Shown piece after piece: positions 1-64,000 of a stretch of DNA of 64,000 nucleotides. This stretch comes from Sphingobacteriaceae bacterium (GTDB taxonomy: Bacteria > Bacteroidota > Bacteroidia > B-17B0 > Aurantibacillaceae): the NCBI GenBank assembly GCA_002319075.1, contig NVQB01000001.1:434001-498000 (forward strand). The letters are read 5' to 3'. Below the pieces are notes generated by a model that did no database searches, was not told the origin of the DNA, and worked only from the letters and a program-made list of their open reading frames with translations. The translations under genes and the position numbers were made by a program. Every line of letters starts with the position of its first letter. Positions within the stretch are counted from its first letter, which is position 1.

Positions 1-2
1 GA

Positions 3-347
3 CTCGAATTATTCGGTACTTACGAAATGGCACAGGGCAGAGTGATCACTGAGAAAAAAATGAGAACAGCCACGCAGTATGCAGTCGATTTAATTTATAG
101 GTTTCCAAGAAACAGTGAACTTTTCTGGATAGGTGTTCGTTACAATTCTTTAACTGCAAAAGTGGCGTTAAACACACCTGATGTAACTATCAACCGCGCT
201 GTGGCTTCTTTAGGGTGGTTTGTCACTAAAAACATTATGGTGAAAGCCGAATACGTTAACCAGGAATATCAAAAATTTGCAATCACGGATATTCGTTCTG
301 GTGGAAAATTCAATGGCATGATGATAGAAGCCACAATAGGATTTTAA
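3..347 (+). CDS. C-terminal part of an outer-membrane beta-barrel protein (partial)
   Basis: The reading frame is open from the left edge, so the gene starts outside the window; the ATG at 27 is internal, since in-frame codons upstream of it encode residues of the same style (LELFGTYE). What is visible has alternating hydrophobic and polar strands (YAVDLIYRF, FWIGVRYNS, MVKAEYVNQEYQ) and ends in a strand closing with phenylalanine (MIEATIGF), the usual C-terminal signal for insertion of an outer-membrane barrel by the BAM complex. Family and substrate cannot be told from this end. It is convergent with the kinase gene that follows on the other strand. Confidence 0.6.
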   Translation, partial: LELFGTYEMAQGRVITEKKMRTATQYAVDLIYRFPRNSELFWIGVRYNSLTAKVALNTPDVTINRAVASLGWFVTKNIMVKAEYVNQEYQKFAITDIRSGGKFNGMMIEATIGF

Positions 348-692
348 TAAAATAAATTCAAACAGAAGGAATACAATTCATCTTTCAAATAATTTTCCGC
401 ATGTTGTCTGCACTACCTTTCGGCAGGCCTAGAAGCTTGAGTAAATTAAAAAAATTCGGGCAGGCATAGCGTGGTAATCTTTTTTGAATGATGATTGCGG
501 ACTTAAACGGGAAACTATTTAGTGTAGGATCAAGTGAGTTTTTACTTTAGGGAATTAAATTTCAAATCAGTGAAGATCGTTTAGCAATTCCTGTCTTTTT
601 TATGCGAATGATGTCAAAGCCACTTATTTTTAGTAATGAAAACCAAACTTAACAGCATGTTATTTTCATAGTTACTTTATGACTATTTAGTA
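348..692. other. intergenic region with no recognisable gene
   Basis: This gap between convergent genes has no convincing ORF, RNA or terminator hairpin. It contains two related short strings (cggcaggcctag near 421 and cgggcaggcatag near 458), which may be degenerate repeats. Nothing else stands out. Confidence 0.5.
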
Positions 693-2417
693 TTATGAGT
701 TTAAAAAAAAGCTAAATGTACTTCCTTCTCCCACACTACTCTCCACCATAATTTCACCACCCTGACCTTCGATAAATTCTTTGCTGATCGACAGACCAAG
801 GCCTGTGCCGGACTTACCGGTTCCTGGCACCTGGAAATATCTGGTAAAAATCTTATCCTTGTATTTCTGTTCAATACCTTTTCCGAAATCTTTTACCGAG
901 AAAAAAACCCTATTTTGATTTTGTTTAATATCAATTAAAATTTCACTTTCTTCTTTCGAATAACGAATCGCATTTGTTAAGAGGTTTATAAGTACCCAGG
1001 CAGTTTTTTCATTATCTGCTTTTACCATTGGTAATTTCTCGTTTGCTCTTACTTTAAGTTTTATTTTTTTCTGATCCGCTGGAATTTTAACGGCTTCCAA
1101 AGCGTAATTCAAAATTTGAATGGGATCGCTGGCCTGAATATTTAACTGGATGTTTCCTGTTTCTACCTGCGATAAATTTAAGAGCTCACCTGTGATTTTT
1201 AAAAGGCGATTGCTATCGTCTTTAATACTGCTAATGAGTTGTTGCTGCTCTTCGTTGATCTCGCCGGTTTTTTTATTCTCCAACAATTGCAAACCAACCT
1301 TAATAGCAGAAATAGGCGTTTTTAATTCATGTGAAATCGTGGCAATAAAATTGCTCTTTGCAAAATCAAGTTCTTTAAACGGAGTAATATTTTTAAGCAC
1401 AATAAAGTGTCCAATATGTTTTGCTTCTGTTTCACCGGTAGGTGTCACCGAAATCTCAATAATCTCTTTTTCAAAATAACTTTCTTTATTATCCGCATAG
1501 ATTTTCATTGGCTTTTTATCTTCAAGTTGATCTTCTGAGTTAAGTAACTCCTTTACCAATGCTCTCATAAGATCATTTACAATGGCAACATCGTGAGCAG
1601 GCTTCCCTATAAGTTTCCCGGGTTTCACGCCCAGAATACGACAGGCCTCGTTATTGGCAAATAAAATCATTTTCTTTTCATCTAATCCAATAACCGGATC
1701 GTGCATATTATTAATGAGTGTTTCAATACGTTTTTTTTCCATCATTAAATTGGAAAGGTTACTATTATTATACTCTTCAAGTTTCTTTGCCATACTGTTA
1801 AAGGAATTTGCCAGTTCACCGAACTCATTGTGTTCTTCAAAATGCACACGTTCACTATAATTCATATCTGCAATTTCTCTTATACTTGCTGTAAGCTCTT
1901 TTATAGGATTTGCTATCGTACCCGGAAGATTTAAAAATAAAGTAAAGGCTATGAGAAAGCAGAAAGTGCCGGTTAAGGCAATCCAAATGGTAGAGTCTGC
2001 CGCGGTTTTTTTTGCAATGTTGCTTTTACGTTCAATGGCCAGCATGTTTAAAAACATAATGTCGGTTAAGTCTTTTCTTATAAATGTATAGCGTATTTCC
2101 TTAGTAGGATTATTTTTAAGATCCTTAAAATCTTTTGCGAGTTTGTCCGTCAGTTCTTTTTCACCTTCTTCGGTTATATTGTTTTCCTGTTTATTCAAAT
2201 CTTCCATAAATTTGTTAGCGGCAGAAGAGTCTGTATCCACTTCGTCTAACACCACCAACATTCTGCGCGCATAATCCAAAGTGTTGTAATTAGCGTCTAA
2301 AATATTTTTAGTGTCAGCCGACAAAACGTTAACCTGACGGGCGCCGATCACTGCAAGAACAACTATGAGTGCAAGCAATAACCCTAATCCAAGACTTAAT
2401 TTTGTTTTTATTTTCAT
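693..2417 (-). CDS. membrane sensor histidine kinase (HAMP-PAS-HisKA-HATPase), Kdp-locus type
   Basis: Two-component sensor kinase of 574 residues. In order: a transmembrane helix at about 8-26, a helical sensor region to about 140, a second helix at about 144-164, a HAMP linker (about 165-220), a PAS domain (about 228-345), HisKA with phospho-acceptor H363 in ISHELKTP, and an HATPase domain with an N box (NLLTNAIRYS), DFGKGI and GTGLGLSISKEF. I chose the ATG at 2417; the frame extends to a TTG at 2447, but the ATG gives a clean MKIKTK membrane start. It lies 77 bp downstream of a BBP2 porin gene on the same strand. From memory, such kinases stand behind kdp genes and porins in many Bacteroidota. 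Partner is inferred: the sigma-54 activator at 7038-8387 is the nearest response regulator without an adjacent kinase. Confidence 0.85.
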   Translation of the reverse strand: MKIKTKLSLGLGLLLALIVVLAVIGARQVNVLSADTKNILDANYNTLDYARRMLVVLDEVDTDSSAANKFMEDLNKQENNITEEGEKELTDKLAKDFKDLKNNPTKEIRYTFIRKDLTDIMFLNMLAIERKSNIAKKTAADSTIWIALTGTFCFLIAFTLFLNLPGTIANPIKELTASIREIADMNYSERVHFEEHNEFGELANSFNSMAKKLEEYNNSNLSNLMMEKKRIETLINNMHDPVIGLDEKKMILFANNEACRILGVKPGKLIGKPAHDVAIVNDLMRALVKELLNSEDQLEDKKPMKIYADNKESYFEKEIIEISVTPTGETEAKHIGHFIVLKNITPFKELDFAKSNFIATISHELKTPISAIKVGLQLLENKKTGEINEEQQQLISSIKDDSNRLLKITGELLNLSQVETGNIQLNIQASDPIQILNYALEAVKIPADQKKIKLKVRANEKLPMVKADNEKTAWVLINLLTNAIRYSKEESEILIDIKQNQNRVFFSVKDFGKGIEQKYKDKIFTRYFQVPGTGKSGTGLGLSISKEFIEGQGGEIMVESSVGEGSTFSFFLNS

Positions 2418-2494
2418 TTTAAAAAAGTTATAGTGAGAGAATGACAAGATCGATATCCGTATCGGTAAGTTTATGTCTATCTCCGGTCAACTAG

Positions 2495-3859
2495 TTAAAA
2501 TCTGAAATTTATGACTGCCGTAATTCTGCTGTCTGATTTTTGAAGGTCAGGCCTCCAGGGTAGCACAGTGGAAGGTCCATTCGTCCAGCCTGACGGAGAA
2601 GTGGTTCCTCCATGACCTGCAAAATATGGCATGTTAGCCTGCCGGTAGCCAAATTCCAAACGAAAAGTAGTAAACTCTGTAGGCATGTAGTCAAACGTAA
2701 CAGTACCCTGAGCAATGTTCAAAGGCTTCGAAGGATTTTTAGCAAGCTCATCTGTATAAGCATTTGGTGCAACGGGTGAAGGAGAGAATGCCAGGTACTC
2801 GCCGCCATTAGATACAACATCGGCTCTTAACGTTACAGCGCATTTGTTTTTATAAAACCAAATGCGGTTAGAAAGCGAAGTGCCATACATGAAATGGTCT
2901 CGTGGTGTTATGCTGTCGCCTTTGTCTCTGCCGTCTTCAAAGCCATAGTGTGAATTAAGACTGACAGCCATTTGAGAAATTCCTTTGGAGCCGGGTCTTT
3001 TATAATATCTCAGCACAATGCTATTATCATGATGAAAGCGGACGCGTTTGGATTGATGTCCCAAAGTATCCGGACTCTTTGTATCATGACCATAATAAAA
3101 ATTGGCTACAAGTTGTAGGCTCTCACTTGGTCTCCAGTAAGTAGAACTGCCCACTCCGGGAGCATTTCCAAAGCTATTGTAGGATTGCCAGCCATTTAAT
3201 AACCATATTTCCTGCTTAACTTTTTTTGAAGGAAACATTTGCAACCGTGCTCCTTGAAAATAAAAAGGTGTGAACTCGCAAACAAGGCTTCGCTGAAAAC
3301 ACCAGTTATCCTGAACCATGTAGCTCTCTAAACCCATGTAGCTCATAAAAATCCCTGCTTCTAAATTGATGCCGTACCACTTATTAAAATGATAGCCTGC
3401 TGCACCTTCCCGGATAAACTTTAAGTTTCCGGTACCCGTGTTTCTTCCTCTATTTACACTTTCGTCCAGCTCTTGCACAATGTGCTGCATTGCTCCGTAT
3501 TGAAGGAGTATTCTCCCGATCATGTTTTTATAGGCCACATCTACACCAACGCTTGCCAGGTTAATGTGAAACTCATTGTGTCGTCCGATTGTAGAGGAAA
3601 TTGTATTTGTGTTATCAATAGGATTGGCGAAACTGTAATTGTAATCCGCGTCCAGGTAACCGCTTCCGGTAATAATTGCTTCACCCGTTTTTTTATCTCT
3701 TAATACTAATATTGGATTACTGATCCGGCTTTGCCCGTTAATCCAGGTTAAATCCATGCCATCGAAAGGGACTTTACCGGGAACAATAGAATCTTGTTGC
3801 GCATTTATAGTTGTAGATAACGCGGTTAAAAAGAAAAGAGTTTTAAAAAATTTCATCAT
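2495..3859 (-). CDS. BBP2-type outer-membrane beta-barrel porin (OmpL-like), copy 1
   Basis: Exported barrel protein of 454 residues. The signal peptide (MMKFFKTLFFLTALSTTINAQ) is followed by GMDLTWINGQSR, long amphipathic strands and a C-terminal strand ending in ITAVINFRF. I recognise the putative beta-barrel porin 2 (BBP2, OmpL-like) type, which in Bacteroidota often accompanies kdp potassium-uptake genes. It is a paralogue of the gene at 4262-5689: both carry G-M-D-x-T-W-x-N-G near the start and RQAN-x-x-YFAGHGG-x-TSPSG near the end. Tandem ATG codons at 3859 and 3856 make the exact start ambiguous by one residue. A weak GG-N10-GA sigma-54-like element lies at 3905-3920. Solute specificity cannot be read from the sequence. 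Confidence 0.85.
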   Translation of the reverse strand: MMKFFKTLFFLTALSTTINAQQDSIVPGKVPFDGMDLTWINGQSRISNPILVLRDKKTGEAIITGSGYLDADYNYSFANPIDNTNTISSTIGRHNEFHINLASVGVDVAYKNMIGRILLQYGAMQHIVQELDESVNRGRNTGTGNLKFIREGAAGYHFNKWYGINLEAGIFMSYMGLESYMVQDNWCFQRSLVCEFTPFYFQGARLQMFPSKKVKQEIWLLNGWQSYNSFGNAPGVGSSTYWRPSESLQLVANFYYGHDTKSPDTLGHQSKRVRFHHDNSIVLRYYKRPGSKGISQMAVSLNSHYGFEDGRDKGDSITPRDHFMYGTSLSNRIWFYKNKCAVTLRADVVSNGGEYLAFSPSPVAPNAYTDELAKNPSKPLNIAQGTVTFDYMPTEFTTFRLEFGYRQANMPYFAGHGGTTSPSGWTNGPSTVLPWRPDLQKSDSRITAVINFRF

Positions 3860-4261
3860 TACAGTAGTGTGTAACGGTAAAGATACGCAGCTTTTTATTT
3901 ATCGTTCAATATCAGGGCCATTCCTTTTTTATTACCTGGCAGAATTATTTTAGTATTGAGCCAAGTGGCGATTTCCTGGCTCTCTATCATTTTTTATAAA
4001 AACGCTGGATCACTTAAACCAATAGTGATAACCTCCTTATAATCACATATATCCTGTACTTCACCCGTTTTCTCTCAATCTCCTGCTTTTTTTGTAATAT
4101 AAACGGCATTTTTTTGTGCATCTTTTCCGGCATTGATCTTTGCCTCAAAGGCCATAGAATGCGCATCGATTCGATGTTCTTATTGCAAACTGTTGTACAC
4201 CGAAACAACCCAGCCCCAATAAAATAGTAACCAGGTTGCTTTTTTAGTCCTATTTAAAAAT
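3860..4261. other. intergenic region between the two porin genes
   Basis: About 400 bp. The minus strand has a string TGGCCC-TGATA-TTGAA at 3905-3920 that matches the sigma-54 -24/-12 pattern except that the invariant GC is GA, so it is a weak candidate promoter for the downstream porin. A 64-codon ORF at 4014-4208 (minus) has no signal or protein-like features and I do not accept it. No terminator hairpin was found. Confidence 0.4.
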
Positions 4262-5689
4262 CTACAATCTGAATAATACTGCAAAAATTATCCGGTCTTC
4301 AAACTTTACTAAGTCTGGTCTCCAGTCGGCAGGCAATTGTGTTGTTGTGTATCCGGAAGGCGACGTAACGCCGCCATGACCCGCGAAATAATTGACATTT
4401 GCTTGTCGGTGAACATATTCTAAACGGAAGGTTATGTGTTCATTAGGCATCCAATCCATATTTGTAGAGTAATCAAATCCTTCAAATTTATCACCAGGGT
4501 TCGCACTAAACGGAAAAGCTCCGGCTGTTTGTGTGGGATTTGTTGGATTTGGTAAAGGGCTGGCCTGACCTGTAGGATACAGTACGAGGTACCTTCCAGG
4601 ATTACTCATGTAGCCCCCACCAATAGTCCACGCTATTTTATTTTTTGCAAACCACATACGGTTATAGAACATGAGGCTCGCAAAATATTGCGCCGGACCT
4701 TTTACTACGTCATCTTTTAATCCGTTAACTCCACCCCCTTTTTCAAATCCAAAATCGCCGGTTAATGAGAAAGCCATTTTGCTCACGCCATGCGATCTCG
4801 GTTTATTTACATATCTAACGAGCAAACTGTTATCGCTATGGAAGCGCTTCCTGTTTGGAATTCCAGCGGCATCCGCACCGTAATAATTATTGGTTAACAT
4901 CTTAATATTTTCATTTGGACACCAGGTAATATTTCCTCCTACACCCGGTTGTTTGTTGAACATCCCATAGCTTTGCCAACCATTAATAATCCAGGGTTCA
5001 ATTTTTAATTTTTTAGTAGCGAAGATCTGAATCCTGAGTCCATTAAAGAACCAGGGAGTATTATCAGAAGTAAAAGAAGCCTGGTATTCCCAGTTTTCAG
5101 TTTGATAATAAGAGTTTAGTCCTATGTAAGACATAAACATACCCGCATCTATGTTAATGCCATGCAGAACTTTAAAATGATAACCCGCATTTGCTTCCGC
5201 AAGATAACGGTACACATCAGCCAGCTGGTATTGACCACGATAAGGGCTGTAATCATTCCTTGGCACTACAGTAGAACGTGTACCAAATTGGGTTACGATG
5301 TGCGCACGCGCTCCTTTGTAGTAAAAATCGCCACCTAAATGCACTGCAGAAACCTGCATCTCGTTGTTGCGTGCCAAAGCGGTTGAGCCTACAACTGTAT
5401 TGTCTATCGGATCAGTGAAGGAATGTGTATAGTTAGCATCCAGCATCACTGTAGGAGTAAAAAATTTACCGGGAAGTGTTGGAGTAGACCTCCTATCGCC
5501 CCCATTCCACCAGGTACAATCCATGCCTTCGAGCGGTTCACCCTTCTGCCTGTTTACCTGTTCATCACTGCTATCGGCAGGAGTAATTTCATTTTTAGAA
5601 CCTCCGGATGTAACACGGGAAGTATCGTTTTGAGAGGTTGCTAAATATCCCACACATAAAAGGGATATACTGAGTACAATTTTTTTCAT
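4262..5689 (-). CDS. BBP2-type outer-membrane beta-barrel porin (OmpL-like), copy 2
   Basis: Barrel protein of 475 residues with a signal peptide (MKKIVLSISLLCVGYLATSQ), a short polar linker rich in Ser, Asp and Glu (about 21-50), GMDCTWWNGGDRR, many amphipathic strands and a terminal strand FAVLFRL. It is paralogous to the gene at 2495-3859, with the RQANVNYFAGHGGVTSPSG block conserved near the C terminus. The 172-residue central stretch around PGVGGNITWCPNENIK also matches the sister copy. Upstream are a sigma-70-like promoter close to the ATG, a GG-N10-GC sigma-54-like promoter at 5805-5820 and paired dyads at 5897-5930. This suggests control by the NtrC-type activator at 7038-8387. Diffusion of ions or small solutes across the outer membrane is inferred from the family. 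Confidence 0.87.
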   Translation of the reverse strand: MKKIVLSISLLCVGYLATSQNDTSRVTSGGSKNEITPADSSDEQVNRQKGEPLEGMDCTWWNGGDRRSTPTLPGKFFTPTVMLDANYTHSFTDPIDNTVVGSTALARNNEMQVSAVHLGGDFYYKGARAHIVTQFGTRSTVVPRNDYSPYRGQYQLADVYRYLAEANAGYHFKVLHGINIDAGMFMSYIGLNSYYQTENWEYQASFTSDNTPWFFNGLRIQIFATKKLKIEPWIINGWQSYGMFNKQPGVGGNITWCPNENIKMLTNNYYGADAAGIPNRKRFHSDNSLLVRYVNKPRSHGVSKMAFSLTGDFGFEKGGGVNGLKDDVVKGPAQYFASLMFYNRMWFAKNKIAWTIGGGYMSNPGRYLVLYPTGQASPLPNPTNPTQTAGAFPFSANPGDKFEGFDYSTNMDWMPNEHITFRLEYVHRQANVNYFAGHGGVTSPSGYTTTQLPADWRPDLVKFEDRIIFAVLFRL

Positions 5690-5706
5690 GTTTAGTTGTT
5701 AGTGTT

Positions 5707-5736
5707 TTTATAGGTAGCAGGCAATAGCCTTGTCAA
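5707..5736 (-). promoter_or_regulatory. housekeeping-type promoter for porin copy 2
   Basis: On the minus strand TTGACA and TATAAA are separated by 18 bp; the first also contains the Bacteroidota -33 word TTTG. Transcription would start about 11 bp before the ATG at 5689, giving a very short leader. Assigned by eye only. Confidence 0.4.
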
Positions 5737-5804
5737 ATAATGAACGTTTCGCTTTAAAAACATAGGCTGTTTCATAGGGATTGGTTGTTAATCGACGTCT
5801 ACCC

Positions 5805-5820
5805 TGCTAATAGAATGCCG
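5805..5820 (-). promoter_or_regulatory. sigma-54-like (-24/-12) promoter upstream of porin copy 2
   Basis: The minus strand reads CGGCAT-TCTAT-TAGCA. It keeps the invariant GG and GC dinucleotides with exactly 10 bp between them and matches most of the TGGCAC-N5-TTGCA consensus. The predicted start near 5795 leaves a leader of about 105 bp. The paired dyads at 5897-5930 would lie about 109 and 128 bp upstream, the usual distance for enhancer-binding activator sites. A protein with the sigma-54 contact motif GAFTGA is encoded at 7038-8387. Confidence 0.45.
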
Positions 5821-5896
5821 TTGTTTATTTTATTTCTTAAAAAATTGTTAGTCAGATACTTGTGGCAATGCCTGAGTTTTGCACTATTAAAACACT

Positions 5897-5930
5897 CTAT
5901 CAAATTGATAGGGTATTATCAATTTGATAG
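5897..5930. promoter_or_regulatory. tandem dyad pair, candidate enhancer (UAS) for the NtrC-type activator
   Basis: Two 15-bp inverted repeats lie side by side: CTATCAAATTGATAG at 5897-5911 and TTATCAATTTGATAG at 5916-5930, with centres 19 bp apart. They lie upstream of a sigma-54-like promoter. A near-identical dyad occurs at 6997-7011, which argues for a specific DNA-binding protein. The likely binder is the Fis-type HTH of the activator at 7038-8387 (inference). Confidence 0.5.
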
Positions 5931-6193
5931 GTTTACATTTCGTTTAGTGCGATGTTGAGCTTCAAAACATTTACGTTTTCAATTCCGAAGATTCCGGGAA
6001 ACCCATTAGACGGAGCTTTGCAAGACCCCCCTGATCAAGCGGAGTTGTACTCTTCCGCAGAAGGGTTAAAAAGTCTTTTCCTTTTTAAAAACTTAGAAAT
6101 ATTTTTCTCTGAAGGAATTGCAAAATAACTGTAAAAAGAAAAGTAAAAAAAAGGCCAGACAGTAAGAGCATTAGCATGAGTAAGATTTTCATA

Positions 6194-6610
6194 TTAAATT
6201 CCGCTGGATAAAATTTGTCTTCTGTATTCTTTTAATAAAGCAGCATTCATAATACCTTTAATTTTATAACTCAAAGGCGTAGCAAAGTCAAGGCATTTGG
6301 ATACGGAGAACACGTATACATTTTCAATGGCGTTTTGCACAGCTTTGTTGCCGTCCTGCAACATTTTATCTGCAAGATTAAAACAGTGTTTTACTTCCTT
6401 TAAGTTTCCTCTGTTTACCATGTATTTTGTAAAATCAGCAAAGCACTGAATGACCGTATAAATATTATTGGAATTCGCCGTCTTCTCAAGCATAGAGTTA
6501 ATTTCAGGCAATTCTTCACCTAACAGATCAAGGACTTCATTTTCTTTGATAGCGTGTTTTTTAAGCATCAGATCAGCTTTGATTTTGAGTAATTCGAAAG
6601 TTGCGTTCAT
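6194..6610 (-). CDS. conserved-looking small helical protein, DUF7674-like
   Basis: Cytoplasmic protein of 138 residues without signal peptide or membrane helix, predicted mostly helical. The pattern LLGEELPEINSMLE ... FADFTKYMVNRGNLKEVKHCFNLADKML ... GNKAVQNAIENVYVFSVS is one I associate with the DUF7674 family, but that recall is not firm. It starts at an ATG and lies 33 bp downstream of the 83-codon ORF on the same strand, between the sigma-54 activator and the porins. In kdp loci of related bacteria this interval holds kdpFABC; here it does not. Function is unknown. Confidence 0.65.
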   Translation of the reverse strand: MNATFELLKIKADLMLKKHAIKENEVLDLLGEELPEINSMLEKTANSNNIYTVIQCFADFTKYMVNRGNLKEVKHCFNLADKMLQDGNKAVQNAIENVYVFSVSKCLDFATPLSYKIKGIMNAALLKEYRRQILSSGI

Positions 6611-6643
6611 AGTATTGTGTTTATGTTTAATTTTATTGTTGTG

Positions 6644-6895
6644 TTAGTTGTCCTTTGTTGAAAGTTGGAGGAGGCGATTTGATCTCGTGAAAGAATAGAC
6701 ATTATAGTTTACTACTTTGATTTTCTTTTTAAAGAGATCATGAAAACGGATACGGGATTGTTTTTCGGTATAGATCGTTTTTCCTTTCAAACAATCATCT
6801 GGATTTCTATGCAGACCTTTCGCAACTCCCTGTGAGAAGTAAAGATTTTTACTAAGAATTAGAGTTACCAGAAGTATTTTCGTCAAATGTTTCAC
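6644..6895 (-). CDS. putative small exported protein (83 residues)
   Basis: The only start is GTG at 6895. The N terminus (KHLTKILLVTLILSKNLYFSQG) looks like a signal peptide, followed by a basic segment with no recognisable domain. An in-frame ATG further upstream at 6922 is followed by a stop. A possible sigma-54 promoter (6906-6922) would start transcription almost at the GTG, which would make the message leaderless and weakens the coding case. It may be real or a chance frame within the leader of the 138-residue gene. Confidence 0.3.
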   Translation of the reverse strand: MKHLTKILLVTLILSKNLYFSQGVAKGLHRNPDDCLKGKTIYTEKQSRIRFHDLFKKKIKVVNYNVYSFTRSNRLLQLSTKDN

Positions 6896-6905
6896 GCCAC
6901 TCTAA

Positions 6906-6922
6906 TACAAGACATGTACCAT
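6906..6922 (-). promoter_or_regulatory. weak sigma-54-like promoter upstream of the small ORFs
   Basis: The minus strand reads TGGTAC-ATGTC-TTGTA. Spacing between GG and the -12 element is the canonical 10 bp, but the -12 GC is GT. Its distance to the dyad at 6997-7011 (about 108 bp from the predicted start) repeats the geometry seen upstream of the porin, which is why I list it. Confidence 0.3.
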
Positions 6923-6989
6923 GCTAACGGATTGTCTTGAAACCCTTGCTATCAAAAGAGTTTTTACTTTGCGTGTTTAATTGTCATAA

Positions 6990-7014
6990 AAAAAGCCTAT
7001 CAAAATGATAGGCT
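6990..7014 (-). terminator. intrinsic terminator of the kdpDE-kup-ntrC operon, doubling as a dyad
   Basis: On the minus strand a 9-bp stem AGCCTATCA/TGATAGGCT with a TTT loop is followed by seven T residues, 24 bp past the stop of the activator gene. The stem embeds CTATCAAAATGATAG (6997-7011), one base different from the dyad at 5897-5911, and a half-site TTATCAAT follows at 7017-7024. The element may therefore also be a binding site. Confidence 0.75.
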
Positions 7015-7037
7015 GGTTATCAATACGAGAAGGATAA

Positions 7038-8387
7038 TTAACTAATTCCGAATTCTTCGAGCTTGCGGTAGAGAGTAGCAATGCCAATTTCTAATAATCG
7101 TGCTGTTTCGGCTTTGTTGCCTTTAGTGTAATTATAAACTTTTTGGATATGAAGCTTTTCAATGGAGGCTAATGAAAAGGAGGAAGCTGCTCCATTTTTT
7201 AATTCAGCGCTTGCTTGCTGAATCTCGATAGGTAATAGATCAGGTGTAAGCGTGTCTGAGTCACAAAGGATCACGCAGCGTTCAATAATATTACGCAACT
7301 CGCGAATGTTACCTACCCAGTGATAATTTTCTAATCTCTCAAGAAATTCTTTTGAAATGTTTAATTGTTTTTTATTTGTTTTGGCAGAAAAACGTTTTAC
7401 AAAAAATTGCGCCAATGGTTCAATATCTTTGGTTCTCTCTCGCAGAGAAGGCAAACGCACCTGGAATACATTCAAACGAAAATACAAGTCAGAACGAAAT
7501 CGTTTTTCTTCACTTTCAAGGTTTAAATCTTTGTTGGTTGCGGCAATTAAACGGAAATTCACCTTCGTGGTTTTCGTATCGCCCAATTTAATGAATTCGC
7601 TTGTTTCCAATACCCGTAAGAGCTTAGCCTGGAGCTCCAATGGCATTTCACCAATTTCATCCAAAAACAAAGTGCCGCCATTGGCCTCTTCCAATAAGCC
7701 TTTTTTGTCCTTAGTGGCGCCCGTAAAAGCCCCCTGTTTATATCCAAGCAACTCCCCTTCAAGAAGCTCCTTGCTAAAGCTGCTGCAATTTAATGCAACC
7801 ATCGACTTATGACTTCGGGTACTTGCCTCATGTATGGCTTCTGCAAATACTTCCTTTCCTGTTCCTGTTTCGCCGGTTAACAAAACAGAAGTGTCGTTTG
7901 GAGCTACTTTTTTTGCCCACTCAATGGCCTCTAAAATAGGTTTCGATTTTCCAATTACCTTATCAAATGTGAAACGCTGGTTTACTTGTTTTTCAAGATC
8001 TCGTACCCTTTTCTGCAGTAAAGATTTATCAAGTGCGCGGTAAAGTAAGGGGATCACCCGGTCATTATCATCGCCCTTAGTAATGTAGTCGAATGCACCT
8101 TCTTTTATAGCTTTTACGCCATCAGGAATATTTCCGTAGGCTGTTAAGAGAATAACTTCTGTTAAAGGGTAGTGTGTTTTAATTTTTGTAATAAATTCCA
8201 GACCACTCATATCCGGAAGCTTCACATCACTTAAAACCACATCAATATCATTTTGCTCCAGCTTTTTTAAGGCGGTTTTACAATCTGATGCCTCAAGAAC
8301 ATCAAAGCCTTCAGCGCTTATCAAGCGGGCAAATAACGAGCGCAGTTTAACTTCATCGTCGATAATAAGTATGGAGCCTTTTTTCAT
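7038..8387 (-). CDS. NtrC-family sigma-54-dependent response regulator
   Basis: Enhancer-binding activator of 449 residues that remodels the RNA polymerase-sigma-54 complex. Receiver domain (about 5-120) with the acidic pair D10-D11 and phospho-acceptor D54; AAA+ domain (about 140-380) with Walker A GETGTGKE at 172-179, the sigma-54 contact motif GAFTGA at 219-224, Walker B GGTLFLDEIGEM and arginine finger region RFRSDLYFRLNVF; C-terminal Fis-type HTH (GNKAETARLLEIGIATLYRK). Last gene of an apparent operon after kup (30 bp gap), followed by an intrinsic terminator. Similar activators head kdp operons in Bacteroidota. The nearest unpaired kinase is at 693-2417. Candidate targets in the window are the dyads at 5897-5930 and 6997-7011. 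Confidence 0.93.
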   Translation of the reverse strand: MKKGSILIIDDEVKLRSLFARLISAEGFDVLEASDCKTALKKLEQNDIDVVLSDVKLPDMSGLEFITKIKTHYPLTEVILLTAYGNIPDGVKAIKEGAFDYITKGDDNDRVIPLLYRALDKSLLQKRVRDLEKQVNQRFTFDKVIGKSKPILEAIEWAKKVAPNDTSVLLTGETGTGKEVFAEAIHEASTRSHKSMVALNCSSFSKELLEGELLGYKQGAFTGATKDKKGLLEEANGGTLFLDEIGEMPLELQAKLLRVLETSEFIKLGDTKTTKVNFRLIAATNKDLNLESEEKRFRSDLYFRLNVFQVRLPSLRERTKDIEPLAQFFVKRFSAKTNKKQLNISKEFLERLENYHWVGNIRELRNIIERCVILCDSDTLTPDLLPIEIQQASAELKNGAASSFSLASIEKLHIQKVYNYTKGNKAETARLLEIGIATLYRKLEEFGIS

Positions 8388-8417
8388 TCCTGTAAATTAT
8401 GGAAAAAACACTCGGTT

Positions 8418-10370
8418 TTAACTAAGCCTTTTTAAATGTAATTCTTTTGGTTGTTTTATCACCATCGGGAATTTTTCAATTTTCACAGAGCTACTATCCA
8501 AGCCAAAGGCTTTAGCTTCACTTAAACTGAAACGTTTTAAAAAGAAATAAATAGTAAGCACTACTTTCTCAAACATAGGCAGATCATTTTCATACGAGAG
8601 AAATTTCTCCAATACCACAAATTTAAAATCACCAATCACATTATTTTTATTGAGAGATTCATAGCGACTTGTTATATCCACTTCTCCATTCTTTACAAGA
8701 TCTTCTACCACTTTACGAAACATTAAATTAATTCTTGGCGCTATTCTGAAACCTAGTTTAAAGTCAATGCGAATGATATCATTATCCGCTATATGCGTTA
8801 CTTTATAATCCATGCGGTAAGGCTCATTCATCACGTCTACATGCACAAACCAATATACATCCGCTTTTTTAGGGCGCTTTTGAAGAATGGAATAAATTAT
8901 CTTGGCTTCTATTTCCTCAGGATTATTTGCACCTGTCATATACACAAGATGTGTAGCATATTTTTGTAAGGAATCGTCATTACTCAGGTCGATCAGCATT
9001 TGTTTATGATCGTCAAATTTCACCATGTCCACATACCTGTTGCGGATTTTTTTAGCCAAATGCCACACGGTCATTACTGACATTAGTGTGCAGGCAATTA
9101 ATAAAGTGATCCACCCACCATGTGTAAATTTGCTAAGATTGGCGTAAAGAAAACCAGACTCAATTATGAGATAAAGCGTAATTGTGAAGTAGATAAAAAT
9201 TGGATTATAACGCTTCAAATGCATGTAGAAATTTAAAAGTGTGGTGGTCATTAACATACATAATACAATAGCCAGGCCATACGCTGCCTCCATATTTGCC
9301 GACTCCCTGAAATATAAAACCACCATGATACAACCTGCTAACAATAACCAGTTGAGCGAAGGAATATAAATTTGTCCCCGCAACACAGTAGGATATTTTA
9401 CCTCCACCTTAGGCCATAAATTAAGGCGCATAGCTTCATTTATCAGCGTGAAAGATCCGCTTATCAATGCCTGTGAGGCAATCACTGCTGCAATCGTAGC
9501 AATAACAATTCCGTAAGGCATAAAAGCTTCGGGCATAATTGCAAAGAAAGGATTGCTTGCTTTGAAAGATTCTAATTTTTCTCCCTGATGTGCAATTAAC
9601 CATGCACCCTGGCCAAAATAATTCAGCACGAGCATTGATTTTACAAATATCCACGATACCCGAATATTTCCTTTGCCGCAATGCCCCAGGTCAGAGTACA
9701 ACGCTTCTGCACCTGTTGTGCATAAAAAAACGGAACCAAGAATTAAGATTCCAAGAGGATGAGTTTGTAATAATTTATAAGTGTAGTAAGGATTTAAAGC
9801 TTCTAAAACAGACCAGTCTGTAGAAAGCTGAGTGATTCCAAGCACTCCCAGCATCAAAAACCAAATAGTCATTAGCGGACCGAAAAATTTGCCAATAAAA
9901 CCCGTCCCAAATTGCTGAATAAAAAACAAACCACATATAATTCCAATAACAATAGGTACGGTGTTAAGTTCAGGACTAAAAAACCGTAAGCCTTCTACAG
10001 CGGCGGCCACTGAAATTGGAGGTGTAATAATTCCATCAGCCAGTAAGGCGCTTCCCCCAATAATAGCTGGAACGATGAGCCATTTATATTTGCTGCGCCT
10101 TACCAAAGTAAACAGTGAAAAAATTCCGCCTTCACCGTTATTGTCAGCCCTTAAAGTTAAGATCACATACTTAATTGTTGTTTGAAGCGTTAACGTCCAG
10201 AATACCGCTGAGATAGCGCCCTTAACAATATTAGCATCGATAGCTCCCTTACCAATGATAGCGCTCATTACGTAAAGAGGCGAAGTTCCGATGTCACCAT
10301 AAATAATTCCAAGTGTAATAAGTAATCCTGCGAACGTTACTTTATTAATGCCGTGATGTTGTGTTGTCAT
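8418..10370 (-). CDS. kup: KUP-family low-affinity potassium transporter
   Basis: Inner-membrane potassium uptake protein of 650 residues, the normal length for the family. The N-terminal half carries about twelve membrane helices, including the family signature GDIGTSPLY at 25-33, NGEGGIFSL at about 76-84, and IITPPISV. The last 200 residues form the soluble C-terminal domain (KKADVYWFVHVDVMNEPYRMDY). KUP proteins import K+ with protons. It sits 17 bp after kdpE and 30 bp before the sigma-54 activator, so it is probably cotranscribed with both. This places a constitutive-type potassium importer under what look like Kdp-type regulators. An upstream ATG at 10370 fits the family start. Confidence 0.95.
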   Translation of the reverse strand: MTTQHHGINKVTFAGLLITLGIIYGDIGTSPLYVMSAIIGKGAIDANIVKGAISAVFWTLTLQTTIKYVILTLRADNNGEGGIFSLFTLVRRSKYKWLIVPAIIGGSALLADGIITPPISVAAAVEGLRFFSPELNTVPIVIGIICGLFFIQQFGTGFIGKFFGPLMTIWFLMLGVLGITQLSTDWSVLEALNPYYTYKLLQTHPLGILILGSVFLCTTGAEALYSDLGHCGKGNIRVSWIFVKSMLVLNYFGQGAWLIAHQGEKLESFKASNPFFAIMPEAFMPYGIVIATIAAVIASQALISGSFTLINEAMRLNLWPKVEVKYPTVLRGQIYIPSLNWLLLAGCIMVVLYFRESANMEAAYGLAIVLCMLMTTTLLNFYMHLKRYNPIFIYFTITLYLIIESGFLYANLSKFTHGGWITLLIACTLMSVMTVWHLAKKIRNRYVDMVKFDDHKQMLIDLSNDDSLQKYATHLVYMTGANNPEEIEAKIIYSILQKRPKKADVYWFVHVDVMNEPYRMDYKVTHIADNDIIRIDFKLGFRIAPRINLMFRKVVEDLVKNGEVDITSRYESLNKNNVIGDFKFVVLEKFLSYENDLPMFEKVVLTIYFFLKRFSLSEAKAFGLDSSSVKIEKFPMVIKQPKELHLKRLS

Positions 10371-10387
10371 TTTAGATCTTTCTGTTT

Positions 10388-11068
10388 TTAATTTTCTTTT
10401 GCAACGAAACGGTAGCCTACACCCGATTCAGTTAATATGTATTCAGGACGGTTAGGTTCCGTTTCTATTTTTTTTCGGAGTTGATTTACGAAAACTCTGA
10501 GGTACTGAGACTGGTCTATGTAACCAGGTCCCCATACTTCGCGTAATAAATAGTGATGCGTCAATACACGACCTTCATTTTTTGCGAACAGTATCAATAA
10601 ATCATACTCTGTTGCCGTAAGTTTAATGGGTTCCCCATTTTTTTTCACAATGCGCAAATTGATGTCAATAAAGAGGTCTGCTTTCGATTCTACGGCAACA
10701 TCTTGCAGAGTGCGCAAAGATGAACGCAGTCTCGCCAATAGTTCCCCGGTTCTGAATGGCTTTACGAGATAATCGTTTGCTCCGTTATCCAGAGCTTTCA
10801 CAATATCTTCTTCACTACTTTGAGCAGATAAAATGATTATGGGTTTTGTATACCAGGCTCTTAATTTTTTCAGAAGCTCATGGCCGTTTTCATCTGGCAG
10901 TCCTAGATCAAGTAAGATAAGATCAGGATTTACTTTCTTAGCCTGAAGCATTCCCTCTGAAGCATTCAAGGCACTACTCACTACAAAGTCGTTTGTCTGA
11001 AGGGTGATCTTTAGCAATTTTTGAATTTGCTCTTCATCATCGATCACTAATATTTCTGGCCTGTTCAT
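10388..11068 (-). CDS. kdpE: KdpE-like OmpR-family response regulator
   Basis: Response regulator of 226 residues: receiver domain (about 1-120) with D10, D11 and phospho-acceptor D54 in LLDLGLPDENG, conserved K in NDYLVKPF, then an OmpR/PhoB winged helix (about 128-224) ending TESGVGYRFV. In E. coli KdpE activates the kdpFABC potassium ATPase; here the only potassium transporter next to it is kup. Its ATG overlaps the stop codon of the kinase gene by 4 bp (ATGA), the standard translational coupling of a two-component pair. A direct 11-bp repeat in front of the operon (12189-12210) is a possible binding site. Confidence 0.88.
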   Translation of the reverse strand: MNRPEILVIDDEEQIQKLLKITLQTNDFVVSSALNASEGMLQAKKVNPDLILLDLGLPDENGHELLKKLRAWYTKPIIILSAQSSEEDIVKALDNGANDYLVKPFRTGELLARLRSSLRTLQDVAVESKADLFIDINLRIVKKNGEPIKLTATEYDLLILFAKNEGRVLTHHYLLREVWGPGYIDQSQYLRVFVNQLRKKIETEPNRPEYILTESGVGYRFVAKEN

Positions 11069-12147
11069 ACTTTTGTAGTTGCTTTCATATAGGATAATTC
11101 AGAGGGAATTTCTACTGTAAACACAGCGCCGCCATCTGGCATGTTCTGTAAACGAATCTCACCTTTCATGGCTTCCACAAAACCCTTTACAATCGACAAT
11201 CCCAGGCCCGTTCCACCTGTTCCCGAATTTTTTAGCCGGTAAAATTTTTCAAATACCTTTTCTATTTCTCCCTCAGGAAAACCATTGCCGGTATCCTCCA
11301 CAACTAGAACCAGCTTATCTTCCTTACAAAAGGCCCTAACGGTAATTACCGCATATTTTGGCAAGTACGTAATAGCATTGTGTACTAAATTGTGTAAAAC
11401 CTGGAAAAGCAAACCATAATCCAAACGAAACAATGGAAGATTATCTTTGATAGCAACATGCACGGGGTTACCCTTTAAATTATCCTTAAGTTGATTTAAA
11501 ACATCGTAAATTAATTCACCCACATCAAACCAATCTGATTTGGGCTGAATAACGCCTGATTCCAGACGTGACATGTTTAGTAAATTACCTACCTGTCGGT
11601 TTAATTGCAACGAGGCCTTAGATATTTCCGATACCAATTCATATTTATTGACTTCCGTTAATTTATCCGCCATGGTTTGTAAATTATCAGAGGCTCCTAT
11701 TATAGTTGATATCGGAGTTCTCAATTCGTGAGATAAAGAATTTAACAAAGTATTATAAAGTTTCAATGTATTTTCTTTTTCCTCTTTTTGATTCGCAGCC
11801 TTTTCAATCTTGCGTATTTTGGCAGTTAACACGGCATTCACCAGGGCAATCACAAAATACATAAGAAACATCAAAGAGTCTTCAGCACCTTTTATGGTTA
11901 ACGTAAATTTGGGAGGAATAAAAAAGAAATTCCAGAGAAGCGCACTCGCTATAGCAGCGGTTAACACGGCTCCAATCTCGAAGAACATGGCAATGAGCGA
12001 TACCGTAACCATTAATATCAAAGCCACAACTCTGTAACCGATTAAACCGGTAAAAAAATAGCAGGTAATAGATATAAGCAGAACGAACAGTAAACTTAGC
12101 GCGTAGTGTTTATTTAGACTTAATTTCCTAAAAGAGAAAGCTTCCAA
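11065..12147 (-). CDS. kdpD: KdpD-like histidine kinase lacking the N-terminal KdpD/USP sensor region
   Basis: Sensor kinase of 360 residues, far shorter than the about 890 of E. coli KdpD. It retains the four-helix DUF4118-type membrane block (about 15-108), a coiled linker, HisKA with H140 in SLSHELRTP and an HATPase domain (NLVHNAITYLP, DTGNGFP, GTGLGLSIVKGF). The cytoplasmic KdpD and USP domains that bind K+ and c-di-AMP in full-length KdpD are absent. No ATG exists near the start; TTG at 12147, preceded by A-rich sequence and a good TAGCTTTG promoter element, is the likely initiator. First gene of the probable kdpD-kdpE-kup-ntrC operon. Confidence 0.85.
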   Translation of the reverse strand: MEAFSFRKLSLNKHYALSLLFVLLISITCYFFTGLIGYRVVALILMVTVSLIAMFFEIGAVLTAAIASALLWNFFFIPPKFTLTIKGAEDSLMFLMYFVIALVNAVLTAKIRKIEKAANQKEEKENTLKLYNTLLNSLSHELRTPISTIIGASDNLQTMADKLTEVNKYELVSEISKASLQLNRQVGNLLNMSRLESGVIQPKSDWFDVGELIYDVLNQLKDNLKGNPVHVAIKDNLPLFRLDYGLLFQVLHNLVHNAITYLPKYAVITVRAFCKEDKLVLVVEDTGNGFPEGEIEKVFEKFYRLKNSGTGGTGLGLSIVKGFVEAMKGEIRLQNMPDGGAVFTVEIPSELSYMKATTKV

Positions 12148-12169
12148 TTTTTTTATTCCGTTTACGATA

Positions 12170-12210
12170 CAAAGCTACACATAGAGATATAAAGATTTTA
12201 TAAAGATTTT
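12170..12210 (-). promoter_or_regulatory. operon promoter with a tandem 11-bp repeat (candidate KdpE operator)
   Basis: A Bacteroidota -7 element TAGCTTTG (matches TAnnTTTG) lies on the minus strand at 12170-12177, 23 bp before the TTG start. Exactly where the -33 element should be, the plus strand has ATAAAGATTTT twice in tandem (12189-12199 and 12200-12210). Head-to-tail repeats with an 11-bp period are the usual target form of OmpR/PhoB-type regulators, so KdpE autoregulation is plausible. Confidence 0.45.
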
Positions 12211-12645
12211 GGCCTAAAGTATAAAAATCTCGGCCGCAAAGTTTGCATCGCGTTATTATTGGGAAGATATGCCTGAAATAAACTACCTCTGCAGTGTCGA
12301 AAAAAGTTTTTACTATATCACTTTTAGTGAATCTGTCTTATTTCGCTTACTGAAATACATACGATGAGGACATGAAACTACCCTTCAAGTCGCGCGATGG
12401 GTGTATCAAAGCGTTTGCGATAGAATAAACCAGGCTTGTTAAAAAAGTCAATCTTCACAGTAAGATGAAAAATTTCCTGGCTACCCGCGTACGGAATTCA
12501 TATTTCCAGCCTGGCAAAATTGATAGCTGAACCAGGCTGATGTGTCAGTTAAATTTCAGGTGGCGAGACATAAAAAAACTTTATGCGTTCATAAAAGTGC
12601 AAGGGCTTTGGTTAGTTTTCATGATAACATCTTACAACCAGCGTA
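12211..12645. other. intergenic region, no gene found
   Basis: About 435 bp between the kdpDE operon and the CRP-family gene. I found no ORF with protein-like features, no terminator and no RNA. A short inverted repeat TCACTTTTAGTGA lies near 12320, of unknown meaning. Confidence 0.45.
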
Positions 12646-13350
12646 TCAATACAAATTAGCAATCTTCGAAATCTCTAAAGCATTTTTTAAAATGATTTTT
12701 CTTCCATTGATCTCTATTAAATTTTCTACTTTAAAGTCACGAAGTAATCTGGTTAATGTTTCCCTGGCAGTACCAACCATATTAGCGAGATCATCGCGCG
12801 ATAGTGTTAATTCAACAGGTTTTCCGTCCTGATCTTCTCTTTTGTATTTGTCTCTTAGAATAAGTAAACTCAGTGCCAGGCGCTCCCGCACCGTGCGTTG
12901 AGCAAAAATTGTGATACTATTTACCAGAACACCAAATTCATGACTCATACATTTAAGTAAGCGGTTCGAAAGTATAGAAGACGTTTGAATAGCTTTTAAA
13001 AAATCATCTTTAGGTATAAAAGACACTGTTGCTTCGTCCAGCGCACTGGAGCTGTCTGTGTAATGTTCGTCGCTTATCAAAGCGTGATAGCCTAATAGCT
13101 CACCGCTTTTACAAACATAAAATATCTGTTCCCGTCCTTCTTTATCTGTTTTATATTTTTTTACTTTTCCTTTTGTGATATAATAAATTCCTGTTGGGTA
13201 ACCGCCTTCTCTGAACAAGCGTTCACCCTTCTTATAAATATGCGTTATCATATTTTTTTTCAGAAGTCGAAGATCTTCTTCGGGTAAATCATCCAGGATA
13301 AAATCGCTGTTGAAATTATATTTGTCAAAAGGAAAATCGATGCTTTGCAT
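12646..13350 (-). CDS. CRP/FNR-family transcription regulator with a CRP-type recognition helix
   Basis: Regulator of 234 residues: cyclic-nucleotide-binding-type beta roll (about 35-125; KKGERLFREGGYPTGIYYITKGKVKKYK), long dimer helix (about 135-165) and winged HTH (about 175-230; LSRDDLANMVGTARETLTRLLRDF). The recognition helix has R-E-T-x-x-R, as in E. coli CRP (RETVGR), not the FNR pattern, and the N terminus lacks FNR-type cysteines. The beta roll lacks the cAMP-binding RxS signature of CRP at the expected place, so the ligand is unknown. A perfect TGTGA-N6-TCACA site stands 58 bp upstream of its ATG, between it and the divergent serine palmitoyltransferase gene. Confidence 0.88.
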   Translation of the reverse strand: MQSIDFPFDKYNFNSDFILDDLPEEDLRLLKKNMITHIYKKGERLFREGGYPTGIYYITKGKVKKYKTDKEGREQIFYVCKSGELLGYHALISDEHYTDSSSALDEATVSFIPKDDFLKAIQTSSILSNRLLKCMSHEFGVLVNSITIFAQRTVRERLALSLLILRDKYKREDQDGKPVELTLSRDDLANMVGTARETLTRLLRDFKVENLIEINGRKIILKNALEISKIANLY

Positions 13351-13407
13351 TTCTCTGAGGCTTGTCCTTAAAGGATGTAAAGCTACTGGTTCTGATCCAG
13401 CTTACCT

Positions 13408-13429
13408 AAATGTGACTTATATCACATTT
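13408..13429. promoter_or_regulatory. perfect CRP-type operator in a divergent promoter region
   Basis: A 22-bp inverted repeat AAATGTGA-N6-TCACATTT, identical to the E. coli CRP core TGTGA-N6-TCACA. It is centred about 48 bp upstream of the predicted start for the CRP-family gene (TAGCTTTA at 13377-13384 on the minus strand) and about 90 bp upstream of that for the serine palmitoyltransferase gene. Confidence 0.75.
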
Positions 13430-13493
13430 AAGCTCCTGTAAAAATCACAGTTTAACCGCGCTCAATGTCCTGGTATAGGCAGGATAACACAAA

Positions 13494-13501
13494 TATCTTT
13501 G
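13494..13501 (+). promoter_or_regulatory. Bacteroidota -7 promoter element for the serine palmitoyltransferase gene
   Basis: TATCTTTG matches TAnnTTTG and lies 18 bp before the ATG at 13520. There is no clear TTTG at -33, consistent with dependence on an activator bound at 13408-13429. Confidence 0.45.
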
Positions 13502-13519
13502 TGACTTAAGTATTTAAAG

Positions 13520-14776
13520 ATGAATATTCTCGAAAAAATTAATTCAAAAAGAGGTCCTCTTGGCGATCATGCTCACTACGCTCATGGATATTACACGTTT
13601 CCCAAGCTCGAGGGCGAAATTGGACATAAAATGATCTTTAAGGGAAAAGAAAACCTGGTTTGGAGCCTTAACAATTATTTGGGGCTGGCGAATCATCCGG
13701 AAATAAGAGAAGCCGATGAAACCGGGGCATCTCTTTACGGTTTAGCTTATCCTATGGGTGCGAGAATGATGACCGGCAACTCCAATTTACATGAACGATT
13801 GGAAGCAGAGCTTTCTATTTTTGTAAAAAAAGAAGACACCTGTCTCTTAAATTACGGGTATCAGGGTATGATTTCCATCATTGATTGTTTAGTAGACAGG
13901 CACGATGTAATTGTATACGACGCAGAAGCACATGCATGTATCATTGATGGATTGAGATTACATATAGGAAAGCACTTTGTTTACAAACACAACGATATAG
14001 AGAACTTAGAAAAACAATTGGAACATGCAAAGCATGTGTGTTCAAAAACCGGAGGTGGAATTTTACTGATTACAGAAGGAGTTTTTGGCATGCGCGGCGA
14101 TATGGGAAAACTAAAGGAAATAGCAGCGCTCAAGAAAAAATATGATTTCACGTTTCTAGTAGATGATGCCCATGGCATTGGAGTTATGGGAAACAACGGC
14201 GGCGGCACTGGCGAGGAGCAGGGAGTTCAAAAAGATATTGATTTGTATTTTGGAACTTTTGCAAAAGCGTTTGCCGCCATAGGCGCCTTCGTTTCTGGAA
14301 ACAAAAACGTGATGGAATACCTGCGTTATAATATGCGTTCACAAATTTTTGCTAAATCTTTACCAATGCCCCTGGTCTATGGACTTTTAAAGAGGTTAGA
14401 ACTCATTCGCAGAACAGATGGATTAAGATACAGCTTGTGGGAGATAACAAGGGAGCTGCAAAATGGATTAAAGATGGCAGGCCTGAATATTGGTAATACA
14501 GAAACACCTGTTACTCCTGTGTATCTGAATGGCACTATTACTGAAGCTACTGAACTCGTGAAAGACCTGCGCGAAAACCATCGCATATTTTGTTCTATGG
14601 TGGTTTATCCTGTTGTGCCAAAGGGCATTATTATTCTAAGACTAATACCCACGGCAGTTCATACCAAAGCCGATGTTAAAAAAACACTGGATGTATTTTC
14701 AGAGATAAATGAAAATTTAATCAAAGGAAAATATTCAAATAAGAATTCCGTTGTAAGCTACGCCACCAATCTTTAA
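13520..14776 (+). CDS. spt: serine palmitoyltransferase-type alpha-oxoamine synthase
   Basis: PLP enzyme of 418 residues that condenses an amino acid with an acyl thioester; in Bacteroidota close relatives join serine and a fatty acyl group as the first step of sphingolipid synthesis. Seen: LNNYLGLANHP at 50-60, GARMMTGN at 80-87, a stacking-histidine region (DAEAHACIIDG at 134-144), the PLP aspartate motif VDDAHG at 214-219, and the Schiff-base lysine K249 in GTFAKAF. The overall pattern, including AHGYYTFPKLEGEI at the N terminus, matches Bacteroidota Spt better than KBL or BioF. A cysteate-using homologue (sulfonolipid synthesis) is the main alternative. It diverges from a CRP-family gene across a consensus CRP site. 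Confidence 0.85.
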   Translation: MNILEKINSKRGPLGDHAHYAHGYYTFPKLEGEIGHKMIFKGKENLVWSLNNYLGLANHPEIREADETGASLYGLAYPMGARMMTGNSNLHERLEAELSIFVKKEDTCLLNYGYQGMISIIDCLVDRHDVIVYDAEAHACIIDGLRLHIGKHFVYKHNDIENLEKQLEHAKHVCSKTGGGILLITEGVFGMRGDMGKLKEIAALKKKYDFTFLVDDAHGIGVMGNNGGGTGEEQGVQKDIDLYFGTFAKAFAAIGAFVSGNKNVMEYLRYNMRSQIFAKSLPMPLVYGLLKRLELIRRTDGLRYSLWEITRELQNGLKMAGLNIGNTETPVTPVYLNGTITEATELVKDLRENHRIFCSMVVYPVVPKGIIILRLIPTAVHTKADVKKTLDVFSEINENLIKGKYSNKNSVVSYATNL

Positions 14777-14808
14777 AGCAAACAAAAAAACAATTATTTA
14801 TACCAACA

Positions 14809-15054
14809 ATGATAAATTTCTCGAAACAGTTCACTATAAACCTCACTGAAGGCAAGGTTGCTTGTTTAAAAAAAGGCATGACCAAACAAGAAGTGATTAC
14901 GATTCTTGGAAATCCCGTGAAGATTGAAAATTGCAAAAACATCTGCAACGAAAAATTGGTCTTTAAAATAAATGGCCACCAGGTTGTTCGCGGTTCTACT
15001 TATACACTTTTATTTACAAGAGAGCAGTTAGTTTACGTAGCCAAAGTGAATTGA
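14809..15054 (+). CDS. small BamE/SmpA-like domain protein
   Basis: Protein of 81 residues. The core LKKGMTKQEVITILGNPVKIE ... LVFKINGH ... YTLLFTREQLVYVAKV has the spacing of the BamE/OmlA (SmpA) fold: a helix starting G-M-T, a GxP turn and strands ending in a lysine-valine strand. No signal peptide or lipobox is present, unlike BamE itself, so it probably stays in the cytoplasm. It lies 32 bp after the serine palmitoyltransferase gene on the same strand and may be cotranscribed. Partner and function unknown. Confidence 0.7.
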   Translation: MINFSKQFTINLTEGKVACLKKGMTKQEVITILGNPVKIENCKNICNEKLVFKINGHQVVRGSTYTLLFTREQLVYVAKVN

Positions 15055-15103
15055 ATCAGAAATACACTCATAAGCTGCCTGAAAAATTAATTTTAAAACT
15101 ACC

Positions 15104-15736
15104 ATGAACGAATTCGCAGAAAAAAAGAAAATAAGAAACTTCCCTGTACTAAAAACAATTTTTAAGGAGAAGCATGTGACGGAGGAAAATTTTAGTCAAC
15201 TCCTTCCTGACTATTTACAGAAGGCTTCAAGGCTCTACTTTACCCCAGTGCATGTTGCGAGAATGGCAGCTCAGTGGCTAACGGAGACAGGAGAAAAAAA
15301 GATCCTGGACATTGGTGCTGGGATAGGAAAGTTTTGCATTGTGGGCGCGAAATACTCTGATAGTCACTTCTACGGTATAGAATACCGCCCTAGCCTTGTT
15401 AAATTAGCAAACGAACTTATAAAGCATTACCAGATAGAAAATGCTACCGTTTTACAAAACAACGTAACCGAAGTGAATTTTGAAAACTATGACGCTTTCT
15501 ATTTGTACAATCCTTTTTACGAGAACCTTGTAGCATCACACCGCTTAAATAGTGAGGTTCTCCTTTCTGGTCCTTTGTATGGCAATTATTTAAAGTACAC
15601 GGAATATCAGTTAGACAAAACTAAAACAGGAACAAGACTGGTGACCTATCATGGGAATAATTTTGAAATACCTGATTCTTTTGAGAAAATAAAGGAATCG
15701 GAAGATAGTTCGCTAAAGCTTTGGTTAAGGAAATAG
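15104..15736 (+). CDS. class I SAM-dependent methyltransferase
   Basis: Protein of 210 residues with a Rossmann methyltransferase fold: motif I KILDIGAGIGKFCIVGA (about 65-81), acidic end of strand 2 in FYGIEYRPSLVKLA, and motif IV YDAFYLYNPFYEN, where NPFY stands in the place of the NPPY of N-methyltransferases. The region before the fold (LPDYLQKASRLYFTPVHVARMAAQWL) helps to cap the active site in related enzymes. The substrate cannot be named. It is the third gene in a same-strand run after the serine palmitoyltransferase and the BamE-like gene, so an action on a lipid or amine intermediate is possible but not shown. Confidence 0.75.
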   Translation: MNEFAEKKKIRNFPVLKTIFKEKHVTEENFSQLLPDYLQKASRLYFTPVHVARMAAQWLTETGEKKILDIGAGIGKFCIVGAKYSDSHFYGIEYRPSLVKLANELIKHYQIENATVLQNNVTEVNFENYDAFYLYNPFYENLVASHRLNSEVLLSGPLYGNYLKYTEYQLDKTKTGTRLVTYHGNNFEIPDSFEKIKESEDSSLKLWLRK

Positions 15737-15809
15737 TCCGAGCTTAATTTATAAAAACATATCTTACATTATCCCACCCTCATTCAAGGGCGTTAAACTG
15801 AAGGATCGC

Positions 15810-16238
15810 ATGAGCGTAAAAAAAATCATAAACTGGTTCAATCCATTTGCAAAGGGTAAAGTGCTGCGAAGTGTTTTTACTTTGACCTGCCCCCGTTGTC
15901 AGAAAGGACATTTGTTTACCGTTAAAAACCCTTTCCGTCTTAAATATTTGGACGATATGCCACACTATTGTTCTGAATGCGGAGAAGATTTTCAAAGGGA
16001 AATTGGTTTTTATTACGGAGCAATGATGATAAGCCATGCCTCTACCACGCTTATTGCTGTGGTCGTGCACATCATTATATTTTATTTTTATGGATGGGCG
16101 CTGGCTCCAAATCTCATTTCAATTACAGTTATTCTTGTGGGATTATTTCCCGTAATTTTTAGAACATCAAGAGCCATTTGGATTAATATGTTTAGTACCT
16201 ATGATGCCTCTGCTACTCAACATAAGATTATTCGTTAA
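15810..16238 (+). CDS. DUF983 membrane protein with a zinc ribbon
   Basis: Protein of 142 residues. Two CxxC pairs (CPRCQKGHLF and YCSECGEDF) form a likely zinc ribbon at about 29-60, followed by two membrane helices (about 70-125). This is the DUF983 arrangement. It ends the rightward run that began with serine palmitoyltransferase and converges with mgtE. Function unknown. Confidence 0.85.
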   Translation: MSVKKIINWFNPFAKGKVLRSVFTLTCPRCQKGHLFTVKNPFRLKYLDDMPHYCSECGEDFQREIGFYYGAMMISHASTTLIAVVVHIIIFYFYGWALAPNLISITVILVGLFPVIFRTSRAIWINMFSTYDASATQHKIIR

Positions 16239-16496
16239 TTACCTTAAAGTTTCGATAAAACTCTTTTCTTTTTTATTCGCAAACCCATTTTAAAAATTCA
16301 GTAATTATCAAGGGAACCAAACTTAATATAAGAACTAAATAGCAGCCTTCTGGATCAGGTACTTAAAGATGGCAGCTCTTCTCATAAAGGAAATGAGATA
16401 AAGCTTTCGTTGCCCCGGCGAGGTTTTTCATTCGTTACGCGAAGGAGCTACCAGTCCATGCCTGATACCTGCAAAATAATTCAAATAGAGAAGTGC

Positions 16497-17849
16497 TTAA
16501 AACATAGAATAAAGTATTCTTCCGGTAAGGAAATAAATACTGATTCCGATGATGTCGTTTAGCGTGGTAACAAAAGGACCGGTTGCTAAAGCGGGATTTA
16601 TTTTAAAACGGTTCAGGGTTAAGGGAACAAAAGTGCCAAGAAAAGAGGCGCAAAGCACTACAACCATTAAAGCACAACTTACAGTAGCTGCCAGTTGCCA
16701 GTCCTCGATTAAGTAGGCGTACGACCAAATTAAAAGAGAACATATTAATCCGTTGATGAGTCCCACTCCTAATTCTTTAAATAACTTAGGCGTGATATCA
16801 ATTCCAAGAAGTGTATTATTGGCCAGGCCTTGTACAATGATAGAACTACTTTGTACGCCCACATTGCCGCCCATGGCACCTATTAATGGAATAAAATATG
16901 CCATTTCAGGATGAATTTTAATTTGATCTTCGTAAGTGCCGATAATTCTGGAGCCTACGATACCGCCACACATACCAATTAACAGCCAGGGAATTCTTGC
17001 ACGCGACAATATCCAGAGCTTATCATTACTATCAACGTCATCAGAGATACCACTCATGCGTTGAATATTCTCTTCAACGTTTTCTTTGATCACGTCCATC
17101 ACGTCATCAATGGTAATTCTTCCCACAAGTCGTCCCAACTGATCAACAACCGGTAAAACTACCAGGTCATACTTCTGCATAAATTCCGCTACTTCCTCAC
17201 TGAGAGTATTGGTCTTTACAAACTGAATATCGGGCTCATAAATTTCTTCTATACGGGCTAATGGATGAGAAATGATCAACTTTTTTAGTGATAACATCCC
17301 AATTAAACGATCGTTATTATCTAACACGTAAACCGCATACATCACATCCACGTCTTCTGCCTGTGCGCGGATCTCTTCAATACATTGCGATACCGTTTCA
17401 AATACGTAAACACTCACCAGCTCTTTTGCCATAAGAGACCCGGCCGTTCCTTCTTCGTAATTAATTAACTCGGCAATATCACTTGCCTGCTCAATATCTT
17501 CAATATGCGAGAGAACCTCTTCTTGTCTGTCTTCCGGTAATTCAGAAATCACATCGGCAGCGTCATCGCTGTCCATGTTATCCAATTGCTCGGCAATTTC
17601 TTTACTACTAAAAGTTCTTAAAAATTCTTCACGCCTGTCGTCATCTAATTCCAATAAAACGGCAGGAGCTGTGTCATCATCCAGTAATTCGTAGATGTAG
17701 GCAGCGCCTTCGAGGTTGAGTTGGTTAAAAATAATGGCAATATCCGGCGGATAATGATCATGCAACATCTCCTTCAAATAAGCGGTATCTTTTTTCTCGA
17801 TAGCTTCTTTGATGGTTTCTAAAATCTCAGATGTTAATTCAAATTGCAT
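16497..17849 (-). CDS. mgtE: MgtE-family magnesium transporter
   Basis: Mg2+ channel of 450 residues, a normal family length. Cytoplasmic MgtE N domain (about 20-125; LELDDDRREEFLRTFSSKEIAEQLDNM, SDDAADVISELPEDRQEEVL), two CBS domains (about 130-255) that sense Mg2+, a plug helix, then five membrane helices (about 280-450). The pore motif IGAMGGNVGVQSSS is intact. A leader Mg2+ riboswitch was looked for and not seen. It is monocistronic or first before the HEAT-repeat gene, which is read in the same direction but lies upstream. Confidence 0.95.
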   Translation of the reverse strand: MQFELTSEILETIKEAIEKKDTAYLKEMLHDHYPPDIAIIFNQLNLEGAAYIYELLDDDTAPAVLLELDDDRREEFLRTFSSKEIAEQLDNMDSDDAADVISELPEDRQEEVLSHIEDIEQASDIAELINYEEGTAGSLMAKELVSVYVFETVSQCIEEIRAQAEDVDVMYAVYVLDNNDRLIGMLSLKKLIISHPLARIEEIYEPDIQFVKTNTLSEEVAEFMQKYDLVVLPVVDQLGRLVGRITIDDVMDVIKENVEENIQRMSGISDDVDSNDKLWILSRARIPWLLIGMCGGIVGSRIIGTYEDQIKIHPEMAYFIPLIGAMGGNVGVQSSSIIVQGLANNTLLGIDITPKLFKELGVGLINGLICSLLIWSYAYLIEDWQLAATVSCALMVVVLCASFLGTFVPLTLNRFKINPALATGPFVTTLNDIIGISIYFLTGRILYSMF

Positions 17850-17905
17850 GCTTTAAATCACCCTTATTAGCGGCGCTGCAAAAGTAAAGAATTAAAATGT
17901 AGATA

Positions 17906-18427
17906 TTACAAGCTTTTCAACTCTTTTAACGCCTTTTTAATTCTTGAGGTCATAGAAGGCAATTGGGGAAGTGTGCTAAGTTCTCTCAAGATAATAAGTA
18001 ATTCATTTTTCAGCTCCGGATAGCTTTTACAGATCTTCGCGGCAACAGTAATAGCAAAGGCTCGCACCGCTGCTGTCTCCGTCTCGTTCATAATAACTTT
18101 AAACGAAATGTCTATTAAAATACCCTGGTACTTTTCAGGAATTTCTATTTCCTGTAATACCCTGAAAATGTTTCTTGGAATGGCAGGATGATTACCGGGC
18201 TTGTGTAATCGCTGTATGAATTTTTCGAAGTAAGGATCTAACAGACCAGGATGTGCGATGATGAGATAACTGAGTGGCCAGGCTGCACGCTGCGTTAAAC
18301 GAGGTTCACCATTTAAAAAAAGAGCCATCAACTCTTTGAAACGTTTTTTATCGTCCCCCACAAACTTTACAATGGCAAGGGTTAAAGTTTTACTATGTTC
18401 GGCTTCGAGGCGTTCTTTTATGTTCAT
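17906..18427 (-). CDS. HEAT/ARM-like helical repeat protein
   Basis: Protein of 173 residues, all helical, with repeated helix pairs such as RFKELMALFL ... RAAWPLSYLIIAHPGLLDPYFEKFIQRL and AAVRAFAITVAAKICKSYPELKNELLIIL. This resembles HEAT repeats and DNA-alkylation-repeat proteins but is too short to assign to AlkC/AlkD. No signal peptide. Its ATG overlaps the stop codon of the preceding exported-protein gene by 4 bp, so the two are translated together. Function unknown. Confidence 0.65.
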   Translation of the reverse strand: MNIKERLEAEHSKTLTLAIVKFVGDDKKRFKELMALFLNGEPRLTQRAAWPLSYLIIAHPGLLDPYFEKFIQRLHKPGNHPAIPRNIFRVLQEIEIPEKYQGILIDISFKVIMNETETAAVRAFAITVAAKICKSYPELKNELLIILRELSTLPQLPSMTSRIKKALKELKSL

Positions 18428-19050
18428 TGGGATCCCACCGTTACAACTAGTAAAACAATAGTGAGCATTGCCACAGCACCTAATGCAAATTGGCCATGGT
18501 ATTTGCGTCGCATTTTTCCTGCTTCATCCTGATAACCTTTTCGGTAGTCAGCATATTTGAAAAGCACCTTGTTCGGATATTGCAGCGCATCATCCTGTGC
18601 CGTCGAAATAAGCACGCCTCCTCCCGGAAGTGGTGCTGAACCGGTAATAAACGGTCCACCCGACACGTAACTACCTATAGAATAAAAATCCTGAGCGTCT
18701 AAAACACCATACTCATAAAGTTTTTTTCTTTGCTCCGGCGTTAGGGTCATAAAGCGGTTTTGGTAGGCTGTATCTATGATGCTAGTCTGCACAGCCAAAG
18801 AATTTTTTCCTTCGTCTGGGTCTTGAAACTTTTGTACAGTACTATCTCTGAAAGCAATGGATTTTAATTGAGATTTGGAAACGATAAAACTGCGATCTGC
18901 TTTATCTTTCATCTTCTTGTATATCACTTCGTCATCAGTGGTATAAAGAATATTTACAACAGTTTTTTTTGCGCTTTGTTTATAATTCAGAGTGTCCTGC
19001 GCCTGCGCACAATAACATAACAAGAAAACAAGAATGTTAAGATATTTCAT
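18424..19050 (-). CDS. exported protein with C-terminal membrane helix, unknown function
   Basis: Protein of 208 residues: a signal peptide (MKYLNILVFLLCYCAQAQ), a mixed soluble domain with the segment LTPEQRKKLYEYGVLDAQDFYSIGSYV, a glycine- and proline-rich stretch (GGPFITGSAPLPGGGV at about 130-146) and a hydrophobic helix near the end (FALGAVAMLTIVLLVVTV). Residues 32-60 (VNILYTTDDEVIYKKMKDKAD) look like the start of a small beta domain common in Bacteroidota exported proteins. Coupled by a 4-bp overlap to the downstream HEAT-like gene. I do not recognise the family. Confidence 0.6.
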   Translation of the reverse strand: MKYLNILVFLLCYCAQAQDTLNYKQSAKKTVVNILYTTDDEVIYKKMKDKADRSFIVSKSQLKSIAFRDSTVQKFQDPDEGKNSLAVQTSIIDTAYQNRFMTLTPEQRKKLYEYGVLDAQDFYSIGSYVSGGPFITGSAPLPGGGVLISTAQDDALQYPNKVLFKYADYRKGYQDEAGKMRRKYHGQFALGAVAMLTIVLLVVTVGSQ

Positions 19051-19095
19051 AGACTCGTTTGGGTGTCTAAAAATAAAAAAAATAACCGAAAACTA

Positions 19096-19752
19096 TTACT
19101 GAGAATATTTTCTTTCACCGAAAATGGTGCTGCCAATCCTCAGCATCGTACTCCCGGCGTCTATCGCAAGTTTATAATCTCCACTCATACCGTAACTGAG
19201 AATGCATTTGTTATCCTTAAAGATTTTCAAAGAAAATTCTTTTACGGAATTAAATTCGCTTAGAATTTGTTGTTGATTGCCTGTATTACTGGCCATGGCC
19301 ATAAACCCTTTGATGTTAACATTTTTGAGCGCTTTAAATTCTTCTGATTTTAAAAGTTCTTCGCATTCGTCAAAAGAGAGTCCGAATTTTGTTTCTTCTT
19401 TAGCAATGTAAAGCTGAAGTAAACAATCCATTACCCTGTTATTTTTTAAAGCTTGTTTGTTTATCTCCTGGAGTAATTTAAAACTATCCACGCCATGAAT
19501 GAGATAAACAAACGGAGCAATGTATTTAACCTTGTTACTTTGTAAGTGTCCGATAAAATGCCAGTGAATGTCTTTGGGCAAACTTTCATATTTATCTACC
19601 AGTTCCTGTACATAATTTTCTCCGAAATCGCGCTGACCCGCTTCATAAGCTTCTAGTACGGCCTCGTTGGGCTTGGTTTTGGAAACGGCCACCAGAGTAA
19701 CATTCTGCGGGAGATTATTTTTTATTTGAAAAAGATGTTCTTTGATTGGCAT
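19096..19752 (-). CDS. yggS: YggS/PROSC-type PLP homeostasis protein
   Basis: PLP-binding protein of 218 residues with a TIM-barrel fold resembling the alanine racemase N domain. Seen: LVAVSKTKP with the PLP lysine K25, FGENYVQEL, WHFIGHLQSNKVK, FMAMAS and, near the end, SYGMSGDYKLAIDAGSTMLRIGSTIFG, all family hallmarks. It has no known catalytic activity; it buffers PLP and keeps amino-acid and vitamin B6 pools in balance. Nearby genes on the same strand include serA and a DUF1015 gene. Confidence 0.95.
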   Translation of the reverse strand: MPIKEHLFQIKNNLPQNVTLVAVSKTKPNEAVLEAYEAGQRDFGENYVQELVDKYESLPKDIHWHFIGHLQSNKVKYIAPFVYLIHGVDSFKLLQEINKQALKNNRVMDCLLQLYIAKEETKFGLSFDECEELLKSEEFKALKNVNIKGFMAMASNTGNQQQILSEFNSVKEFSLKIFKDNKCILSYGMSGDYKLAIDAGSTMLRIGSTIFGERKYSQ

Positions 19753-19825
19753 GTTGACTATGCTATTTACTTAGCTCGAAATTTTGTAGATCCAGGTAGC
19801 AGACTTATTTTATTTATGTATTAGT

Positions 19826-19855
19826 ATCTGCGTAATTACAGTCATCTGCGGCAAA
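19826..19855. repeat. ATCTGCGGC-family intergenic repeat, copy 1
   Basis: ATCTGCGTAATTACAGTC followed by ATCTGCGGCAAA. It resembles the elements at 27337-27367 and 27849-27870 and lies in the short gap between yggS and the DUF1015 gene. Confidence 0.5.
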
Positions 19856-19868
19856 TGTAGTACGAGTT

Positions 19869-21116
19869 CTATTCATCAAAACTGTAAATCACCAAACCAC
19901 TGCGCATCTTGGGCTCAACCCAGGTAGACTTAGGAGGCATGATATTGTTGGTATCGGCAATCCATTTCAAATGCTCCATGGTTACAGGATAAAGTCCGAA
20001 AGCGACTTCTGCTTTACCCTCGTCTACACTTCGCTTCAAAGTTTCTGCACCTTTAATGCCAGGAACAAAACCAATACGCTTATCTATTTTCAGATCGTGA
20101 ATATCAAACAACGGAGAGAGGATGTGCTCTGTTAAAATAGAAGCATCGAGGCTTCCCACAGCATCACTGCTATTGTAAGTTCCTTCTTTTGCAGTAAGCG
20201 CGTACCATTTGTCTTTGGTGTACATACTGATCTCATGTTTACGGGTAGGTTTAAAAACTTTTTCGTTTATCTCTTTAACCTCGAATTTTGTTTTTAAACG
20301 TTTCAATAACTCAGGAACCGTTAAGTCTCCCATGTCTTTTACTAAGCGGTTATAATCGAAAATTTTTAATTGTGTCTCCGCAAAAAAAACGCCGAGGTAA
20401 TAATTAAATGCTTCTTTACCCGTATACGCTTTCTTCGATTTACGGAGCACACTTCCTAAAAGCGCTGAGGAAGCTGAGCGATGGTGACCATCAGCAATAT
20501 AGATGGCCGGTATTTTCGAAAACTGCCCTGATATGATCTCTACATTTTTATCGTGACTTACTACCCATAGCGTGTGACGCACTTTATCGGTAGTGGTAAA
20601 ATCATAAGTCGGAACACTTTCAGAAATCGATAGAATCAGATCATCTAAAACTTTATCATTCGGATAACAAAATAAAACGGGCTCAGCATTAAACTCACAG
20701 ACTTCTAAATATTCTTTTAATTTTTCTTCGCGCTGTGTAATAGTCTGCTCGTGAATTTTAATCACCCCATTCATGTAATCATCAATACTGGTACAAGCAA
20801 TAATACCTATGTATTCATTCTCTCCTTTGATCTGACGATAAATGTAATAAGCCGCTTTTTCGTCACGCTTCAGAATTTTTTCTTTGATGAAAGAATCGAA
20901 TTTGCGTTTGATTTTAGTCAGACGTTCTTTAGAACCGGGACGCGTGCGAACACCGTCGTCGTAATCGGGATTGATGACGTGTAAAAACGTATAGGGATTT
21001 CCCGCTAGTTTATCTTTTAACTCCGGAGTGTTATACCCGTCAACACTGCGGGATGCAACCAGGTGAACTTTGTCACCGGCGGGACGAAGAGCCTTAAATG
21101 GTAATACGGTAGCCAT
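19869..21116 (-). CDS. DUF1015 family protein
   Basis: Cytoplasmic protein of 415 residues of the DUF1015 family (MATVLPFKALRPAGDKVHLVASRSVDGY; IYIADGHHRSASSALLG; VAFGLYPVTMEHLKWIADTNNIMPPKSTWVEPKMRSGLVIY). The DGHHR motif lies near residue 213. In Bacteroidota this gene is regularly found beside serC and serA, which suggests a role in serine synthesis; a missing phosphoserine phosphatase has been proposed for the family, but I treat that as unproven. It begins 44 bp after serA stops, so the two are probably cotranscribed. serC is not in the window. Confidence 0.88.
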   Translation of the reverse strand: MATVLPFKALRPAGDKVHLVASRSVDGYNTPELKDKLAGNPYTFLHVINPDYDDGVRTRPGSKERLTKIKRKFDSFIKEKILKRDEKAAYYIYRQIKGENEYIGIIACTSIDDYMNGVIKIHEQTITQREEKLKEYLEVCEFNAEPVLFCYPNDKVLDDLILSISESVPTYDFTTTDKVRHTLWVVSHDKNVEIISGQFSKIPAIYIADGHHRSASSALLGSVLRKSKKAYTGKEAFNYYLGVFFAETQLKIFDYNRLVKDMGDLTVPELLKRLKTKFEVKEINEKVFKPTRKHEISMYTKDKWYALTAKEGTYNSSDAVGSLDASILTEHILSPLFDIHDLKIDKRIGFVPGIKGAETLKRSVDEGKAEVAFGLYPVTMEHLKWIADTNNIMPPKSTWVEPKMRSGLVIYSFDE

Positions 21117-21160
21117 GTTTAATTTCTGGTTTTAATTAGGGTTAAATTCCAAAAACACTA

Positions 21161-22114
21161 CTAAGCTTTCAAAGCTTCTATAAGTTTCTCGGCTAATTCT
21201 ACTCCAATGCGTTCTTGCGCCTCGTTTGTAGCAGCACCAATGTGCGGAGTCATAGAAATTTTCGGGTGCTTTAAAATACCCACAGAAGGACGAGGTTCAT
21301 TCTCAAAAACATCTAACCCTGCGTGAGCTACTTTTCCGCTATTTAATGCCTCTAATAAATCATCTTCGTTAATAACACCGCCACGAGCTGTGTTTATCAG
21401 AATGACACCCGTTTTCATAGAGGCAATTTCGTGGCGTGTAATCAATTTTCCACCCGGAACATGGAAAGTAATAAAATCTGAATTTTGAATTACTTTATCC
21501 ATCCCAACTGTTTTAACAGGAACAGCAATTGGCTTTAAGCCATCTATTTCCAATTCTAAAGTAGTTTCGCTAACGAATGGATCGAAAGCCAAAACTTTCA
21601 TTCCTAAACCCAAAGCCATTTTCGCAACCGTCTGGCCAATTCGTCCAAAACCAATGATACCAAAGGTTTTACCCTTCAACTCAACGCCTTTAGCGTATTT
21701 CTTTTTTAATTCTTCAAATTTATCTTCGGCATTCGCATGCATTTGTTTGTTACTATCATATAAAAAACGAACCGCACTAAAAGCATGCGCGAAAACCAAT
21801 TCGGCCACTGAATTGCTGGATGCAGCTGGTGTATTAATTACCTGGATGCCTTTTTCACGGGCATACTCAACATCAATATTATCCATGCCTACGCCACCAC
21901 GGCCAATCACTTTTAAATTCGGACAAGCGTCGATCACATCTTTTCTAACTTTTGTAGCGCTGCGCACTGTTAAAGCCACGTACCCTTTATCATTAATTTC
22001 TTTGGCCAGATGTTCCTGAGCAACTTTATCTGTAATTACGGTAAATCCCGCTTTTTCTAAGAGTTCCTTGCCAACAGCATCAATACCGTCGTTTGCTAAA
22101 ATTTTTTTGCTCAT
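21161..22114 (-). CDS. serA: D-3-phosphoglycerate dehydrogenase
   Basis: First enzyme of serine synthesis, oxidising 3-phosphoglycerate to 3-phosphohydroxypyruvate with NAD+. The 317-residue form is the short type without the C-terminal ACT domain, so it should be insensitive to serine by that route. Seen: the Rossmann motif GIIGFGRIGQTVAKMALGLG (about 150-170), the catalytic arginine in INTARGGVINEDDL, glutamate in DVFENEP and histidine in TPHIGAAT. Downstream lies the DUF1015 gene. Serine from this pathway is also the substrate of the palmitoyltransferase encoded at 13520-14776. Confidence 0.93.
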   Translation of the reverse strand: MSKKILANDGIDAVGKELLEKAGFTVITDKVAQEHLAKEINDKGYVALTVRSATKVRKDVIDACPNLKVIGRGGVGMDNIDVEYAREKGIQVINTPAASSNSVAELVFAHAFSAVRFLYDSNKQMHANAEDKFEELKKKYAKGVELKGKTFGIIGFGRIGQTVAKMALGLGMKVLAFDPFVSETTLELEIDGLKPIAVPVKTVGMDKVIQNSDFITFHVPGGKLITRHEIASMKTGVILINTARGGVINEDDLLEALNSGKVAHAGLDVFENEPRPSVGILKHPKISMTPHIGAATNEAQERIGVELAEKLIEALKA

Positions 22115-22192
22115 ACTGGTTTTTATTTGAAGAGCTAAAATTAGAAATTATTCGAAGAATAAGCAGGTTAAGATTAAAATTTTGTTGCGGGC

Positions 22193-23734
22193 CTAGAACT
22201 TAAGTCCCACAGTAACCGCCAGAGAAGTACTGTTATATTTCAATTTGGCCTGTGTATTCATGGTTGAGAAAAGGAAATAGTTCTCATAACTCAGTGTTTT
22301 ATACACAACAAAATCGAAAAAGAAATTACTCTTGGTACGGAAACCAATACCGGCGCTTAGTGTGTTACGTACTTCCGGACCTATAAATACATGTCCCATC
22401 GGACTTCCCTGCATTTGGTAACCAACACGCAACATTAAAGGATTCAGATTTATTTCCCCTCCCACTCTAATATTGTGCCCAGGTTGGTAGTGATTTTTGA
22501 TATAAGAATTAATGTCATCAAAATTAGCGGAGGCACCTCCAGCGAGGCGAGCACTTCTGTAATCCACCATTTCGTAGTCAATGCCTATTACCGCCTTTTT
22601 CTCAATAACAAAAGCCAGGTTCGCACTCACCTTACCTGGTGTGATAATTTTGTATTTGTAAATACCGCCATCTGGTGGATCCTGAGCAAAATCAGGGGTG
22701 GAGCCTGATCTGTCAAACGTAACAGACAAAGAGTTGTAATACGAATCCTGCAAATTATAAACGGTTGGGGTGTGGTAATAGAACCCAACTCTTACCATGT
22801 CGTTAGCTCTTATAATTCCACCCAATTTTAAATTTATACCAGTACCGGTAGTTTTGAAATATTCAGTGTACTCGAGACTTTTAAATCCCAGGCGGTTTAC
22901 ATAGTCATTATTTAAATAAGGAATAGGATCTACATACGTATCGCTGAAGGTTGAACTGCTGGTCAAAATAATCCTCATGCTGTCTCTGTCATCAAATTCA
23001 GTATGTGTGAGCGTAGACTCGTATCGTACCTGAGGAACTCCAATGCTACCTCCAATGTAAAATTTATCTTTATAGCTGTATGCATACGAAAAATTCAGGT
23101 CGTTAACCCGCCCCGAAGTAACAAGATCACGTGTTTGTTTCACTGTCCTTTTTGGATCTTCATAAGAAAGAAAACTACCGTTTACAGTATCTAATAAAAA
23201 TGCCTGGTAGCCCAAATTTTCATACATACTGTTCAGATTGCCCGTCATATCCGCAGAACCATTGTAATATGAGGCGAGGTTGAGCATGTCTTTGCCAAGA
23301 GAACTTGAATTGGTATAACCGGACATGCGGGTAGAATTGTTGAAATTTTGAAGTTGTGTGCTTGTAAAAGCCAACAGGTGTCTGCTATCCGGATCTATTT
23401 TAGTTTTCCACGCGCCTGCAATGCCAAAATTGTTATAAATAAAATTAACGTCAAATACATTAACCGATTTATTATAGATTTCGCCACTATTGTTGGTAGA
23501 TTTAAAGCCGGCTCCAAACGACATTTCACCTTTACGGTAGAGGCCGAGTCCTGCCGGATTATACGCTGCTGAAGTAAGATCGGCGCCAATTGCGCCAAAT
23601 GCTCCACCCATAGAAATGAACCGCGCTGTACCTCCACCTGTAGCGCGCGAAAGACGTATAGCATCATTTTCATTTTGAGCAAATGCAAGACTCCCTAAAT
23701 AGCTGAATAGGATAACTAATTTTGTACGAAACAT
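22193..23734 (-). CDS. FadL/OmpP1-type outer-membrane transport protein
   Basis: Barrel protein of 513 residues with a signal peptide (MFRTKLVILFSYLGSLAFAQ). The N-terminal plug region GGTARFISMGGAFGAIGADLTSAAYNPAGLGLYRKGEMSF is the hallmark of the OmpP1/FadL/TodX family, whose members pass hydrophobic compounds such as fatty acids through the outer membrane. The terminal strand (SLAVTVGLKF) fits BAM-dependent insertion. It starts 14 bp after the low-complexity lipoprotein gene ends, so the pair forms an operon. The cluster FadL, lipoprotein and divergent proS recurs in Flavobacteriales as I recall. Confidence 0.88.
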   Translation of the reverse strand: MFRTKLVILFSYLGSLAFAQNENDAIRLSRATGGGTARFISMGGAFGAIGADLTSAAYNPAGLGLYRKGEMSFGAGFKSTNNSGEIYNKSVNVFDVNFIYNNFGIAGAWKTKIDPDSRHLLAFTSTQLQNFNNSTRMSGYTNSSSLGKDMLNLASYYNGSADMTGNLNSMYENLGYQAFLLDTVNGSFLSYEDPKRTVKQTRDLVTSGRVNDLNFSYAYSYKDKFYIGGSIGVPQVRYESTLTHTEFDDRDSMRIILTSSSTFSDTYVDPIPYLNNDYVNRLGFKSLEYTEYFKTTGTGINLKLGGIIRANDMVRVGFYYHTPTVYNLQDSYYNSLSVTFDRSGSTPDFAQDPPDGGIYKYKIITPGKVSANLAFVIEKKAVIGIDYEMVDYRSARLAGGASANFDDINSYIKNHYQPGHNIRVGGEINLNPLMLRVGYQMQGSPMGHVFIGPEVRNTLSAGIGFRTKSNFFFDFVVYKTLSYENYFLFSTMNTQAKLKYNSTSLAVTVGLKF

Positions 23735-23748
23735 AAGAAAATTTTAGA

Positions 23749-24984
23749 TTAACGTCTACCTCCGCCACCACTGCCGGAACTTCTTCCACCACCACCACCA
23801 CTGCCGCCACTACCACCAGAGCTTCTTCCTCCACCACCCGAATTTTGACTTCCGGAATTAGAGTTATTCTCCCAACCACTGTTTGAATTGGTAGAGCGGT
23901 TATTTGAATTGGTATTCTGTTGCTGACCTTGGTTAGTTGTGCGATCGTTACTGTATCTTCCGGTGTTACCTTGCGAAGTATTTGAACTGTTCTGATTATT
24001 AGTACTGTTTCCGTTCGAATTGTTTCTCTGATTGGGAACGCGATCGTTCGTATAACCTGAGTTCGTATTAGTCGACCCATTATTATAGGATCCCATCTGA
24101 CGATCACCTGCTCCTGAACGGGTATTTGTAAAACGGGGCGCAGTACTCTGTTGATCTGCTACAGTTTGCATGTAACGGTTACTTCCGCCATTATCCTGGG
24201 AAGGCGCAGAAGATCCTCTTCCACCTGTTGGATTCGCACCACCAGTACTTCCTCTTTGTCTGTTAGTTACGGTTGAATAAGCACTGTTTGGATCAAAACT
24301 GTTGTAATAACCCCACGAACCTGCATTATAACCATTATAGAATCCCGCGTTGTAAGCGTTATAGCCATAGCCGCCAAAACCCATTCCATATCCATAACCA
24401 TATGGACTGTAGAAAGGATCGTTGTAAAAATTGCTGTAACCATAGTTGTATCCTAAACCGCCGTAACCATAAGGATTATAACCATAACCACCGTAACCGT
24501 AATTACCGTAGGAAAGTCCAACGCTTATTCCCGAACTATAACCATAAAATTGGTTAGAGGGCATTCCATAGTTATAAGTACTGTAAATACTTGTACCGTA
24601 GCAATAAGGATTTTGATTGTAAGTGTAAAGATTTGTGTAATAAGGATCGTAATACCCAGCTCCATAAATAGGCGTTTGAAAACGGTTTAAACGCGAGGCA
24701 TATTGATAATCATAATAATCATCCTGGTTATACTCCGGATCTTTATAATAAGGATTTGCATCGTCCTTCGCTTTTTGCGCCGCTACTTCCTCACTCACTT
24801 GCTGCTCTCGTCTTTCACGCTCCTGAGCTTCCGCCCTCGCTTTTTCTGCTGCTGCCAATTTTTCTTTCGCTTTCTCCTCAGCAGGATTTGCGTACACGTC
24901 ATCATAACCTGATGCAAGTTGCGAAGTCTTACAAGAGCTCAAAGCTAATGTGGCTACTGCTGTTATTAAAAGTAATTTTTTCAT
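23749..24984 (-). CDS. lipoprotein with extreme Tyr/Gly/Asn low-complexity and GGGGR tail
   Basis: Protein of 411 residues. A lipoprotein signal (MKKLLLITAVATLALSSC, acylated Cys about 18) leads to an Ala/Glu/Lys coiled-coil segment (about 35-75), a Tyr-Gly-Asn-Pro region (about 80-230) full of GYGGYGYNPYGYGG-type units, an Asn/Ser/Gln/Thr region (about 240-375) and a final run of Gly, Ser and Arg (GGGGR, about 378-411). No folded domain is visible after the coiled coil. The composition is that of a disordered, adhesive or phase-separating polymer. It should be anchored in the outer membrane. First gene of a pair with the FadL-type protein; divergent from proS. Confidence 0.8.
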   Translation of the reverse strand: MKKLLLITAVATLALSSCKTSQLASGYDDVYANPAEEKAKEKLAAAEKARAEAQERERREQQVSEEVAAQKAKDDANPYYKDPEYNQDDYYDYQYASRLNRFQTPIYGAGYYDPYYTNLYTYNQNPYCYGTSIYSTYNYGMPSNQFYGYSSGISVGLSYGNYGYGGYGYNPYGYGGLGYNYGYSNFYNDPFYSPYGYGYGMGFGGYGYNAYNAGFYNGYNAGSWGYYNSFDPNSAYSTVTNRQRGSTGGANPTGGRGSSAPSQDNGGSNRYMQTVADQQSTAPRFTNTRSGAGDRQMGSYNNGSTNTNSGYTNDRVPNQRNNSNGNSTNNQNSSNTSQGNTGRYSNDRTTNQGQQQNTNSNNRSTNSNSGWENNSNSGSQNSGGGGRSSGGSGGSGGGGGRSSGSGGGGRR

Positions 24985-25125
24985 GGCCTATCTTTTAAGA
25001 TTTAGAAAAGAAGATTTTAAGTAAATTTACAAAATTGTGCCCTGCTATTTATGATTTTTACATTATTTATAACATTAGAATCATCTAAATCGAATCAGGT
25101 CATTATTTCTATATTTTAAACACTT

Positions 25126-26604
25126 ATGAGCAAGGTTATTACTTCAAAAGAACAGGATTACAGTAAATGGTACAATGATATAGTTGTAGAAGCCGACCTG
25201 GCTGATCACAGCGCGGTTAGGGGATGTATGGTTATAAAACCGCATGGCTATGCCATCTGGGAAAAAATGCAGGCTGCGCTGGATAAAATGTTCAAAGATA
25301 CCGGACACGTCAACGCCTATTTCCCCTTATTCATTCCAAAAAGCTTATTTGAGGCGGAGGAAAAAAATGCGGAAGGATTTGCTAAAGAGTGTGCCGTAGT
25401 AACGCACTACCGCTTAAAGACAGATCCAAATAATAAAGCGAAATTAATTGTAGATCCGGAAGCAAAACTGGAAGAGGAACTTATTGTTCGTCCTACCAGC
25501 GAAGCTATTATCTGGAGTACTTACAAAGGATGGATCGAAAGTTACCGCGATCTGCCTCTTCTGATTAACCAATGGGCAAATGTAGTGCGTTGGGAAATGC
25601 GCACGCGTCTATTTTTAAGAACAACCGAATTCCTTTGGCAGGAAGGCCACACCGCGCATGCTTCAAAAGAAGAAGCCATCGCAGAAACAAAACAAATGCT
25701 GGAAGTGTATGCCGACTTTGCTGAAAATTGGATGGCAGTACCTGTAATCAAAGGCGTGAAAACTGCCAACGAACGTTTTGCCGGTGCAGAAGATACTTTT
25801 TGTATTGAAGCTTTGATGCAGGATGGAAAAGCTTTACAGGCTGGAACGTCTCACTTCCTTGGGCAAAATTTCGCAAAAGCGTTTGATGTAAAGTTTGCAA
25901 ACAAAGAAGGAAAACAGGAATTTGTCTGGGGAAGTAGCTGGGGTGTAAGTACGCGTTTAATGGGTGCTTTGATCATGAGCCATAGCGATAATAACGGCCT
26001 GGTAATTCCACCAAAATTGGCCCCTACTCAAGTGGTAATCGTGCCTATTTACAAAGGCGAAGAAGGCCTGAAAAAAGTAAGTGCTGTTGCCAATGAAATT
26101 AAGAAGAAACTTCAGAATAAAAATATCTCGGTAAAATATGATGACCGTGATTCGCAACGTCCGGGTTGGAAATTTGCTGAATACGAGTTAAAAGGAATTC
26201 CAGTGCGCATTGCATTGGGTGAAAGAGATCTTGAAAACGGCACCATCGAAGTTGCCCGTAGAGACTTGTTAAGCAAAGAAGTTATAAAAATCGAAGCTGT
26301 AGACACTTACATAGAAAAATTATTGGAGGACATTCAAACCAATCTTTTTACTAAAGCTCAGGAGCGCACAAAAAACATGACTCATAAGGTGGAGTCCTAC
26401 GAGGAGTTTAAAAAAGTGCTGGACGAAAAAACAGGTTTTGTATTTGCACACTGGGATGGAACTCCTGAAACAGAAGAAAAAATAAAAGAAGAAACAAAAG
26501 CAACCATCCGTTGTATTCCTTTGAATAATCCCCAGGAACAAGGTGTTTGCATTTACAGCGGTAAACCAAGTACACAAAGAGTTTTATTTGCAAGAGCTTA
26601 TTAA
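25126..26604 (+). CDS. proS: prolyl-tRNA synthetase (short archaeal/eukaryotic-like type)
   Basis: Class II synthetase of 492 residues that charges tRNA-Pro. It is the short type without the editing (INS) domain of E. coli ProRS. Class II motifs are seen: PKSLF and FPLFIP near the N terminus, [19 protein letters not shown], the motif 2 region [21 protein letters not shown] (about 162-182), and the motif 3 region [33 protein letters not shown]. An HGTP anticodon domain (about 300-400) and the C-terminal zinc/PLD-like extension follow, ending FARAY, as usual for this type. A 238-residue gene follows after 12 bp. Confidence 0.96.
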
Positions 26605-26616
26605 AAATCACACAGT

Positions 26617-27333
26617 ATGAGTGAACAATCGGACAAACAAAAAGAAATGATTCTTTCGCTGCTTTCGAAAAAGTCGGTGATGAAACAGGATGTTTACAGC
26701 AACACCATTGCTATTTTTAACCAGGTAAAAGATATTCTCAAAGAACGTGCGGAAGAACTTTCAGACGAAATTTTGAAGGTGGATAAACGCATCAACATTT
26801 TTTATAAGGACATTAGTTTGCAATCTTCTCAATTAAAGGTAGCCGGTGATATTCTCGATTTTCAAATGCACTCCAATGTGTTTGAGTTCGATCGTTCTAA
26901 TGCCATGTTTAAAACGGCATACGTGCGTAACAACGAATTAAACTCTTACTGCGGAATTATAAGCGTGTATAATTTCCTCGCAGATTCTTATAAATACAAC
27001 CGCCTGAATGACCTGGGTTACCTCGTTGCCCGCATATTCATAAACCAGGAAAAACATTTTTTTGTAGAAACTAAAACGCAGATAGGTTACAAGTACCACA
27101 ACTTTAGCGCAGAGCCCATTACAAAAGACAACCTGATTGACATAATAAATGAATTAATTATTTATTCTGTAAAATTCGATTTGTTCACGCCACCTTATGA
27201 TAGCGTAAGACAAGTAACGGTTTACGAAATGCAGGAAAAATCGAGCAGCGCGGCACTCAGAACGGGTAAGCGTTTAGGTTACGGTGGCTCTCAGGACAAT
27301 GTGCGTGGCTTTGATGACGAGGCTCATCTCTGA
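26617..27333 (+). CDS. conserved-looking cytoplasmic protein of unknown function
   Basis: Protein of 238 residues without signal peptide or membrane helix. The first 80 residues are helical (SKKSVMKQDVYSNTIAIFNQVKDILKERAEELSDEILK), followed by a mixed domain (FKTAYVRNNELNSYCGIISVYNFLADSYKYNRLNDLGYLVARIFINQEKHFFVE) and a charged tail with KRLGYGGSQDNVRGF. It is 12 bp behind proS, so almost certainly in the same transcript. I do not recognise a named family. Confidence 0.7.
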   Translation: MSEQSDKQKEMILSLLSKKSVMKQDVYSNTIAIFNQVKDILKERAEELSDEILKVDKRINIFYKDISLQSSQLKVAGDILDFQMHSNVFEFDRSNAMFKTAYVRNNELNSYCGIISVYNFLADSYKYNRLNDLGYLVARIFINQEKHFFVETKTQIGYKYHNFSAEPITKDNLIDIINELIIYSVKFDLFTPPYDSVRQVTVYEMQEKSSSAALRTGKRLGYGGSQDNVRGFDDEAHL

Positions 27334-27336
27334 TAA

Positions 27337-27367
27337 TCGCCACAGATTACACTGATTTTACTGATTA
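27337..27367. repeat. ATCTGCGGC-family repeat, inverted copy
   Basis: ATCGCCACAGATTACACTGATT followed by TTACTGATTAA. On the other strand it reads AATCAGTGTAATCTGTGGCG, the orientation opposite to the copy at 27849-27870. The two flank the broken lipoprotein gene. It begins directly after the stop codon at 27333. Confidence 0.5.
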
Positions 27368-27429
27368 ATAGAGCCTTTAAACGATTTTATCTATAAAAAA
27401 TTTAGCGGGGTGCAGTCCTATATACTTTC

Positions 27430-27895
27430 TTGATTTTGATTCTCCTTTTAACTTCTTATGCTTGCGGATCAACAAAACGAAGTCCAGAAGCGCAGAATAA
27501 AATTATCTGCGGCGATTCGATCAAGTAGTGGGATATTGTAAAAAAACAAAGCTTTCTGACAAAAAAACAGCAGAATTTTTCCCTTTTATTCCTACAGCTT
27601 TGTTAAACATGCAAAGACACAAATGCACTACTACGATAAGGGAAAGAGAGTGAAAGAAAATTATGGTGATCTTATAATATATAGCGATTGGAAGTTAATC
27701 GACGATTCAACGTTGTTATCCGCATTTTACAATTACCCGATCCGGATATTGACACGCGACACACTATGTTTTCTTAATGATAAGGACACAGTTATTCTTT
27801 TTAAAACTCTTAACGGAGTTGGCTCTCACTATTGGAAAAAACCGGTGCAATCTGAGGGATCTGCGGCTAAAGCTTCAGTCTGCAACGTTCATTAG
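27430..27895 (+). pseudogene. broken small lipoprotein gene (lipocalin-like remnant)
   Basis: In frame from 27430 the sequence encodes a lipoprotein signal end (LILILLLTSYACGSTKRSPEAQ) and stops at TAG 27526-27528. The rest of the expected protein continues in another frame, open well upstream of the ATG at 27623 (PFYSYSFVKHAKTQMHYYDKGKR) and running through DLIIYSDWKLIDDSTL, IRILTRDTLCFLNDKDTVILFKT to TAA at 27893-27895. The segment pattern is that of short Bacteroidota lipocalin-like lipoproteins. No ATG precedes the signal segment. The last residues are formed by a repeat element and overlap the convergent thioesterase gene by 29 bp. Confidence 0.55.
27849..27870. repeat. ATCTGCGGC-family repeat, copy 3
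   Basis: AATCTGAGGG followed by ATCTGCGGCTAA. It is inverted relative to the copy at 27337-27367 and forms the end of the pseudogene reading frame. Confidence 0.5.
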
Positions 27896-28418
27896 CCAGC
27901 AACTCACTCTCCGGCTCCACAAGCAAAGACAATCTCGCATTCTGTAATTCTGTTCTGTAACTGGCTTTTAATTCCTTGCGTTTTATGGCTTCTAAAAAAC
28001 GTTTAATTTCCTCTTTTGTTTCCAGGATCAAACCCGGAACTTGTGTGGGTAATCCATCGTCACCTTTCGCTACCATCGTGAAATAAGAGGTATTGGTGTG
28101 TTTTACGGTTCCTATTTTAAAGTTCTCGGCTATTACTTTTATACCAACCACCATCGAAGACTTACCGACATAATTAACAGAAGCAAACATACTCACCATC
28201 TCCCCTACTTCAATGGGCTCTAAAAAATCAACGTTTTCTACCGAGACGGTTACGCAATAGTTCCCGGCATGTTTCGAAGCGCAGGCATAAGCCACCTTGT
28301 CCATCAATGACAAGATCATTCCTCCGTGTATCTTTCCCCCAAAATTAGCATAGGCAGGAATCATTAGTTCACTCACAGTCGTTTTTGAATACGCAACAGG
28401 TTTAAAATTATCGTCCAT
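27867..28418 (-). CDS. hotdog-fold acyl-CoA thioesterase
   Basis: Protein of 183 residues of the acyl-CoA hydrolase type (YciA/ACOT). The active-site region NFGGKIHGGMILSLMDKVAYACA (about 26-48), AGNYCVTVSVENVDFLEPIEVGEMV and a YFTMVA strand are typical; the helix after IHGG covers the CoA site. It hydrolyses acyl-CoA to the free acid and CoA; chain length cannot be told. A charged C-terminal helix (about 125-170) extends beyond the fold. It is alone on the minus strand, convergent with the lipoprotein remnant and divergent from the glycosyltransferase. Confidence 0.88.
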   Translation of the reverse strand: MDDNFKPVAYSKTTVSELMIPAYANFGGKIHGGMILSLMDKVAYACASKHAGNYCVTVSVENVDFLEPIEVGEMVSMFASVNYVGKSSMVVGIKVIAENFKIGTVKHTNTSYFTMVAKGDDGLPTQVPGLILETKEEIKRFLEAIKRKELKASYRTELQNARLSLLVEPESELLANERCRLKL

Positions 28419-28472
28419 AAATCTTTGTTGATTGAATTAAAGGTATAATAATAAGCCGTAATTTTAAAACCT

Positions 28473-29630
28473 GTGGAAAATAAAAGTTTGAAAATATTTA
28501 TCGTTGGTCCCGCATTTCCTTTGCGAGGGGGACCCGCTCAGTTCAACGAAAATTTGTGTGCCGAATTAATCAAAGAAGGGCATGATGCTCAGATCATTTC
28601 GTATGCTTTGCAGTATCCTAATTTTCTGTTTCCAGGTTCAAGTCAGTATGAAACCAGCGGTTCAGCGCCCGAAGGAATTAAAATTCATACTTTAATAAAT
28701 ACAGTAAATCCTTTCAACTGGATCAGTGTGGCTAACTTTATTAAAAAAGAAAAACCTGATTTTATTTTGTTTCGTTACTGGTTGCCTTTTTTTGGTCCTG
28801 CCTTAGGCACAATTGCCCGATTAGTAAAATCTAAAACCAAAGTTCTCGGCTTAACGGATAATGTTATTCCGCACGAAAAACGCTTTGGCGATAAGCCCTT
28901 CACCAATTATTTTATAAAGGGCTGTCATGGTTTTATAGCAATGAGTAAAACGGTGTTGAACGATATTTCTAAATTTTCAACTACAAAAAATAAAGCTTAC
29001 TCTCCGCATCCCATGTATGAAACTTACGGCAAAGCCGTGAGCATGCAGGAAGCGCGTCAGAAATTAAAGTTGAATGCTGACGATAAGATCATTTTATTTT
29101 TTGGATTGATCCGTCATTACAAGGGACTGGATATTTTACTGGAAGCGATGGCGCATCCTGAAATAAAAAAACAAAACATCAAACTTTTAATTGCCGGAGA
29201 ATTTTACGAGTACAAACAACCTTACCTCGATCTTATAAAAACTTCCGAACTGCAAGATCACGTTATTCTGCACGATAAATTCATAGCTAACGAAGACGTG
29301 CGTTATTATTTCTGTGCCAGTAATTTAGTCGCTCAAACCTACAGAAACGCTACCAATAGTGGAGTGACAATGGTAGGTTATTATTACGAAAAACCCATGC
29401 TGGTAACCAACGTAGGTGGACTTGCGGAGATTGTTCCCAACGAAAAATGTGGTTACGTTGTGGAAAATCCGATAGCTATCGGATCCGTGCCGCATATCTC
29501 CGAAAAAATTCTGGCTTACTTTAATCAAAACAAAGAACAAGAATTTACACAGAACGTAATTTTAGAAAAGAAGAAGTATGAGTGGCAGGAATTTATTAGG
29601 GTGTTGGTTAACCTTTATGAAAAAAGTTAG
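28473..29630 (+). CDS. GT4-type glycosyltransferase
   Basis: Sugar transferase of 385 residues with the GT-B fold. N-terminal domain starts KIFIVGPAFPLRGGPAQFNENL with the glycine-rich acceptor loop; C-terminal donor domain has DDKIILFFGLIRHYKGLDILLEAM (about 200-225), LIAGEFYEY, and the E-x7-E-like region GVTMVGYYYEKPMLVTNVGGLAEIV (about 300-325). The start is GTG at 28473, the only good initiator near the expected N terminus. No polysaccharide gene cluster surrounds it, so its acceptor is unknown. Cytoplasmic or peripheral on the membrane. Confidence 0.87.
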   Translation: MENKSLKIFIVGPAFPLRGGPAQFNENLCAELIKEGHDAQIISYALQYPNFLFPGSSQYETSGSAPEGIKIHTLINTVNPFNWISVANFIKKEKPDFILFRYWLPFFGPALGTIARLVKSKTKVLGLTDNVIPHEKRFGDKPFTNYFIKGCHGFIAMSKTVLNDISKFSTTKNKAYSPHPMYETYGKAVSMQEARQKLKLNADDKIILFFGLIRHYKGLDILLEAMAHPEIKKQNIKLLIAGEFYEYKQPYLDLIKTSELQDHVILHDKFIANEDVRYYFCASNLVAQTYRNATNSGVTMVGYYYEKPMLVTNVGGLAEIVPNEKCGYVVENPIAIGSVPHISEKILAYFNQNKEQEFTQNVILEKKKYEWQEFIRVLVNLYEKS

Positions 29631-29632
29631 AT

Positions 29633-29933
29633 TTAAAGCGCTTTATATCTTCTGGTGGGATTTCTCTTTACATGAATTAGTTTATAAACAACAATGTCAT
29701 TTCTATCCAATTCAAAAATTATTACGAATGGAAATTTCTTGAAATGAATACCTCGCAAATTTTTACGAGTGATCTGAAAAATAAGCGGAGCTCTTCTTAA
29801 TATACCCATTGTAAGTTCCCAGTCTCAGAAACTTTAAACCCAGATCTTTTTGAATGTTCTCGTAATAAAGTGTAACAGCATTTAACTCACCATAAATTCT
29901 TTCGGGGATAATTATGCGATAATTACTTTCCAA
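29633..29933 (-). pseudogene. ParE/RelE-family toxin gene disrupted by a one-base frameshift
   Basis: From TTG 29933, overlapping the end of the antitoxin gene, the frame reads ESNYRIIIPERIYGELNAVTLYYENIQKDLGLKFL, a ParE/RelE N-terminal half. It then leaves frame and stops early (SAYFSDHS). One base away the rest of a ParE toxin is intact: DWELTMGILRRAPLIFQ, ITRKNLRGIHFKKFPFVIIF, ELDRNDIVVYKLIHVKRNP. Removing a single A in the codons after KFL (about 29830) would restore a continuous 100-codon toxin. The 301-bp length is not a multiple of three, as expected. Sequencing error is the alternative explanation. Confidence 0.75.
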
Positions 29934-30162
29934 GATTCTTAAGAATTTTCTTCTTTACCTCTTCAACTGTATAAACTTTTGTTTCTCCACTTTTATATTC
30001 GATTTTTCGTTCTTCGATTATTCTAAGATCTTCATCGCTCAAACTATATTCATCTGGTTGTGCATTAGCATTTAAAATTGTGAACACGGCCTCTAAGAGT
30101 TTAGCATCGTCAATACCATCAACTACTTTATGAATTTTCTTCTTTAATTCCGTCGTTGTCAT
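29923..30162 (-). CDS. antitoxin-like protein of a ParE/RelE module
   Basis: Protein of 79 residues: a short N-terminal region (MTTTELKKKIHKVVDGIDDAKLLEAVFTIL) followed by an acidic linker and a lysine-rich helix (YTVEEVKKKILKNLGK). Short, helical and charged, with the common Bacteroidota antitoxin pattern D-x-x-LL-x-x-V-x-x-I-L. It overlaps the start of the ParE-like toxin remnant, the standard toxin-antitoxin arrangement. With the toxin frameshifted, it would be a solitary antitoxin. Confidence 0.75.
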   Translation of the reverse strand: MTTTELKKKIHKVVDGIDDAKLLEAVFTILNANAQPDEYSLSDEDLRIIEERKIEYKSGETKVYTVEEVKKKILKNLGK

Positions 30163-30267
30163 AATTTCAATTTTATACCCAAATTTAATCCATCTGTCGG
30201 AAAAATCCCAAGCAGGCGATTATTTCTGCTGACAGTTAAAAAATACAAAGTATGGATAACAGTAAGT

Positions 30268-30393
30268 TTATCAACACTTGTTAATACTTTATAACACCTG
30301 TTAATACTTTTTTTCTTCCTCCTGAAATTCTGAAATACCTTATAATCAGCGCCTTTATTTTAAAAAGTTAATTACTCGTTTTTTTGTTAATAA
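30268..30393. other. cluster of DnaA-box-like sites, candidate replication origin element
   Basis: In an AT-rich divergent intergenic region lie TTATCAACA (30268-30276), TGTTAATAC (30279-30287 and 30299-30307) and TGTTAATAA (30385-30393). The first and last differ from the DnaA consensus TTATnCACA or its complement at one position. Two of them sit in an 18-bp direct repeat with a 20-bp period (AACACYTGTTAATACTTT at 30273-30290 and 30293-30310). Strand bias of genes switches here. The call is tentative. Confidence 0.3.
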
Positions 30394-30448
30394 CCCCATT
30401 TTACTGGCTCCCCAAGGCTTTGTATATTTAATAGGTTATCCCTTATTT

Positions 30449-31702
30449 ATGGCATTACAGGTAAACGTAAACGATATACTTTCACAGCTTTATCATCATC
30501 GCGGCGTGGTGGAATTCCTCTTCGCGAACCGTGAAAACATCACGGTAAATGAATTGTTGGCGCGTGAAGATATCACCCACGAACAATTACAAAAATTAAA
30601 ATCACTCGACCTGATTTACGAATATGAAAACATCGTGAGTCTGAACGACGCAGTAATGGCCATGTTCGAGGATTTTATGGAAATCGGGGAAGTTACTCCC
30701 GGCTTCATCAACGATTACATCAACGAGCTTACACGTCACATTCGCTTCTACCAGGAAGCGCGTGAAATGCGTTTTTTACGCAGCATAAAAAAATACTTAA
30801 AACGCATTAATTCCACCCTGACACGCGAAATTATCAAGCTTCAGAAAAATGTGGATGATACCTACAAAAACGAAAGTAACTACCGCATTAAGCTCCAGAA
30901 GCTTGAAGATTACAGGGAAAAACGCGATACGATTATTGAGTTCATCAAAAAAACGACCGACGTTGTTGAAGAGACAAGAAATTTATTTGCCCTGACCAAC
31001 GACTCTGAATTATACGGAATTGTGCAGGCTCTAAAAGTGAGTCTGATCGAGAATTTAGATTACCTGATTGAGATTCAAACGGACATTACGGATTTTATCA
31101 ATAAAATTCAGTTCCAGATTGATGTTTACAAAAAAGCTCAGCGTTTAAAAGAAATTAAAGATCACAGTACGCTGCACTTTAAAACCAATTTTAACGAGAT
31201 CGTTGCAAACGTCAACACCCTGCGTTATAACGGACATAAAACACCTAAAACCAAGATTGCTATTGACTTTCTGTTTACAGACGATGGTCATGTATTGTGC
31301 AAAAAGATCTCCGAAAAATACAAGCTCACGCGTCTAATGGTGCGTGGCCTGGCTGATAGAATGGCCGGTAACTTTAAAGACAAGGGATTAGAACAGCAAA
31401 TAAAATTAGATACCGAAAAATTGGTGGAGCGCTTTTTAGTTCAGAGAAAAGAAAATCTTTTTGAGTATTTGATGAACTATAAATTTCCAAAAGCAATCGG
31501 AACAGTGACCTTCGAAGACCGTCTTTCTTTATTTGTAGAAATTGCCATGGAGTACCAAAATGTATTGGATTTTAAATACCGTTTGCAGAATTACGATTAC
31601 GAAGACAGTCAGAAAAATAAAAAACGTCTGGCCTATACGCTGATAATACCAATGGAAGAGAAGGAGAAGAAAAGGAGAAAAGAGGCGGCTAAGAGTCAAT
31701 AG
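30449..31702 (+). CDS. mksF: MukF/MksF-like kleisin of a condensin complex
   Basis: Protein of 417 residues. N-terminal winged helix (about 8-75; FLFANRENITVNELLAREDITHEQLQKLKSLDLIYEYENIVSLND), long helical middle (about 85-240) with several heptad stretches, then a second winged-helix-like region (about 255-330; TKIAIDFLFTDDGHVLCKKISEKYKLTRLMVRGLADRM) and a basic tail. This is the layout of MukF/MksF/JetA kleisins, which bridge the heads of the SMC dimer and bind MukE-type partners. Recognition rests on architecture and on the neighbouring MukE-like and SMC-like genes; sequence similarity was not tested. First gene of the three-gene block, 286 bp from the divergent antitoxin gene. Confidence 0.75.
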   Translation: MALQVNVNDILSQLYHHRGVVEFLFANRENITVNELLAREDITHEQLQKLKSLDLIYEYENIVSLNDAVMAMFEDFMEIGEVTPGFINDYINELTRHIRFYQEAREMRFLRSIKKYLKRINSTLTREIIKLQKNVDDTYKNESNYRIKLQKLEDYREKRDTIIEFIKKTTDVVEETRNLFALTNDSELYGIVQALKVSLIENLDYLIEIQTDITDFINKIQFQIDVYKKAQRLKEIKDHSTLHFKTNFNEIVANVNTLRYNGHKTPKTKIAIDFLFTDDGHVLCKKISEKYKLTRLMVRGLADRMAGNFKDKGLEQQIKLDTEKLVERFLVQRKENLFEYLMNYKFPKAIGTVTFEDRLSLFVEIAMEYQNVLDFKYRLQNYDYEDSQKNKKRLAYTLIIPMEEKEKKRRKEAAKSQ

Positions 31703-31830
31703 TTTATCGTCAACAGACTACAAACGCGTGACAGGTGAAAGAATAGAGGCGACTCAAACGAAGTACAGCGAATAAAGAGAAAAAATAATTAATCGATTAA
31801 AATATAATAGGAAGTGTAAAACTTACTAGA

Positions 31831-31857
31831 GACTATCAACTATAAACTATAGACTTA
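31831..31857. repeat. CTATAAACTAT-family repeat directly before the mksE start
   Basis: GACTATCAACTATAAACTAT followed by AGACTTA, ending one base before the ATG at 31859. It belongs to the same degenerate family as 39149-39224 and 51071-51113. Confidence 0.6.
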
Positions 31858-31858
31858 A

Positions 31859-32464
31859 ATGCAGGCAGAAGACTTCAACTTACCGAAACAAACTCACGAG
31901 ATATTCTCGGTGATGGCGCGTGGAAATTTTATTTCCAGCAATGGAACGAGAGACGGTATGAACCGCTTATACGACATTATCAATAATCCCGATAATTTCG
32001 ACAGGCTACAGGCTTACTTTAATGTAATTCGTTACAACATTGAGCGAGGAAATAATTTTTTCTACTTCTCAAAATTACATGAACCAAATTCCGAACTGGA
32101 GAAAAAACTAGAACGGTTTGAAAGATACATTGACATCATTGATCTGTTTGCGAGTATGGACAATAAAATAACTATTGGTAGCCGTTTCAGACCAGGTGAA
32201 ATTGCTGAAGAGTGTAATGCCAATGTGCGTTTGAAACAAAAATTGCAAAAAATTCCCCTTTACCGTTCTGAAACTTTACACAATAAAGTGCGTGAGATTT
32301 GCGACTTAATGAGTCGTGATTCTTATTTAGAATTAGAGGACGAAAAAACAGAATCTTATAAAGTGATGGATTCTTATACTTATCTACTGGATGTTATTAA
32401 TTCAGTAGCGATTTATGAAGATTCAGGAAATTCAGATAACGCGCAGGGACTGATTTATAACTAG
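31859..32464 (+). CDS. mksE: MukE/MksE-like condensin subunit
   Basis: Protein of 201 residues, mostly helical with winged-helix-like segments: HEIFSVMARGNFISSNGTRDGMNRLYDIINNPDNFDRLQAYFNVIRYNIERGNNFFYFSK, then ERYIDIIDLFASMDNKITIGSRFRPGEIAEECNANVRLKQKL. Length, wing-like F-FYFS segment and position between a kleisin-like and an SMC-like gene fit MukE/MksE/JetB, which binds the kleisin and DNA and controls ATP turnover of the complex. The start ATG is immediately preceded by a repeat element. The gaps to the genes on either side (156 and 119 bp) are larger than usual and filled with repeats, but all three genes face the same way. Confidence 0.72.
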   Translation: MQAEDFNLPKQTHEIFSVMARGNFISSNGTRDGMNRLYDIINNPDNFDRLQAYFNVIRYNIERGNNFFYFSKLHEPNSELEKKLERFERYIDIIDLFASMDNKITIGSRFRPGEIAEECNANVRLKQKLQKIPLYRSETLHNKVREICDLMSRDSYLELEDEKTESYKVMDSYTYLLDVINSVAIYEDSGNSDNAQGLIYN

Positions 32465-32466
32465 TC

Positions 32467-32552
32467 CTCCTCGACTAAGCTCAGGATGACACAAAAAATA
32501 CATCCAAAACGTTATACTAGTGAATGTCATTTCGAGCGTAGTCGAGAAATGA
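32467..32552. repeat. two REP-like elements (TCATTTCGAGCGTAGTCGAG family) before mksB
   Basis: CTCCTCGACTAAGCTCAGGATGAC (in two parts, 32467-32490) and TGTCATTTCGAGCGTAGTCG (32525-32544, extended to 32552 by AGAAATGA). The two are in inverted orientation and separated by about 35 bp, a pair typical of palindromic REP/BIME units. Confidence 0.75.
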
Positions 32553-32583
32553 ACTTCAACAAAGAAAAAAAAGAAAAACAAGA

Positions 32584-35500
32584 ATGGAAAATAACTGCAG
32601 AATACTAAATAGAATTGTAGAAATAAATATTGCCAGCGTTAAGTACGCGGATATTGAATTGAGTGGAAATACCTGTTTCGTGGGGACCAATAACTTTGGT
32701 AAAACTTCGTTACAGCGTGCCATTCTCTTCTTTTATAGTGCAAATAGCCGTGGCTTGGGAATTGCCAATTCTCAAAAACCTTTTGAAGAACATTATTTCC
32801 GCTATGAGAACTCTTTTTTAATCTATGAGATTACCACAGAAGATAAACCGTTTTTTGTGATCGTTTACCGTCACAACAAATTGGTCTTTCGTTTTGTGGA
32901 TGCAGCTTATAATCCTGATTTTTTCTTCAATGCTAATGATGAGGCAATGAAGATCAAGGAGATTATTTCCAATCTTGAAAAACGCGGGGTCTATATTTCT
33001 AACCAGATTGATACTTTCGAACGTTACAGAAATATTATTTTCGGAACAGAGACCGATAAACAACTTTCGAAATTCCATTTACTAAAAGGAAACGAAAAAT
33101 ATCAAAACATTCCAAAATCCATTACCAATGTGTTCTTGTCGAGCAAGAGCAGTGTGGATTCTCGCTTTATTAAAGACTTTATTGCTAACTCTTTAACGAC
33201 CGAAAGCAGTTCTATAAAATTAGAACAGGTAGAACGTCAGCTTCGTCAGTTCAACGAAAAGTATTCCGATATCGAAACGTATTTGAAAAAAGAATCTCAG
33301 CAATTGATTGAGATGATTGATAAAAAATACGACCAGGTGCATATGCTGAAAGGTGCGCAGATGGAAATGGCCGATAAATTAGGAAGTAGTCTTCGTTTTG
33401 CTGAATCTCAAAATGAAGCCATTCGTGAAGCCGCGAAAAAGAAAGAAGAAGAGTTAGAAGTTCTATCCAACGAACACGAAACTTTAAAAGAAGGGATTGA
33501 AAACAAACAAAACAATTTCCGTGAAGAGATCGGTTACTACGATCGCACCATTCGCGACGCGAACAAGAAATTAAAAGAATACAAAGAAAAAAATATCGAC
33601 GAAGCCGTTGAAAAAAATTCGGATCGCGAAAAACTACAGGTTGAACTAAACATTGCCCGCAGAGAATACGAGAGTTTAACATCGAATGTAGCAAGCATAG
33701 AATTAAAATATTCTTCTTTGATCGAACAATTACGTAACGATAAAAGCGCCTACATCAATAAAATTAATTCACGCACCAGCGAGATCTTTAATCACTACAA
33801 CGAATTACAACTATTACAGAAAAATGAATTCAATAAACGTGACGCGGAGCTAAAACATAAGCGCGACGAGGCTTTCGGTGAAATGAACGCCGAAGTAACT
33901 GCCAAACAAATCGAATTCAACGAATTAAAAAGTGAAGAAAAAGTAATTCGCACAACTCGTTTTTATGAAGAAGAGATAAAAAATCTCGAAAACGAATTAG
34001 CCGAGTTACGTGCTGTAAATTATAAAAACAAAAGTGAGCGCGCCATCAAACAAAACATGGTGGTGACTTTACAACGCGAGTGGGAAGCTTTAGAGGTGAA
34101 ATTAAAAACATCTTTGAGCAACCGCGTTAACCAGATCAATAACGAGATCATCAAAATTAAAAATGAGATCAAGGATATTGAAGGAAAGTTAAATGTTCAG
34201 CATGATGCGTTTTACGGATATCTTGAGAAAAATGTAAAAAACTGGCACCAAACCATTGGTAAAATAGTAAATGAAAAATTATTATTCCGTACGGATATTT
34301 CTCCGGAACTGAGTGAGGAAGCAGCAAATACGCTCTATGGTATCAGCTTAAATTTAGAGCCAGTTGAAATTGTTTCTAAATCTATTGAAGAGTACCAATT
34401 TGAAAAAAATGAACGTCTCGCTCAAATTCGCGACCTTGAAGAATCGCTAAACCAATTCCAGGTAGCTAACAACGAAGAAAAAATGTTGGCGGCCGACAAA
34501 TTTGGTAAACAATTAGGCGAATTAAAGGAAGATGTAAAAGTACTCACCTACTCTTTAGAGCTTGCTGAAAAAAGAGAATTTAAATTAGGCGAAGAATTAT
34601 CAGACTGGACAAACCGCGCCGGTAAAGAAGTAGAACAATCCCTTACCGGTAACCGTCAACGTTTAAACATCATTGAAGAAGAATTGGCCATCTTAACCAA
34701 GAAGAAAAACTTATTGGTGGAGGACTTCAATAAACAAACAGAAAAATTAAAAGTATATAACGAAGAGCGTCTTGCTGAATTAAAAGAAAGACAAGAAGTA
34801 GAAGTTTCTGAACTGGAAGTAGAAAAGAAAAACCAGGTAAAAGAATTCGAAAACAAAGAAGACGAATTATCGAAAGAAAAAGACAGCAATTTCAAAAGTA
34901 AAGGGGTTGACGCAAAACAACTGAAATCCGTAGAAGGTCGCATGAAAGAACTTCAGGATGCCTTGAAAGAAATTGAACAGTATGCACAAATTATCAGCGA
35001 TTATTTAAAAGACAAACGCGAAACTTTTGACCGTCTCCCTGATTTGATTCAGAAAAAAGAAGAGTTTGTAAAAAGCAACAACGATTTAGCAGCACAGTTG
35101 GAAGAAGCTACCCGTAAGTTTAATATGAAACGTATGGAGCTCAACAAACAAAAACGTGCTTTTGATGAAGAGTTAATTGACTTTAATAACGGGATCAATT
35201 TTTACAGCAATAACTTCCGCGAAACGCCTGTGTACACGAAGTATGCGGAGATCATTGAACGTGCGGAATCAAAACGTACCAATTACCACATCATGGATTT
35301 GTGTACGCAGTTATTAAAAAACGATTCTCACTTTAACGAAGAGTACGGAGCGTTTCAACGTTTTGTAAACGAATTCGCCGGTAAATTCAGAATTGATAAT
35401 CACTTTAACTTTGTGATTCGTAACGATGCTACTCAAGGGGAATACGAGCGTTTTGCGCAAAATTTACGTTCATTCATCAACGAAAATAAAATTGAATTAT

Positions 35501-36270
35501 CAATCGCAGAAACTGCTACACAAATTGGTCTGGTAACAGATAGTATCGCGACTAAGGTAAAAGAGTTAAGCGGACAAAAAGATAAAATTCAACACATCAT
35601 TGGTTTGATCGCGGAAGACTTTAAGAAAGCTGAGTTCGAAGAAAATAAATTGATTGAATTTATTAAGATCCGTTTAGAAGAGTCTGATAATAAAGTTTAC
35701 CGTTTATTAAAACGTATCCAGGAATTCCGTGAAGAAAACGGCTTGGTGTACAATGAAGGCTTATTCAATACCGACTTCGCAACGGGTACTAAACGTGAGA
35801 TCAGTGGTCGTGCGGTTAAATTATTAGAACAATTACGTTCTGCGATTAAAGAACAAGAGCAGGAAGAAATCCGTTTACAGGATTTATTTGAATTGAAATT
35901 CAACATTAAAGAAGGTACAAACGAAACCGGCTGGACACATAAAATCGACAGCATTGGAAGTACAGGAACCGATATCCTTGTGAAATCGATTATCTACATT
36001 ACTTTGTTGCACGTGTTTATTAAAGAGTCGTCGCACCGAAGCAGTACTGACTTCAAAGTACACTGTATCATCGACGAGGTTGGACAGATCTCTGCCCACT
36101 ACCTGCGTGAGTTATTGCATTTTGCAAAAACAAGAAACATTATGATGATCAACGGTCTTCCAAACAAATCCGGATTAGAGAGTCACTACAAATACACGTA
36201 CCAGTTCAGAAGAGAAGAAAATAACAACGTTAGGATCTTCCCAAGTATTGTAACGGAAGTAGAGGCGTAG
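32584..36270 (+). CDS. mksB: MukB/MksB-like SMC ATPase of a condensin complex
   Basis: Protein of 1228 residues with SMC architecture. N-terminal head with Walker A GTNNFGKT (34-41); two very long coiled coils (about 225-545 and 625-880), a non-coiled hinge-like segment near 550-620 (WHQTIGKIVNEKLLFRTDISPEL); C-terminal head with Walker B HCIIDE (D1164, E1165 as likely catalytic residue). In the signature-motif position the sequence is IGSTGTDILVKS (S1126-D1130), not the canonical LSGGE. Length and partners point to MukB/MksB/JetC, which load on DNA and extrude loops; in Wadjet systems this activity detects plasmids. The fourth Wadjet gene (JetD/MksG, Toprim nuclease) is not next to it. Flanked on both sides by REP-like repeats. 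Confidence 0.82.
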   Translation: MENNCRILNRIVEINIASVKYADIELSGNTCFVGTNNFGKTSLQRAILFFYSANSRGLGIANSQKPFEEHYFRYENSFLIYEITTEDKPFFVIVYRHNKLVFRFVDAAYNPDFFFNANDEAMKIKEIISNLEKRGVYISNQIDTFERYRNIIFGTETDKQLSKFHLLKGNEKYQNIPKSITNVFLSSKSSVDSRFIKDFIANSLTTESSSIKLEQVERQLRQFNEKYSDIETYLKKESQQLIEMIDKKYDQVHMLKGAQMEMADKLGSSLRFAESQNEAIREAAKKKEEELEVLSNEHETLKEGIENKQNNFREEIGYYDRTIRDANKKLKEYKEKNIDEAVEKNSDREKLQVELNIARREYESLTSNVASIELKYSSLIEQLRNDKSAYINKINSRTSEIFNHYNELQLLQKNEFNKRDAELKHKRDEAFGEMNAEVTAKQIEFNELKSEEKVIRTTRFYEEEIKNLENELAELRAVNYKNKSERAIKQNMVVTLQREWEALEVKLKTSLSNRVNQINNEIIKIKNEIKDIEGKLNVQHDAFYGYLEKNVKNWHQTIGKIVNEKLLFRTDISPELSEEAANTLYGISLNLEPVEIVSKSIEEYQFEKNERLAQIRDLEESLNQFQVANNEEKMLAADKFGKQLGELKEDVKVLTYSLELAEKREFKLGEELSDWTNRAGKEVEQSLTGNRQRLNIIEEELAILTKKKNLLVEDFNKQTEKLKVYNEERLAELKERQEVEVSELEVEKKNQVKEFENKEDELSKEKDSNFKSKGVDAKQLKSVEGRMKELQDALKEIEQYAQIISDYLKDKRETFDRLPDLIQKKEEFVKSNNDLAAQLEEATRKFNMKRMELNKQKRAFDEELIDFNNGINFYSNNFRETPVYTKYAEIIERAESKRTNYHIMDLCTQLLKNDSHFNEEYGAFQRFVNEFAGKFRIDNHFNFVIRNDATQGEYERFAQNLRSFINENKIELSIAETATQIGLVTDSIATKVKELSGQKDKIQHIIGLIAEDFKKAEFEENKLIEFIKIRLEESDNKVYRLLKRIQEFREENGLVYNEGLFNTDFATGTKREISGRAVKLLEQLRSAIKEQEQEEIRLQDLFELKFNIKEGTNETGWTHKIDSIGSTGTDILVKSIIYITLLHVFIKESSHRSSTDFKVHCIIDEVGQISAHYLRELLHFAKTRNIMMINGLPNKSGLESHYKYTYQFRREENNNVRIFPSIVTEVEA

Positions 36271-36434
36271 TTCTCGACTACGCTCGAACTGACATCCAAA
36301 TTGTCATTTCGAGCAGAGTCGACTGTCATTTCGAGCAGGACTAACATCCAATGGATGTTAGGGCCAGCAAGTGTAAGGTCGACTGTCATTTCGGGCGTAG
36401 TCGACTGTCATTTCGAGCGTAGTCGAGAAAGACA
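36271..36434. repeat. array of five REP-like elements after mksB
   Basis: It begins on the base after the mksB stop codon. Copies: 36271-36294 (inverted), 36302-36323, 36324-36341 (cut short), 36384-36405 and 36406-36434, each with the core TGTCATTTCGAGCnnAGTCGA. Between copies 3 and 4 lies a perfect 19-bp palindrome TAACATCCAATGGATGTTA (36342-36360) of different sequence. The copies are adjacent head to tail, some joined at GTCGAC. Confidence 0.85.
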
Positions 36435-36475
36435 GTGAACGATACTAAAACCTATAGCCGAGAAAAACACTAAGA

Positions 36476-36509
36476 AAAAGACCATTCAAAAAGAATGGTC
36501 TTTTTTTTT
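36476..36509 (+). terminator. intrinsic terminator of the condensin operon
   Basis: GACCATTC, a five-A loop, GAATGGTC and nine T residues, with upstream A residues extending the stem. It follows the REP array after mksB. Confidence 0.88.
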
Positions 36510-36661
36510 GCATTCCTCTATTGGAATCGGCTGCTTTTGGTCGCCCACATAAAGTCTCAATTTCCTCATATCCCAATAGTTATTTTAAATATTTTTTTTG
36601 GAAAAAAAAGTTTTTAAACTTAACCTTGAATGTCAATAATATTAAAATAAATTTTACCCAT

Positions 36662-37171
36662 ATGAGATCAACACTATTTTTTAAACTAACTTTATTTTTA
36701 AACCTTCTATGTTTTTCAATAACTTGTAGCTCCCAGAAAGATTCAAGTTATTCAATGGAACTTATCAGGGCTGTTCAATTTAATAGCGGAGGACAACATC
36801 GCATTCTTACATTTTTAAAAGTTACTCCTACAGTACCCGATTTTAAACTTATTTTAAGTATGAAGCTAAGTTATGAGGTTGGGCAAGGTATGAAGGTGAT
36901 AGACCTGCAAAAACAGCAAGCAAATCAAATAAGACTTACAGTTTACGGTAATACTATGGTTGAAAAATACAAACCCATGTATGAACTCATTAAGGAAAAG
37001 GTGGACTTCACAAAAGATCAAAACATTCGAATTATCCTATTCGATTTTACGGATATCTCCAAATCGCCCATCGATAACATGACTATGATTTACGGCCTGT
37101 GGGAAGGCAAAAATGAAGACATCAGAAACGAAACGAAATTTACAGTGAATGTAGAACCCATTCAACTCTAA
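36662..37171 (+). CDS. putative lipoprotein of unknown function
   Basis: I start the gene at ATG 36662, which gives a signal peptide (MRSTLFFKLTLFLNLLCFSITC) and a possible lipobox cysteine at residue 22; the frame is open further upstream but without protein-like features. The mature part (about 147 residues) has alternating strands and ends TKFTVNVEPIQL. It contains LSMKLSYEVGQGMKVIDLQKQQANQIRLTVYG. No family recognised. It is the first gene of the accessory stretch after the condensin terminator. Confidence 0.5.
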   Translation: MRSTLFFKLTLFLNLLCFSITCSSQKDSSYSMELIRAVQFNSGGQHRILTFLKVTPTVPDFKLILSMKLSYEVGQGMKVIDLQKQQANQIRLTVYGNTMVEKYKPMYELIKEKVDFTKDQNIRIILFDFTDISKSPIDNMTMIYGLWEGKNEDIRNETKFTVNVEPIQL

Positions 37172-37201
37172 ACATGTTGTAAGCGCTTGTAAATTGGTCG
37201 T

Positions 37202-37378
37202 GTGCTTATTCATGCTTTCATTGAACAAAAATTCTATGACAAGCTAACAATAGGTTGGTCTAACCTCATTCTTGAGTGCCATGGAGACGACGAAAAAGTC
37301 TTACAACTTTTTTTCGACCTGTTTGAGGAATTTAAAAATCACTTAGCAAAAGTGAATGAGCAAAATATAAAATTATAA
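37202..37378 (+). CDS. short ORF coupled to the next gene; possible gene remnant
   Basis: From GTG 37202: VLIHAFIEQKFYDKLTIGWSNLILECHGDDEKVLQLFFDLFEEFKNHLAK and a short tail, 58 residues. It looks like real protein (amphipathic, F-F-D-L-F-EEF helix), but there is no ATG and an in-frame TAA lies just upstream at 37190. It ends 2 bp before the ATG of the next gene, as coupled genes do. It may be a true small gene or the 3' end of a decayed one. Confidence 0.35.
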   Translation: MLIHAFIEQKFYDKLTIGWSNLILECHGDDEKVLQLFFDLFEEFKNHLAKVNEQNIKL

Positions 37379-37380
37379 AT

Positions 37381-38115
37381 ATGTTAGTAGTTATTCTATT
37401 AATCTTTGTCGTTATCCTGGCAGTTTGGTATTCGAGAAGATCTTCCGGAGCGCCGTCCGAAGTATTGGATGATGATACAATTTTTGAACCTGCCGAAGTA
37501 GAGAAAGACGTAAACAGTCCGGTAGGTTTCGGATACAAAACAAGTTGGTTTGCTGTAAAATCGGCACACTACGAAAAACTTGTGCAATATTTTGGCTTGA
37601 CAAATGTAAGGGAGGCTACCTGGAAAGCTGGAATTGATGCCGCTTATGAAGACGGTATTTTTATAAGTCCCGAAATGGATAGTTGGAACTTGATTGTAGG
37701 AAACAGTCTACCTTCCGGCGATTCGAAAGAGGGCATTAAAGAAACAACAGAGCTTTTAAAAACTTTAAGCGGAGAGTTTGGAGAAGCCCAATTTTTTAGC
37801 ACGCATCGCGTAGTTGAATTTCATTGCTGGATGAAGGCTGTCAATGGTAACATGGAACGACTGTACTCCTATATTGGCGAGAGTGGAGAAACAATAGCCT
37901 ACGAAGGCAAACCTACGGCCATTGAAGAACAATTTAATCTTATCAATACACTTTCAGAAGAAGCTCAGCAGAAAGACTATTTTGGAAGAGAAGATTTAAC
38001 CTATCCTGATGAAGAACTCGTCATGTTAGTAGCCCGGGACTGGAGCATTGATCCCACACAACTGGATGAAAGAAAAGAACCGACCGAACCTGGCCTGATG
38101 GGGCGAAGATTTTAG
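37381..38115 (+). CDS. membrane-anchored protein of unknown function
   Basis: Protein of 244 residues. A single N-terminal helix (MLVVILLIFVVILAVWY) anchors a soluble domain on a short Ser/Pro/acidic linker. The domain includes GYKTSWFAVKSAHYEKLVQYFGL, SWNLIVGNSLPSGDSKEGIKETTELLKTLSGEFGEAQFFSTHRVVEFHCWMKAVNGNMERLYSYIGESGETI. The pattern W-x-A-V-K-S, a near-full-length globular fold and a conserved GE-x-x-x-YEG segment resemble proteins encoded near polymorphic toxins and their immunity proteins, but there is no toxin here, so I assign no role. Confidence 0.65.
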   Translation: MLVVILLIFVVILAVWYSRRSSGAPSEVLDDDTIFEPAEVEKDVNSPVGFGYKTSWFAVKSAHYEKLVQYFGLTNVREATWKAGIDAAYEDGIFISPEMDSWNLIVGNSLPSGDSKEGIKETTELLKTLSGEFGEAQFFSTHRVVEFHCWMKAVNGNMERLYSYIGESGETIAYEGKPTAIEEQFNLINTLSEEAQQKDYFGREDLTYPDEELVMLVARDWSIDPTQLDERKEPTEPGLMGRRF

Positions 38116-38165
38116 TAAGTGATTGCTTTAATTATCTTAGTACTCTATTTTTTAGAAAAAGTCAG

Positions 38166-38711
38166 ATGAAATTCTTGTCCCTAAAAATAGCTTTTCTTGC
38201 AGGAGTTTTGAGCATAGCTTACTACATGCTTATCAATTACGTTTATTTCTCTGATTTTGGCTTTGTAGAAAGCGGCAGAATTGTTTTTGCGAGTCCCTAT
38301 GGCTATTTTGATTATTTGCTTTTACCATTTTGCATTGTTACTGGCCAGGCCATTTACCGAAAAAGGAACAACGCGAACCTCACTTACCATAAGTTAATCG
38401 CATTCGGATGGAAAACGAGTTTACTTGCATCCATCATTTTCGCCACTTTTATTTATACTGCACTGCAACTTTCTTCACCAAATTATTTTGAAGATTTAAT
38501 AACTCTCATTAAAGAAATGAATGCCAGCGGAAATGAGCCGGAACCTTTCACCCAAAAACTTTTGATCCATATAAAACCTTTGGAAGCAACTCCGTTATTT
38601 AGATCTGCGCTCTTCTACGCTATTGCAAACTTATTTGCCTATTTTTTTCTTGGAACTTTAAGCAGTTGGATTTTTGCTATTTTAATAAAAAACACAGCCA
38701 TGAAAAAATAA
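38166..38711 (+). CDS. four-helix membrane protein, DUF4199-like
   Basis: Protein of 181 residues with hydrophobic segments at about 5-25, 48-68, 78-98 and 148-172, and a polar loop with EMNASGNEPEPF between the third and fourth. Size, helix layout and a loop before the last helix fit DUF4199, which is common in Bacteroidota. That match is from general pattern only. Function unknown. Confidence 0.6.
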   Translation: MKFLSLKIAFLAGVLSIAYYMLINYVYFSDFGFVESGRIVFASPYGYFDYLLLPFCIVTGQAIYRKRNNANLTYHKLIAFGWKTSLLASIIFATFIYTALQLSSPNYFEDLITLIKEMNASGNEPEPFTQKLLIHIKPLEATPLFRSALFYAIANLFAYFFLGTLSSWIFAILIKNTAMKK

Positions 38712-38735
38712 AATAACTACATGATTTTATAAACT

Positions 38736-39128
38736 ATGAATGCAGAAATAAATTCCTACAACAACACCCAGGCCCTCGCCGACAAACACATCTGTGATCT
38801 CCTTGCCATAACCATCGACAAAGAATTAAAGAGTACGGAAAGCAAGATCTGGCATGCTCATCCAGTCTGGTTCTTAGAAGACAATCCCATTGTAGGGTAT
38901 AGTAAATTAAAAGCTGGGATTCGATTAATGTTTTGGAGCGGTGCCGATTTTGAAGAAGAAATTCTAAAACCAGGTACCGGAAAATTTAAAGATGCATCTA
39001 TCCTTTACACATCTGCAGATCAAATAAAAATAAAGGATCTAAAACGTTGGATAAAAAAAGCAAAAGAGATTCAATGGGATTATAAAAACATCGTGAAGCG
39101 GAAGGGAAAGCTTGTAAGATTGAAATAA
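38736..39128 (+). CDS. DUF1801 family protein
   Basis: Protein of 130 residues with the iron-sulfur-assembly-like/YdhG fold of DUF1801: SKIWHAHPVWFLEDNPIVGYSKLKAGIRLMFWSG, then LYTSADQIKIKDLKRWIKKAKEIQWDY. The central aromatic strand pair and a C-terminal basic helix are typical. Cytoplasmic; biochemical role unknown. Stands alone between membrane-protein genes. Confidence 0.8.
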   Translation: MNAEINSYNNTQALADKHICDLLAITIDKELKSTESKIWHAHPVWFLEDNPIVGYSKLKAGIRLMFWSGADFEEEILKPGTGKFKDASILYTSADQIKIKDLKRWIKKAKEIQWDYKNIVKRKGKLVRLK

Positions 39129-39148
39129 GTAACAATACATCTAAAAAC

Positions 39149-39224
39149 TATTCACCCTAAATTATTGACGATCCACTATGCACCATCGACTATAAACTAT
39201 CGACTATAAACTATTAACTTCCAC
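39149..39224. repeat. CTATAAACTAT-family repeat tract
   Basis: A tract of related units: CTATTCACCCTAAATTATTGAC, CATCGACTATAAACTAT, CGACTATAAACTATTAACTT. The unit A-C-T-A-T-n-n-A repeats with a period near 13 bp. It fills most of the gap between the DUF1801 and VOC genes. Confidence 0.6.
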
Positions 39225-39301
39225 ATGTCGCATTCTCCCCTTAGTTTGTCGGATTCTGAATCAAGAAATAAAATTTCACTTGCTACTTTAGCATAAAAAA
39301 A

Positions 39302-39724
39302 ATGAAAACACCAATCTATCCTTGTCTCTGGTTTGATGGACAAGCCAAAGCAACAGCCCAACACTACTGCAGTATTTTTAAAGATTCAAAAATCACTGCT
39401 GAAAACCCCATGGTGGTTACTTTTGAACTGAAAGGTTTTAAGTTCATGGCCCTCAATGGTGGTCCACAGTACAAATTTACGCCTGCCAATTCCTTTGTGA
39501 TTGAATGCGAAACACAGGAAGAGATAGATCATTACTGGAATAAATTAGGTGAAGGTGGCCGTTACGATAAATGCGGTTGGTTACAGGATAAATTCGGCTT
39601 GTCGTGGCAGATTGTACCAACGGTATTAGCTAAGCTTATGTCTGATCCTGCGAGAGCGCCTAAAGTAATAGCAGCTTTTATGAAAATGACCAAATTTATT
39701 ATAGCAGATCTCGAAAACGCGTAG
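39302..39724 (+). CDS. VOC-superfamily protein, PhnB-like
   Basis: Protein of 140 residues starting IYPCLWFDGQAKATAQHYCSIF, with FELKGFKFMALNGGP, SFVIECETQEEIDHYWNKL and CGWLQDKFGLSWQIVP. This is the PhnB-like (3-demethylubiquinone methyltransferase-like) branch of the vicinal-oxygen-chelate fold, where two beta-alpha-beta-beta-beta units form a metal-binding cup. Substrate unknown; many relatives are annotated only by fold. Followed by an intrinsic terminator. Confidence 0.88.
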   Translation: MKTPIYPCLWFDGQAKATAQHYCSIFKDSKITAENPMVVTFELKGFKFMALNGGPQYKFTPANSFVIECETQEEIDHYWNKLGEGGRYDKCGWLQDKFGLSWQIVPTVLAKLMSDPARAPKVIAAFMKMTKFIIADLENA

Positions 39725-39755
39725 TCTATATAATCTAAAATCGAAAAATTGGTTT

Positions 39756-39789
39756 AAAGGTCGCTAAAAAATAGCGACCTTTATTTTTT
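39756..39789 (+). terminator. intrinsic terminator after the VOC gene
   Basis: AAAGGTCGCTA, a five-A loop, TAGCGACCTTT, then ATTTTTT. Eleven paired bases. Confidence 0.88.
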
Positions 39790-39837
39790 GCTTTTTAAAG
39801 AATAAAAAACTCTATCTTCGAAATAGACATTTACAAA

Positions 39838-40419
39838 ATGGCAGGAAGAAAATTCTCCACACAAGAAAGAGAAGAGTTTTTAGCAAAGATTGACGCAAAA
39901 AAGCAGGCGCAGGATGAAAAGCTACGACTCATAAATCTCGCCTATCACAGAACTCCGCTCTACATGGCGACATTTGTTCTGCGAATGTTATTCCTTTTAT
40001 TTTTTACCTGGATTTTTTTCTGGGACGGCGGATCAGGTGAAATAACCCAGGAAACAGTTCTTCAGACCGATAAAGGCATATACCTTACTTACGCCAACGT
40101 TAAAGTTGAAAAACTAACATTTGAAACACCAGCCGGAGATTATGAAGCTCTATTCGAAAGAACACCCATGCCCTATCTTAGCAAAGGAATTCAATTAAAC
40201 ATCGAGCACAATTGCGTTGGAAAAGCAACGTATTTTTTTCGCAAGGGAGAAAAAATAAAATATCCGCTGGCCGTTAGCTGGATTCTTTACATTAGTATTG
40301 CGATTCTCACGGTAATGTCTTTTAAGTTTAATGATGCGCTCGAAAGTTTCGACCACAAATTTTTATGGATCACCTGGACCGCAAATCTTTTTGCTTTTGG
40401 CCATTATTTTTTGACCTAG
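39838..40419 (+). CDS. membrane protein of unknown function
   Basis: Protein of 193 residues. A charged helical N terminus (FSTQEREEFLAKIDAKKQAQDEKLRLINLAY) precedes a membrane helix at about 43-60, an extracytoplasmic region of about 85 residues, and two more helices near 140-160 and 175-190. A TATCTTCG element at 39813-39820 with TTTG 22 bp upstream may be its promoter. No family recognised. Confidence 0.65.
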   Translation: MAGRKFSTQEREEFLAKIDAKKQAQDEKLRLINLAYHRTPLYMATFVLRMLFLLFFTWIFFWDGGSGEITQETVLQTDKGIYLTYANVKVEKLTFETPAGDYEALFERTPMPYLSKGIQLNIEHNCVGKATYFFRKGEKIKYPLAVSWILYISIAILTVMSFKFNDALESFDHKFLWITWTANLFAFGHYFLT

Positions 40420-40513
40420 AATAAAAATCAGTATCAGCAATTTCGTCACGCCATCCTGAACTTCCTTATTTAATTTTTATTTTTAAATTTGATTAAACAC
40501 CCAAACATTTCTT

Positions 40514-41362
40514 ATGACAGACTCCCTTAGCATAAAACTAAATTCAGGCTCTAAATCCATTCTTAAAATAGGATTTTTACTTCGCGCGCTTATTTTGTTG
40601 ATTACCATAATCGGCGCAGCACTCACAGGAATTAACGTTTTTAAAGAAATGCCTCTTCTGGGTATAATTTGTTTAGCCGTTTCGATCGGCGTCCTGATCA
40701 TCTTATACAACATGTTAAAAGCAGCTTTTTATTCAGAAAGTCTGCTAATAACAAAACAAACGATAACTGTTATTTACAAGACTCAGGGAAATACGACAGA
40801 AACCTCTTTTCACTTGGACGATATTCGTTATTTTGGTTTTTTTCAGCAGCACTACACCAAACATCCTATGGATACCAATCCGTTTATAGATGTTACAGGA
40901 CTAGCAGTCTTGGAAAAAGAACTTCAATATGTGATTGATGAAGGAAATATTAAAATTGAAACTGCAACGAAAAGCATGCGCTTTGGAAAGAACATGCCTT
41001 CCTGGGACGTGGAAGAACTTGTTGAAGAAATAGAAAACTTTACAGGACTTAAATTTAAAACTCCCATTCCGCAACGCACAGAAGAACACGCACGAGTAGA
41101 CAAGGACGAGGATTTGCAAGAAGAAGAATTATCTACATTTCCGGAAAACGAAAGTGAAACTCCACAAAATTTCACCAGAAAAACTTACAAGGGCGATTAC
41201 GGAAGTCTGACCATAGAACAAAAACTAGACATTCCCAGTTCAGAAGACAGAGCATTTTTAAACGGCAAACTCGCCGCTTCCGGAAAATACCAGGTGGGTG
41301 ACAAACAATTTGTGCTTGTCTCAAATGGGATTATCTATGCGGTGCGGGGGTTTTCGGAATAA
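40514..41362 (+). CDS. membrane protein with C-terminal acidic linker and small domain
   Basis: Protein of 282 residues. Two membrane helices (about 19-42 and 46-68), a PH-like beta region (LLITKQTITVIYKTQGNTTETSFHLDDIRYFGFF, about 75-160), an acidic linker (HARVDKDEDLQEEELSTFPENESE, about 195-220) and a C-terminal domain (YGSLTIEQKLDIPSSEDRAFLNGKLAASGKYQVGDKQFVLVSNGIIYAVRGFSE). The middle part resembles bacterial PH domains attached to membrane hairpins. Function unknown. Confidence 0.65.
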   Translation: MTDSLSIKLNSGSKSILKIGFLLRALILLITIIGAALTGINVFKEMPLLGIICLAVSIGVLIILYNMLKAAFYSESLLITKQTITVIYKTQGNTTETSFHLDDIRYFGFFQQHYTKHPMDTNPFIDVTGLAVLEKELQYVIDEGNIKIETATKSMRFGKNMPSWDVEELVEEIENFTGLKFKTPIPQRTEEHARVDKDEDLQEEELSTFPENESETPQNFTRKTYKGDYGSLTIEQKLDIPSSEDRAFLNGKLAASGKYQVGDKQFVLVSNGIIYAVRGFSE

Positions 41363-41454
41363 AGTATTTTCTTAATCTCAGTTATCAAGCATTTATAATA
41401 ATTACATTTGAGATACATCTTCAACATAACAACTCCGCATTTTTTTAAATAGCA

Positions 41455-42465
41455 ATGAAAATTAAAATTTCTATTATTCTAACGCTTTTTGCGATTTGTT
41501 TCAAATCTCAAAATCTTGTGCCGAATCCGAGTTTCGATTATGTCACTACCTGTCCTACAGATCAAGCTCAAGTATCCTATGCACCCCCTTGGTTCATACC
41601 TTCTAATGGCACATCTGATTTATATCATAGTTGCTCTGCTCTTTCTTCTTGGGTAAACGTCCCCGGCCCCAATCAAATAGGCTACAGTTCGAGTTATGCG
41701 CACTCCGGATCAGGTATGGCAGGACTATTTCATTCAAATAATATGAAAATTGAATCATTACCTAACCTGATGTATCGTGAATATATTGCAGTTCGCTTGA
41801 ATTCAACATTAATCAGTAATACTAAATACTACGTCAGCTTTTTTGTAAAACTTGCAGATAGCTGCATTTACGCCGGTCGTTTAGGCATGTTTATCTCTAA
41901 AGATAGCATCTCAAAATCTTCATCTTATGATACTATCGCCGCATTTCCTCAAATCAGTTCGGATACAACATCTTATCTCTTCAGTAAAACGAAATGGAAA
42001 AAAATTACTGGAAGTTTTATATCAAATGGAGCGGAGAAGTTTATTTACATAGGAAACTTTAAGCCTAGTATAGCTAACGACACTTTATTTGTTGGTCCAG
42101 GCGGACGCGCTCCAAATGGAAATACCGGAGGTCATAGGCTTAACATGGCATACTATTATGTGGATGATGTTTGCGTTTCTAGCGTTCAGGACTATTGCAC
42201 TGTTTGGACCAGTATCAAATATCAATCCAAAAAAACCTTTAAAATATTTCCTAATCCAACAAACGATAAAATAAAAATCACTTTCGAGAGGCATAGTCTA
42301 AACTCAGTTGAAATTATAGACATTCATGGATTAAAGGTTAACGAAAGTTTTAGCGTTGAACAAGAAGAGATAGTATTAGATTGCGACTTTCTACCTAAAG
42401 GAGTATATTTTTTAAAAATCCTTAGTGACAGTGAAGTTACATACGAACGTTTTGTGAAATATTGA
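41455..42465 (+). CDS. type IX-secreted protein with a C-terminal sorting domain
   Basis: Protein of 336 residues: signal peptide (MKIKISIILTLFAICFKSQ), an N-terminal module starting NLVPNPSFDYVTTCPTDQAQ, which I know from Bacteroidota secreted proteins with a carbohydrate-binding-like jelly roll, and a C-terminal type A sorting domain (IFPNPTNDKIKI ... SVEIIDIHGLKV ... LPKGVYFLKILSDSEVTYERFVKY, about 255-336). The cargo should cross the outer membrane by the type IX system and be released or anchored on the surface. A binding role is inferred; no catalytic motif is seen. Confidence 0.88.
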   Translation: MKIKISIILTLFAICFKSQNLVPNPSFDYVTTCPTDQAQVSYAPPWFIPSNGTSDLYHSCSALSSWVNVPGPNQIGYSSSYAHSGSGMAGLFHSNNMKIESLPNLMYREYIAVRLNSTLISNTKYYVSFFVKLADSCIYAGRLGMFISKDSISKSSSYDTIAAFPQISSDTTSYLFSKTKWKKITGSFISNGAEKFIYIGNFKPSIANDTLFVGPGGRAPNGNTGGHRLNMAYYYVDDVCVSSVQDYCTVWTSIKYQSKKTFKIFPNPTNDKIKITFERHSLNSVEIIDIHGLKVNESFSVEQEEIVLDCDFLPKGVYFLKILSDSEVTYERFVKY

Positions 42466-42610
42466 GAAACGTGTTTTAAAGCTAGAAACTACTTAATATT
42501 TACTTGCTTTTAGCGAGGAATCCCATAATTTCCTTTTTGATTAATGGTTCCCATTATGCCCTTGCCATTCCAGCATTTTTAAATACTTTTGCCAGACTAA
42601 ACCAATCCCT

Positions 42611-43561
42611 ATGAAGAACCTCCTGCTGGCCGCACTATTTCTTACTTTCACAAGCTCTTTCTCTCAATCATTCCCCGATAGTCAAACCGATGGAAAATTT
42701 TACACTGTAAATGGCTACAAGCTTTGGACCGTTAGTTTTGGAAAGGGCGATCCGATCTTTTTTATCGCCGGTGGCCCAGGTGGCACACACTACGGACTCA
42801 GAAGTTTTGATTCTTTAAGTAAAACAAATACCCTGGTTTATTTCGACGGCTTAGGTCGCGGAAAATCTGACACCGCGAAAAATGTCTCTGAATATACCTT
42901 ATCGAGAGACATTGAAGATTTGGAAGGTCTGCGAAAAGCCATGAAGTTTGAAAAAATAAACATCCTTGGGCATTCCTACGGCGGTGTGGTAGCCCAAGGC
43001 TATGCGGTAAAATATCCAAACCAGGTAAAACATCTTATTCTTGCTAATTCTTTTCACAGCTTTATTATGTGGCAGGCAAATGATGATAACTGTAATCACG
43101 AAATAAAAACAAATTATCCGGAAGTCTGGGACGAATTAATGAAAATTCGCGAAGAAGGAGGTATTTCAAGCGATGCCAAACACCAGGAAGTTTACGGAAA
43201 AGTTCCCTATGGATTTATGTACGCCTACAATCCCGATAACTTCAAAAGTCGTGGAAGAAAACCTTATCCCAATCCTTTCAATTCCAAATTGTATTACCAA
43301 ATGGTAGGGAAAGACGGAGATTTTATTGTTGGAAACGATATAGGCACTTTCGATTTTCGTAAACAATTAAAAGACCTTAAGATGCCGGTTCTTGTAATCG
43401 GCGGCAGATACGACCGTGTGGCAGTTCCTTCGATGATGATCAAATACAAAGAATATTGTCCGCAGGCGCAGTATGTTATGTTTGAAAACAGCGGGCATAA
43501 TCCACAGGTAGAGGAACCTGCAAAAGAATTCAAATTAATTAGTGATTTTTTAGAAAAGTAG
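42611..43561 (+). CDS. exported alpha/beta hydrolase, proline iminopeptidase-like
   Basis: Protein of 316 residues with a signal peptide (MKNLLLAALFLTFTSSFSQ). Alpha/beta-hydrolase elements in order: oxyanion motif FIAGGPGGTH (about 52-61), nucleophile elbow GHSYGG (Ser about 125), acid GGRYDRV (Asp about 264) and catalytic His in NSGHNPQ (about 297). The GGPGG motif and the lid suggest the prolyl-aminopeptidase/AB hydrolase 1 group; esterase activity cannot be excluded. It acts in the periplasm or on the cell surface. Confidence 0.85.
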   Translation: MKNLLLAALFLTFTSSFSQSFPDSQTDGKFYTVNGYKLWTVSFGKGDPIFFIAGGPGGTHYGLRSFDSLSKTNTLVYFDGLGRGKSDTAKNVSEYTLSRDIEDLEGLRKAMKFEKINILGHSYGGVVAQGYAVKYPNQVKHLILANSFHSFIMWQANDDNCNHEIKTNYPEVWDELMKIREEGGISSDAKHQEVYGKVPYGFMYAYNPDNFKSRGRKPYPNPFNSKLYYQMVGKDGDFIVGNDIGTFDFRKQLKDLKMPVLVIGGRYDRVAVPSMMIKYKEYCPQAQYVMFENSGHNPQVEEPAKEFKLISDFLEK

Positions 43562-43626
43562 ACTTCGCGTAATGGCGCTGCCCGCTTATGCAAAGACTTA
43601 TGGGTCTCAAGATTGTCAGCGATAAA

Positions 43627-43893
43627 TTAAAATACTTTGTTCAGGTGAAACATTAAACTCTCGTAGTATTTTTCGTAGTCCCTTATGTAACCAGGTGTAT
43701 TGTAATCTTTAGATGGCGTATCGCAGAGGTCTTCAAAATTTTTTATGGCCATTTCCAGGTAGTCGGGATCTACTTCTTCCAAAAATAATTTTTTATTATT
43801 CTGCATTAAATTTAAAATTCTTAAAGAAGAGCGGTGATTTGTTTCTTGACGTAATCCTCTTATTTCATCAATCATTTGTTCTAGTCTGGCCAT
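43627..43893 (-). CDS. small cytoplasmic protein of unknown function
   Basis: Protein of 88 residues from ATG 43893 (a TTG two codons earlier is less likely). All helical, with LEQMIDEIRGLRQETNHRSSLRILNLMQNNKKLFLEE and a C-terminal amphipathic helix YIRDYEKYYESLMFHLNKVF. A REP-like repeat lies just upstream. No family recognised. Confidence 0.55.
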   Translation of the reverse strand: MARLEQMIDEIRGLRQETNHRSSLRILNLMQNNKKLFLEEVDPDYLEMAIKNFEDLCDTPSKDYNTPGYIRDYEKYYESLMFHLNKVF

Positions 43894-43918
43894 GCACAAA
43901 AGTACAATTTAAATGCTT

Positions 43919-43947
43919 TGTCATTTCGATCGTAGTCGAGAAATAGA
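43919..43947. repeat. REP-like element (TCATTTCGATCGTAGTCGAG)
   Basis: Single copy of the family seen around mksB, here with GATCG for GAGCG. It lies between the 88-residue gene and a methyltransferase gene. Confidence 0.75.
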
Positions 43948-43991
43948 CATTTAAACTAAATTTATTCTTACAGAGGGTTGTTCCAAAAATC

Positions 43992-44723
43992 CTAAAGAAT
44001 CCTTATTGCCGCTTGGTTTCCATTCCATACAACAGGACTGGCAGTATGCGCCACCCATTCATATTTTAAATCTGTAACCTGAACAAATTCCTGGAAGGCC
44101 TTAAATTCGTGATTTTCAAAATACTGGTAATTATAGATCTCATCAAATAAAATCACCGTGCCTTTCACCAGTTTATTATTTGTATACAATGTATTTAAAA
44201 CGAACAACGTAGACGCGTAGAGATCGCAATCAATATGCACGAAAGCACAGGGTTGAGAATTGCGAGCTAAAAAATCAGGGAGCGTTTCTTCAAAATAACC
44301 TCTCACCAGTCTCACGTTCTTACTTTTTAAAGGAGGAATAGTGCCGCTTAACTTATAATGTCCTTTTAAATAAGTAAGTGTGTCACTCATTTTCCAATCT
44401 TCAGGAAGTCCTTCAAAACTATCAAATCCAATTACAAGATGACCATCATTGTTGTCAGCAATAAAATCGGCCGTAGTTCCCTTACCTACTCCAAACTCCA
44501 GCCACAAACCATTTAAGGTAACCTGGGCCATACAATAACGCATATAGTCCCAGTAGGTATGAGTAATATCCATTAACTCAGGTTGACTGGTATGTCGGTA
44601 ACGAGACACCAGGCATCGCTCACATTTGCATCCGTCCAGAGAACTATTAAAACCTTCTGTAAATTTTTTACTGGCTTTAATTTCTTTAAGAATTTCAAGG
44701 GTTGATTGAACTATTGTCTCCAT
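43992..44723 (-). CDS. TylF/MycF-like class I methyltransferase
   Basis: Protein of 243 residues from ATG 44723; a TTG at 44768 would add 15 residues. Motif I is WLEFGVGKGTTADFIADNNDG, followed by GFDSFEGLPEDW, typical of the macrocin O-methyltransferase (TylF) family; the region HIDCDLYASTLFVLNTLY carries the metal-binding aspartates. A cysteine cluster near the N terminus (DGCKCERCLVSRYRH) is unusual and could bind metal. Relatives methylate sugars or act in glycan modification; no glycan cluster surrounds it, so the substrate is unknown. Confidence 0.8.
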   Translation of the reverse strand: METIVQSTLEILKEIKASKKFTEGFNSSLDGCKCERCLVSRYRHTSQPELMDITHTYWDYMRYCMAQVTLNGLWLEFGVGKGTTADFIADNNDGHLVIGFDSFEGLPEDWKMSDTLTYLKGHYKLSGTIPPLKSKNVRLVRGYFEETLPDFLARNSQPCAFVHIDCDLYASTLFVLNTLYTNNKLVKGTVILFDEIYNYQYFENHEFKAFQEFVQVTDLKYEWVAHTASPVVWNGNQAAIRIL

Positions 44724-44852
44724 GGCATGCAATTTATTTAATAATCGGTGGCGAAGTTCTTTTACCAAACCTTGTAATCAACACTCGGTTTTTGATAAAG
44801 CTCGGTGAGACAATTTTTATATCTTTATTCTCACCAAATCAGTTTGCATCTC

Positions 44853-46406
44853 ATGACGAAGATTCTTTTGCTAGTGTTTTTACTTTGCTCACTGTATAAA
44901 AATGCTCAAAACACCTGTTACACCGCAAGTACTATCTGTAATAATTCCACTTTTAATGTGGGTCCGGGCGGCGGTATTGGCGTATCTAACACGCTCTCCA
45001 TCAGCAATCCTGTTAACGATCCCTTTCCTCCGAATGCCGGTTGTTTAAAGAGTGGAGCGGTAAATCCCACCTGGATGATTTTTACTGTAGCCAACTCAGG
45101 GTCTCTAGGATTTTCCATAGGTGACAGTACCAGCCCCAACCCGCAAATTTCCTTTCATGACTGGATTCTGTGGCCCTATTCAGCCACTACCTGCTCTGCA
45201 ATTCTTAATAATACACTTCCCCCTCTGCGCTGCAATTGGAACGCTGCTATGGAAGGTGGCACAGGCATTGGTAACCTTCCGGTCGGCGCGAGCTCCTCTA
45301 ACTATGAACCTGCTCTCAACGTAAATTCGGGCGATCAATTTATCCTTTTGTTAGATAATTATAGTGGCGTGAATACTACACTGACGTTTAGTAGCACTGG
45401 CACAGCCAGTCTGAATTGCAACACTGCTTTTAATGGCGACGTTTATACATGTCCTAACAAATCGACCAATTACATGGTGAATGATTTGGGCTGGAGTAAT
45501 ACTTCATTTACCCTTAATCCAGGAAATCTGATTCAGAGCAGTCCCTTCTTTACTTTGAGTACTCCAGTATCGCAAATATATACAGTAACGGTTTCTGGTA
45601 CCAATACTCTTACCTCTCTGCAACAAACCTTTACAAGTACTTTTGCGTTTCATATCCTGCCGCCCGCAAACCTAATTGCCGTAAGTGACACAAGTATTTG
45701 CGAAGGAGAATCGGTGGCCATGTCTTTTTCGCCCACAGTAAATTTTTCGGTGAATGTAGCCGGACCGGGAAACTACACGCAATCCTTCTCAAACCCAGCT
45801 AACGGGATAATTGTTATTTCACCTTATAGTACTGGAATTTATCTGGCAACAACTTCTTATACTCCGGGCTGTACTTTAACCTTAATGGTATATATAGATG
45901 TGCAGAACCTTGTGAAGTTTACAACCGTTAGTGCCAACAACCTTTGTGAAGGAGAATCTGTAACCCTCGGTTTTTCAGCTGCCGAAAATTTCTCTACTTT
46001 TGTAACAGGACCTAACGCTTACTACCAATCTTTCCCAGCTCCATCCAGTGGCTGGATCACATTCGTACCAGCCGGCAGTGGCGGTTACTCTGCAACAATC
46101 TCTTACACCAATGGCTGTAGTGCCTCCTCAACAGTAATGCTGGTTTTAGACGCATGTACAAATTTAAATAAAGACGAAGTAGAAACTGTCAGAATCTGGC
46201 CAAATCCTGTAAAAGACTATTTATATTTTACAGATCAGCAGCCAATTAGCGCTATCGAGATCACTGACATTTCAGGAGTAACATTGAAACTACTACCTGA
46301 ACATAACAGAATTAATTTGACTAATTTTAAGGAAGGAATTTATACCCTGAAATTCTATACAGCTCATAATGCTGAATTCAGGACAAGGCGAATAATAATA
46401 AAATAG
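44853..46406 (+). CDS. type IX-secreted protein with Ig-like repeats and sorting domain
   Basis: Protein of 517 residues from ATG 44853, which begins the signal peptide (MTKILLLVFLLCSLYKNAQ); the frame is open for 16 codons upstream. The N-terminal domain is a beta-sandwich of the type that opens NTCYTASTICNN and repeats Gly-Pro and Asn-rich turns. Two repeats of about 85 residues follow (SDTSICEGESVAMSF and ANNLCEGESVTLGF, about 275-445), similar to SprB/PKD-like surface repeats. The C-terminal type A sorting domain (IWPNPVKDYLYF ... IYTLKFYTAHNAEF) directs it to the type IX system. Surface adhesion is plausible. Confidence 0.85.
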   Translation: MTKILLLVFLLCSLYKNAQNTCYTASTICNNSTFNVGPGGGIGVSNTLSISNPVNDPFPPNAGCLKSGAVNPTWMIFTVANSGSLGFSIGDSTSPNPQISFHDWILWPYSATTCSAILNNTLPPLRCNWNAAMEGGTGIGNLPVGASSSNYEPALNVNSGDQFILLLDNYSGVNTTLTFSSTGTASLNCNTAFNGDVYTCPNKSTNYMVNDLGWSNTSFTLNPGNLIQSSPFFTLSTPVSQIYTVTVSGTNTLTSLQQTFTSTFAFHILPPANLIAVSDTSICEGESVAMSFSPTVNFSVNVAGPGNYTQSFSNPANGIIVISPYSTGIYLATTSYTPGCTLTLMVYIDVQNLVKFTTVSANNLCEGESVTLGFSAAENFSTFVTGPNAYYQSFPAPSSGWITFVPAGSGGYSATISYTNGCSASSTVMLVLDACTNLNKDEVETVRIWPNPVKDYLYFTDQQPISAIEITDISGVTLKLLPEHNRINLTNFKEGIYTLKFYTAHNAEFRTRRIIIK

Positions 46407-46484
46407 AAGGGTGTTTTTACGCTCTATAAAAATTGGAATTTTTATACAAAGCAACACAATGGGAATAAGTTTCCCAATAAACTA

Positions 46485-46661
46485 TTAAGCTTCCGCTTCG
46501 TTACTGTCTTTTTCGAAAATTTCTTTTAATAGATCTTTGTAAGCCCAATAAGCGTCTTTAACCTGGTATTCGAAATACTTCATAAGGTCTGACTTTTCAT
46601 TGTTGTTACCGCCGAATGAATTGGGTTGATTTTCATTTTGTGAATTTAGCGTTGCTTCCAT
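46485..46661 (-). CDS. small ORF (58 residues) downstream of cbpM
   Basis: Translation begins MEATLNSQNENQPNSFGG and continues NNNEKSDLMKYFEYQVKDA, YWAYKDLLKEIFEKDSNEAEA. A polar, disordered N-terminal third is followed by one amphipathic helix with aromatic residues (YF, YW-AY). ATG start, TAA stop, same strand as cbpM and cbpA, about 100 bp downstream. It falls below the usual annotation cutoff. Composition and position favour a real gene; a co-chaperone accessory role is a guess. Confidence 0.5.
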   Translation of the reverse strand: MEATLNSQNENQPNSFGGNNNEKSDLMKYFEYQVKDAYWAYKDLLKEIFEKDSNEAEA

Positions 46662-46762
46662 GATATATAGGTTTTAAATAATAAAGTCAATTTTCATGCC
46701 AGACTTTTAGGTCTTTAAAACTAATACGTCATAAACTAAAGAGAGGTTGGGTCTAAAAATAA

Positions 46763-47050
46763 TTATTCATGATCTATACGATTTCTTAACATTACCACCT
46801 CTTTTTGCATCTCTTTCATACGTTTGAGAAGGTGGTTGATAACATCAATTCCTTCCATATTGACATTCAGTTCATAATGCAGGTTCATCATGCTTTCCAG
46901 GTCAGAAAGATACTCTTCATCAACGCATTCCAGTTCATCAATGCGGGTAATTTCTATCAGACCGTACTCATTTAACGAATGAATAAAAGAAGTCTCAATT
47001 TTATAGTGATTACAAAGCTTTTCAAGGCTTACAAGTTGCTCATTTTTCAT
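46763..47050 (-). CDS. cbpM: chaperone modulator CbpM
   Basis: Protein of 95 residues that begins SLEKLCNHYKIETSFIHSLNEYGLIEITRID, continues LSDLESMMNLHYELNVNMEGIDVINHLLKRMKEM and ends in a coil. This is the MerR-like HTH plus helix pattern of CbpM, which binds CbpA and inhibits its DnaJ-like and DNA-binding activities. The gene directly follows cbpA (45 bp), the standard arrangement. Confidence 0.9.
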   Translation of the reverse strand: MKNEQLVSLEKLCNHYKIETSFIHSLNEYGLIEITRIDELECVDEEYLSDLESMMNLHYELNVNMEGIDVINHLLKRMKEMQKEVVMLRNRIDHE

Positions 47051-47095
47051 TGTTTCCTATTTTATGATGAAGTGTCCCGATAGCCATCGTAAGAT

Positions 47096-47995
47096 CTACT
47101 TCATGAGTTTTTGAAGTTCTTCAAATAATTCTTTCTCTTTCGCTGATAAATTAGTAGGCACCTTAACCTGATAAGTCACATAAAGGTCTCCAAACTGTCC
47201 CTCACTTTTATAAACCGGAAATCCTTTTCCTTTCAATTTAACCTTGGTTCCACTTTGCGTTCCTGCAGGAACTTTTAGTTTTACCTTCCCGTCAAATGTA
47301 TTTATGGTAACATCGCCACCTAAAACTGCGGTATAAAAATCAAGATCCTGATTGCTGTACAAATTACTGCCATCGCGTTTAAATGCGGTGTTATTTTTAA
47401 TAGAAAAGGTAATAAGTAAATCACCCGCCGGACCTCCATTAGCCCCCTCGCCTCCATGGCCTTTAATGCGAATAGTTTGCCCGTTTTCCAGACCCGCAGG
47501 AATAGTCATACGAATGTTCTTCCCATTAACGGTAATAGTTTGTTTTTGGCTTGTAAAAACATCTTTAAGATCAAGACTCAATTCTGCATTCATATCACGA
47601 CCTTTATATTTTGTATTTCTGCCTCCTCCAAAAGAAGAGCCGCCACCACCAAACATCGATGAAAAGAAATCTGAAAAATCTTCGCCGCCAAAATCTCCCC
47701 CGCCCTGGTATGAACGTTGACCACCGTAACTTTGTTGCTGCTGTTGACGGGCCTGTTCATAAGCTTCGCTATGCTGCCAGTCTTTGCCATACTGATCGTA
47801 TTTTTTACGTTTTTCAGGATCGCTTAGAACCTCGTTGGCTTCATTTATTTTTTGGAATTTTTGTTTGGCTGACTCATCATTTGGATTAACATCCGGATGG
47901 TATTTACGCGCAAGTTTCCTGTAAGCTTTTTTAACGTCGGCCTCGCTGGCCGATTTGTCTATTTCTAATACCTTATAATAATCTATGAATTCCAT
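47096..47995 (-). CDS. cbpA: CbpA-type DnaJ co-chaperone
   Basis: Protein of 299 residues. J domain (1-70) with the HPD motif in KYHPDVNPND, a Gly/Phe/Gln-rich linker (about 75-135; QQQQSYGGQRSYQGGG, SMFGGGGSSFGGG) and two DnaJ C-terminal beta domains (about 140-290; RIKGHGGEGANGGPAGDL, LKGKGFPVYKSEGQFGDLYVTYQV). No zinc finger, which separates it from DnaJ. It stimulates DnaK ATPase and handles client proteins; in E. coli CbpA also binds curved DNA. Followed by cbpM and a further small ORF. Confidence 0.93.
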   Translation of the reverse strand: MEFIDYYKVLEIDKSASEADVKKAYRKLARKYHPDVNPNDESAKQKFQKINEANEVLSDPEKRKKYDQYGKDWQHSEAYEQARQQQQQSYGGQRSYQGGGDFGGEDFSDFFSSMFGGGGSSFGGGRNTKYKGRDMNAELSLDLKDVFTSQKQTITVNGKNIRMTIPAGLENGQTIRIKGHGGEGANGGPAGDLLITFSIKNNTAFKRDGSNLYSNQDLDFYTAVLGGDVTINTFDGKVKLKVPAGTQSGTKVKLKGKGFPVYKSEGQFGDLYVTYQVKVPTNLSAKEKELFEELQKLMK

Positions 47996-48114
47996 TTTTT
48001 GTTTATTCTTAGTTTATTTACTCGCTGAAAATTTAATAGTCAAAATTAGTGCCGTAGACTAAAATTACGAACACTTATTTTCCAGAATTTTTCAATTTCC
48101 TCTTGATACTGCGT

Positions 48115-51006
48115 TTAATTCTTAATTTTTTTTGTGCTGCTTAAAGTTTCTGAAATATATTTTCCCGTATAACCTTTTTTTGTTTTCGCAAGATCTTCCG
48201 GAGTTCCCTCAAATACAACATTGCCACCATGTTCCCCGCCTTCGGGCCCCATATCAATTACCCAATCTGCACACTTTACAACATCCATGTTATGTTCAAT
48301 AACAACGATCGAATGGCCTTTTTTTAACAAAGCATCAAACGATTTCAAAAGCTTGGCCACATCGTGAAAATGTAATCCTGTGGTAGGTTCATCAAACACA
48401 AAAAGTGTTGGCGAAGTATTGTTTATCTGGATTAAAAAACTTGCCAATTTAATACGTTGTGCTTCTCCTCCACTTAAGGTACTGCTGCTTTGCCCTAGTT
48501 GAACATATCCCAGACCCACTGCTTGTAAGGCATTTAATTTCTCTGTTATTTTTATTGCAGTTCTGTTATCCTCATCCTTGCTAAAAAGTTCTACGGCATC
48601 TTCTACCGTTAAATCCAGAATATCTGAAATAGATTTTCCTTTGTAAAGAATTTCAAGGGTTTCCGATTTATAACGTTTGCCCTTGCAGCCTTCGCACTGC
48701 AGTTGAATGTCGGCCATAAATTGCATTTCCACGGTTATTTGACCCTCACCCTGACAAACTTCGCAACGCCCGCCTTCTACGTTAAAACTAAAAAATCCAG
48801 GTTTATAATTCCGCGTTTTGGCGAGCCCTTGGTCTGCAAACAAATTACGCACCTCATCAAATGCTTTTATATAGGTAACAGGATTACTTCGCGAAGATTT
48901 TCCGATAGGATTCTGATCTACAAATTCTAATTGTTTTATTTGTTTTAAACTTCCGCCAATTAAATGATCTGCGTTTACGCTATCGAAATACCCATCTAAA
49001 TAACGCTGCATATAAGGAATTAATCCTTTTTTAATCAGTGTCGACTTTCCAGACCCACTCACACCCGTTACACAAGTCAATACTCCCAGCGGAAATTTTA
49101 CGTTGACATTTTTTAAATTGTTGTCGTTCAGATTTCTAACCTCAATATACTCTTTCCATTTTCTGCGAGCCGTGGGAATTTCTATTCTCAATTGATCGGT
49201 AAGGTACTTAGAAGTATACCCACTTTTATTTTTCAAAAGATCTTTATGCGTTCCCTGGAAAACCAAATGGCCACCATGAGTGCCGGCCTCCGGACCAATA
49301 TCTATCAACTCATCCGCCTGCCGCATAATTTCTTCATCGTGTTCCACGATAATAACCGTATTGCCTTGTTGTTGTAAAGATCGCAGCACTTTTATCAGGC
49401 GCTCTGTATCTCTCGGGTGCAGTCCAATACTTGGTTCGTCGAGAATGTACAAACTTCCAACAAGTGTACTTCCAAGTTGTGTCGCCAAGTTTATCCTTTG
49501 ACTTTCGCCGCCGCTTAAAGTATTAGCAACACGGTTTAGCGTGAGATATCCTAATCCGACATCCATCAAATATTGCAGGCGATTGCTAATTTCAATAAGC
49601 AACCGTTTTGCAACTTTTGTATCGTGTTCGTTTAATTTTAAGTCCTTAAAAAACGGAATAAGATCGCTTACAGGCGATAATACCAGATCATTTATACATT
49701 TACCATCAATAAGAACATAATTAGCATCTTTCCTCAAACGTGTACCGTGACAATCAGGACATGCTGTCTTACCACGATAACGCGCAAGCATAACACGGTA
49801 TTGAATTTTGTAAGTTTCTTTCTCCAGCATTTTGAAGAAAGCCGTTAAACCATCAAAATACTGATTACCTGTCCATAATAGTTCATAATCTTTTTTAGAA
49901 AGCTCCACTATAGGTTTGTGAACGGGGAAATTAAATTTATGCGCACTCTTAAGAAGTTGATTTTTATAGGAGCTCATTACTTCTCCATTCCAGCAAACTA
50001 TGGCATTTTCGTAAACGGATAAACTCTTGTTAGGAATTACAAGGTCTGGATCAACACCGATAATACTTCCAAAACCCTCGCAGGTTTTACAAGCTCCGAT
50101 AGGATTATTGAAAGTAAAAAAGTTAGCAGTAGGCTCTTCAAAGGTTATTCCGTCGAGTTCAAATAAATTGCTAAAAGTGTTTTTATCGTAGGCGCCGTTT
50201 TCTTTTTCTACCCAAACCAGGCATTCTCCTTCACCTTCCTGAAAAGCAGTTTGAACACTATCTCCAGCTCTGTTCACAAAGTCTTCTTCTTCAGGTGCCG
50301 TAACAAGTCTATCGATTAATAAATAAACCTCGGCCGTTTTTTTAGTAGTCTTAAAGTCGATTTCATTTATACGTTGTACTTTATCATTGACAATCGCGCG
50401 CGAAAATCCCTGCTGTTCGAGTAACTGCAATTGTTTTTGAAAGGGTCTGTCTTTTTTCTCGTATACTTTTGAAAGCACCAGAACTTTAGATTCAGGACTT
50501 AGAGCGGTTATAAAATTTACAACATCAGTAACGGTTTGTCTCTTTACTTGCTTACCACTAACAGGGCTGTAAGTTTTACCGATCCGTGAAAAAATCAATT
50601 TAAAATAATCGTAAATCTCCGTTATAGTCCCTACAGTACTTCTTGGATTACGCGAAATAACTTTTTGTTCAATAGCAATTGCAGGTGAAATTCCTTTTAT
50701 ATAATCCACCGCCGGTTTTTCAAGACGGCCTAAAAACTGTCTTGCATAGGCTGAAAGACTTTCTACGTACCTCCTCTGTCCCTCTGCATAAAGTGTATCA
50801 AACGCCAAAGAAGATTTTCCAGATCCAGACAACCCAGTGATCACGATCATTTTATTCCTGGGAATCGCCACGTCAATATTTTTTAAATTATGCTGGCGCG
50901 CTCCCTTAATGATGATAAATTCCTTAGGACTTAGTTTTGTAATATCTTGTTTACCTTCTTCTTTCAACGAAGCAACATTTGTTTTTTTATCTTTAATTTT
51001 TTCCAT
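48115..51006 (-). CDS. uvrA: excinuclease ABC subunit A
   Basis: DNA-damage recognition ATPase of nucleotide excision repair, 963 residues. Two ABC cassettes: first Walker A GLSGSGKSS (about 58-66) with signature LSGGESQRI, second Walker A GVSGSGKST with signature LSGGEAQRI and Walker B LFVFDEPTTGLH. Zinc-finger cysteines occur in CKTCEGFG/CPDCHG and in CEVCQGEG/CEGCKGKR. An N-terminal extension of about 25 residues (MEKIKDKKTNVASLKEEGKQ) precedes the usual start. It is monocistronic; repeat family B lies directly upstream. Confidence 0.97.
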   Translation of the reverse strand: MEKIKDKKTNVASLKEEGKQDITKLSPKEFIIIKGARQHNLKNIDVAIPRNKMIVITGLSGSGKSSLAFDTLYAEGQRRYVESLSAYARQFLGRLEKPAVDYIKGISPAIAIEQKVISRNPRSTVGTITEIYDYFKLIFSRIGKTYSPVSGKQVKRQTVTDVVNFITALSPESKVLVLSKVYEKKDRPFQKQLQLLEQQGFSRAIVNDKVQRINEIDFKTTKKTAEVYLLIDRLVTAPEEEDFVNRAGDSVQTAFQEGEGECLVWVEKENGAYDKNTFSNLFELDGITFEEPTANFFTFNNPIGACKTCEGFGSIIGVDPDLVIPNKSLSVYENAIVCWNGEVMSSYKNQLLKSAHKFNFPVHKPIVELSKKDYELLWTGNQYFDGLTAFFKMLEKETYKIQYRVMLARYRGKTACPDCHGTRLRKDANYVLIDGKCINDLVLSPVSDLIPFFKDLKLNEHDTKVAKRLLIEISNRLQYLMDVGLGYLTLNRVANTLSGGESQRINLATQLGSTLVGSLYILDEPSIGLHPRDTERLIKVLRSLQQQGNTVIIVEHDEEIMRQADELIDIGPEAGTHGGHLVFQGTHKDLLKNKSGYTSKYLTDQLRIEIPTARRKWKEYIEVRNLNDNNLKNVNVKFPLGVLTCVTGVSGSGKSTLIKKGLIPYMQRYLDGYFDSVNADHLIGGSLKQIKQLEFVDQNPIGKSSRSNPVTYIKAFDEVRNLFADQGLAKTRNYKPGFFSFNVEGGRCEVCQGEGQITVEMQFMADIQLQCEGCKGKRYKSETLEILYKGKSISDILDLTVEDAVELFSKDEDNRTAIKITEKLNALQAVGLGYVQLGQSSSTLSGGEAQRIKLASFLIQINNTSPTLFVFDEPTTGLHFHDVAKLLKSFDALLKKGHSIVVIEHNMDVVKCADWVIDMGPEGGEHGGNVVFEGTPEDLAKTKKGYTGKYISETLSSTKKIKN

Positions 51007-51070
51007 TTAAATTTTTTAATACCATCAACCCTAGAACCCCCTGCCTAAAAATCGATCTCCTAATTTACGC

Positions 51071-51113
51071 TCCACTATTAACTTCAAACTAATAACTGCC
51101 GACTATTAACTAT
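51071..51113. repeat. CTATTAACTT-family repeat tract upstream of uvrA
   Basis: TCCACTATTAACTTCAAACT, then AATAACTGCC, GACTATTAACTATG. It resembles the tract at 39149-39224 (CACTATG... CTATTAACTT). It occupies the gap between uvrA and the thioredoxin-like gene. Confidence 0.5.
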
Positions 51114-51127
51114 GTACTCCAGCCAAC

Positions 51128-51613
51128 CTACTCCATCAACTTTTTTAAATGCTGAAGCGTCGAAGGATCTTTCCAGTTAAGATAGCCAACTGTTTCTTTT
51201 TTCACTTCTAAATTTGTATTTAAAATGTAGGATGTCGGAATCGAATTAATTCCAATCTCGTTAAAATGCTTATTCATTTTTAAAAAAGTAAAAGGATACT
51301 TCTCTTTAAAATCCACTACTTTTTCTAGAGACTCATCACTTACCACTACAACCTCAACATCCGAAAGATCTTTGTCCTTTATATCACTCATCACCCCTAA
51401 CTCTTCCCTGCAGTTACCGCACCAGGAGGCACTAAAACACAAAACCACTTTTTTTCCCTTAAAAGAATCCATCTTTACACTTCTTCCCTCCAGGTCTACC
51501 AGATTTAGTGAATTTAGATTTAGTGTTGGCGCCACGCGGTATTTCTGGTAAATGAAAAACCCCACAAATACTGCAATAACAAGCCCTACCGGGTAAATCC
51601 ATTTATTTGACAT
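51128..51613 (-). CDS. membrane-anchored thioredoxin-like protein (TlpA/ResA type)
   Basis: Protein of 161 residues: N-terminal membrane helix (IYPVGLVIAVFVGFFIYQKY) and a periplasmic thioredoxin fold with the active site WCGNC (in ASWCGNCREEL, about 72-76), preceded by SFKGKKVVLCFSAS, and the cis-proline in INSIPTSYILN. TlpA/ResA/DsbE-like redox proteins reduce thiols of cytochromes or other secreted proteins; no cytochrome biogenesis genes lie near. The fold ends normally. Confidence 0.9.
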   Translation of the reverse strand: MSNKWIYPVGLVIAVFVGFFIYQKYRVAPTLNLNSLNLVDLEGRSVKMDSFKGKKVVLCFSASWCGNCREELGVMSDIKDKDLSDVEVVVVSDESLEKVVDFKEKYPFTFLKMNKHFNEIGINSIPTSYILNTNLEVKKETVGYLNWKDPSTLQHLKKLME

Positions 51614-51696
51614 AGTAATTAAGAATCGATAGTTAATTCCTTTACGATTTTTAAGGTTTAGTCTTTAAAATTACGAATAGATTTGCAGGTTAAACA

Positions 51697-52449
51697 GTGT
51701 TTTTGCTAAGAAAGATATTCAAAATTGTGTTAAGGATTGTTATCGCATTCCTTATTCTTACCATGGGCTCGACCCTGCTCTACCGCTGGGTTCCTGTACC
51801 CATTACACCCCTGATGCTTATTCGTTGCGTGGAACAAAAATCTGACGGTAAACCCATGACTCTTAAACACGATTGGGTAAGCCTTGAGGAAATATCTCCT
51901 AAACTTCAGCTGGCAGTGGTATGTAGCGAAGATCAAAATTACCTGAAACATTACGGGTTCGATTTCAAGGCTATAGAAAAAGCCATGAAAGCTAACGAAG
52001 AAGGAAAGAAATTACGAGGAGGTAGTACAATTTCGCAACAAACAGCAAAAAACGTATTTTTGTGGCCTGGCAGAAGTTATATTCGAAAGGGCTTTGAAGT
52101 GTATTTTACCTTGCTAATCGAATTAATGTGGAGTAAAGAAAGGATCATGGAAGTTTATTTAAACAGTATTGAAATGGGTAACGGCGTTTATGGCGCAGAA
52201 TCAGCCGCTCAATATTGGTTTAAAAAGCCGGCAAAAAAACTAAGCAAAGACGAAAGTGCCGCAATTACCGCGATTCTTCCCAACCCACGAAAATTTGTAG
52301 CAAACCCTCCGAGTGCTTATATTGCAAGGAGAAAAGAATGGATTAAAAAACAAATGAGCTTTTGGGGCAATCAGTTGGATTACGATAAATACAACGATGA
52401 TGATAGTGCGGCAGATAACAAAAGTAAAAACCAGAAAAGTAAAAAATAA
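51697..52449 (+). CDS. mtgA: monofunctional peptidoglycan glycosyltransferase
   Basis: GT51 enzyme of 250 residues that polymerises lipid II into glycan strands. Starts GTG 51697 and has an N-terminal membrane helix (about 5-27). The catalytic block VVCSEDQNYLKHYGFDFKAI (Glu about 76), RGGSTISQQTAKNVFLWPGRSY and WSKERIMEVYLNSIEMGNGVYGAESAAQYWFKK are all present. The C-terminal tail is short and polar (DDDSAADNKSKNQKSKK). Its TAA overlaps the ATG of the serine hydrolase gene by one base, so the two cell-wall-related genes are coupled. Confidence 0.95.
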   Translation: MFLLRKIFKIVLRIVIAFLILTMGSTLLYRWVPVPITPLMLIRCVEQKSDGKPMTLKHDWVSLEEISPKLQLAVVCSEDQNYLKHYGFDFKAIEKAMKANEEGKKLRGGSTISQQTAKNVFLWPGRSYIRKGFEVYFTLLIELMWSKERIMEVYLNSIEMGNGVYGAESAAQYWFKKPAKKLSKDESAAITAILPNPRKFVANPPSAYIARRKEWIKKQMSFWGNQLDYDKYNDDDSAADNKSKNQKSKK

Positions 52450-53615
52450 TGAATAAAGTACATGTCCTGATTATTTTATTGGTAATGTTTTTAAACGGTG
52501 GAAATTCTTCCACTGTCATCAAAGCAAAAAAAGTTTTTGGAAAAGCGGCACAAGCGGATGTTTCCTCTAATTTAACGGCTGCTCAAAAAATTATTGCCAA
52601 TAAGCTCGACTTTTTCTTTACCGACATGAATAAAAAAGGCATCTTCAACGGAAGTGTCCTGGTGTCGCGCGCAGGAAAAGTGATCTATAAAAAATCGCTG
52701 GGCATTCTCGACAAATCAACACAAAACCGCTTAACCGACTCTTCCATGTTTCAGTTAGCCTCCGTTTCTAAAGTTATTACTGCTACGGCGGTGCTAATGC
52801 TGCACGAAAGAGAGATTATCGATATCAACAAACCTTTTAAATTCTATTTTCCCGATTTCCCTTACGAGAATGTAAATGTGAAAGATCTTTTAAATCACCG
52901 TTCGGGTTTACCTAATTATATCTACACGTTAAATACTGAAATCTGTAAGCCAAACTACCAGATGAACAATATTGAAATGTATGAACAGTTTGTTGCCAAA
53001 AACACCAAACAATGCTTGAAACCTGATTACCGTTTTAATTACTGTAACACAAATTATGCTTTACTTGCTCTGCTCATTGAAAAAACAAGTGGTAAAAGTT
53101 ATTCGCAATTTCTGAAAGAAGAATTATTCAAACCACTGGGTATGAAAAATACCGCTACTATTAAAGACATTGATTTAAAGGGAATAAACATAACCAGGCC
53201 TTACGATACACGTTGGAGACCGGTAGCTTTTGATGCCAGCGATTATGTACTAGGCGATAAAAGTATTTACTCTACCCCTTTCGATCTTTTTCTCTTCAGC
53301 GAAGCCTTATACCAAAACAAAATCATTTCGCCTAAAACACAAGAACTTGCATACACCGCTTTCAGTAAAGAAAAAAAAATAAATAACTACGGTTACGGGT
53401 GGAGATTAAAAAATTATGAGGATCCTGATAAAAAAGAAGTCTATCACAACGGTTGGTGGCATGGGTACCGTTCTTCATTTCACCGCCGGTTAAAAGATAC
53501 ACTAACAGTAATCATCTTAAGTAATCAGTTAAACCGTTCAGCTTATCAAACCTATAAGGTTTACGATATTCTGGATAACAAAGCAGAGTCGCTTCAGGCA
53601 GAAGACGAAGAGTAA
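52449..53615 (+). CDS. exported serine hydrolase of the beta-lactamase class C family
   Basis: Protein of 388 residues with a signal peptide (MNKVHVLIILLVMFLNGGNS). The fold has the SxxK tetrad in ASVSKVI (about 104-107), the YxN motif in RFNYCNTNYALL (about 195), and HNG in the third motif position (EVYHNGWWHG, about 340). Members act as D,D-peptidases, esterases or beta-lactamases; coupling to mtgA favours a cell-wall role, but resistance cannot be deduced. A short acidic tail ends the protein. Confidence 0.88.
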   Translation: MNKVHVLIILLVMFLNGGNSSTVIKAKKVFGKAAQADVSSNLTAAQKIIANKLDFFFTDMNKKGIFNGSVLVSRAGKVIYKKSLGILDKSTQNRLTDSSMFQLASVSKVITATAVLMLHEREIIDINKPFKFYFPDFPYENVNVKDLLNHRSGLPNYIYTLNTEICKPNYQMNNIEMYEQFVAKNTKQCLKPDYRFNYCNTNYALLALLIEKTSGKSYSQFLKEELFKPLGMKNTATIKDIDLKGINITRPYDTRWRPVAFDASDYVLGDKSIYSTPFDLFLFSEALYQNKIISPKTQELAYTAFSKEKKINNYGYGWRLKNYEDPDKKEVYHNGWWHGYRSSFHRRLKDTLTVIILSNQLNRSAYQTYKVYDILDNKAESLQAEDEE

Positions 53616-53646
53616 AACCAGAATTTTATATGTACTTTTGCACTTT

Positions 53647-54387
53647 ATGTTTACCCTCTATTTAAAAGAAATACGCAGTTTTTTAAGCTCCCTGATTGGC
53701 TACATCGCTATCAGTGTGTTTATAACGCTCATAGGTATTTTTATGTGGGTTATCCCTACCGAGGGTGGTGGCTATAATATTTTAGACAATGGTTTCGCCA
53801 ACATCGATCCTTTATTTTTCATCGCTCCCTGGGTTTATTTATTTTTAATTCCAGCCATTACCATGCGTTCTTTTTCTGAAGAGAAAAAAAATGGCACCAT
53901 AGAATTACTTTTAACACGACCGCTCACCGATTTACAAATCGTACTTGCAAAATATTTTGCAGGTTTTACTTTAGTAATTGTTTCGCTCCTTCCTACACTT
54001 ATTTATTATTACAGTGTTCACGTGCTTGGTGCGCCAAAAGGCAACCTGGATACGGGCGGTATGTGGGGTTCTTTTATCGGACTGCTTTTTCTGGGTGCAG
54101 GTTTTGTCTCTATAGGGATTTTTGCCTCGGCAATTGCAGAAAATCAGGTTATTGCTTTCATAATAGCAATGCTTCTCTGCTTTTTCTGCTACATCGGCTT
54201 TGAATACATTGCTCAGAGTGGTGTATTTGGAAAATACGACGCTTTCTTTAAAAGTCTTGGCATCAATGATCATTACACCAGCATGAGCCGCGGGGTTTTG
54301 GATACACGCGATATTATATATTTTTTAAGTGTCATTACTTTGTTTAATCTATTCACCCGTTTAGTTTTGGAAAGCAGAAAATGGTAA
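53647..54387 (+). CDS. gldF: gliding-motility ABC transporter permease GldF
   Basis: Inner-membrane protein of 246 residues from ATG 53647 (a TTG three codons upstream is possible). Six hydrophobic segments; the family features YLKEIRSFLSSLIGYIAI, FIAPWVYLFLIPAITMRSFSEEKKNGTIELLLTRPLT and the final LSVITLFNLFTRLVLESRKW are present. GldF works with GldG and the ATPase GldA; gldA is not in this window. It overlaps gldG by 7 bp. Confidence 0.93.
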   Translation: MFTLYLKEIRSFLSSLIGYIAISVFITLIGIFMWVIPTEGGGYNILDNGFANIDPLFFIAPWVYLFLIPAITMRSFSEEKKNGTIELLLTRPLTDLQIVLAKYFAGFTLVIVSLLPTLIYYYSVHVLGAPKGNLDTGGMWGSFIGLLFLGAGFVSIGIFASAIAENQVIAFIIAMLLCFFCYIGFEYIAQSGVFGKYDAFFKSLGINDHYTSMSRGVLDTRDIIYFLSVITLFNLFTRLVLESRKW

Positions 54388-56093
54388 GTGAAAAGAAAAT
54401 AACGACCTCCAACAAACGCCGTGATATAACTTCCCTGGCGATACTTCTTGTTATTGTTGTACTTCTTAATTTTGTGGGATCGTTTTACTTTAAACGATTT
54501 GACCTGACTTCAGAAAAACGCTATACCCTTGCAGAATCTACAAGAACACTCTTAGGAAACCTGGATGATGCTGTTTATCTGAAAGTCTACTTAAATGGCG
54601 ACTTTGATCCGGGATTTACAAGACTAAAAAATGAAGCCCGCGAAATCCTGGATGAGTTTCGCGCTTATTCAAAAAACCAGGTGCAGTACGAATTTATTAC
54701 TCCCGGCGATGGACTAACAGGTGACGAAAAAAATAACATTGAAAGACAACTTTACGAAAAGGGACTTATTCCGGAAGAAATCACCTTACGCGGAAAAGAC
54801 AAAACAACTCAAAACCGCGTTTGGCCAGGTGCTATTGTAAACTATAAAGGCAAAGAAGCTGTATGGCAAATTTTTACACGCCAGACACCAGGAATTGACA
54901 TAGAAACTTCCATCAATAACAGTGTTGAAGAATTAGAATACAGTCTCACCAACTCTATTAGAAAATTACAACGCACAAAACGTCCTGAGGTTACGTTTAT
55001 TCAAGGGCAACACGAACTCGATACTATACAACAATATAGTTTCATGAAAGCCTTGTCAGAATACTACGATGTAAATCAAACGACCATAACACCGGGACGG
55101 GAACTCTCCTCTTTGAAGGGAAGTGACGCGATCGTCATTTCAAAGCCAGACAGTGCTTTCACCGACAAGGAAATTTACACCATCGATCAGTACATTATGA
55201 AAGGCGGTAAAGTTTTGTGGCTAATAGATCCCCTGCTTACAAATCAGGATTCTCTCGCAAGAGGCTTTACCATTGGTTTAGCCCGTCCTTTAAACCTGGA
55301 GCAAATGCTTTACAAATATGGCGTGCGCTTAAATAATATTATGGTGCAGGACATCCAATGCAGTTATTTAAAAATCAATACAGGCTTTAAAGGGCAATCT
55401 AAAATGGAATTATTGCCATGGGTCTATTCGCCACTTGTTTTACCGGATATTGATCACCCTATCGTGAAAAACCTCGATCTTATAAAATTCGATTTCCTTA
55501 GTACACTCGATACCATTGCTTCGGCTAAAAACATTAAAAAAACAATTCTCTTAAAAACTTCCAAATACACAAAAACGCAGCCGGCCCCTGCACGTATTTC
55601 TCTCGCCATGACAAGAATGAAGTTGAAGGAATCTCAGTTTATTAATTCTTACCAACCAATTGCTTGCCTGTTGGAGGGTGAATTCACGAGTTTTGTAGAA
55701 AACCGTTTACCATCGGCTCTTCTAAACGATAGCAATTTTAAACACATTGATCACGGTAAAGCCACCAAAATGATTGTGGTAGCTGATGGCGACGTGGCTA
55801 AGAACGAATACCGCCGCAGTACAGGAGAAGTTCTTCCACTTGGCTTCGACAGAAACACACAACAAACTTTTGCCAATAAAACTTTTTTAGTGAACTGCGT
55901 AAATTATTTATTGGACGATGAAGGCATGTTGCAATTACGTTCAAGAGAAGTAAAATTAAGATTGTTGGATAAGAAGAAAATCAACCTTCAGCGCCACAAA
56001 TGGCAGTTCATAAACGTAGCAGTTCCTTTGTTATTGGTTATCGCTTTTGCAATATCACAATTCTACATTCGCAAACGAAAATATTCAGCGTAA
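54381..56093 (+). CDS. gldG: gliding-motility ABC-associated protein GldG
   Basis: Protein of 570 residues with an N-terminal membrane helix (about 20-38), a long periplasmic part containing the GldG/IFT52-like domain (LTSEKRYTLAESTRTLLGNLDDAVYLKVYLNGDFDPGF; TFIQGQHELDTIQQYSFMKALSEYYDV; GGKVLWLIDPLL) and a C-terminal helix (FINVAVPLLLVIAFAISQFY). It pairs with GldF in the ABC complex required for gliding in Flavobacterium johnsoniae. Upstream gldF overlaps it. Confidence 0.94.
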   Translation: MVSEKKITTSNKRRDITSLAILLVIVVLLNFVGSFYFKRFDLTSEKRYTLAESTRTLLGNLDDAVYLKVYLNGDFDPGFTRLKNEAREILDEFRAYSKNQVQYEFITPGDGLTGDEKNNIERQLYEKGLIPEEITLRGKDKTTQNRVWPGAIVNYKGKEAVWQIFTRQTPGIDIETSINNSVEELEYSLTNSIRKLQRTKRPEVTFIQGQHELDTIQQYSFMKALSEYYDVNQTTITPGRELSSLKGSDAIVISKPDSAFTDKEIYTIDQYIMKGGKVLWLIDPLLTNQDSLARGFTIGLARPLNLEQMLYKYGVRLNNIMVQDIQCSYLKINTGFKGQSKMELLPWVYSPLVLPDIDHPIVKNLDLIKFDFLSTLDTIASAKNIKKTILLKTSKYTKTQPAPARISLAMTRMKLKESQFINSYQPIACLLEGEFTSFVENRLPSALLNDSNFKHIDHGKATKMIVVADGDVAKNEYRRSTGEVLPLGFDRNTQQTFANKTFLVNCVNYLLDDEGMLQLRSREVKLRLLDKKKINLQRHKWQFINVAVPLLLVIAFAISQFYIRKRKYSA

Positions 56094-56206
56094 ATGATAT
56101 AGTAGTGCGATCGGGACAGGGCACAAAATTGTGTCAGTTCGGGCAGGGCAAAAGAGTTAAGATTTTTTTGAGCCAGTTAGTGCGATAGGTTTGCAGTAGT
56201 GGAGAA

Positions 56207-56878
56207 CTAGGTCAAACTGAAATTCGTTTCCAATAACTGATTTTTCACAGCGAACATTACTACACCTGCCGTATTATTTACACCTAGTTTATTCATGATG
56301 TTTTTGCGGTGCGTATTTACAGTGTGCGTACTAAGTTTTAATTTATCGGCTATAAGTTTGTTAGATAGACCCTCAGCAATGCCGCGAATAATATCGATCT
56401 CACGTTCTGTAACAGGAACCCCATCGCACCCAAGAGATTTAATAAAAGAATTATTGGTAACAATTTCAGGACTTGCAGATAAGAAAGAAATGATCTTTCC
56501 ACAGATAAACTTCTCTCCTTTAATTGTTGAATTTATAGCTTCGAGAATTTCTATTTTATCACAGTCTTTTAATAAAAAACTGGTAACACCGCTTTCTAAA
56601 ACAGCATTCAATTCTTTTTTAGAAAGTAACTCGGTAATGATTAAAAATTTTGTGCGTGAATACTTTTTTACGAGCACTTTTAACTCTTCACCTGACATGC
56701 CTAAAGCAACGAAATCGGCAATTAAAAGATTGGGTTTAGAAAGATATAATTGATTGATAAGATCTTCTTTATCTCCACAAACAGAGGGCACTAATTCAAA
56801 GCCTTTTAATTCTCCAACTAAAAGTTCTAACCCTACACGTGACAAAAAATTTTTATCTGCTATAAGTACTTTGATCAT
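56207..56878 (-). CDS. NarL/LuxR-family response regulator, orphan
   Basis: Protein of 223 residues from ATG 56878 (a TTG upstream would add seven residues). Receiver domain (about 1-120) with D in LLIADFVALGMS as phospho-acceptor and K in FLLKDC; LuxR-type HTH (about 157-215; PVTEREIDIIRGIAEGLSNKLIADKLKLSTHTVNTHRKNIMNKL). No kinase gene is near. The acceptor loop FVALGM is unusual but the aspartate and lysine are kept, so phosphorylation is possible. It lies 34 bp from rnz on the same strand. Confidence 0.9.
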   Translation of the reverse strand: MIKVLIADKNFLSRVGLELLVGELKGFELVPSVCGDKEDLINQLYLSKPNLLIADFVALGMSGEELKVLVKKYSRTKFLIITELLSKKELNAVLESGVTSFLLKDCDKIEILEAINSTIKGEKFICGKIISFLSASPEIVTNNSFIKSLGCDGVPVTEREIDIIRGIAEGLSNKLIADKLKLSTHTVNTHRKNIMNKLGVNNTAGVVMFAVKNQLLETNFSLT

Positions 56879-56912
56879 GGTACAAAGATACAATAACAAA
56901 GTTATACACGTG

Positions 56913-57833
56913 TTAAATTTTTATTTTTTTACCATCCGTTGCCAACATAGCGGCTCCGAAAATAGCTTCGGCGTCGCTGAGAAAACCATCCAGGTTGCGG
57001 TAACGAGCTGAAAAATGTCCGAGCAATAATTGTTTGGCCTCACTTAACTTTGCAATTTCGGCAGCTTGCTTTGCAGTGGTATGATAGGTTTTAGCAGCTC
57101 TCTCCAGATTATCGTCCAAAAAAGTAGACTCGTGGTAAAGCAGGTTTACGTTTTTTATAAAAGGAATTAAACTTTTATCAAAAATGGTATCACTGCAATA
57201 AGCATAACTTCTGGCCTGCGCAGGATCCAGAGTCGCATCTTCATTTTTTATAAGTTCGCCATCCAAATTCAGCACATCTTTTCCCGCTTTTAAAGCATGT
57301 ATGTCTGCCATAGAAATATTAAACTTTTCTAATTTGTATTTATCTATTTTACGGGGAAAAGGTTTTTCTTTAAATAAAAATCCTGTGCAAAAAATGCGAT
57401 GTTTTAAAGGAAAAGAATAAACCTCCACTTTTGTGTCTTCAAAAATGAGATGCAGATCATCATCCTGAGTGAAAACCCATTTAATCGGATAATTTAAACG
57501 TGTTTGTGAAACGCTATTAATCGCATCAATAATCGTCTTAAGCTCTTTAGGACAGTAAATTGTTAACTCCTGTTTTCGTCCCAGAAGATGCATACTACTT
57601 AGCAAGCCAGGTAAGCCAAAAAAATGATCCCCATGTAAATGTGAAATAAATATATGATCTATAGACTGGAACTTGGCCTTAAAACGGCGTAATTGAATTT
57701 GAGTTGCTTCGCCGCAATCAATTAAAAAATAACGCTCGGCAATGTTGAGTAATTGCGAACTGGGATTTCTTTCGGAAGTAGGACTTGCAGAAGAGGATCC
57801 TAAAATAAGGAGTTCAAACGTCTGGACACTCAT
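56913..57833 (-). CDS. rnz: ribonuclease Z
   Basis: Metallo-beta-lactamase-fold endonuclease of 306 residues that removes the 3' trailer of precursor tRNAs lacking CCA. Metal ligands: HLHGDH at 65-70, further histidines in LLYHEST and LLGHFSARY, and aspartate in YCSDT. Length and the LGSSSASPTSERNPSS start match the bacterial long-form RNase Z of about 305 residues. It diverges from ndk across a 150-bp promoter region. Confidence 0.95.
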   Translation of the reverse strand: MSVQTFELLILGSSSASPTSERNPSSQLLNIAERYFLIDCGEATQIQLRRFKAKFQSIDHIFISHLHGDHFFGLPGLLSSMHLLGRKQELTIYCPKELKTIIDAINSVSQTRLNYPIKWVFTQDDDLHLIFEDTKVEVYSFPLKHRIFCTGFLFKEKPFPRKIDKYKLEKFNISMADIHALKAGKDVLNLDGELIKNEDATLDPAQARSYAYCSDTIFDKSLIPFIKNVNLLYHESTFLDDNLERAAKTYHTTAKQAAEIAKLSEAKQLLLGHFSARYRNLDGFLSDAEAIFGAAMLATDGKKIKI

Positions 57834-57934
57834 CGCACAATAATCATATTAATAAACGAATTACTTGGCTAAAGATACCTAAACACATTCCTAAAACAAA
57901 AACCGCATTTAATTGCTTTAGCGCTCCCTTAATA

Positions 57935-57966
57935 TTTGCATAGCGAAGGCTTTTTAAGTATTTTTG
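57935..57966 (+). promoter_or_regulatory. Bacteroidota-type promoter of ndk
   Basis: TTTG at 57935-57938, 20 bp spacer, TATTTTTG at 57959-57966. This fits TTTG-N19-23-TAnnTTTG very well. The ATG follows 18 bp downstream. Confidence 0.65.
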
Positions 57967-57984
57967 CAGCCTTAAACAGAAAAA

Positions 57985-58404
57985 ATGACAGGAAATATCA
58001 CTTTTACAATGCTTAAACCAGATGCTGTTGAAGCAAACAACATCGGACCAATTTTAGCGATGATCAATAAAGCAGGATTTAAAATTCTTGCAATGAAATA
58101 CATGCGTTTAACCAAAGAACAAGCCGGAAAATTTTATGAAGTTCATAAAGAGCGTCCTTTTTACGGTGAACTTACTGAGTACATGAGCGGCGGTCCCATA
58201 GTAGCAGCTATTTTGTCAAAAAATAACGCTGTAGCAGATTACCGTCAACTTATCGGTGCAACAGATCCAAGCAAAGCCGATGAAGGAACTATTCGTAAAG
58301 TATTCGCTAAATCTATTGCTGCGAATGCTGTGCATGGTAGTGACAGCAACGAAAATGCGCAAATTGAATCTAATTTTTTCTTCTCTGAATTAGAGAGATT
58401 CTAA
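57985..58404 (+). CDS. ndk: nucleoside diphosphate kinase
   Basis: Transfers the gamma phosphate from ATP to other nucleoside diphosphates through a phospho-histidine. 139 residues, the usual length. [10 protein letters not shown] at the N terminus and the catalytic H117 in [12 protein letters not shown] are present, as are [12 protein letters not shown] and the substrate loop [14 protein letters not shown] strong promoter lies upstream and an intrinsic terminator downstream. Confidence 0.97.
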
Positions 58405-58426
58405 ATTTTTTTCCATTATAAAATCC

Positions 58427-58456
58427 ACCCTATTCTTTCACGAGAATAGGGTTTTT
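58427..58456 (+). terminator. intrinsic terminator of ndk
   Basis: CCCTATTCT, a six-base loop, AGAATAGGG and TTTTT. Confidence 0.88.
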
Positions 58457-58633
58457 GCATTTTGGCTTTACCAAAGAAATTGGGAAAGCAACCAGTTTTA
58501 AAGAAAAGCCGCATTTTTATCAAAAACTGCCCAAAAGCATTTTGATTTATGAATAAAATTGAACAAATTTGTTAAAATTTACAAATCTTTAAATTAACAT
58601 CATTTTGATATGATAAATTATACGCCACATAGA

Positions 58634-61600
58634 ATGAAAAAGGTTTTTGGTCTACTTGCACTGGCCGCACTCAGCTCTTTAATGACTGCACAGGTTACCC
58701 CTAAGAATTGGAAGATTGCCGGACCTGTTTACAATGCCGGAAGGGCACGTAACATGATCGTCGACCAAAGCAACTCCGCCGTATTATACGTGGGAAGTGC
58801 TTCCAGCGGTATCTTTAAGTCTGTTAACAGTGGCGTAAAATGGACTCCCGTGAATGATCAGGCGGATGTTCGCAATATCAGTTACCTTGCGCAAGGTGCC
58901 GATGGCACTATTTACGCTGGAACCGGCGAAGGTTTTTTGAGATCTGGTCAAAAAAACAAGGCTCAGGTGGGTACAGGTCTATACAGACTTGATCAATCCA
59001 ATTCTACGCTTGTTCAGGTTGTTTCAAGTTCGCAGGTAGGTACTGTTATTAACCGTGTGGCCTGCAGTCCTGTTTCTGCTAATAATATGGCCCTTGCTAC
59101 CAACTCAGGAATCTGGGTTAATACAGGTTCTGGCTTTGTTCAGGTATCTTTAGCCGGAGCTCCTACAGGAACTACTATAAGTGGACAAGACGTTAAATTT
59201 GACTCTAACGGGATTTTGTATTGTTCGATTGGCGCAGAAGCCGGTGGCTCTACTGCGGCGCTTGCCAGCAAGGTTTACAGATCAACAGATGCGAGTTTAA
59301 CCTCTTTTATAGCTATAACTCCAAGTTCCAGTGTTTTAACGGATAATTTTTACGGGCGTATCGAATTAGCCATTGCACCTTCTAACAACAATGTTATTTA
59401 TGCTTCCTGCGCTAACAAATACACTGGTGGAAACACCTCCACTTTAAAAGGATTATTTGTGTCGTATAACGGCGGTACAGACTGGGCTTTGATCGCACAG
59501 GGATCTTCTCAACTCGATCCATTGTCTGACGGCGGAACTACGGCTTCAGGAGACTATTCGCAAGTGTTGTTAGTAGATCCATCTAATTCTGATAGACTTT
59601 ATTTTGGTGGTTATTCTTTCTATGTATGGCAACGTAATAACAATTCTAATACAAATCCAATAGGCGATTGGAATTCTTTTGGACAAAGCTTTCTCGCCAG
59701 TAACCAATTATATTTACATCAAAACATTCATGATATTAAATTTGTTCCGGGAAGTCCTGCAAGATTTTACTTTGTAACAGACGCAGGCGTGTTCAGATCA
59801 AGTGACCTTGCTTCCTTTTTAGGCGGCAATATCAATAGTTTTCCTTCTTTTCAACCTTTCTACAAAGGAATGGTTACAGGACAGTACAATTCAGTAAGTA
59901 TTGAGCGCTATCCGACTGGAGAAGGCATTGGGGTTGACACAACAGGACACAAGATCACTCCTTACGTTGGATTTATAGGAGGAACAGGCGGTAATGGTAT
60001 GACTTACTTTAGTGGAAAGGATACCCTTGTTACGGAAGAAAGATCTTACCTCGCCGGTGAGGTATACAACACCGAATATTCTAAGATTTTGCCAAATGCG
60101 GCCTACACAAGTTTAGGAAACGGCGCACTCTACAGATCTGCGAATGTAAAAGTATCAACTCCAGGACAAGCCCAGATAAATACCTATTCAGGTGTGTTGT
60201 CTAAAATAGCACCAACTACTGACGGTTTCTCTAATAACACAAATACAACAACAGGAACCCCCTTTAAATTCTGGGAAAATTACGGACAAACTAATTCGCC
60301 CGATTCAGCTTATTTTTACAATGATACGGTTAGATACCAGGCTTCAGTTTCTACTATTCCTGTTTTAACTACGCAAACATTTTTCCCTTTCTCAACGGCA
60401 AGACCAAATAAATATGCTTTAATTGACTACGTAGTGGTTAGAACTGGAACGGTTCAGCTTCCTATAGATGGAGCTTTGAAAGATTCTCCTCCTTACAACC
60501 AACCTGGCGATGGTAAAACGATTTATGTAACATTACCGCCTACTTACCCTACACCTACAAATACAACCATCGTTACCGCCAATTCAACGGGTGCTTCCAC
60601 TATCCCGGTAACTTTTACATTAAATACTTCCAGTTTAATAGATAATTTTAATATCAATTTTCCTACCGCGCCGTTCATGACCAAAACAGTAACCCAGTTG
60701 CCTGTAAATGCCACCGGAACTGCGATTATTGTACCTGATCCCTCGGTATATTACAGGGTGTTCGCTACGGTTTACTACAAATATGCCGCCGGTGACGTAG
60801 TTACAGCAACGGATAATAATATTTCTACAAAAACAAATACCTACTCGTCTGTTCTTACCCAATCTCTTAGCTGGAGAGATTCAGGAAATAGCAGTTTCAC
60901 GGTAACTTCTACAAATACAGTAGCGGTAACGAATCCAACTTATGTGCTCGTTTCTAACTCAAACCCTGTTCCGGTTACGAGTAGTAATCCGGTTTTCACA
61001 GTTACTCCGTCAAGCACAACTACCTACACAGTTCAAAAGTTTGGTACGTTTACAGTTAATGCCAAGGCTGTTAATTATTCGGTATCTATAACTCCAACAA
61101 CAGCGGTGATCACCTCAACTAATGTTACTGCTACAAGTTATACATTATTGCCAGGCAATGTTACGCAGACAGCGGGTGCGAATTCTTTTACCGTTTCACC
61201 AACTAGTGCTAATCCTTCTTACACTATCCTTACACCTCCTGCAACAGGCACGGTGCCGGTAGCAGAGATTTTTACGTTAACCCCTACTTCATTCAGCATT
61301 AGTCCAAGTGTTAATACAACTATAGCAAATGCGCCGAATGTTTTTGTGGTAAGTCCTACGGTAACTACAACATACACTATAACACAAACTACTGGAACAG
61401 TAACACAACAAACTTTCAGTACAGTAGGAACTACAACTTATGTTCTGAATCCTGGAGCTGTTACGCAAGTGGATAACCCTACTTTTACCGTAAATACCGG
61501 AACTACAGCTATTACTTACACTATTGATGGTATTAGCTCAAATACTTTAGCTGCTCCGAATTCGTCTATTACTTTTAACTTTCCTTTCAACACGGTTACT

Positions 61601-62848
61601 ACCGTTTCAGTAACCGGAGGAGTTGCTTTTGCAAAAAGTAACCCGATTATTAAAATGCGTTCTTATATCTCAGCCAGACTTGGTATAATTTATAATACTG
61701 TATCGCAAACAAATAGTAATGATGCTATTGTTGTATGTAAAAATCCTTTGGCATTAAACGATCCAATGGCTGTAGTTAGGGTGAGTCAAAATAACACGCC
61801 TTTGTACACAGACGATAACGCTGGTGTAGGAACAACTAACACCATTATTGTTACAGGAAAACCTACCATGCTTGAATGGAGCAAAACAGGAACAGAATTG
61901 TATTATGCAACAGCATCTACTGGAACACCTACAGCACACAATCTATACCGTGTTTCTCATATTAATACCGTTATGGATCTTTCCCCATCTTCTTATTCTG
62001 GAAAATTCTATAACGATATTTACAAATATTCAGCGCCAATCAATTCTGCATCTTTAAATCCGGTATCTCCTTTCAGAACAACTCTTGTTGGTACATTCGA
62101 CAAACCTATTACCAGTATTAGTGTTAGTAACGATAGCAAACACATTGCTCTAACGTTCAACAGTACTTCTACAGGAACAACAGGAACCATAATGTATGCC
62201 AATAATGACATTTCAAAATCAACGGCTGCATCTGCTGGCTGGGTTAATGCACAAGGTACCTTACCTTCTACTGTGCAGGTTACTTATTGTTCGATGATGG
62301 AAAAAACAGATGATAAGATTGTATATGTGGGTACAGATAACGGGTTATTTTATACCACCAACATTACTGCTGGTTCTGTAACCTGGGACAATGCCAATAA
62401 AAATATTACAAGTGCCAACAATGCTTTACCAAAGGTTCAGGTGTTTGACATTAAACAACAAACTTTTCAACCATGGGATTGCTACAATTCAGGTCAGATC
62501 TATGTTGCTACCAATGGTCGCGGTATCTGGACTAATGGTGAATACGTTCCTTACATAGTTGGTTTAAACGAGTATGAAAAGAAAACTGAAGGTAAAAACC
62601 TGAGTTTGTATCCAAATCCTACTAATGGAAACGCAACGGTTTCTTTCAGCAGTGTTGATGGTGAGACTGCAGTGTTACAAATTATGGATATCAGCGGACG
62701 TATCGTTCAAACTGAACCTATTGGAACTATTGACGGTCAAATAGAATATACTTTTGGCACACAAAACTTAAGCTCTGGTGTTTACATTGTAAACATTAAA
62801 AGTGATGCAGCGGTGAAACGTGTATCGAAATTGGTTGTAACAAAATAA
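58634..62848 (+). CDS. very large type IX-secreted protein with beta-propeller and Thr/Val-rich middle
   Basis: Protein of 1404 residues from ATG 58634, the start of the signal peptide (MKKVFGLLALAALSSLMTAQ); an ATG eight codons earlier is possible. Residues about 30-470 form a sialidase/VPS10-like beta-propeller (VLYVGSASSGIFKSVNSGVKWTPV, GTIYAGTGEGFLRSGQ, LYFGGYSFYVWQ, FVTDAGVFRSSDL). About 640-1010 is a Thr/Val/Ser/Asn-rich tract of repeated strands (TYVLVSNSNPVPVTSSNPVFTVTPSSTTTYTV; TSYTLLPGNVTQTAG). A second propeller-like part follows (about 1060-1300) and a type A sorting domain ends it (LYPNPTNGNATVSF). Enzymatic motifs were not seen. Confidence 0.88.
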   Translation: MKKVFGLLALAALSSLMTAQVTPKNWKIAGPVYNAGRARNMIVDQSNSAVLYVGSASSGIFKSVNSGVKWTPVNDQADVRNISYLAQGADGTIYAGTGEGFLRSGQKNKAQVGTGLYRLDQSNSTLVQVVSSSQVGTVINRVACSPVSANNMALATNSGIWVNTGSGFVQVSLAGAPTGTTISGQDVKFDSNGILYCSIGAEAGGSTAALASKVYRSTDASLTSFIAITPSSSVLTDNFYGRIELAIAPSNNNVIYASCANKYTGGNTSTLKGLFVSYNGGTDWALIAQGSSQLDPLSDGGTTASGDYSQVLLVDPSNSDRLYFGGYSFYVWQRNNNSNTNPIGDWNSFGQSFLASNQLYLHQNIHDIKFVPGSPARFYFVTDAGVFRSSDLASFLGGNINSFPSFQPFYKGMVTGQYNSVSIERYPTGEGIGVDTTGHKITPYVGFIGGTGGNGMTYFSGKDTLVTEERSYLAGEVYNTEYSKILPNAAYTSLGNGALYRSANVKVSTPGQAQINTYSGVLSKIAPTTDGFSNNTNTTTGTPFKFWENYGQTNSPDSAYFYNDTVRYQASVSTIPVLTTQTFFPFSTARPNKYALIDYVVVRTGTVQLPIDGALKDSPPYNQPGDGKTIYVTLPPTYPTPTNTTIVTANSTGASTIPVTFTLNTSSLIDNFNINFPTAPFMTKTVTQLPVNATGTAIIVPDPSVYYRVFATVYYKYAAGDVVTATDNNISTKTNTYSSVLTQSLSWRDSGNSSFTVTSTNTVAVTNPTYVLVSNSNPVPVTSSNPVFTVTPSSTTTYTVQKFGTFTVNAKAVNYSVSITPTTAVITSTNVTATSYTLLPGNVTQTAGANSFTVSPTSANPSYTILTPPATGTVPVAEIFTLTPTSFSISPSVNTTIANAPNVFVVSPTVTTTYTITQTTGTVTQQTFSTVGTTTYVLNPGAVTQVDNPTFTVNTGTTAITYTIDGISSNTLAAPNSSITFNFPFNTVTTVSVTGGVAFAKSNPIIKMRSYISARLGIIYNTVSQTNSNDAIVVCKNPLALNDPMAVVRVSQNNTPLYTDDNAGVGTTNTIIVTGKPTMLEWSKTGTELYYATASTGTPTAHNLYRVSHINTVMDLSPSSYSGKFYNDIYKYSAPINSASLNPVSPFRTTLVGTFDKPITSISVSNDSKHIALTFNSTSTGTTGTIMYANNDISKSTAASAGWVNAQGTLPSTVQVTYCSMMEKTDDKIVYVGTDNGLFYTTNITAGSVTWDNANKNITSANNALPKVQVFDIKQQTFQPWDCYNSGQIYVATNGRGIWTNGEYVPYIVGLNEYEKKTEGKNLSLYPNPTNGNATVSFSSVDGETAVLQIMDISGRIVQTEPIGTIDGQIEYTFGTQNLSSGVYIVNIKSDAAVKRVSKLVVTK

Positions 62849-62870
62849 CATTAAACTCTTCATAAAAAAA

Positions 62871-62899
62871 AGCTGTCCGGGTCGGACAGCTTTTTTTTT
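62871..62899 (+). terminator. intrinsic terminator of the large secreted-protein gene
   Basis: AGCTGTCCG, loop GGT, CGGACAGCT and eight more T residues. Confidence 0.92.
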
Positions 62900-62930
62900 G
62901 CTCTAATTTTATGAATGAAAATTTAATGTG

Positions 62931-63740
62931 ATGAAAACTACCGAAGCCGATTCTTACTACAACAACCTTGAACAAATGAGCGTGCCTGAACTTCTTTCTA
63001 ATATGAACAAGGAAGATAAAACGGTACCCTTAGCAGTGGAAAAATCTATCCCTCAAATTGAAGTAGTGGTAGAAAAAATTGTGGAGCGGATGAAGCAAGG
63101 CGGTAGACTTTTTTATATGGGAGCCGGAACCAGTGGCAGATTGGGCATTGTAGACGCGAGTGAATGTCCACCTACCTATGGCATTGAACAAGGAATTGTA
63201 GTTGGCCTGATTGCCGGTGGCGATGAAGCTATTCGCAAAGCGGTAGAGTTTGCGGAAGATGACTTAAAACAAGGGTGGCTCGATCTTGAAAAATACAGCA
63301 TCACCGATAAGGATGTGGTTATTGGCATCGCCGCTTCAGGATCTACGCCTTATGTTATAGGGGCATTGATAACCTGCAACGAAAAAAATATTCTTACGGC
63401 TTGTATTACCTGTAATACTGGTAGTGAGCTAGCGAGAGTTGCTAAGTTTCCGGTGGAAATTGTTGTAGGACCTGAATTTGTTACCGGTTCTACACGTATG
63501 AAAAGCGGAACTGCTCAGAAATTGGCGCTAAACATGATCTCTACCTCCGTGATGATTAAACTGGGCCGCGTAAAGGGAAACAAAATGGTAGACATGCAAT
63601 TGAGTAATAACAAACTTGTAGACCGCGGCACGCTAATGCTTATGAAGAATACAGGCATAACAAATTACGAAGAGGCAAAAGTGCTTTTACTGAAACATGG
63701 CAATGTGAGAAAGGCAACAGAAGCTTATAAGGCTATCTAA
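62931..63740 (+). CDS. murQ: N-acetylmuramic acid 6-phosphate etherase
   Basis: Enzyme of peptidoglycan recycling that cleaves the lactyl ether of MurNAc-6-phosphate to GlcNAc-6-phosphate and D-lactate. From ATG 62931 it has 269 residues, somewhat shorter than the E. coli enzyme of about 298, ending just after the SIS domain. Seen: GGRLFYMGAGTSGRLGIVDASECPPTYG (sugar-phosphate loop, catalytic Glu), IAGGDEAIRKAVEFAEDD, GIAASGSTPYVIGAL and VTGSTRMKSGTAQKLALNMIST. A GTG three bases upstream is not needed. Confidence 0.95.
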   Translation: MKTTEADSYYNNLEQMSVPELLSNMNKEDKTVPLAVEKSIPQIEVVVEKIVERMKQGGRLFYMGAGTSGRLGIVDASECPPTYGIEQGIVVGLIAGGDEAIRKAVEFAEDDLKQGWLDLEKYSITDKDVVIGIAASGSTPYVIGALITCNEKNILTACITCNTGSELARVAKFPVEIVVGPEFVTGSTRMKSGTAQKLALNMISTSVMIKLGRVKGNKMVDMQLSNNKLVDRGTLMLMKNTGITNYEEAKVLLLKHGNVRKATEAYKAI

Positions 63741-64000
63741 AGCAATTTCATTCCGAGGCGGATTTTAGTGATCACCTTTTTTGTATAAAGCGGGAAATCA
63801 CCATTCATCATCCAGCTATAATAAGAAGGTTCTTTTGTAAAAACGTCTACCACTGGTTTGTCTTTGTGCTTTCCGAAACTAAAAACTTCCTGACCTTTTT
63901 CGTTGTAAACAATTCTTCCCGCAAGATCTACATTTTTTGCACGCATAGAAAAATCACTGAGTTTTGAAATGTCGTTTACTACAGGTTGGTAAAGATTTCC
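63737..64000 (-). CDS. C-terminal part of a 3'-5' exonuclease (DnaQ-like, partial)
   Basis: The gene enters from the right edge; only its last 87 codons are here. The frame is open to base 64000 and reads PVVNDISKLSDFSMRAKNVDLAGRIVYNEKGQEVFSFGKHKDKPVVDVFTKEPSYYSWMMNGDFPLYTKKVITKI. This C-terminal module (FGKHKDKPVVDVF, YYSWMM-x-x-DFP) follows the exonuclease fold in Bacteroidota DNA polymerase III epsilon-like proteins. Catalytic residues lie outside the window. It overlaps the murQ stop by 4 bp, convergently. Confidence 0.75.
   Translation of the reverse strand, partial: GNLYQPVVNDISKLSDFSMRAKNVDLAGRIVYNEKGQEVFSFGKHKDKPVVDVFTKEPSYYSWMMNGDFPLYTKKVITKIRLGMKLL

Follow-up and report, generated by a model that had tools for sequence, protein, structure and literature searches.

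A candidate two-way Crp-type operator, spaced in steps from a divergent promoter, beside a Crp/Fnr-family regulator gene of Bacteroidota

The closest described systems are those of Escherichia coli CRP, known from class II (-41.5) and tandem-site promoters, and of FNR, whose half-site is of the TTGA type, with the half-site base following the CRP R180/FNR V208 rule. The locus described here resembles that of CRP in the fold of its regulator, in the residues equivalent to R180, E181 and R185, in a TGTGA-N6-TCACA dyad and in a predicted step at -41.5. However, the regulator lacks the cAMP contacts, a single dyad is accompanied by half-sites repeated at 23 bp, the target is apparently local rather than a global regulon, and the promoters have the Bacteroidota -7 box. 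The beta-roll sequence of the regulator is FNR-like and its homologues with V196 have TTGA-type dyads (compare FNR V208), but the four cluster cysteines of FNR are absent and the half-site position holds the CRP-type G. CrpPg of Porphyromonas gingivalis is characterised, in PMC12040651, as a cAMP-independent Crp homologue which binds DNA without cyclic nucleotide and as a global regulator; both are Bacteroidota Crp/Fnr proteins, and we liken them by family, not by orthology. On the enzyme side, the comparison is with SulA of Alistipes finegoldii, which Lys281 sets apart from Spt according to PMC9304779 (the PDB code 7u7h is mentioned there as well), and with PDB entry 28eh. The SulA-specific Lys281 corresponds to K279 in the protein studied here which, unlike SulA, is a second paralogue inside a putatively regulated divergent operon. 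For promoters we used the Bacteroidota -7 box consensus TAnnTTTG, placed at -12 to -5 in PMC9723704. A literature search joining sulfonolipid, Crp and transcriptional regulator found no paper, and searches on tandem Crp sites or a divergent Bacteroidota operon gave no matching title among the titles listed.

The window (i.e., the whole stretch of DNA that was analysed, 64,000 nucleotides) contains the following features around a 169-bp intergenic gap:

12646–13350, minus strand: Crp/Fnr-family regulator, 234 aa, recognition helix R196-E197-T-L-T-R201 (AlphaFold model, Foldseek)
13378–13385, minus strand: the regulator's own -7-like box, TAGCTTTA, with 7 of 8 matches to the consensus
13408–13429, no strand assigned: Crp-type dyad AAATGTGA-N6-TCACATTT, core 13411–13426, centre 13418.5
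13445–13449, minus strand: half-site TGTGA, 23 bp (one step) away from the dyad and predicted to be centred at -64.5 from the divergent start; its column block is conserved in the 11 aligned loci
13467–13470, minus strand: third step, GGAC, degenerate in the window and TTGAY-like in relatives, predicted centre -41.5
13494–13501, plus strand: divergent -7 box, TATCTTTG, a consensus match ending 83 bp from the dyad centre
13520–14776, plus strand: predicted cysteate acyltransferase paralogue (SulA/CFAT type; cfat), from profile scores, solved relatives and the diagnostic Lys
14809–15054, plus strand: small BamE-domain protein, next gene downstream (domain search; homologues in related operons)
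15104–15736, plus strand: class I methyltransferase, often encoded near the regulator gene in relatives (domain search, locus comparison)
15810–16238, plus strand: DUF983 protein (domain search), with a homologue close to the L072 operon and, on visual inspection, also near those of L152 and L153

The dyad lies between the regulator gene and the plus-strand gene at 13520–14776, where the 22-mer AAATGTGACTTATATCACATTT (13408–13429) encloses the core TGTGACTTATATCACA (13411–13426). The initial annotation had called it a full palindrome, a wording which proved slightly too strong: the two 8-bp arms are perfect, but the 6-bp spacer is only partly symmetric (18 of 22 bases symmetric). An exact TGTGAN6TCACA would be expected by chance about 0.00015 times in a 169-bp gap. 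Across the 5.65-Mb genome it occurs 11 times vs. 5 times for a reversed-pattern control, and since the W-flanked form and its control both occur once genome-wide, such counts alone are weak to modest evidence. The real test of the dyad is conservation, not counting.

We compared orthologous loci (regulators with at least 65% identity) from 12 distinct genomes, namely G000, G001 and L071–L080, with G011, G021 and G017 recurring as L072, L075 and L076. The dyad was exact in 8 of the 12, including L073, and had one mismatch in L072, these two being relatives with the same gene pair, in which the initial annotation had proposed to look for the palindrome. There were two mismatches in L076 and three in L078, where the right arm is broken; among the 12 loci, L080 has the regulator with the dyad absent. 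The first divergent gene was cfat in G000, L072 and L073, pckA in L075 and L077, gcvH in L078, a spermidine-synthase-like gene in L071 and L076, a methyltransferase gene followed by a hydrogenase-4-like cluster in L074, and a thiolase gene followed by cfat in L079. Intact cfat was thus found in 4 of 12 loci. G001, the closest relative, whose regulator is 83% identical, has cfat only as a 5' remnant with a stop (L013:2389-2853), followed by a BamE-like gene, and yet the 22-bp dyad is unchanged. Chitinophagaceae-type loci have a methyltransferase homologue and a SulP transporter on the divergent side (L081–L084 and L086) or SulP only (L085). Because the first divergent gene varies among orthologues, the site is not specific to lipid synthesis, and a link read as exclusive to that process is not supported: the same putative operator precedes pckA, gcvH, thiolase, spermidine-synthase-like and methyltransferase genes. 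The predicted sulfonolipid link applies to this genome and, among the relatives, to a minority.

The regulator consists of a cNMP-binding domain and a Crp helix-turn-helix (PF00027, PF13545 and PF00325, all above the Pfam cut-offs). Its AlphaFold model has a pLDDT of 83.8, and the nearest structures found by Foldseek were Crp/Fnr proteins including cAMP-binding CRPs (TM about 0.5), which adds family membership only; the score for the NCBIfam equivalog PRK11753 was 59.6 bits vs. a cut-off of 266. For the alignment, E. coli CRP and FNR were taken from NC_000913.3. The equivalents of CRP R180, E181 and R185 are R196, E197 and R201, invariant across 18 aligned sequences, and the R-E-T-x-x-R recognition helix that had been read from the window is present. 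Among the E. coli CRP residues which we take to contact cAMP (E72, R82, S83, T127 and S128), none of the five was kept in the alignment (Y88, T98, D99, L142 and V143 instead), and neither was any of the four FNR Fe–S cluster cysteines (C20, C23, C29 and C122 are replaced by F, Y, F and S). The conserved residues Y88 and H89 gave no pointer to an effector.

Residue 196 was found to covary with the operator. Specifically, 33 of 47 homologues have an upstream TGA-N6-TCA dyad, and a G precedes TGA in at least one half in 15 of 15 Arg196 homologues vs. 0 of 18 non-Arg homologues, those with V at this position having TTGA-type dyads. In a fresh homologue set (described below) the corresponding counts were 18 of 18 and 1 of 6, the single case being L196. 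On a helix-masked tree of 49 rows (13 without a base label; for L078 and the E. coli pair the label was assigned manually or from background information), there were 4 independent changes, every one of them concordant (sign test, p 0.125). By analogy, this Arg196–G covariation mirrors the CRP R180/FNR V208 rule. The dyad is most likely the operator of the adjacent Crp/Fnr-family regulator; conservation and covariation both lend support to the match between Crp-type operator and neighbouring regulator which had been suggested for the window. Six further Crp/Fnr homologues are encoded elsewhere in the source genome, and the main user of the site could in principle be one of them. We consider this very unlikely, given that two of the six (L048/L181 and L049) have K at the R196 position and TTGA-type dyads before their own genes, and that, from genome to genome, the site accompanies the orthologous regulator. 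The adjacent regulator is thus the user we favour. As a separate observation, a paralogue clade with a TAKET helix (L172, L173, L175, L180 and L181) has a near-perfect dyad of the TTGACAATTGTCAA type upstream of its Crp/Fnr gene, which constitutes a separate operator family.

With consensus matches taken as promoters and TAnnTTTG placed at -12 to -5, the dyad centre is predicted at -45.5 for the regulator and at -87.5 for the divergent gene, close to the positions of -48 and -90 given in the initial annotation. We measured spacing in 11 loci, of which L078 was re-anchored on its imperfect dyad and L076 read from the alignment. The distance from the dyad centre to the last base of the divergent TAnnTTT[GA] box was 83 bp in 9 of the 11 (82 bp in L072, 81 bp in L074), and the box was a perfect TAnnTTTG in 10 of the 11, L076 having TAAATTTA. 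On the regulator's own side, the spacing from dyad to -7-like box ranged from 18 to 47 bp where a box was found. Blocks of TGTGAYTTT and TTGAYTT were conserved 23 and 46 bp from the dyad in the 11 loci; as identity was 0.40 between blocks vs. 0.57 inside them, the spacing could partly be due to shared descent. For the window clade, this arrangement gives a predicted ladder at -87.5, -64.5 and -41.5 from the divergent start.

In related clades the dyad lies one or two steps nearer the divergent box. We took 22 of the 23 dyad-bearing homologues outside the window clade (L178, A/A, was omitted), together with dyad-less L080 and L086, other dyad-less rows being dropped. In 19 of the 22 dyad loci the box lay at 36–37 bp (8 loci) or 58–60 bp (11 loci), the exceptions being L167, at 136 bp, and L162 and L181, with none. 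The 36–37 bp distance, which places the dyad at a predicted -41 or thereabouts, is that of a paralogue clade, while 28 loci of the middle type have a weaker second site, GGTRAA-CC-TTATCAC, 22 bp nearer the promoter, at about -41.5.

The step positions were then fixed beforehand for the fresh set, drawn from 395 genomes of the class (largely overlapping the earlier ones) and 195 genomes of one family, which gave 34 new distinct homologues, 24 of them with a dyad. A divergent box was present within 20–160 bp in 19 of the 24, at 37 bp (2 loci), 59 bp (14) or 60 bp (3), meaning that 19 of 19 fell on predicted steps, although these matches are not independent because all come from one family. The opposite-orientation control gave 9 matches, scattered over 34–98 bp. 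No divergent box was found within 20–160 bp in 5 of the 24 dyad loci, among them all four from the class-wide search (L190, L196, L197 and L198). Having no new window-clade member, the set covers the 37 and 59–60 bp steps, not that at 81–83 bp. The regulator's own -7-like box started 16–20 bp from the dyad in 15 of the 24 loci.

The reading we prefer, to which we give a probability of roughly 0.7, is that the regulator's operator would work both ways, as an in-step ladder toward the divergent operon and as a site of autoregulation toward its own gene. If instead the site served autoregulation only, the divergent-promoter distance would be inherited and functionless. This would account for a dyad that follows the regulator whatever the neighbour and that persists beside the cfat remnant of G001, and for an own box which, in those 15 fresh loci, is at what would be a polymerase-blocking position. 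It is nevertheless unlikely in our view: window-clade loci keep the divergent spacing within 81–83 bp whereas their own-side spacing varies over 18–47 bp, half-sites lie between the dyad and the divergent box, and whole steps to that box are kept in other clades.

The gene on the divergent side had been named serine palmitoyltransferase (SPT), an assignment that we reject, since its product reached 292.2 bits on the NCBIfam model SerpalmtaseCFB (cut-off 640) and has Lys (K279) where the genome's true SPT has Ala. The genome holds five other members of the family, and one of these, at a separate locus and with 685.4 bits on SerpalmtaseCFB, is the predicted true SPT. Among solved structures, the closest to the window protein were 28eh, named cysteate-C-fatty acyltransferase, and 7u7h (both E about 1e-165). 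Its PLP-lysine is K249, and K279, 30 residues further on, is the equivalent of SulA Lys281. As predicted from sequence, the product is a second cysteate acyltransferase of the sulfonolipid pathway, which would condense cysteate with acyl-ACP, so the alternative of sulfonolipid synthesis, mentioned in the initial annotation, was the right one for this genome. Another cysteate acyltransferase-like gene of the genome is 65% identical to it, and the 120 bp examined upstream of that gene contain no TGA-N6-TCA dyad. Because the cfat copies in relatives' putatively regulated operons are 80–82% identical to the window copy, the latter looks like a separate paralogue line.

We also scanned 11 genomes for TGTGAYNWWARTCACA with at most one mismatch, a threshold for which the L076 and L078 dyads are too divergent, and examined the context for part of the listed places. 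Among the loci examined, the combination of dyad, half-site and box at 81–83 bp occurred at the regulator locus only. These results bear on the idea of a true cAMP-CRP-like catabolite switch on sphingolipid synthesis, which has in its favour the Crp-type site, the CRP-like recognition helix and the Foldseek matches to cAMP-binding CRPs. We regard such a switch as extremely improbable: all five of the cAMP contact positions checked differ, leaving a cAMP-type signal unsupported, the divergent gene is not SPT, relatives differ in their first divergent gene, and the full signature is confined to this locus among those examined.

Returning to the two-way operator, its sequence features are conservation, fixed spacing, Arg196–G covariation, absence of the cAMP and Fe–S residues and the predicted enzyme identity; binding, cooperative filling and activation as opposed to repression are what we infer. 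The adjacent regulator would bind the dyad as its high-affinity operator and may fill the weaker sites stepwise, presumably cooperatively, toward -41.5. Arrival at this class II activating position would most likely activate the divergent operon. On the regulator's own side, the dyad is at the promoter or slightly upstream of it; the regulator would probably limit its own transcription, and autorepression is suggested by relatives that have the dyad at about -31. The regulated unit would be a promoter module rather than a set gene list, here with the second cysteate acyltransferase as its first gene. More tentatively, and at somewhat less than even odds, we propose that operators of this Bacteroidota Crp/Fnr group shift solely by whole steps of about 22–23 bp on a ladder anchored at the promoter (-41.5, about -64 and -87.5), that the strongest dyad nucleates a head-to-tail dimer stack reaching -41.5, and that the genes behind an unchanging promoter module are swapped, in this lineage for a dedicated second sulfonolipid synthase. 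If true, this would provide a sequence-readable rule for a large and little-studied set of Bacteroidota regulators, in which the operator base could be read from residue 196 and the number of cooperating sites from the distance to the -7 box, as well as a handle on the control of sulfonolipid synthesis.

Several further observations were made. In G064 (L108), a perfect dyad lies 60 bp upstream of an ORF that we take to be PhnA-like, with the box off the ladder at a distance of 42, and a similar ORF (L150:12014-12571) is found near the putatively regulated operon in G067. In G065, one-mismatch TGTGA-type dyads occur upstream of ORFs at L097, L122 and L125, presumably encoding a pyridine nucleotide-disulfide oxidoreductase, a rhodanese and a rhodanese/beta-lactamase-fold protein, respectively, hinting at sulfur metabolism. 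Elsewhere in the window (8418–12147), a potassium transporter ORF (presumably Kup-like), a response regulator ORF (presumably KdpE-like) and a DUF4118 sensor kinase stand in a row. The best NCBIfam match of the kinase was the C-terminal part of KdpD, below the cut-off; the arrangement places a shortened kinase of the KdpD type next to a potassium transporter that is not Kdp.
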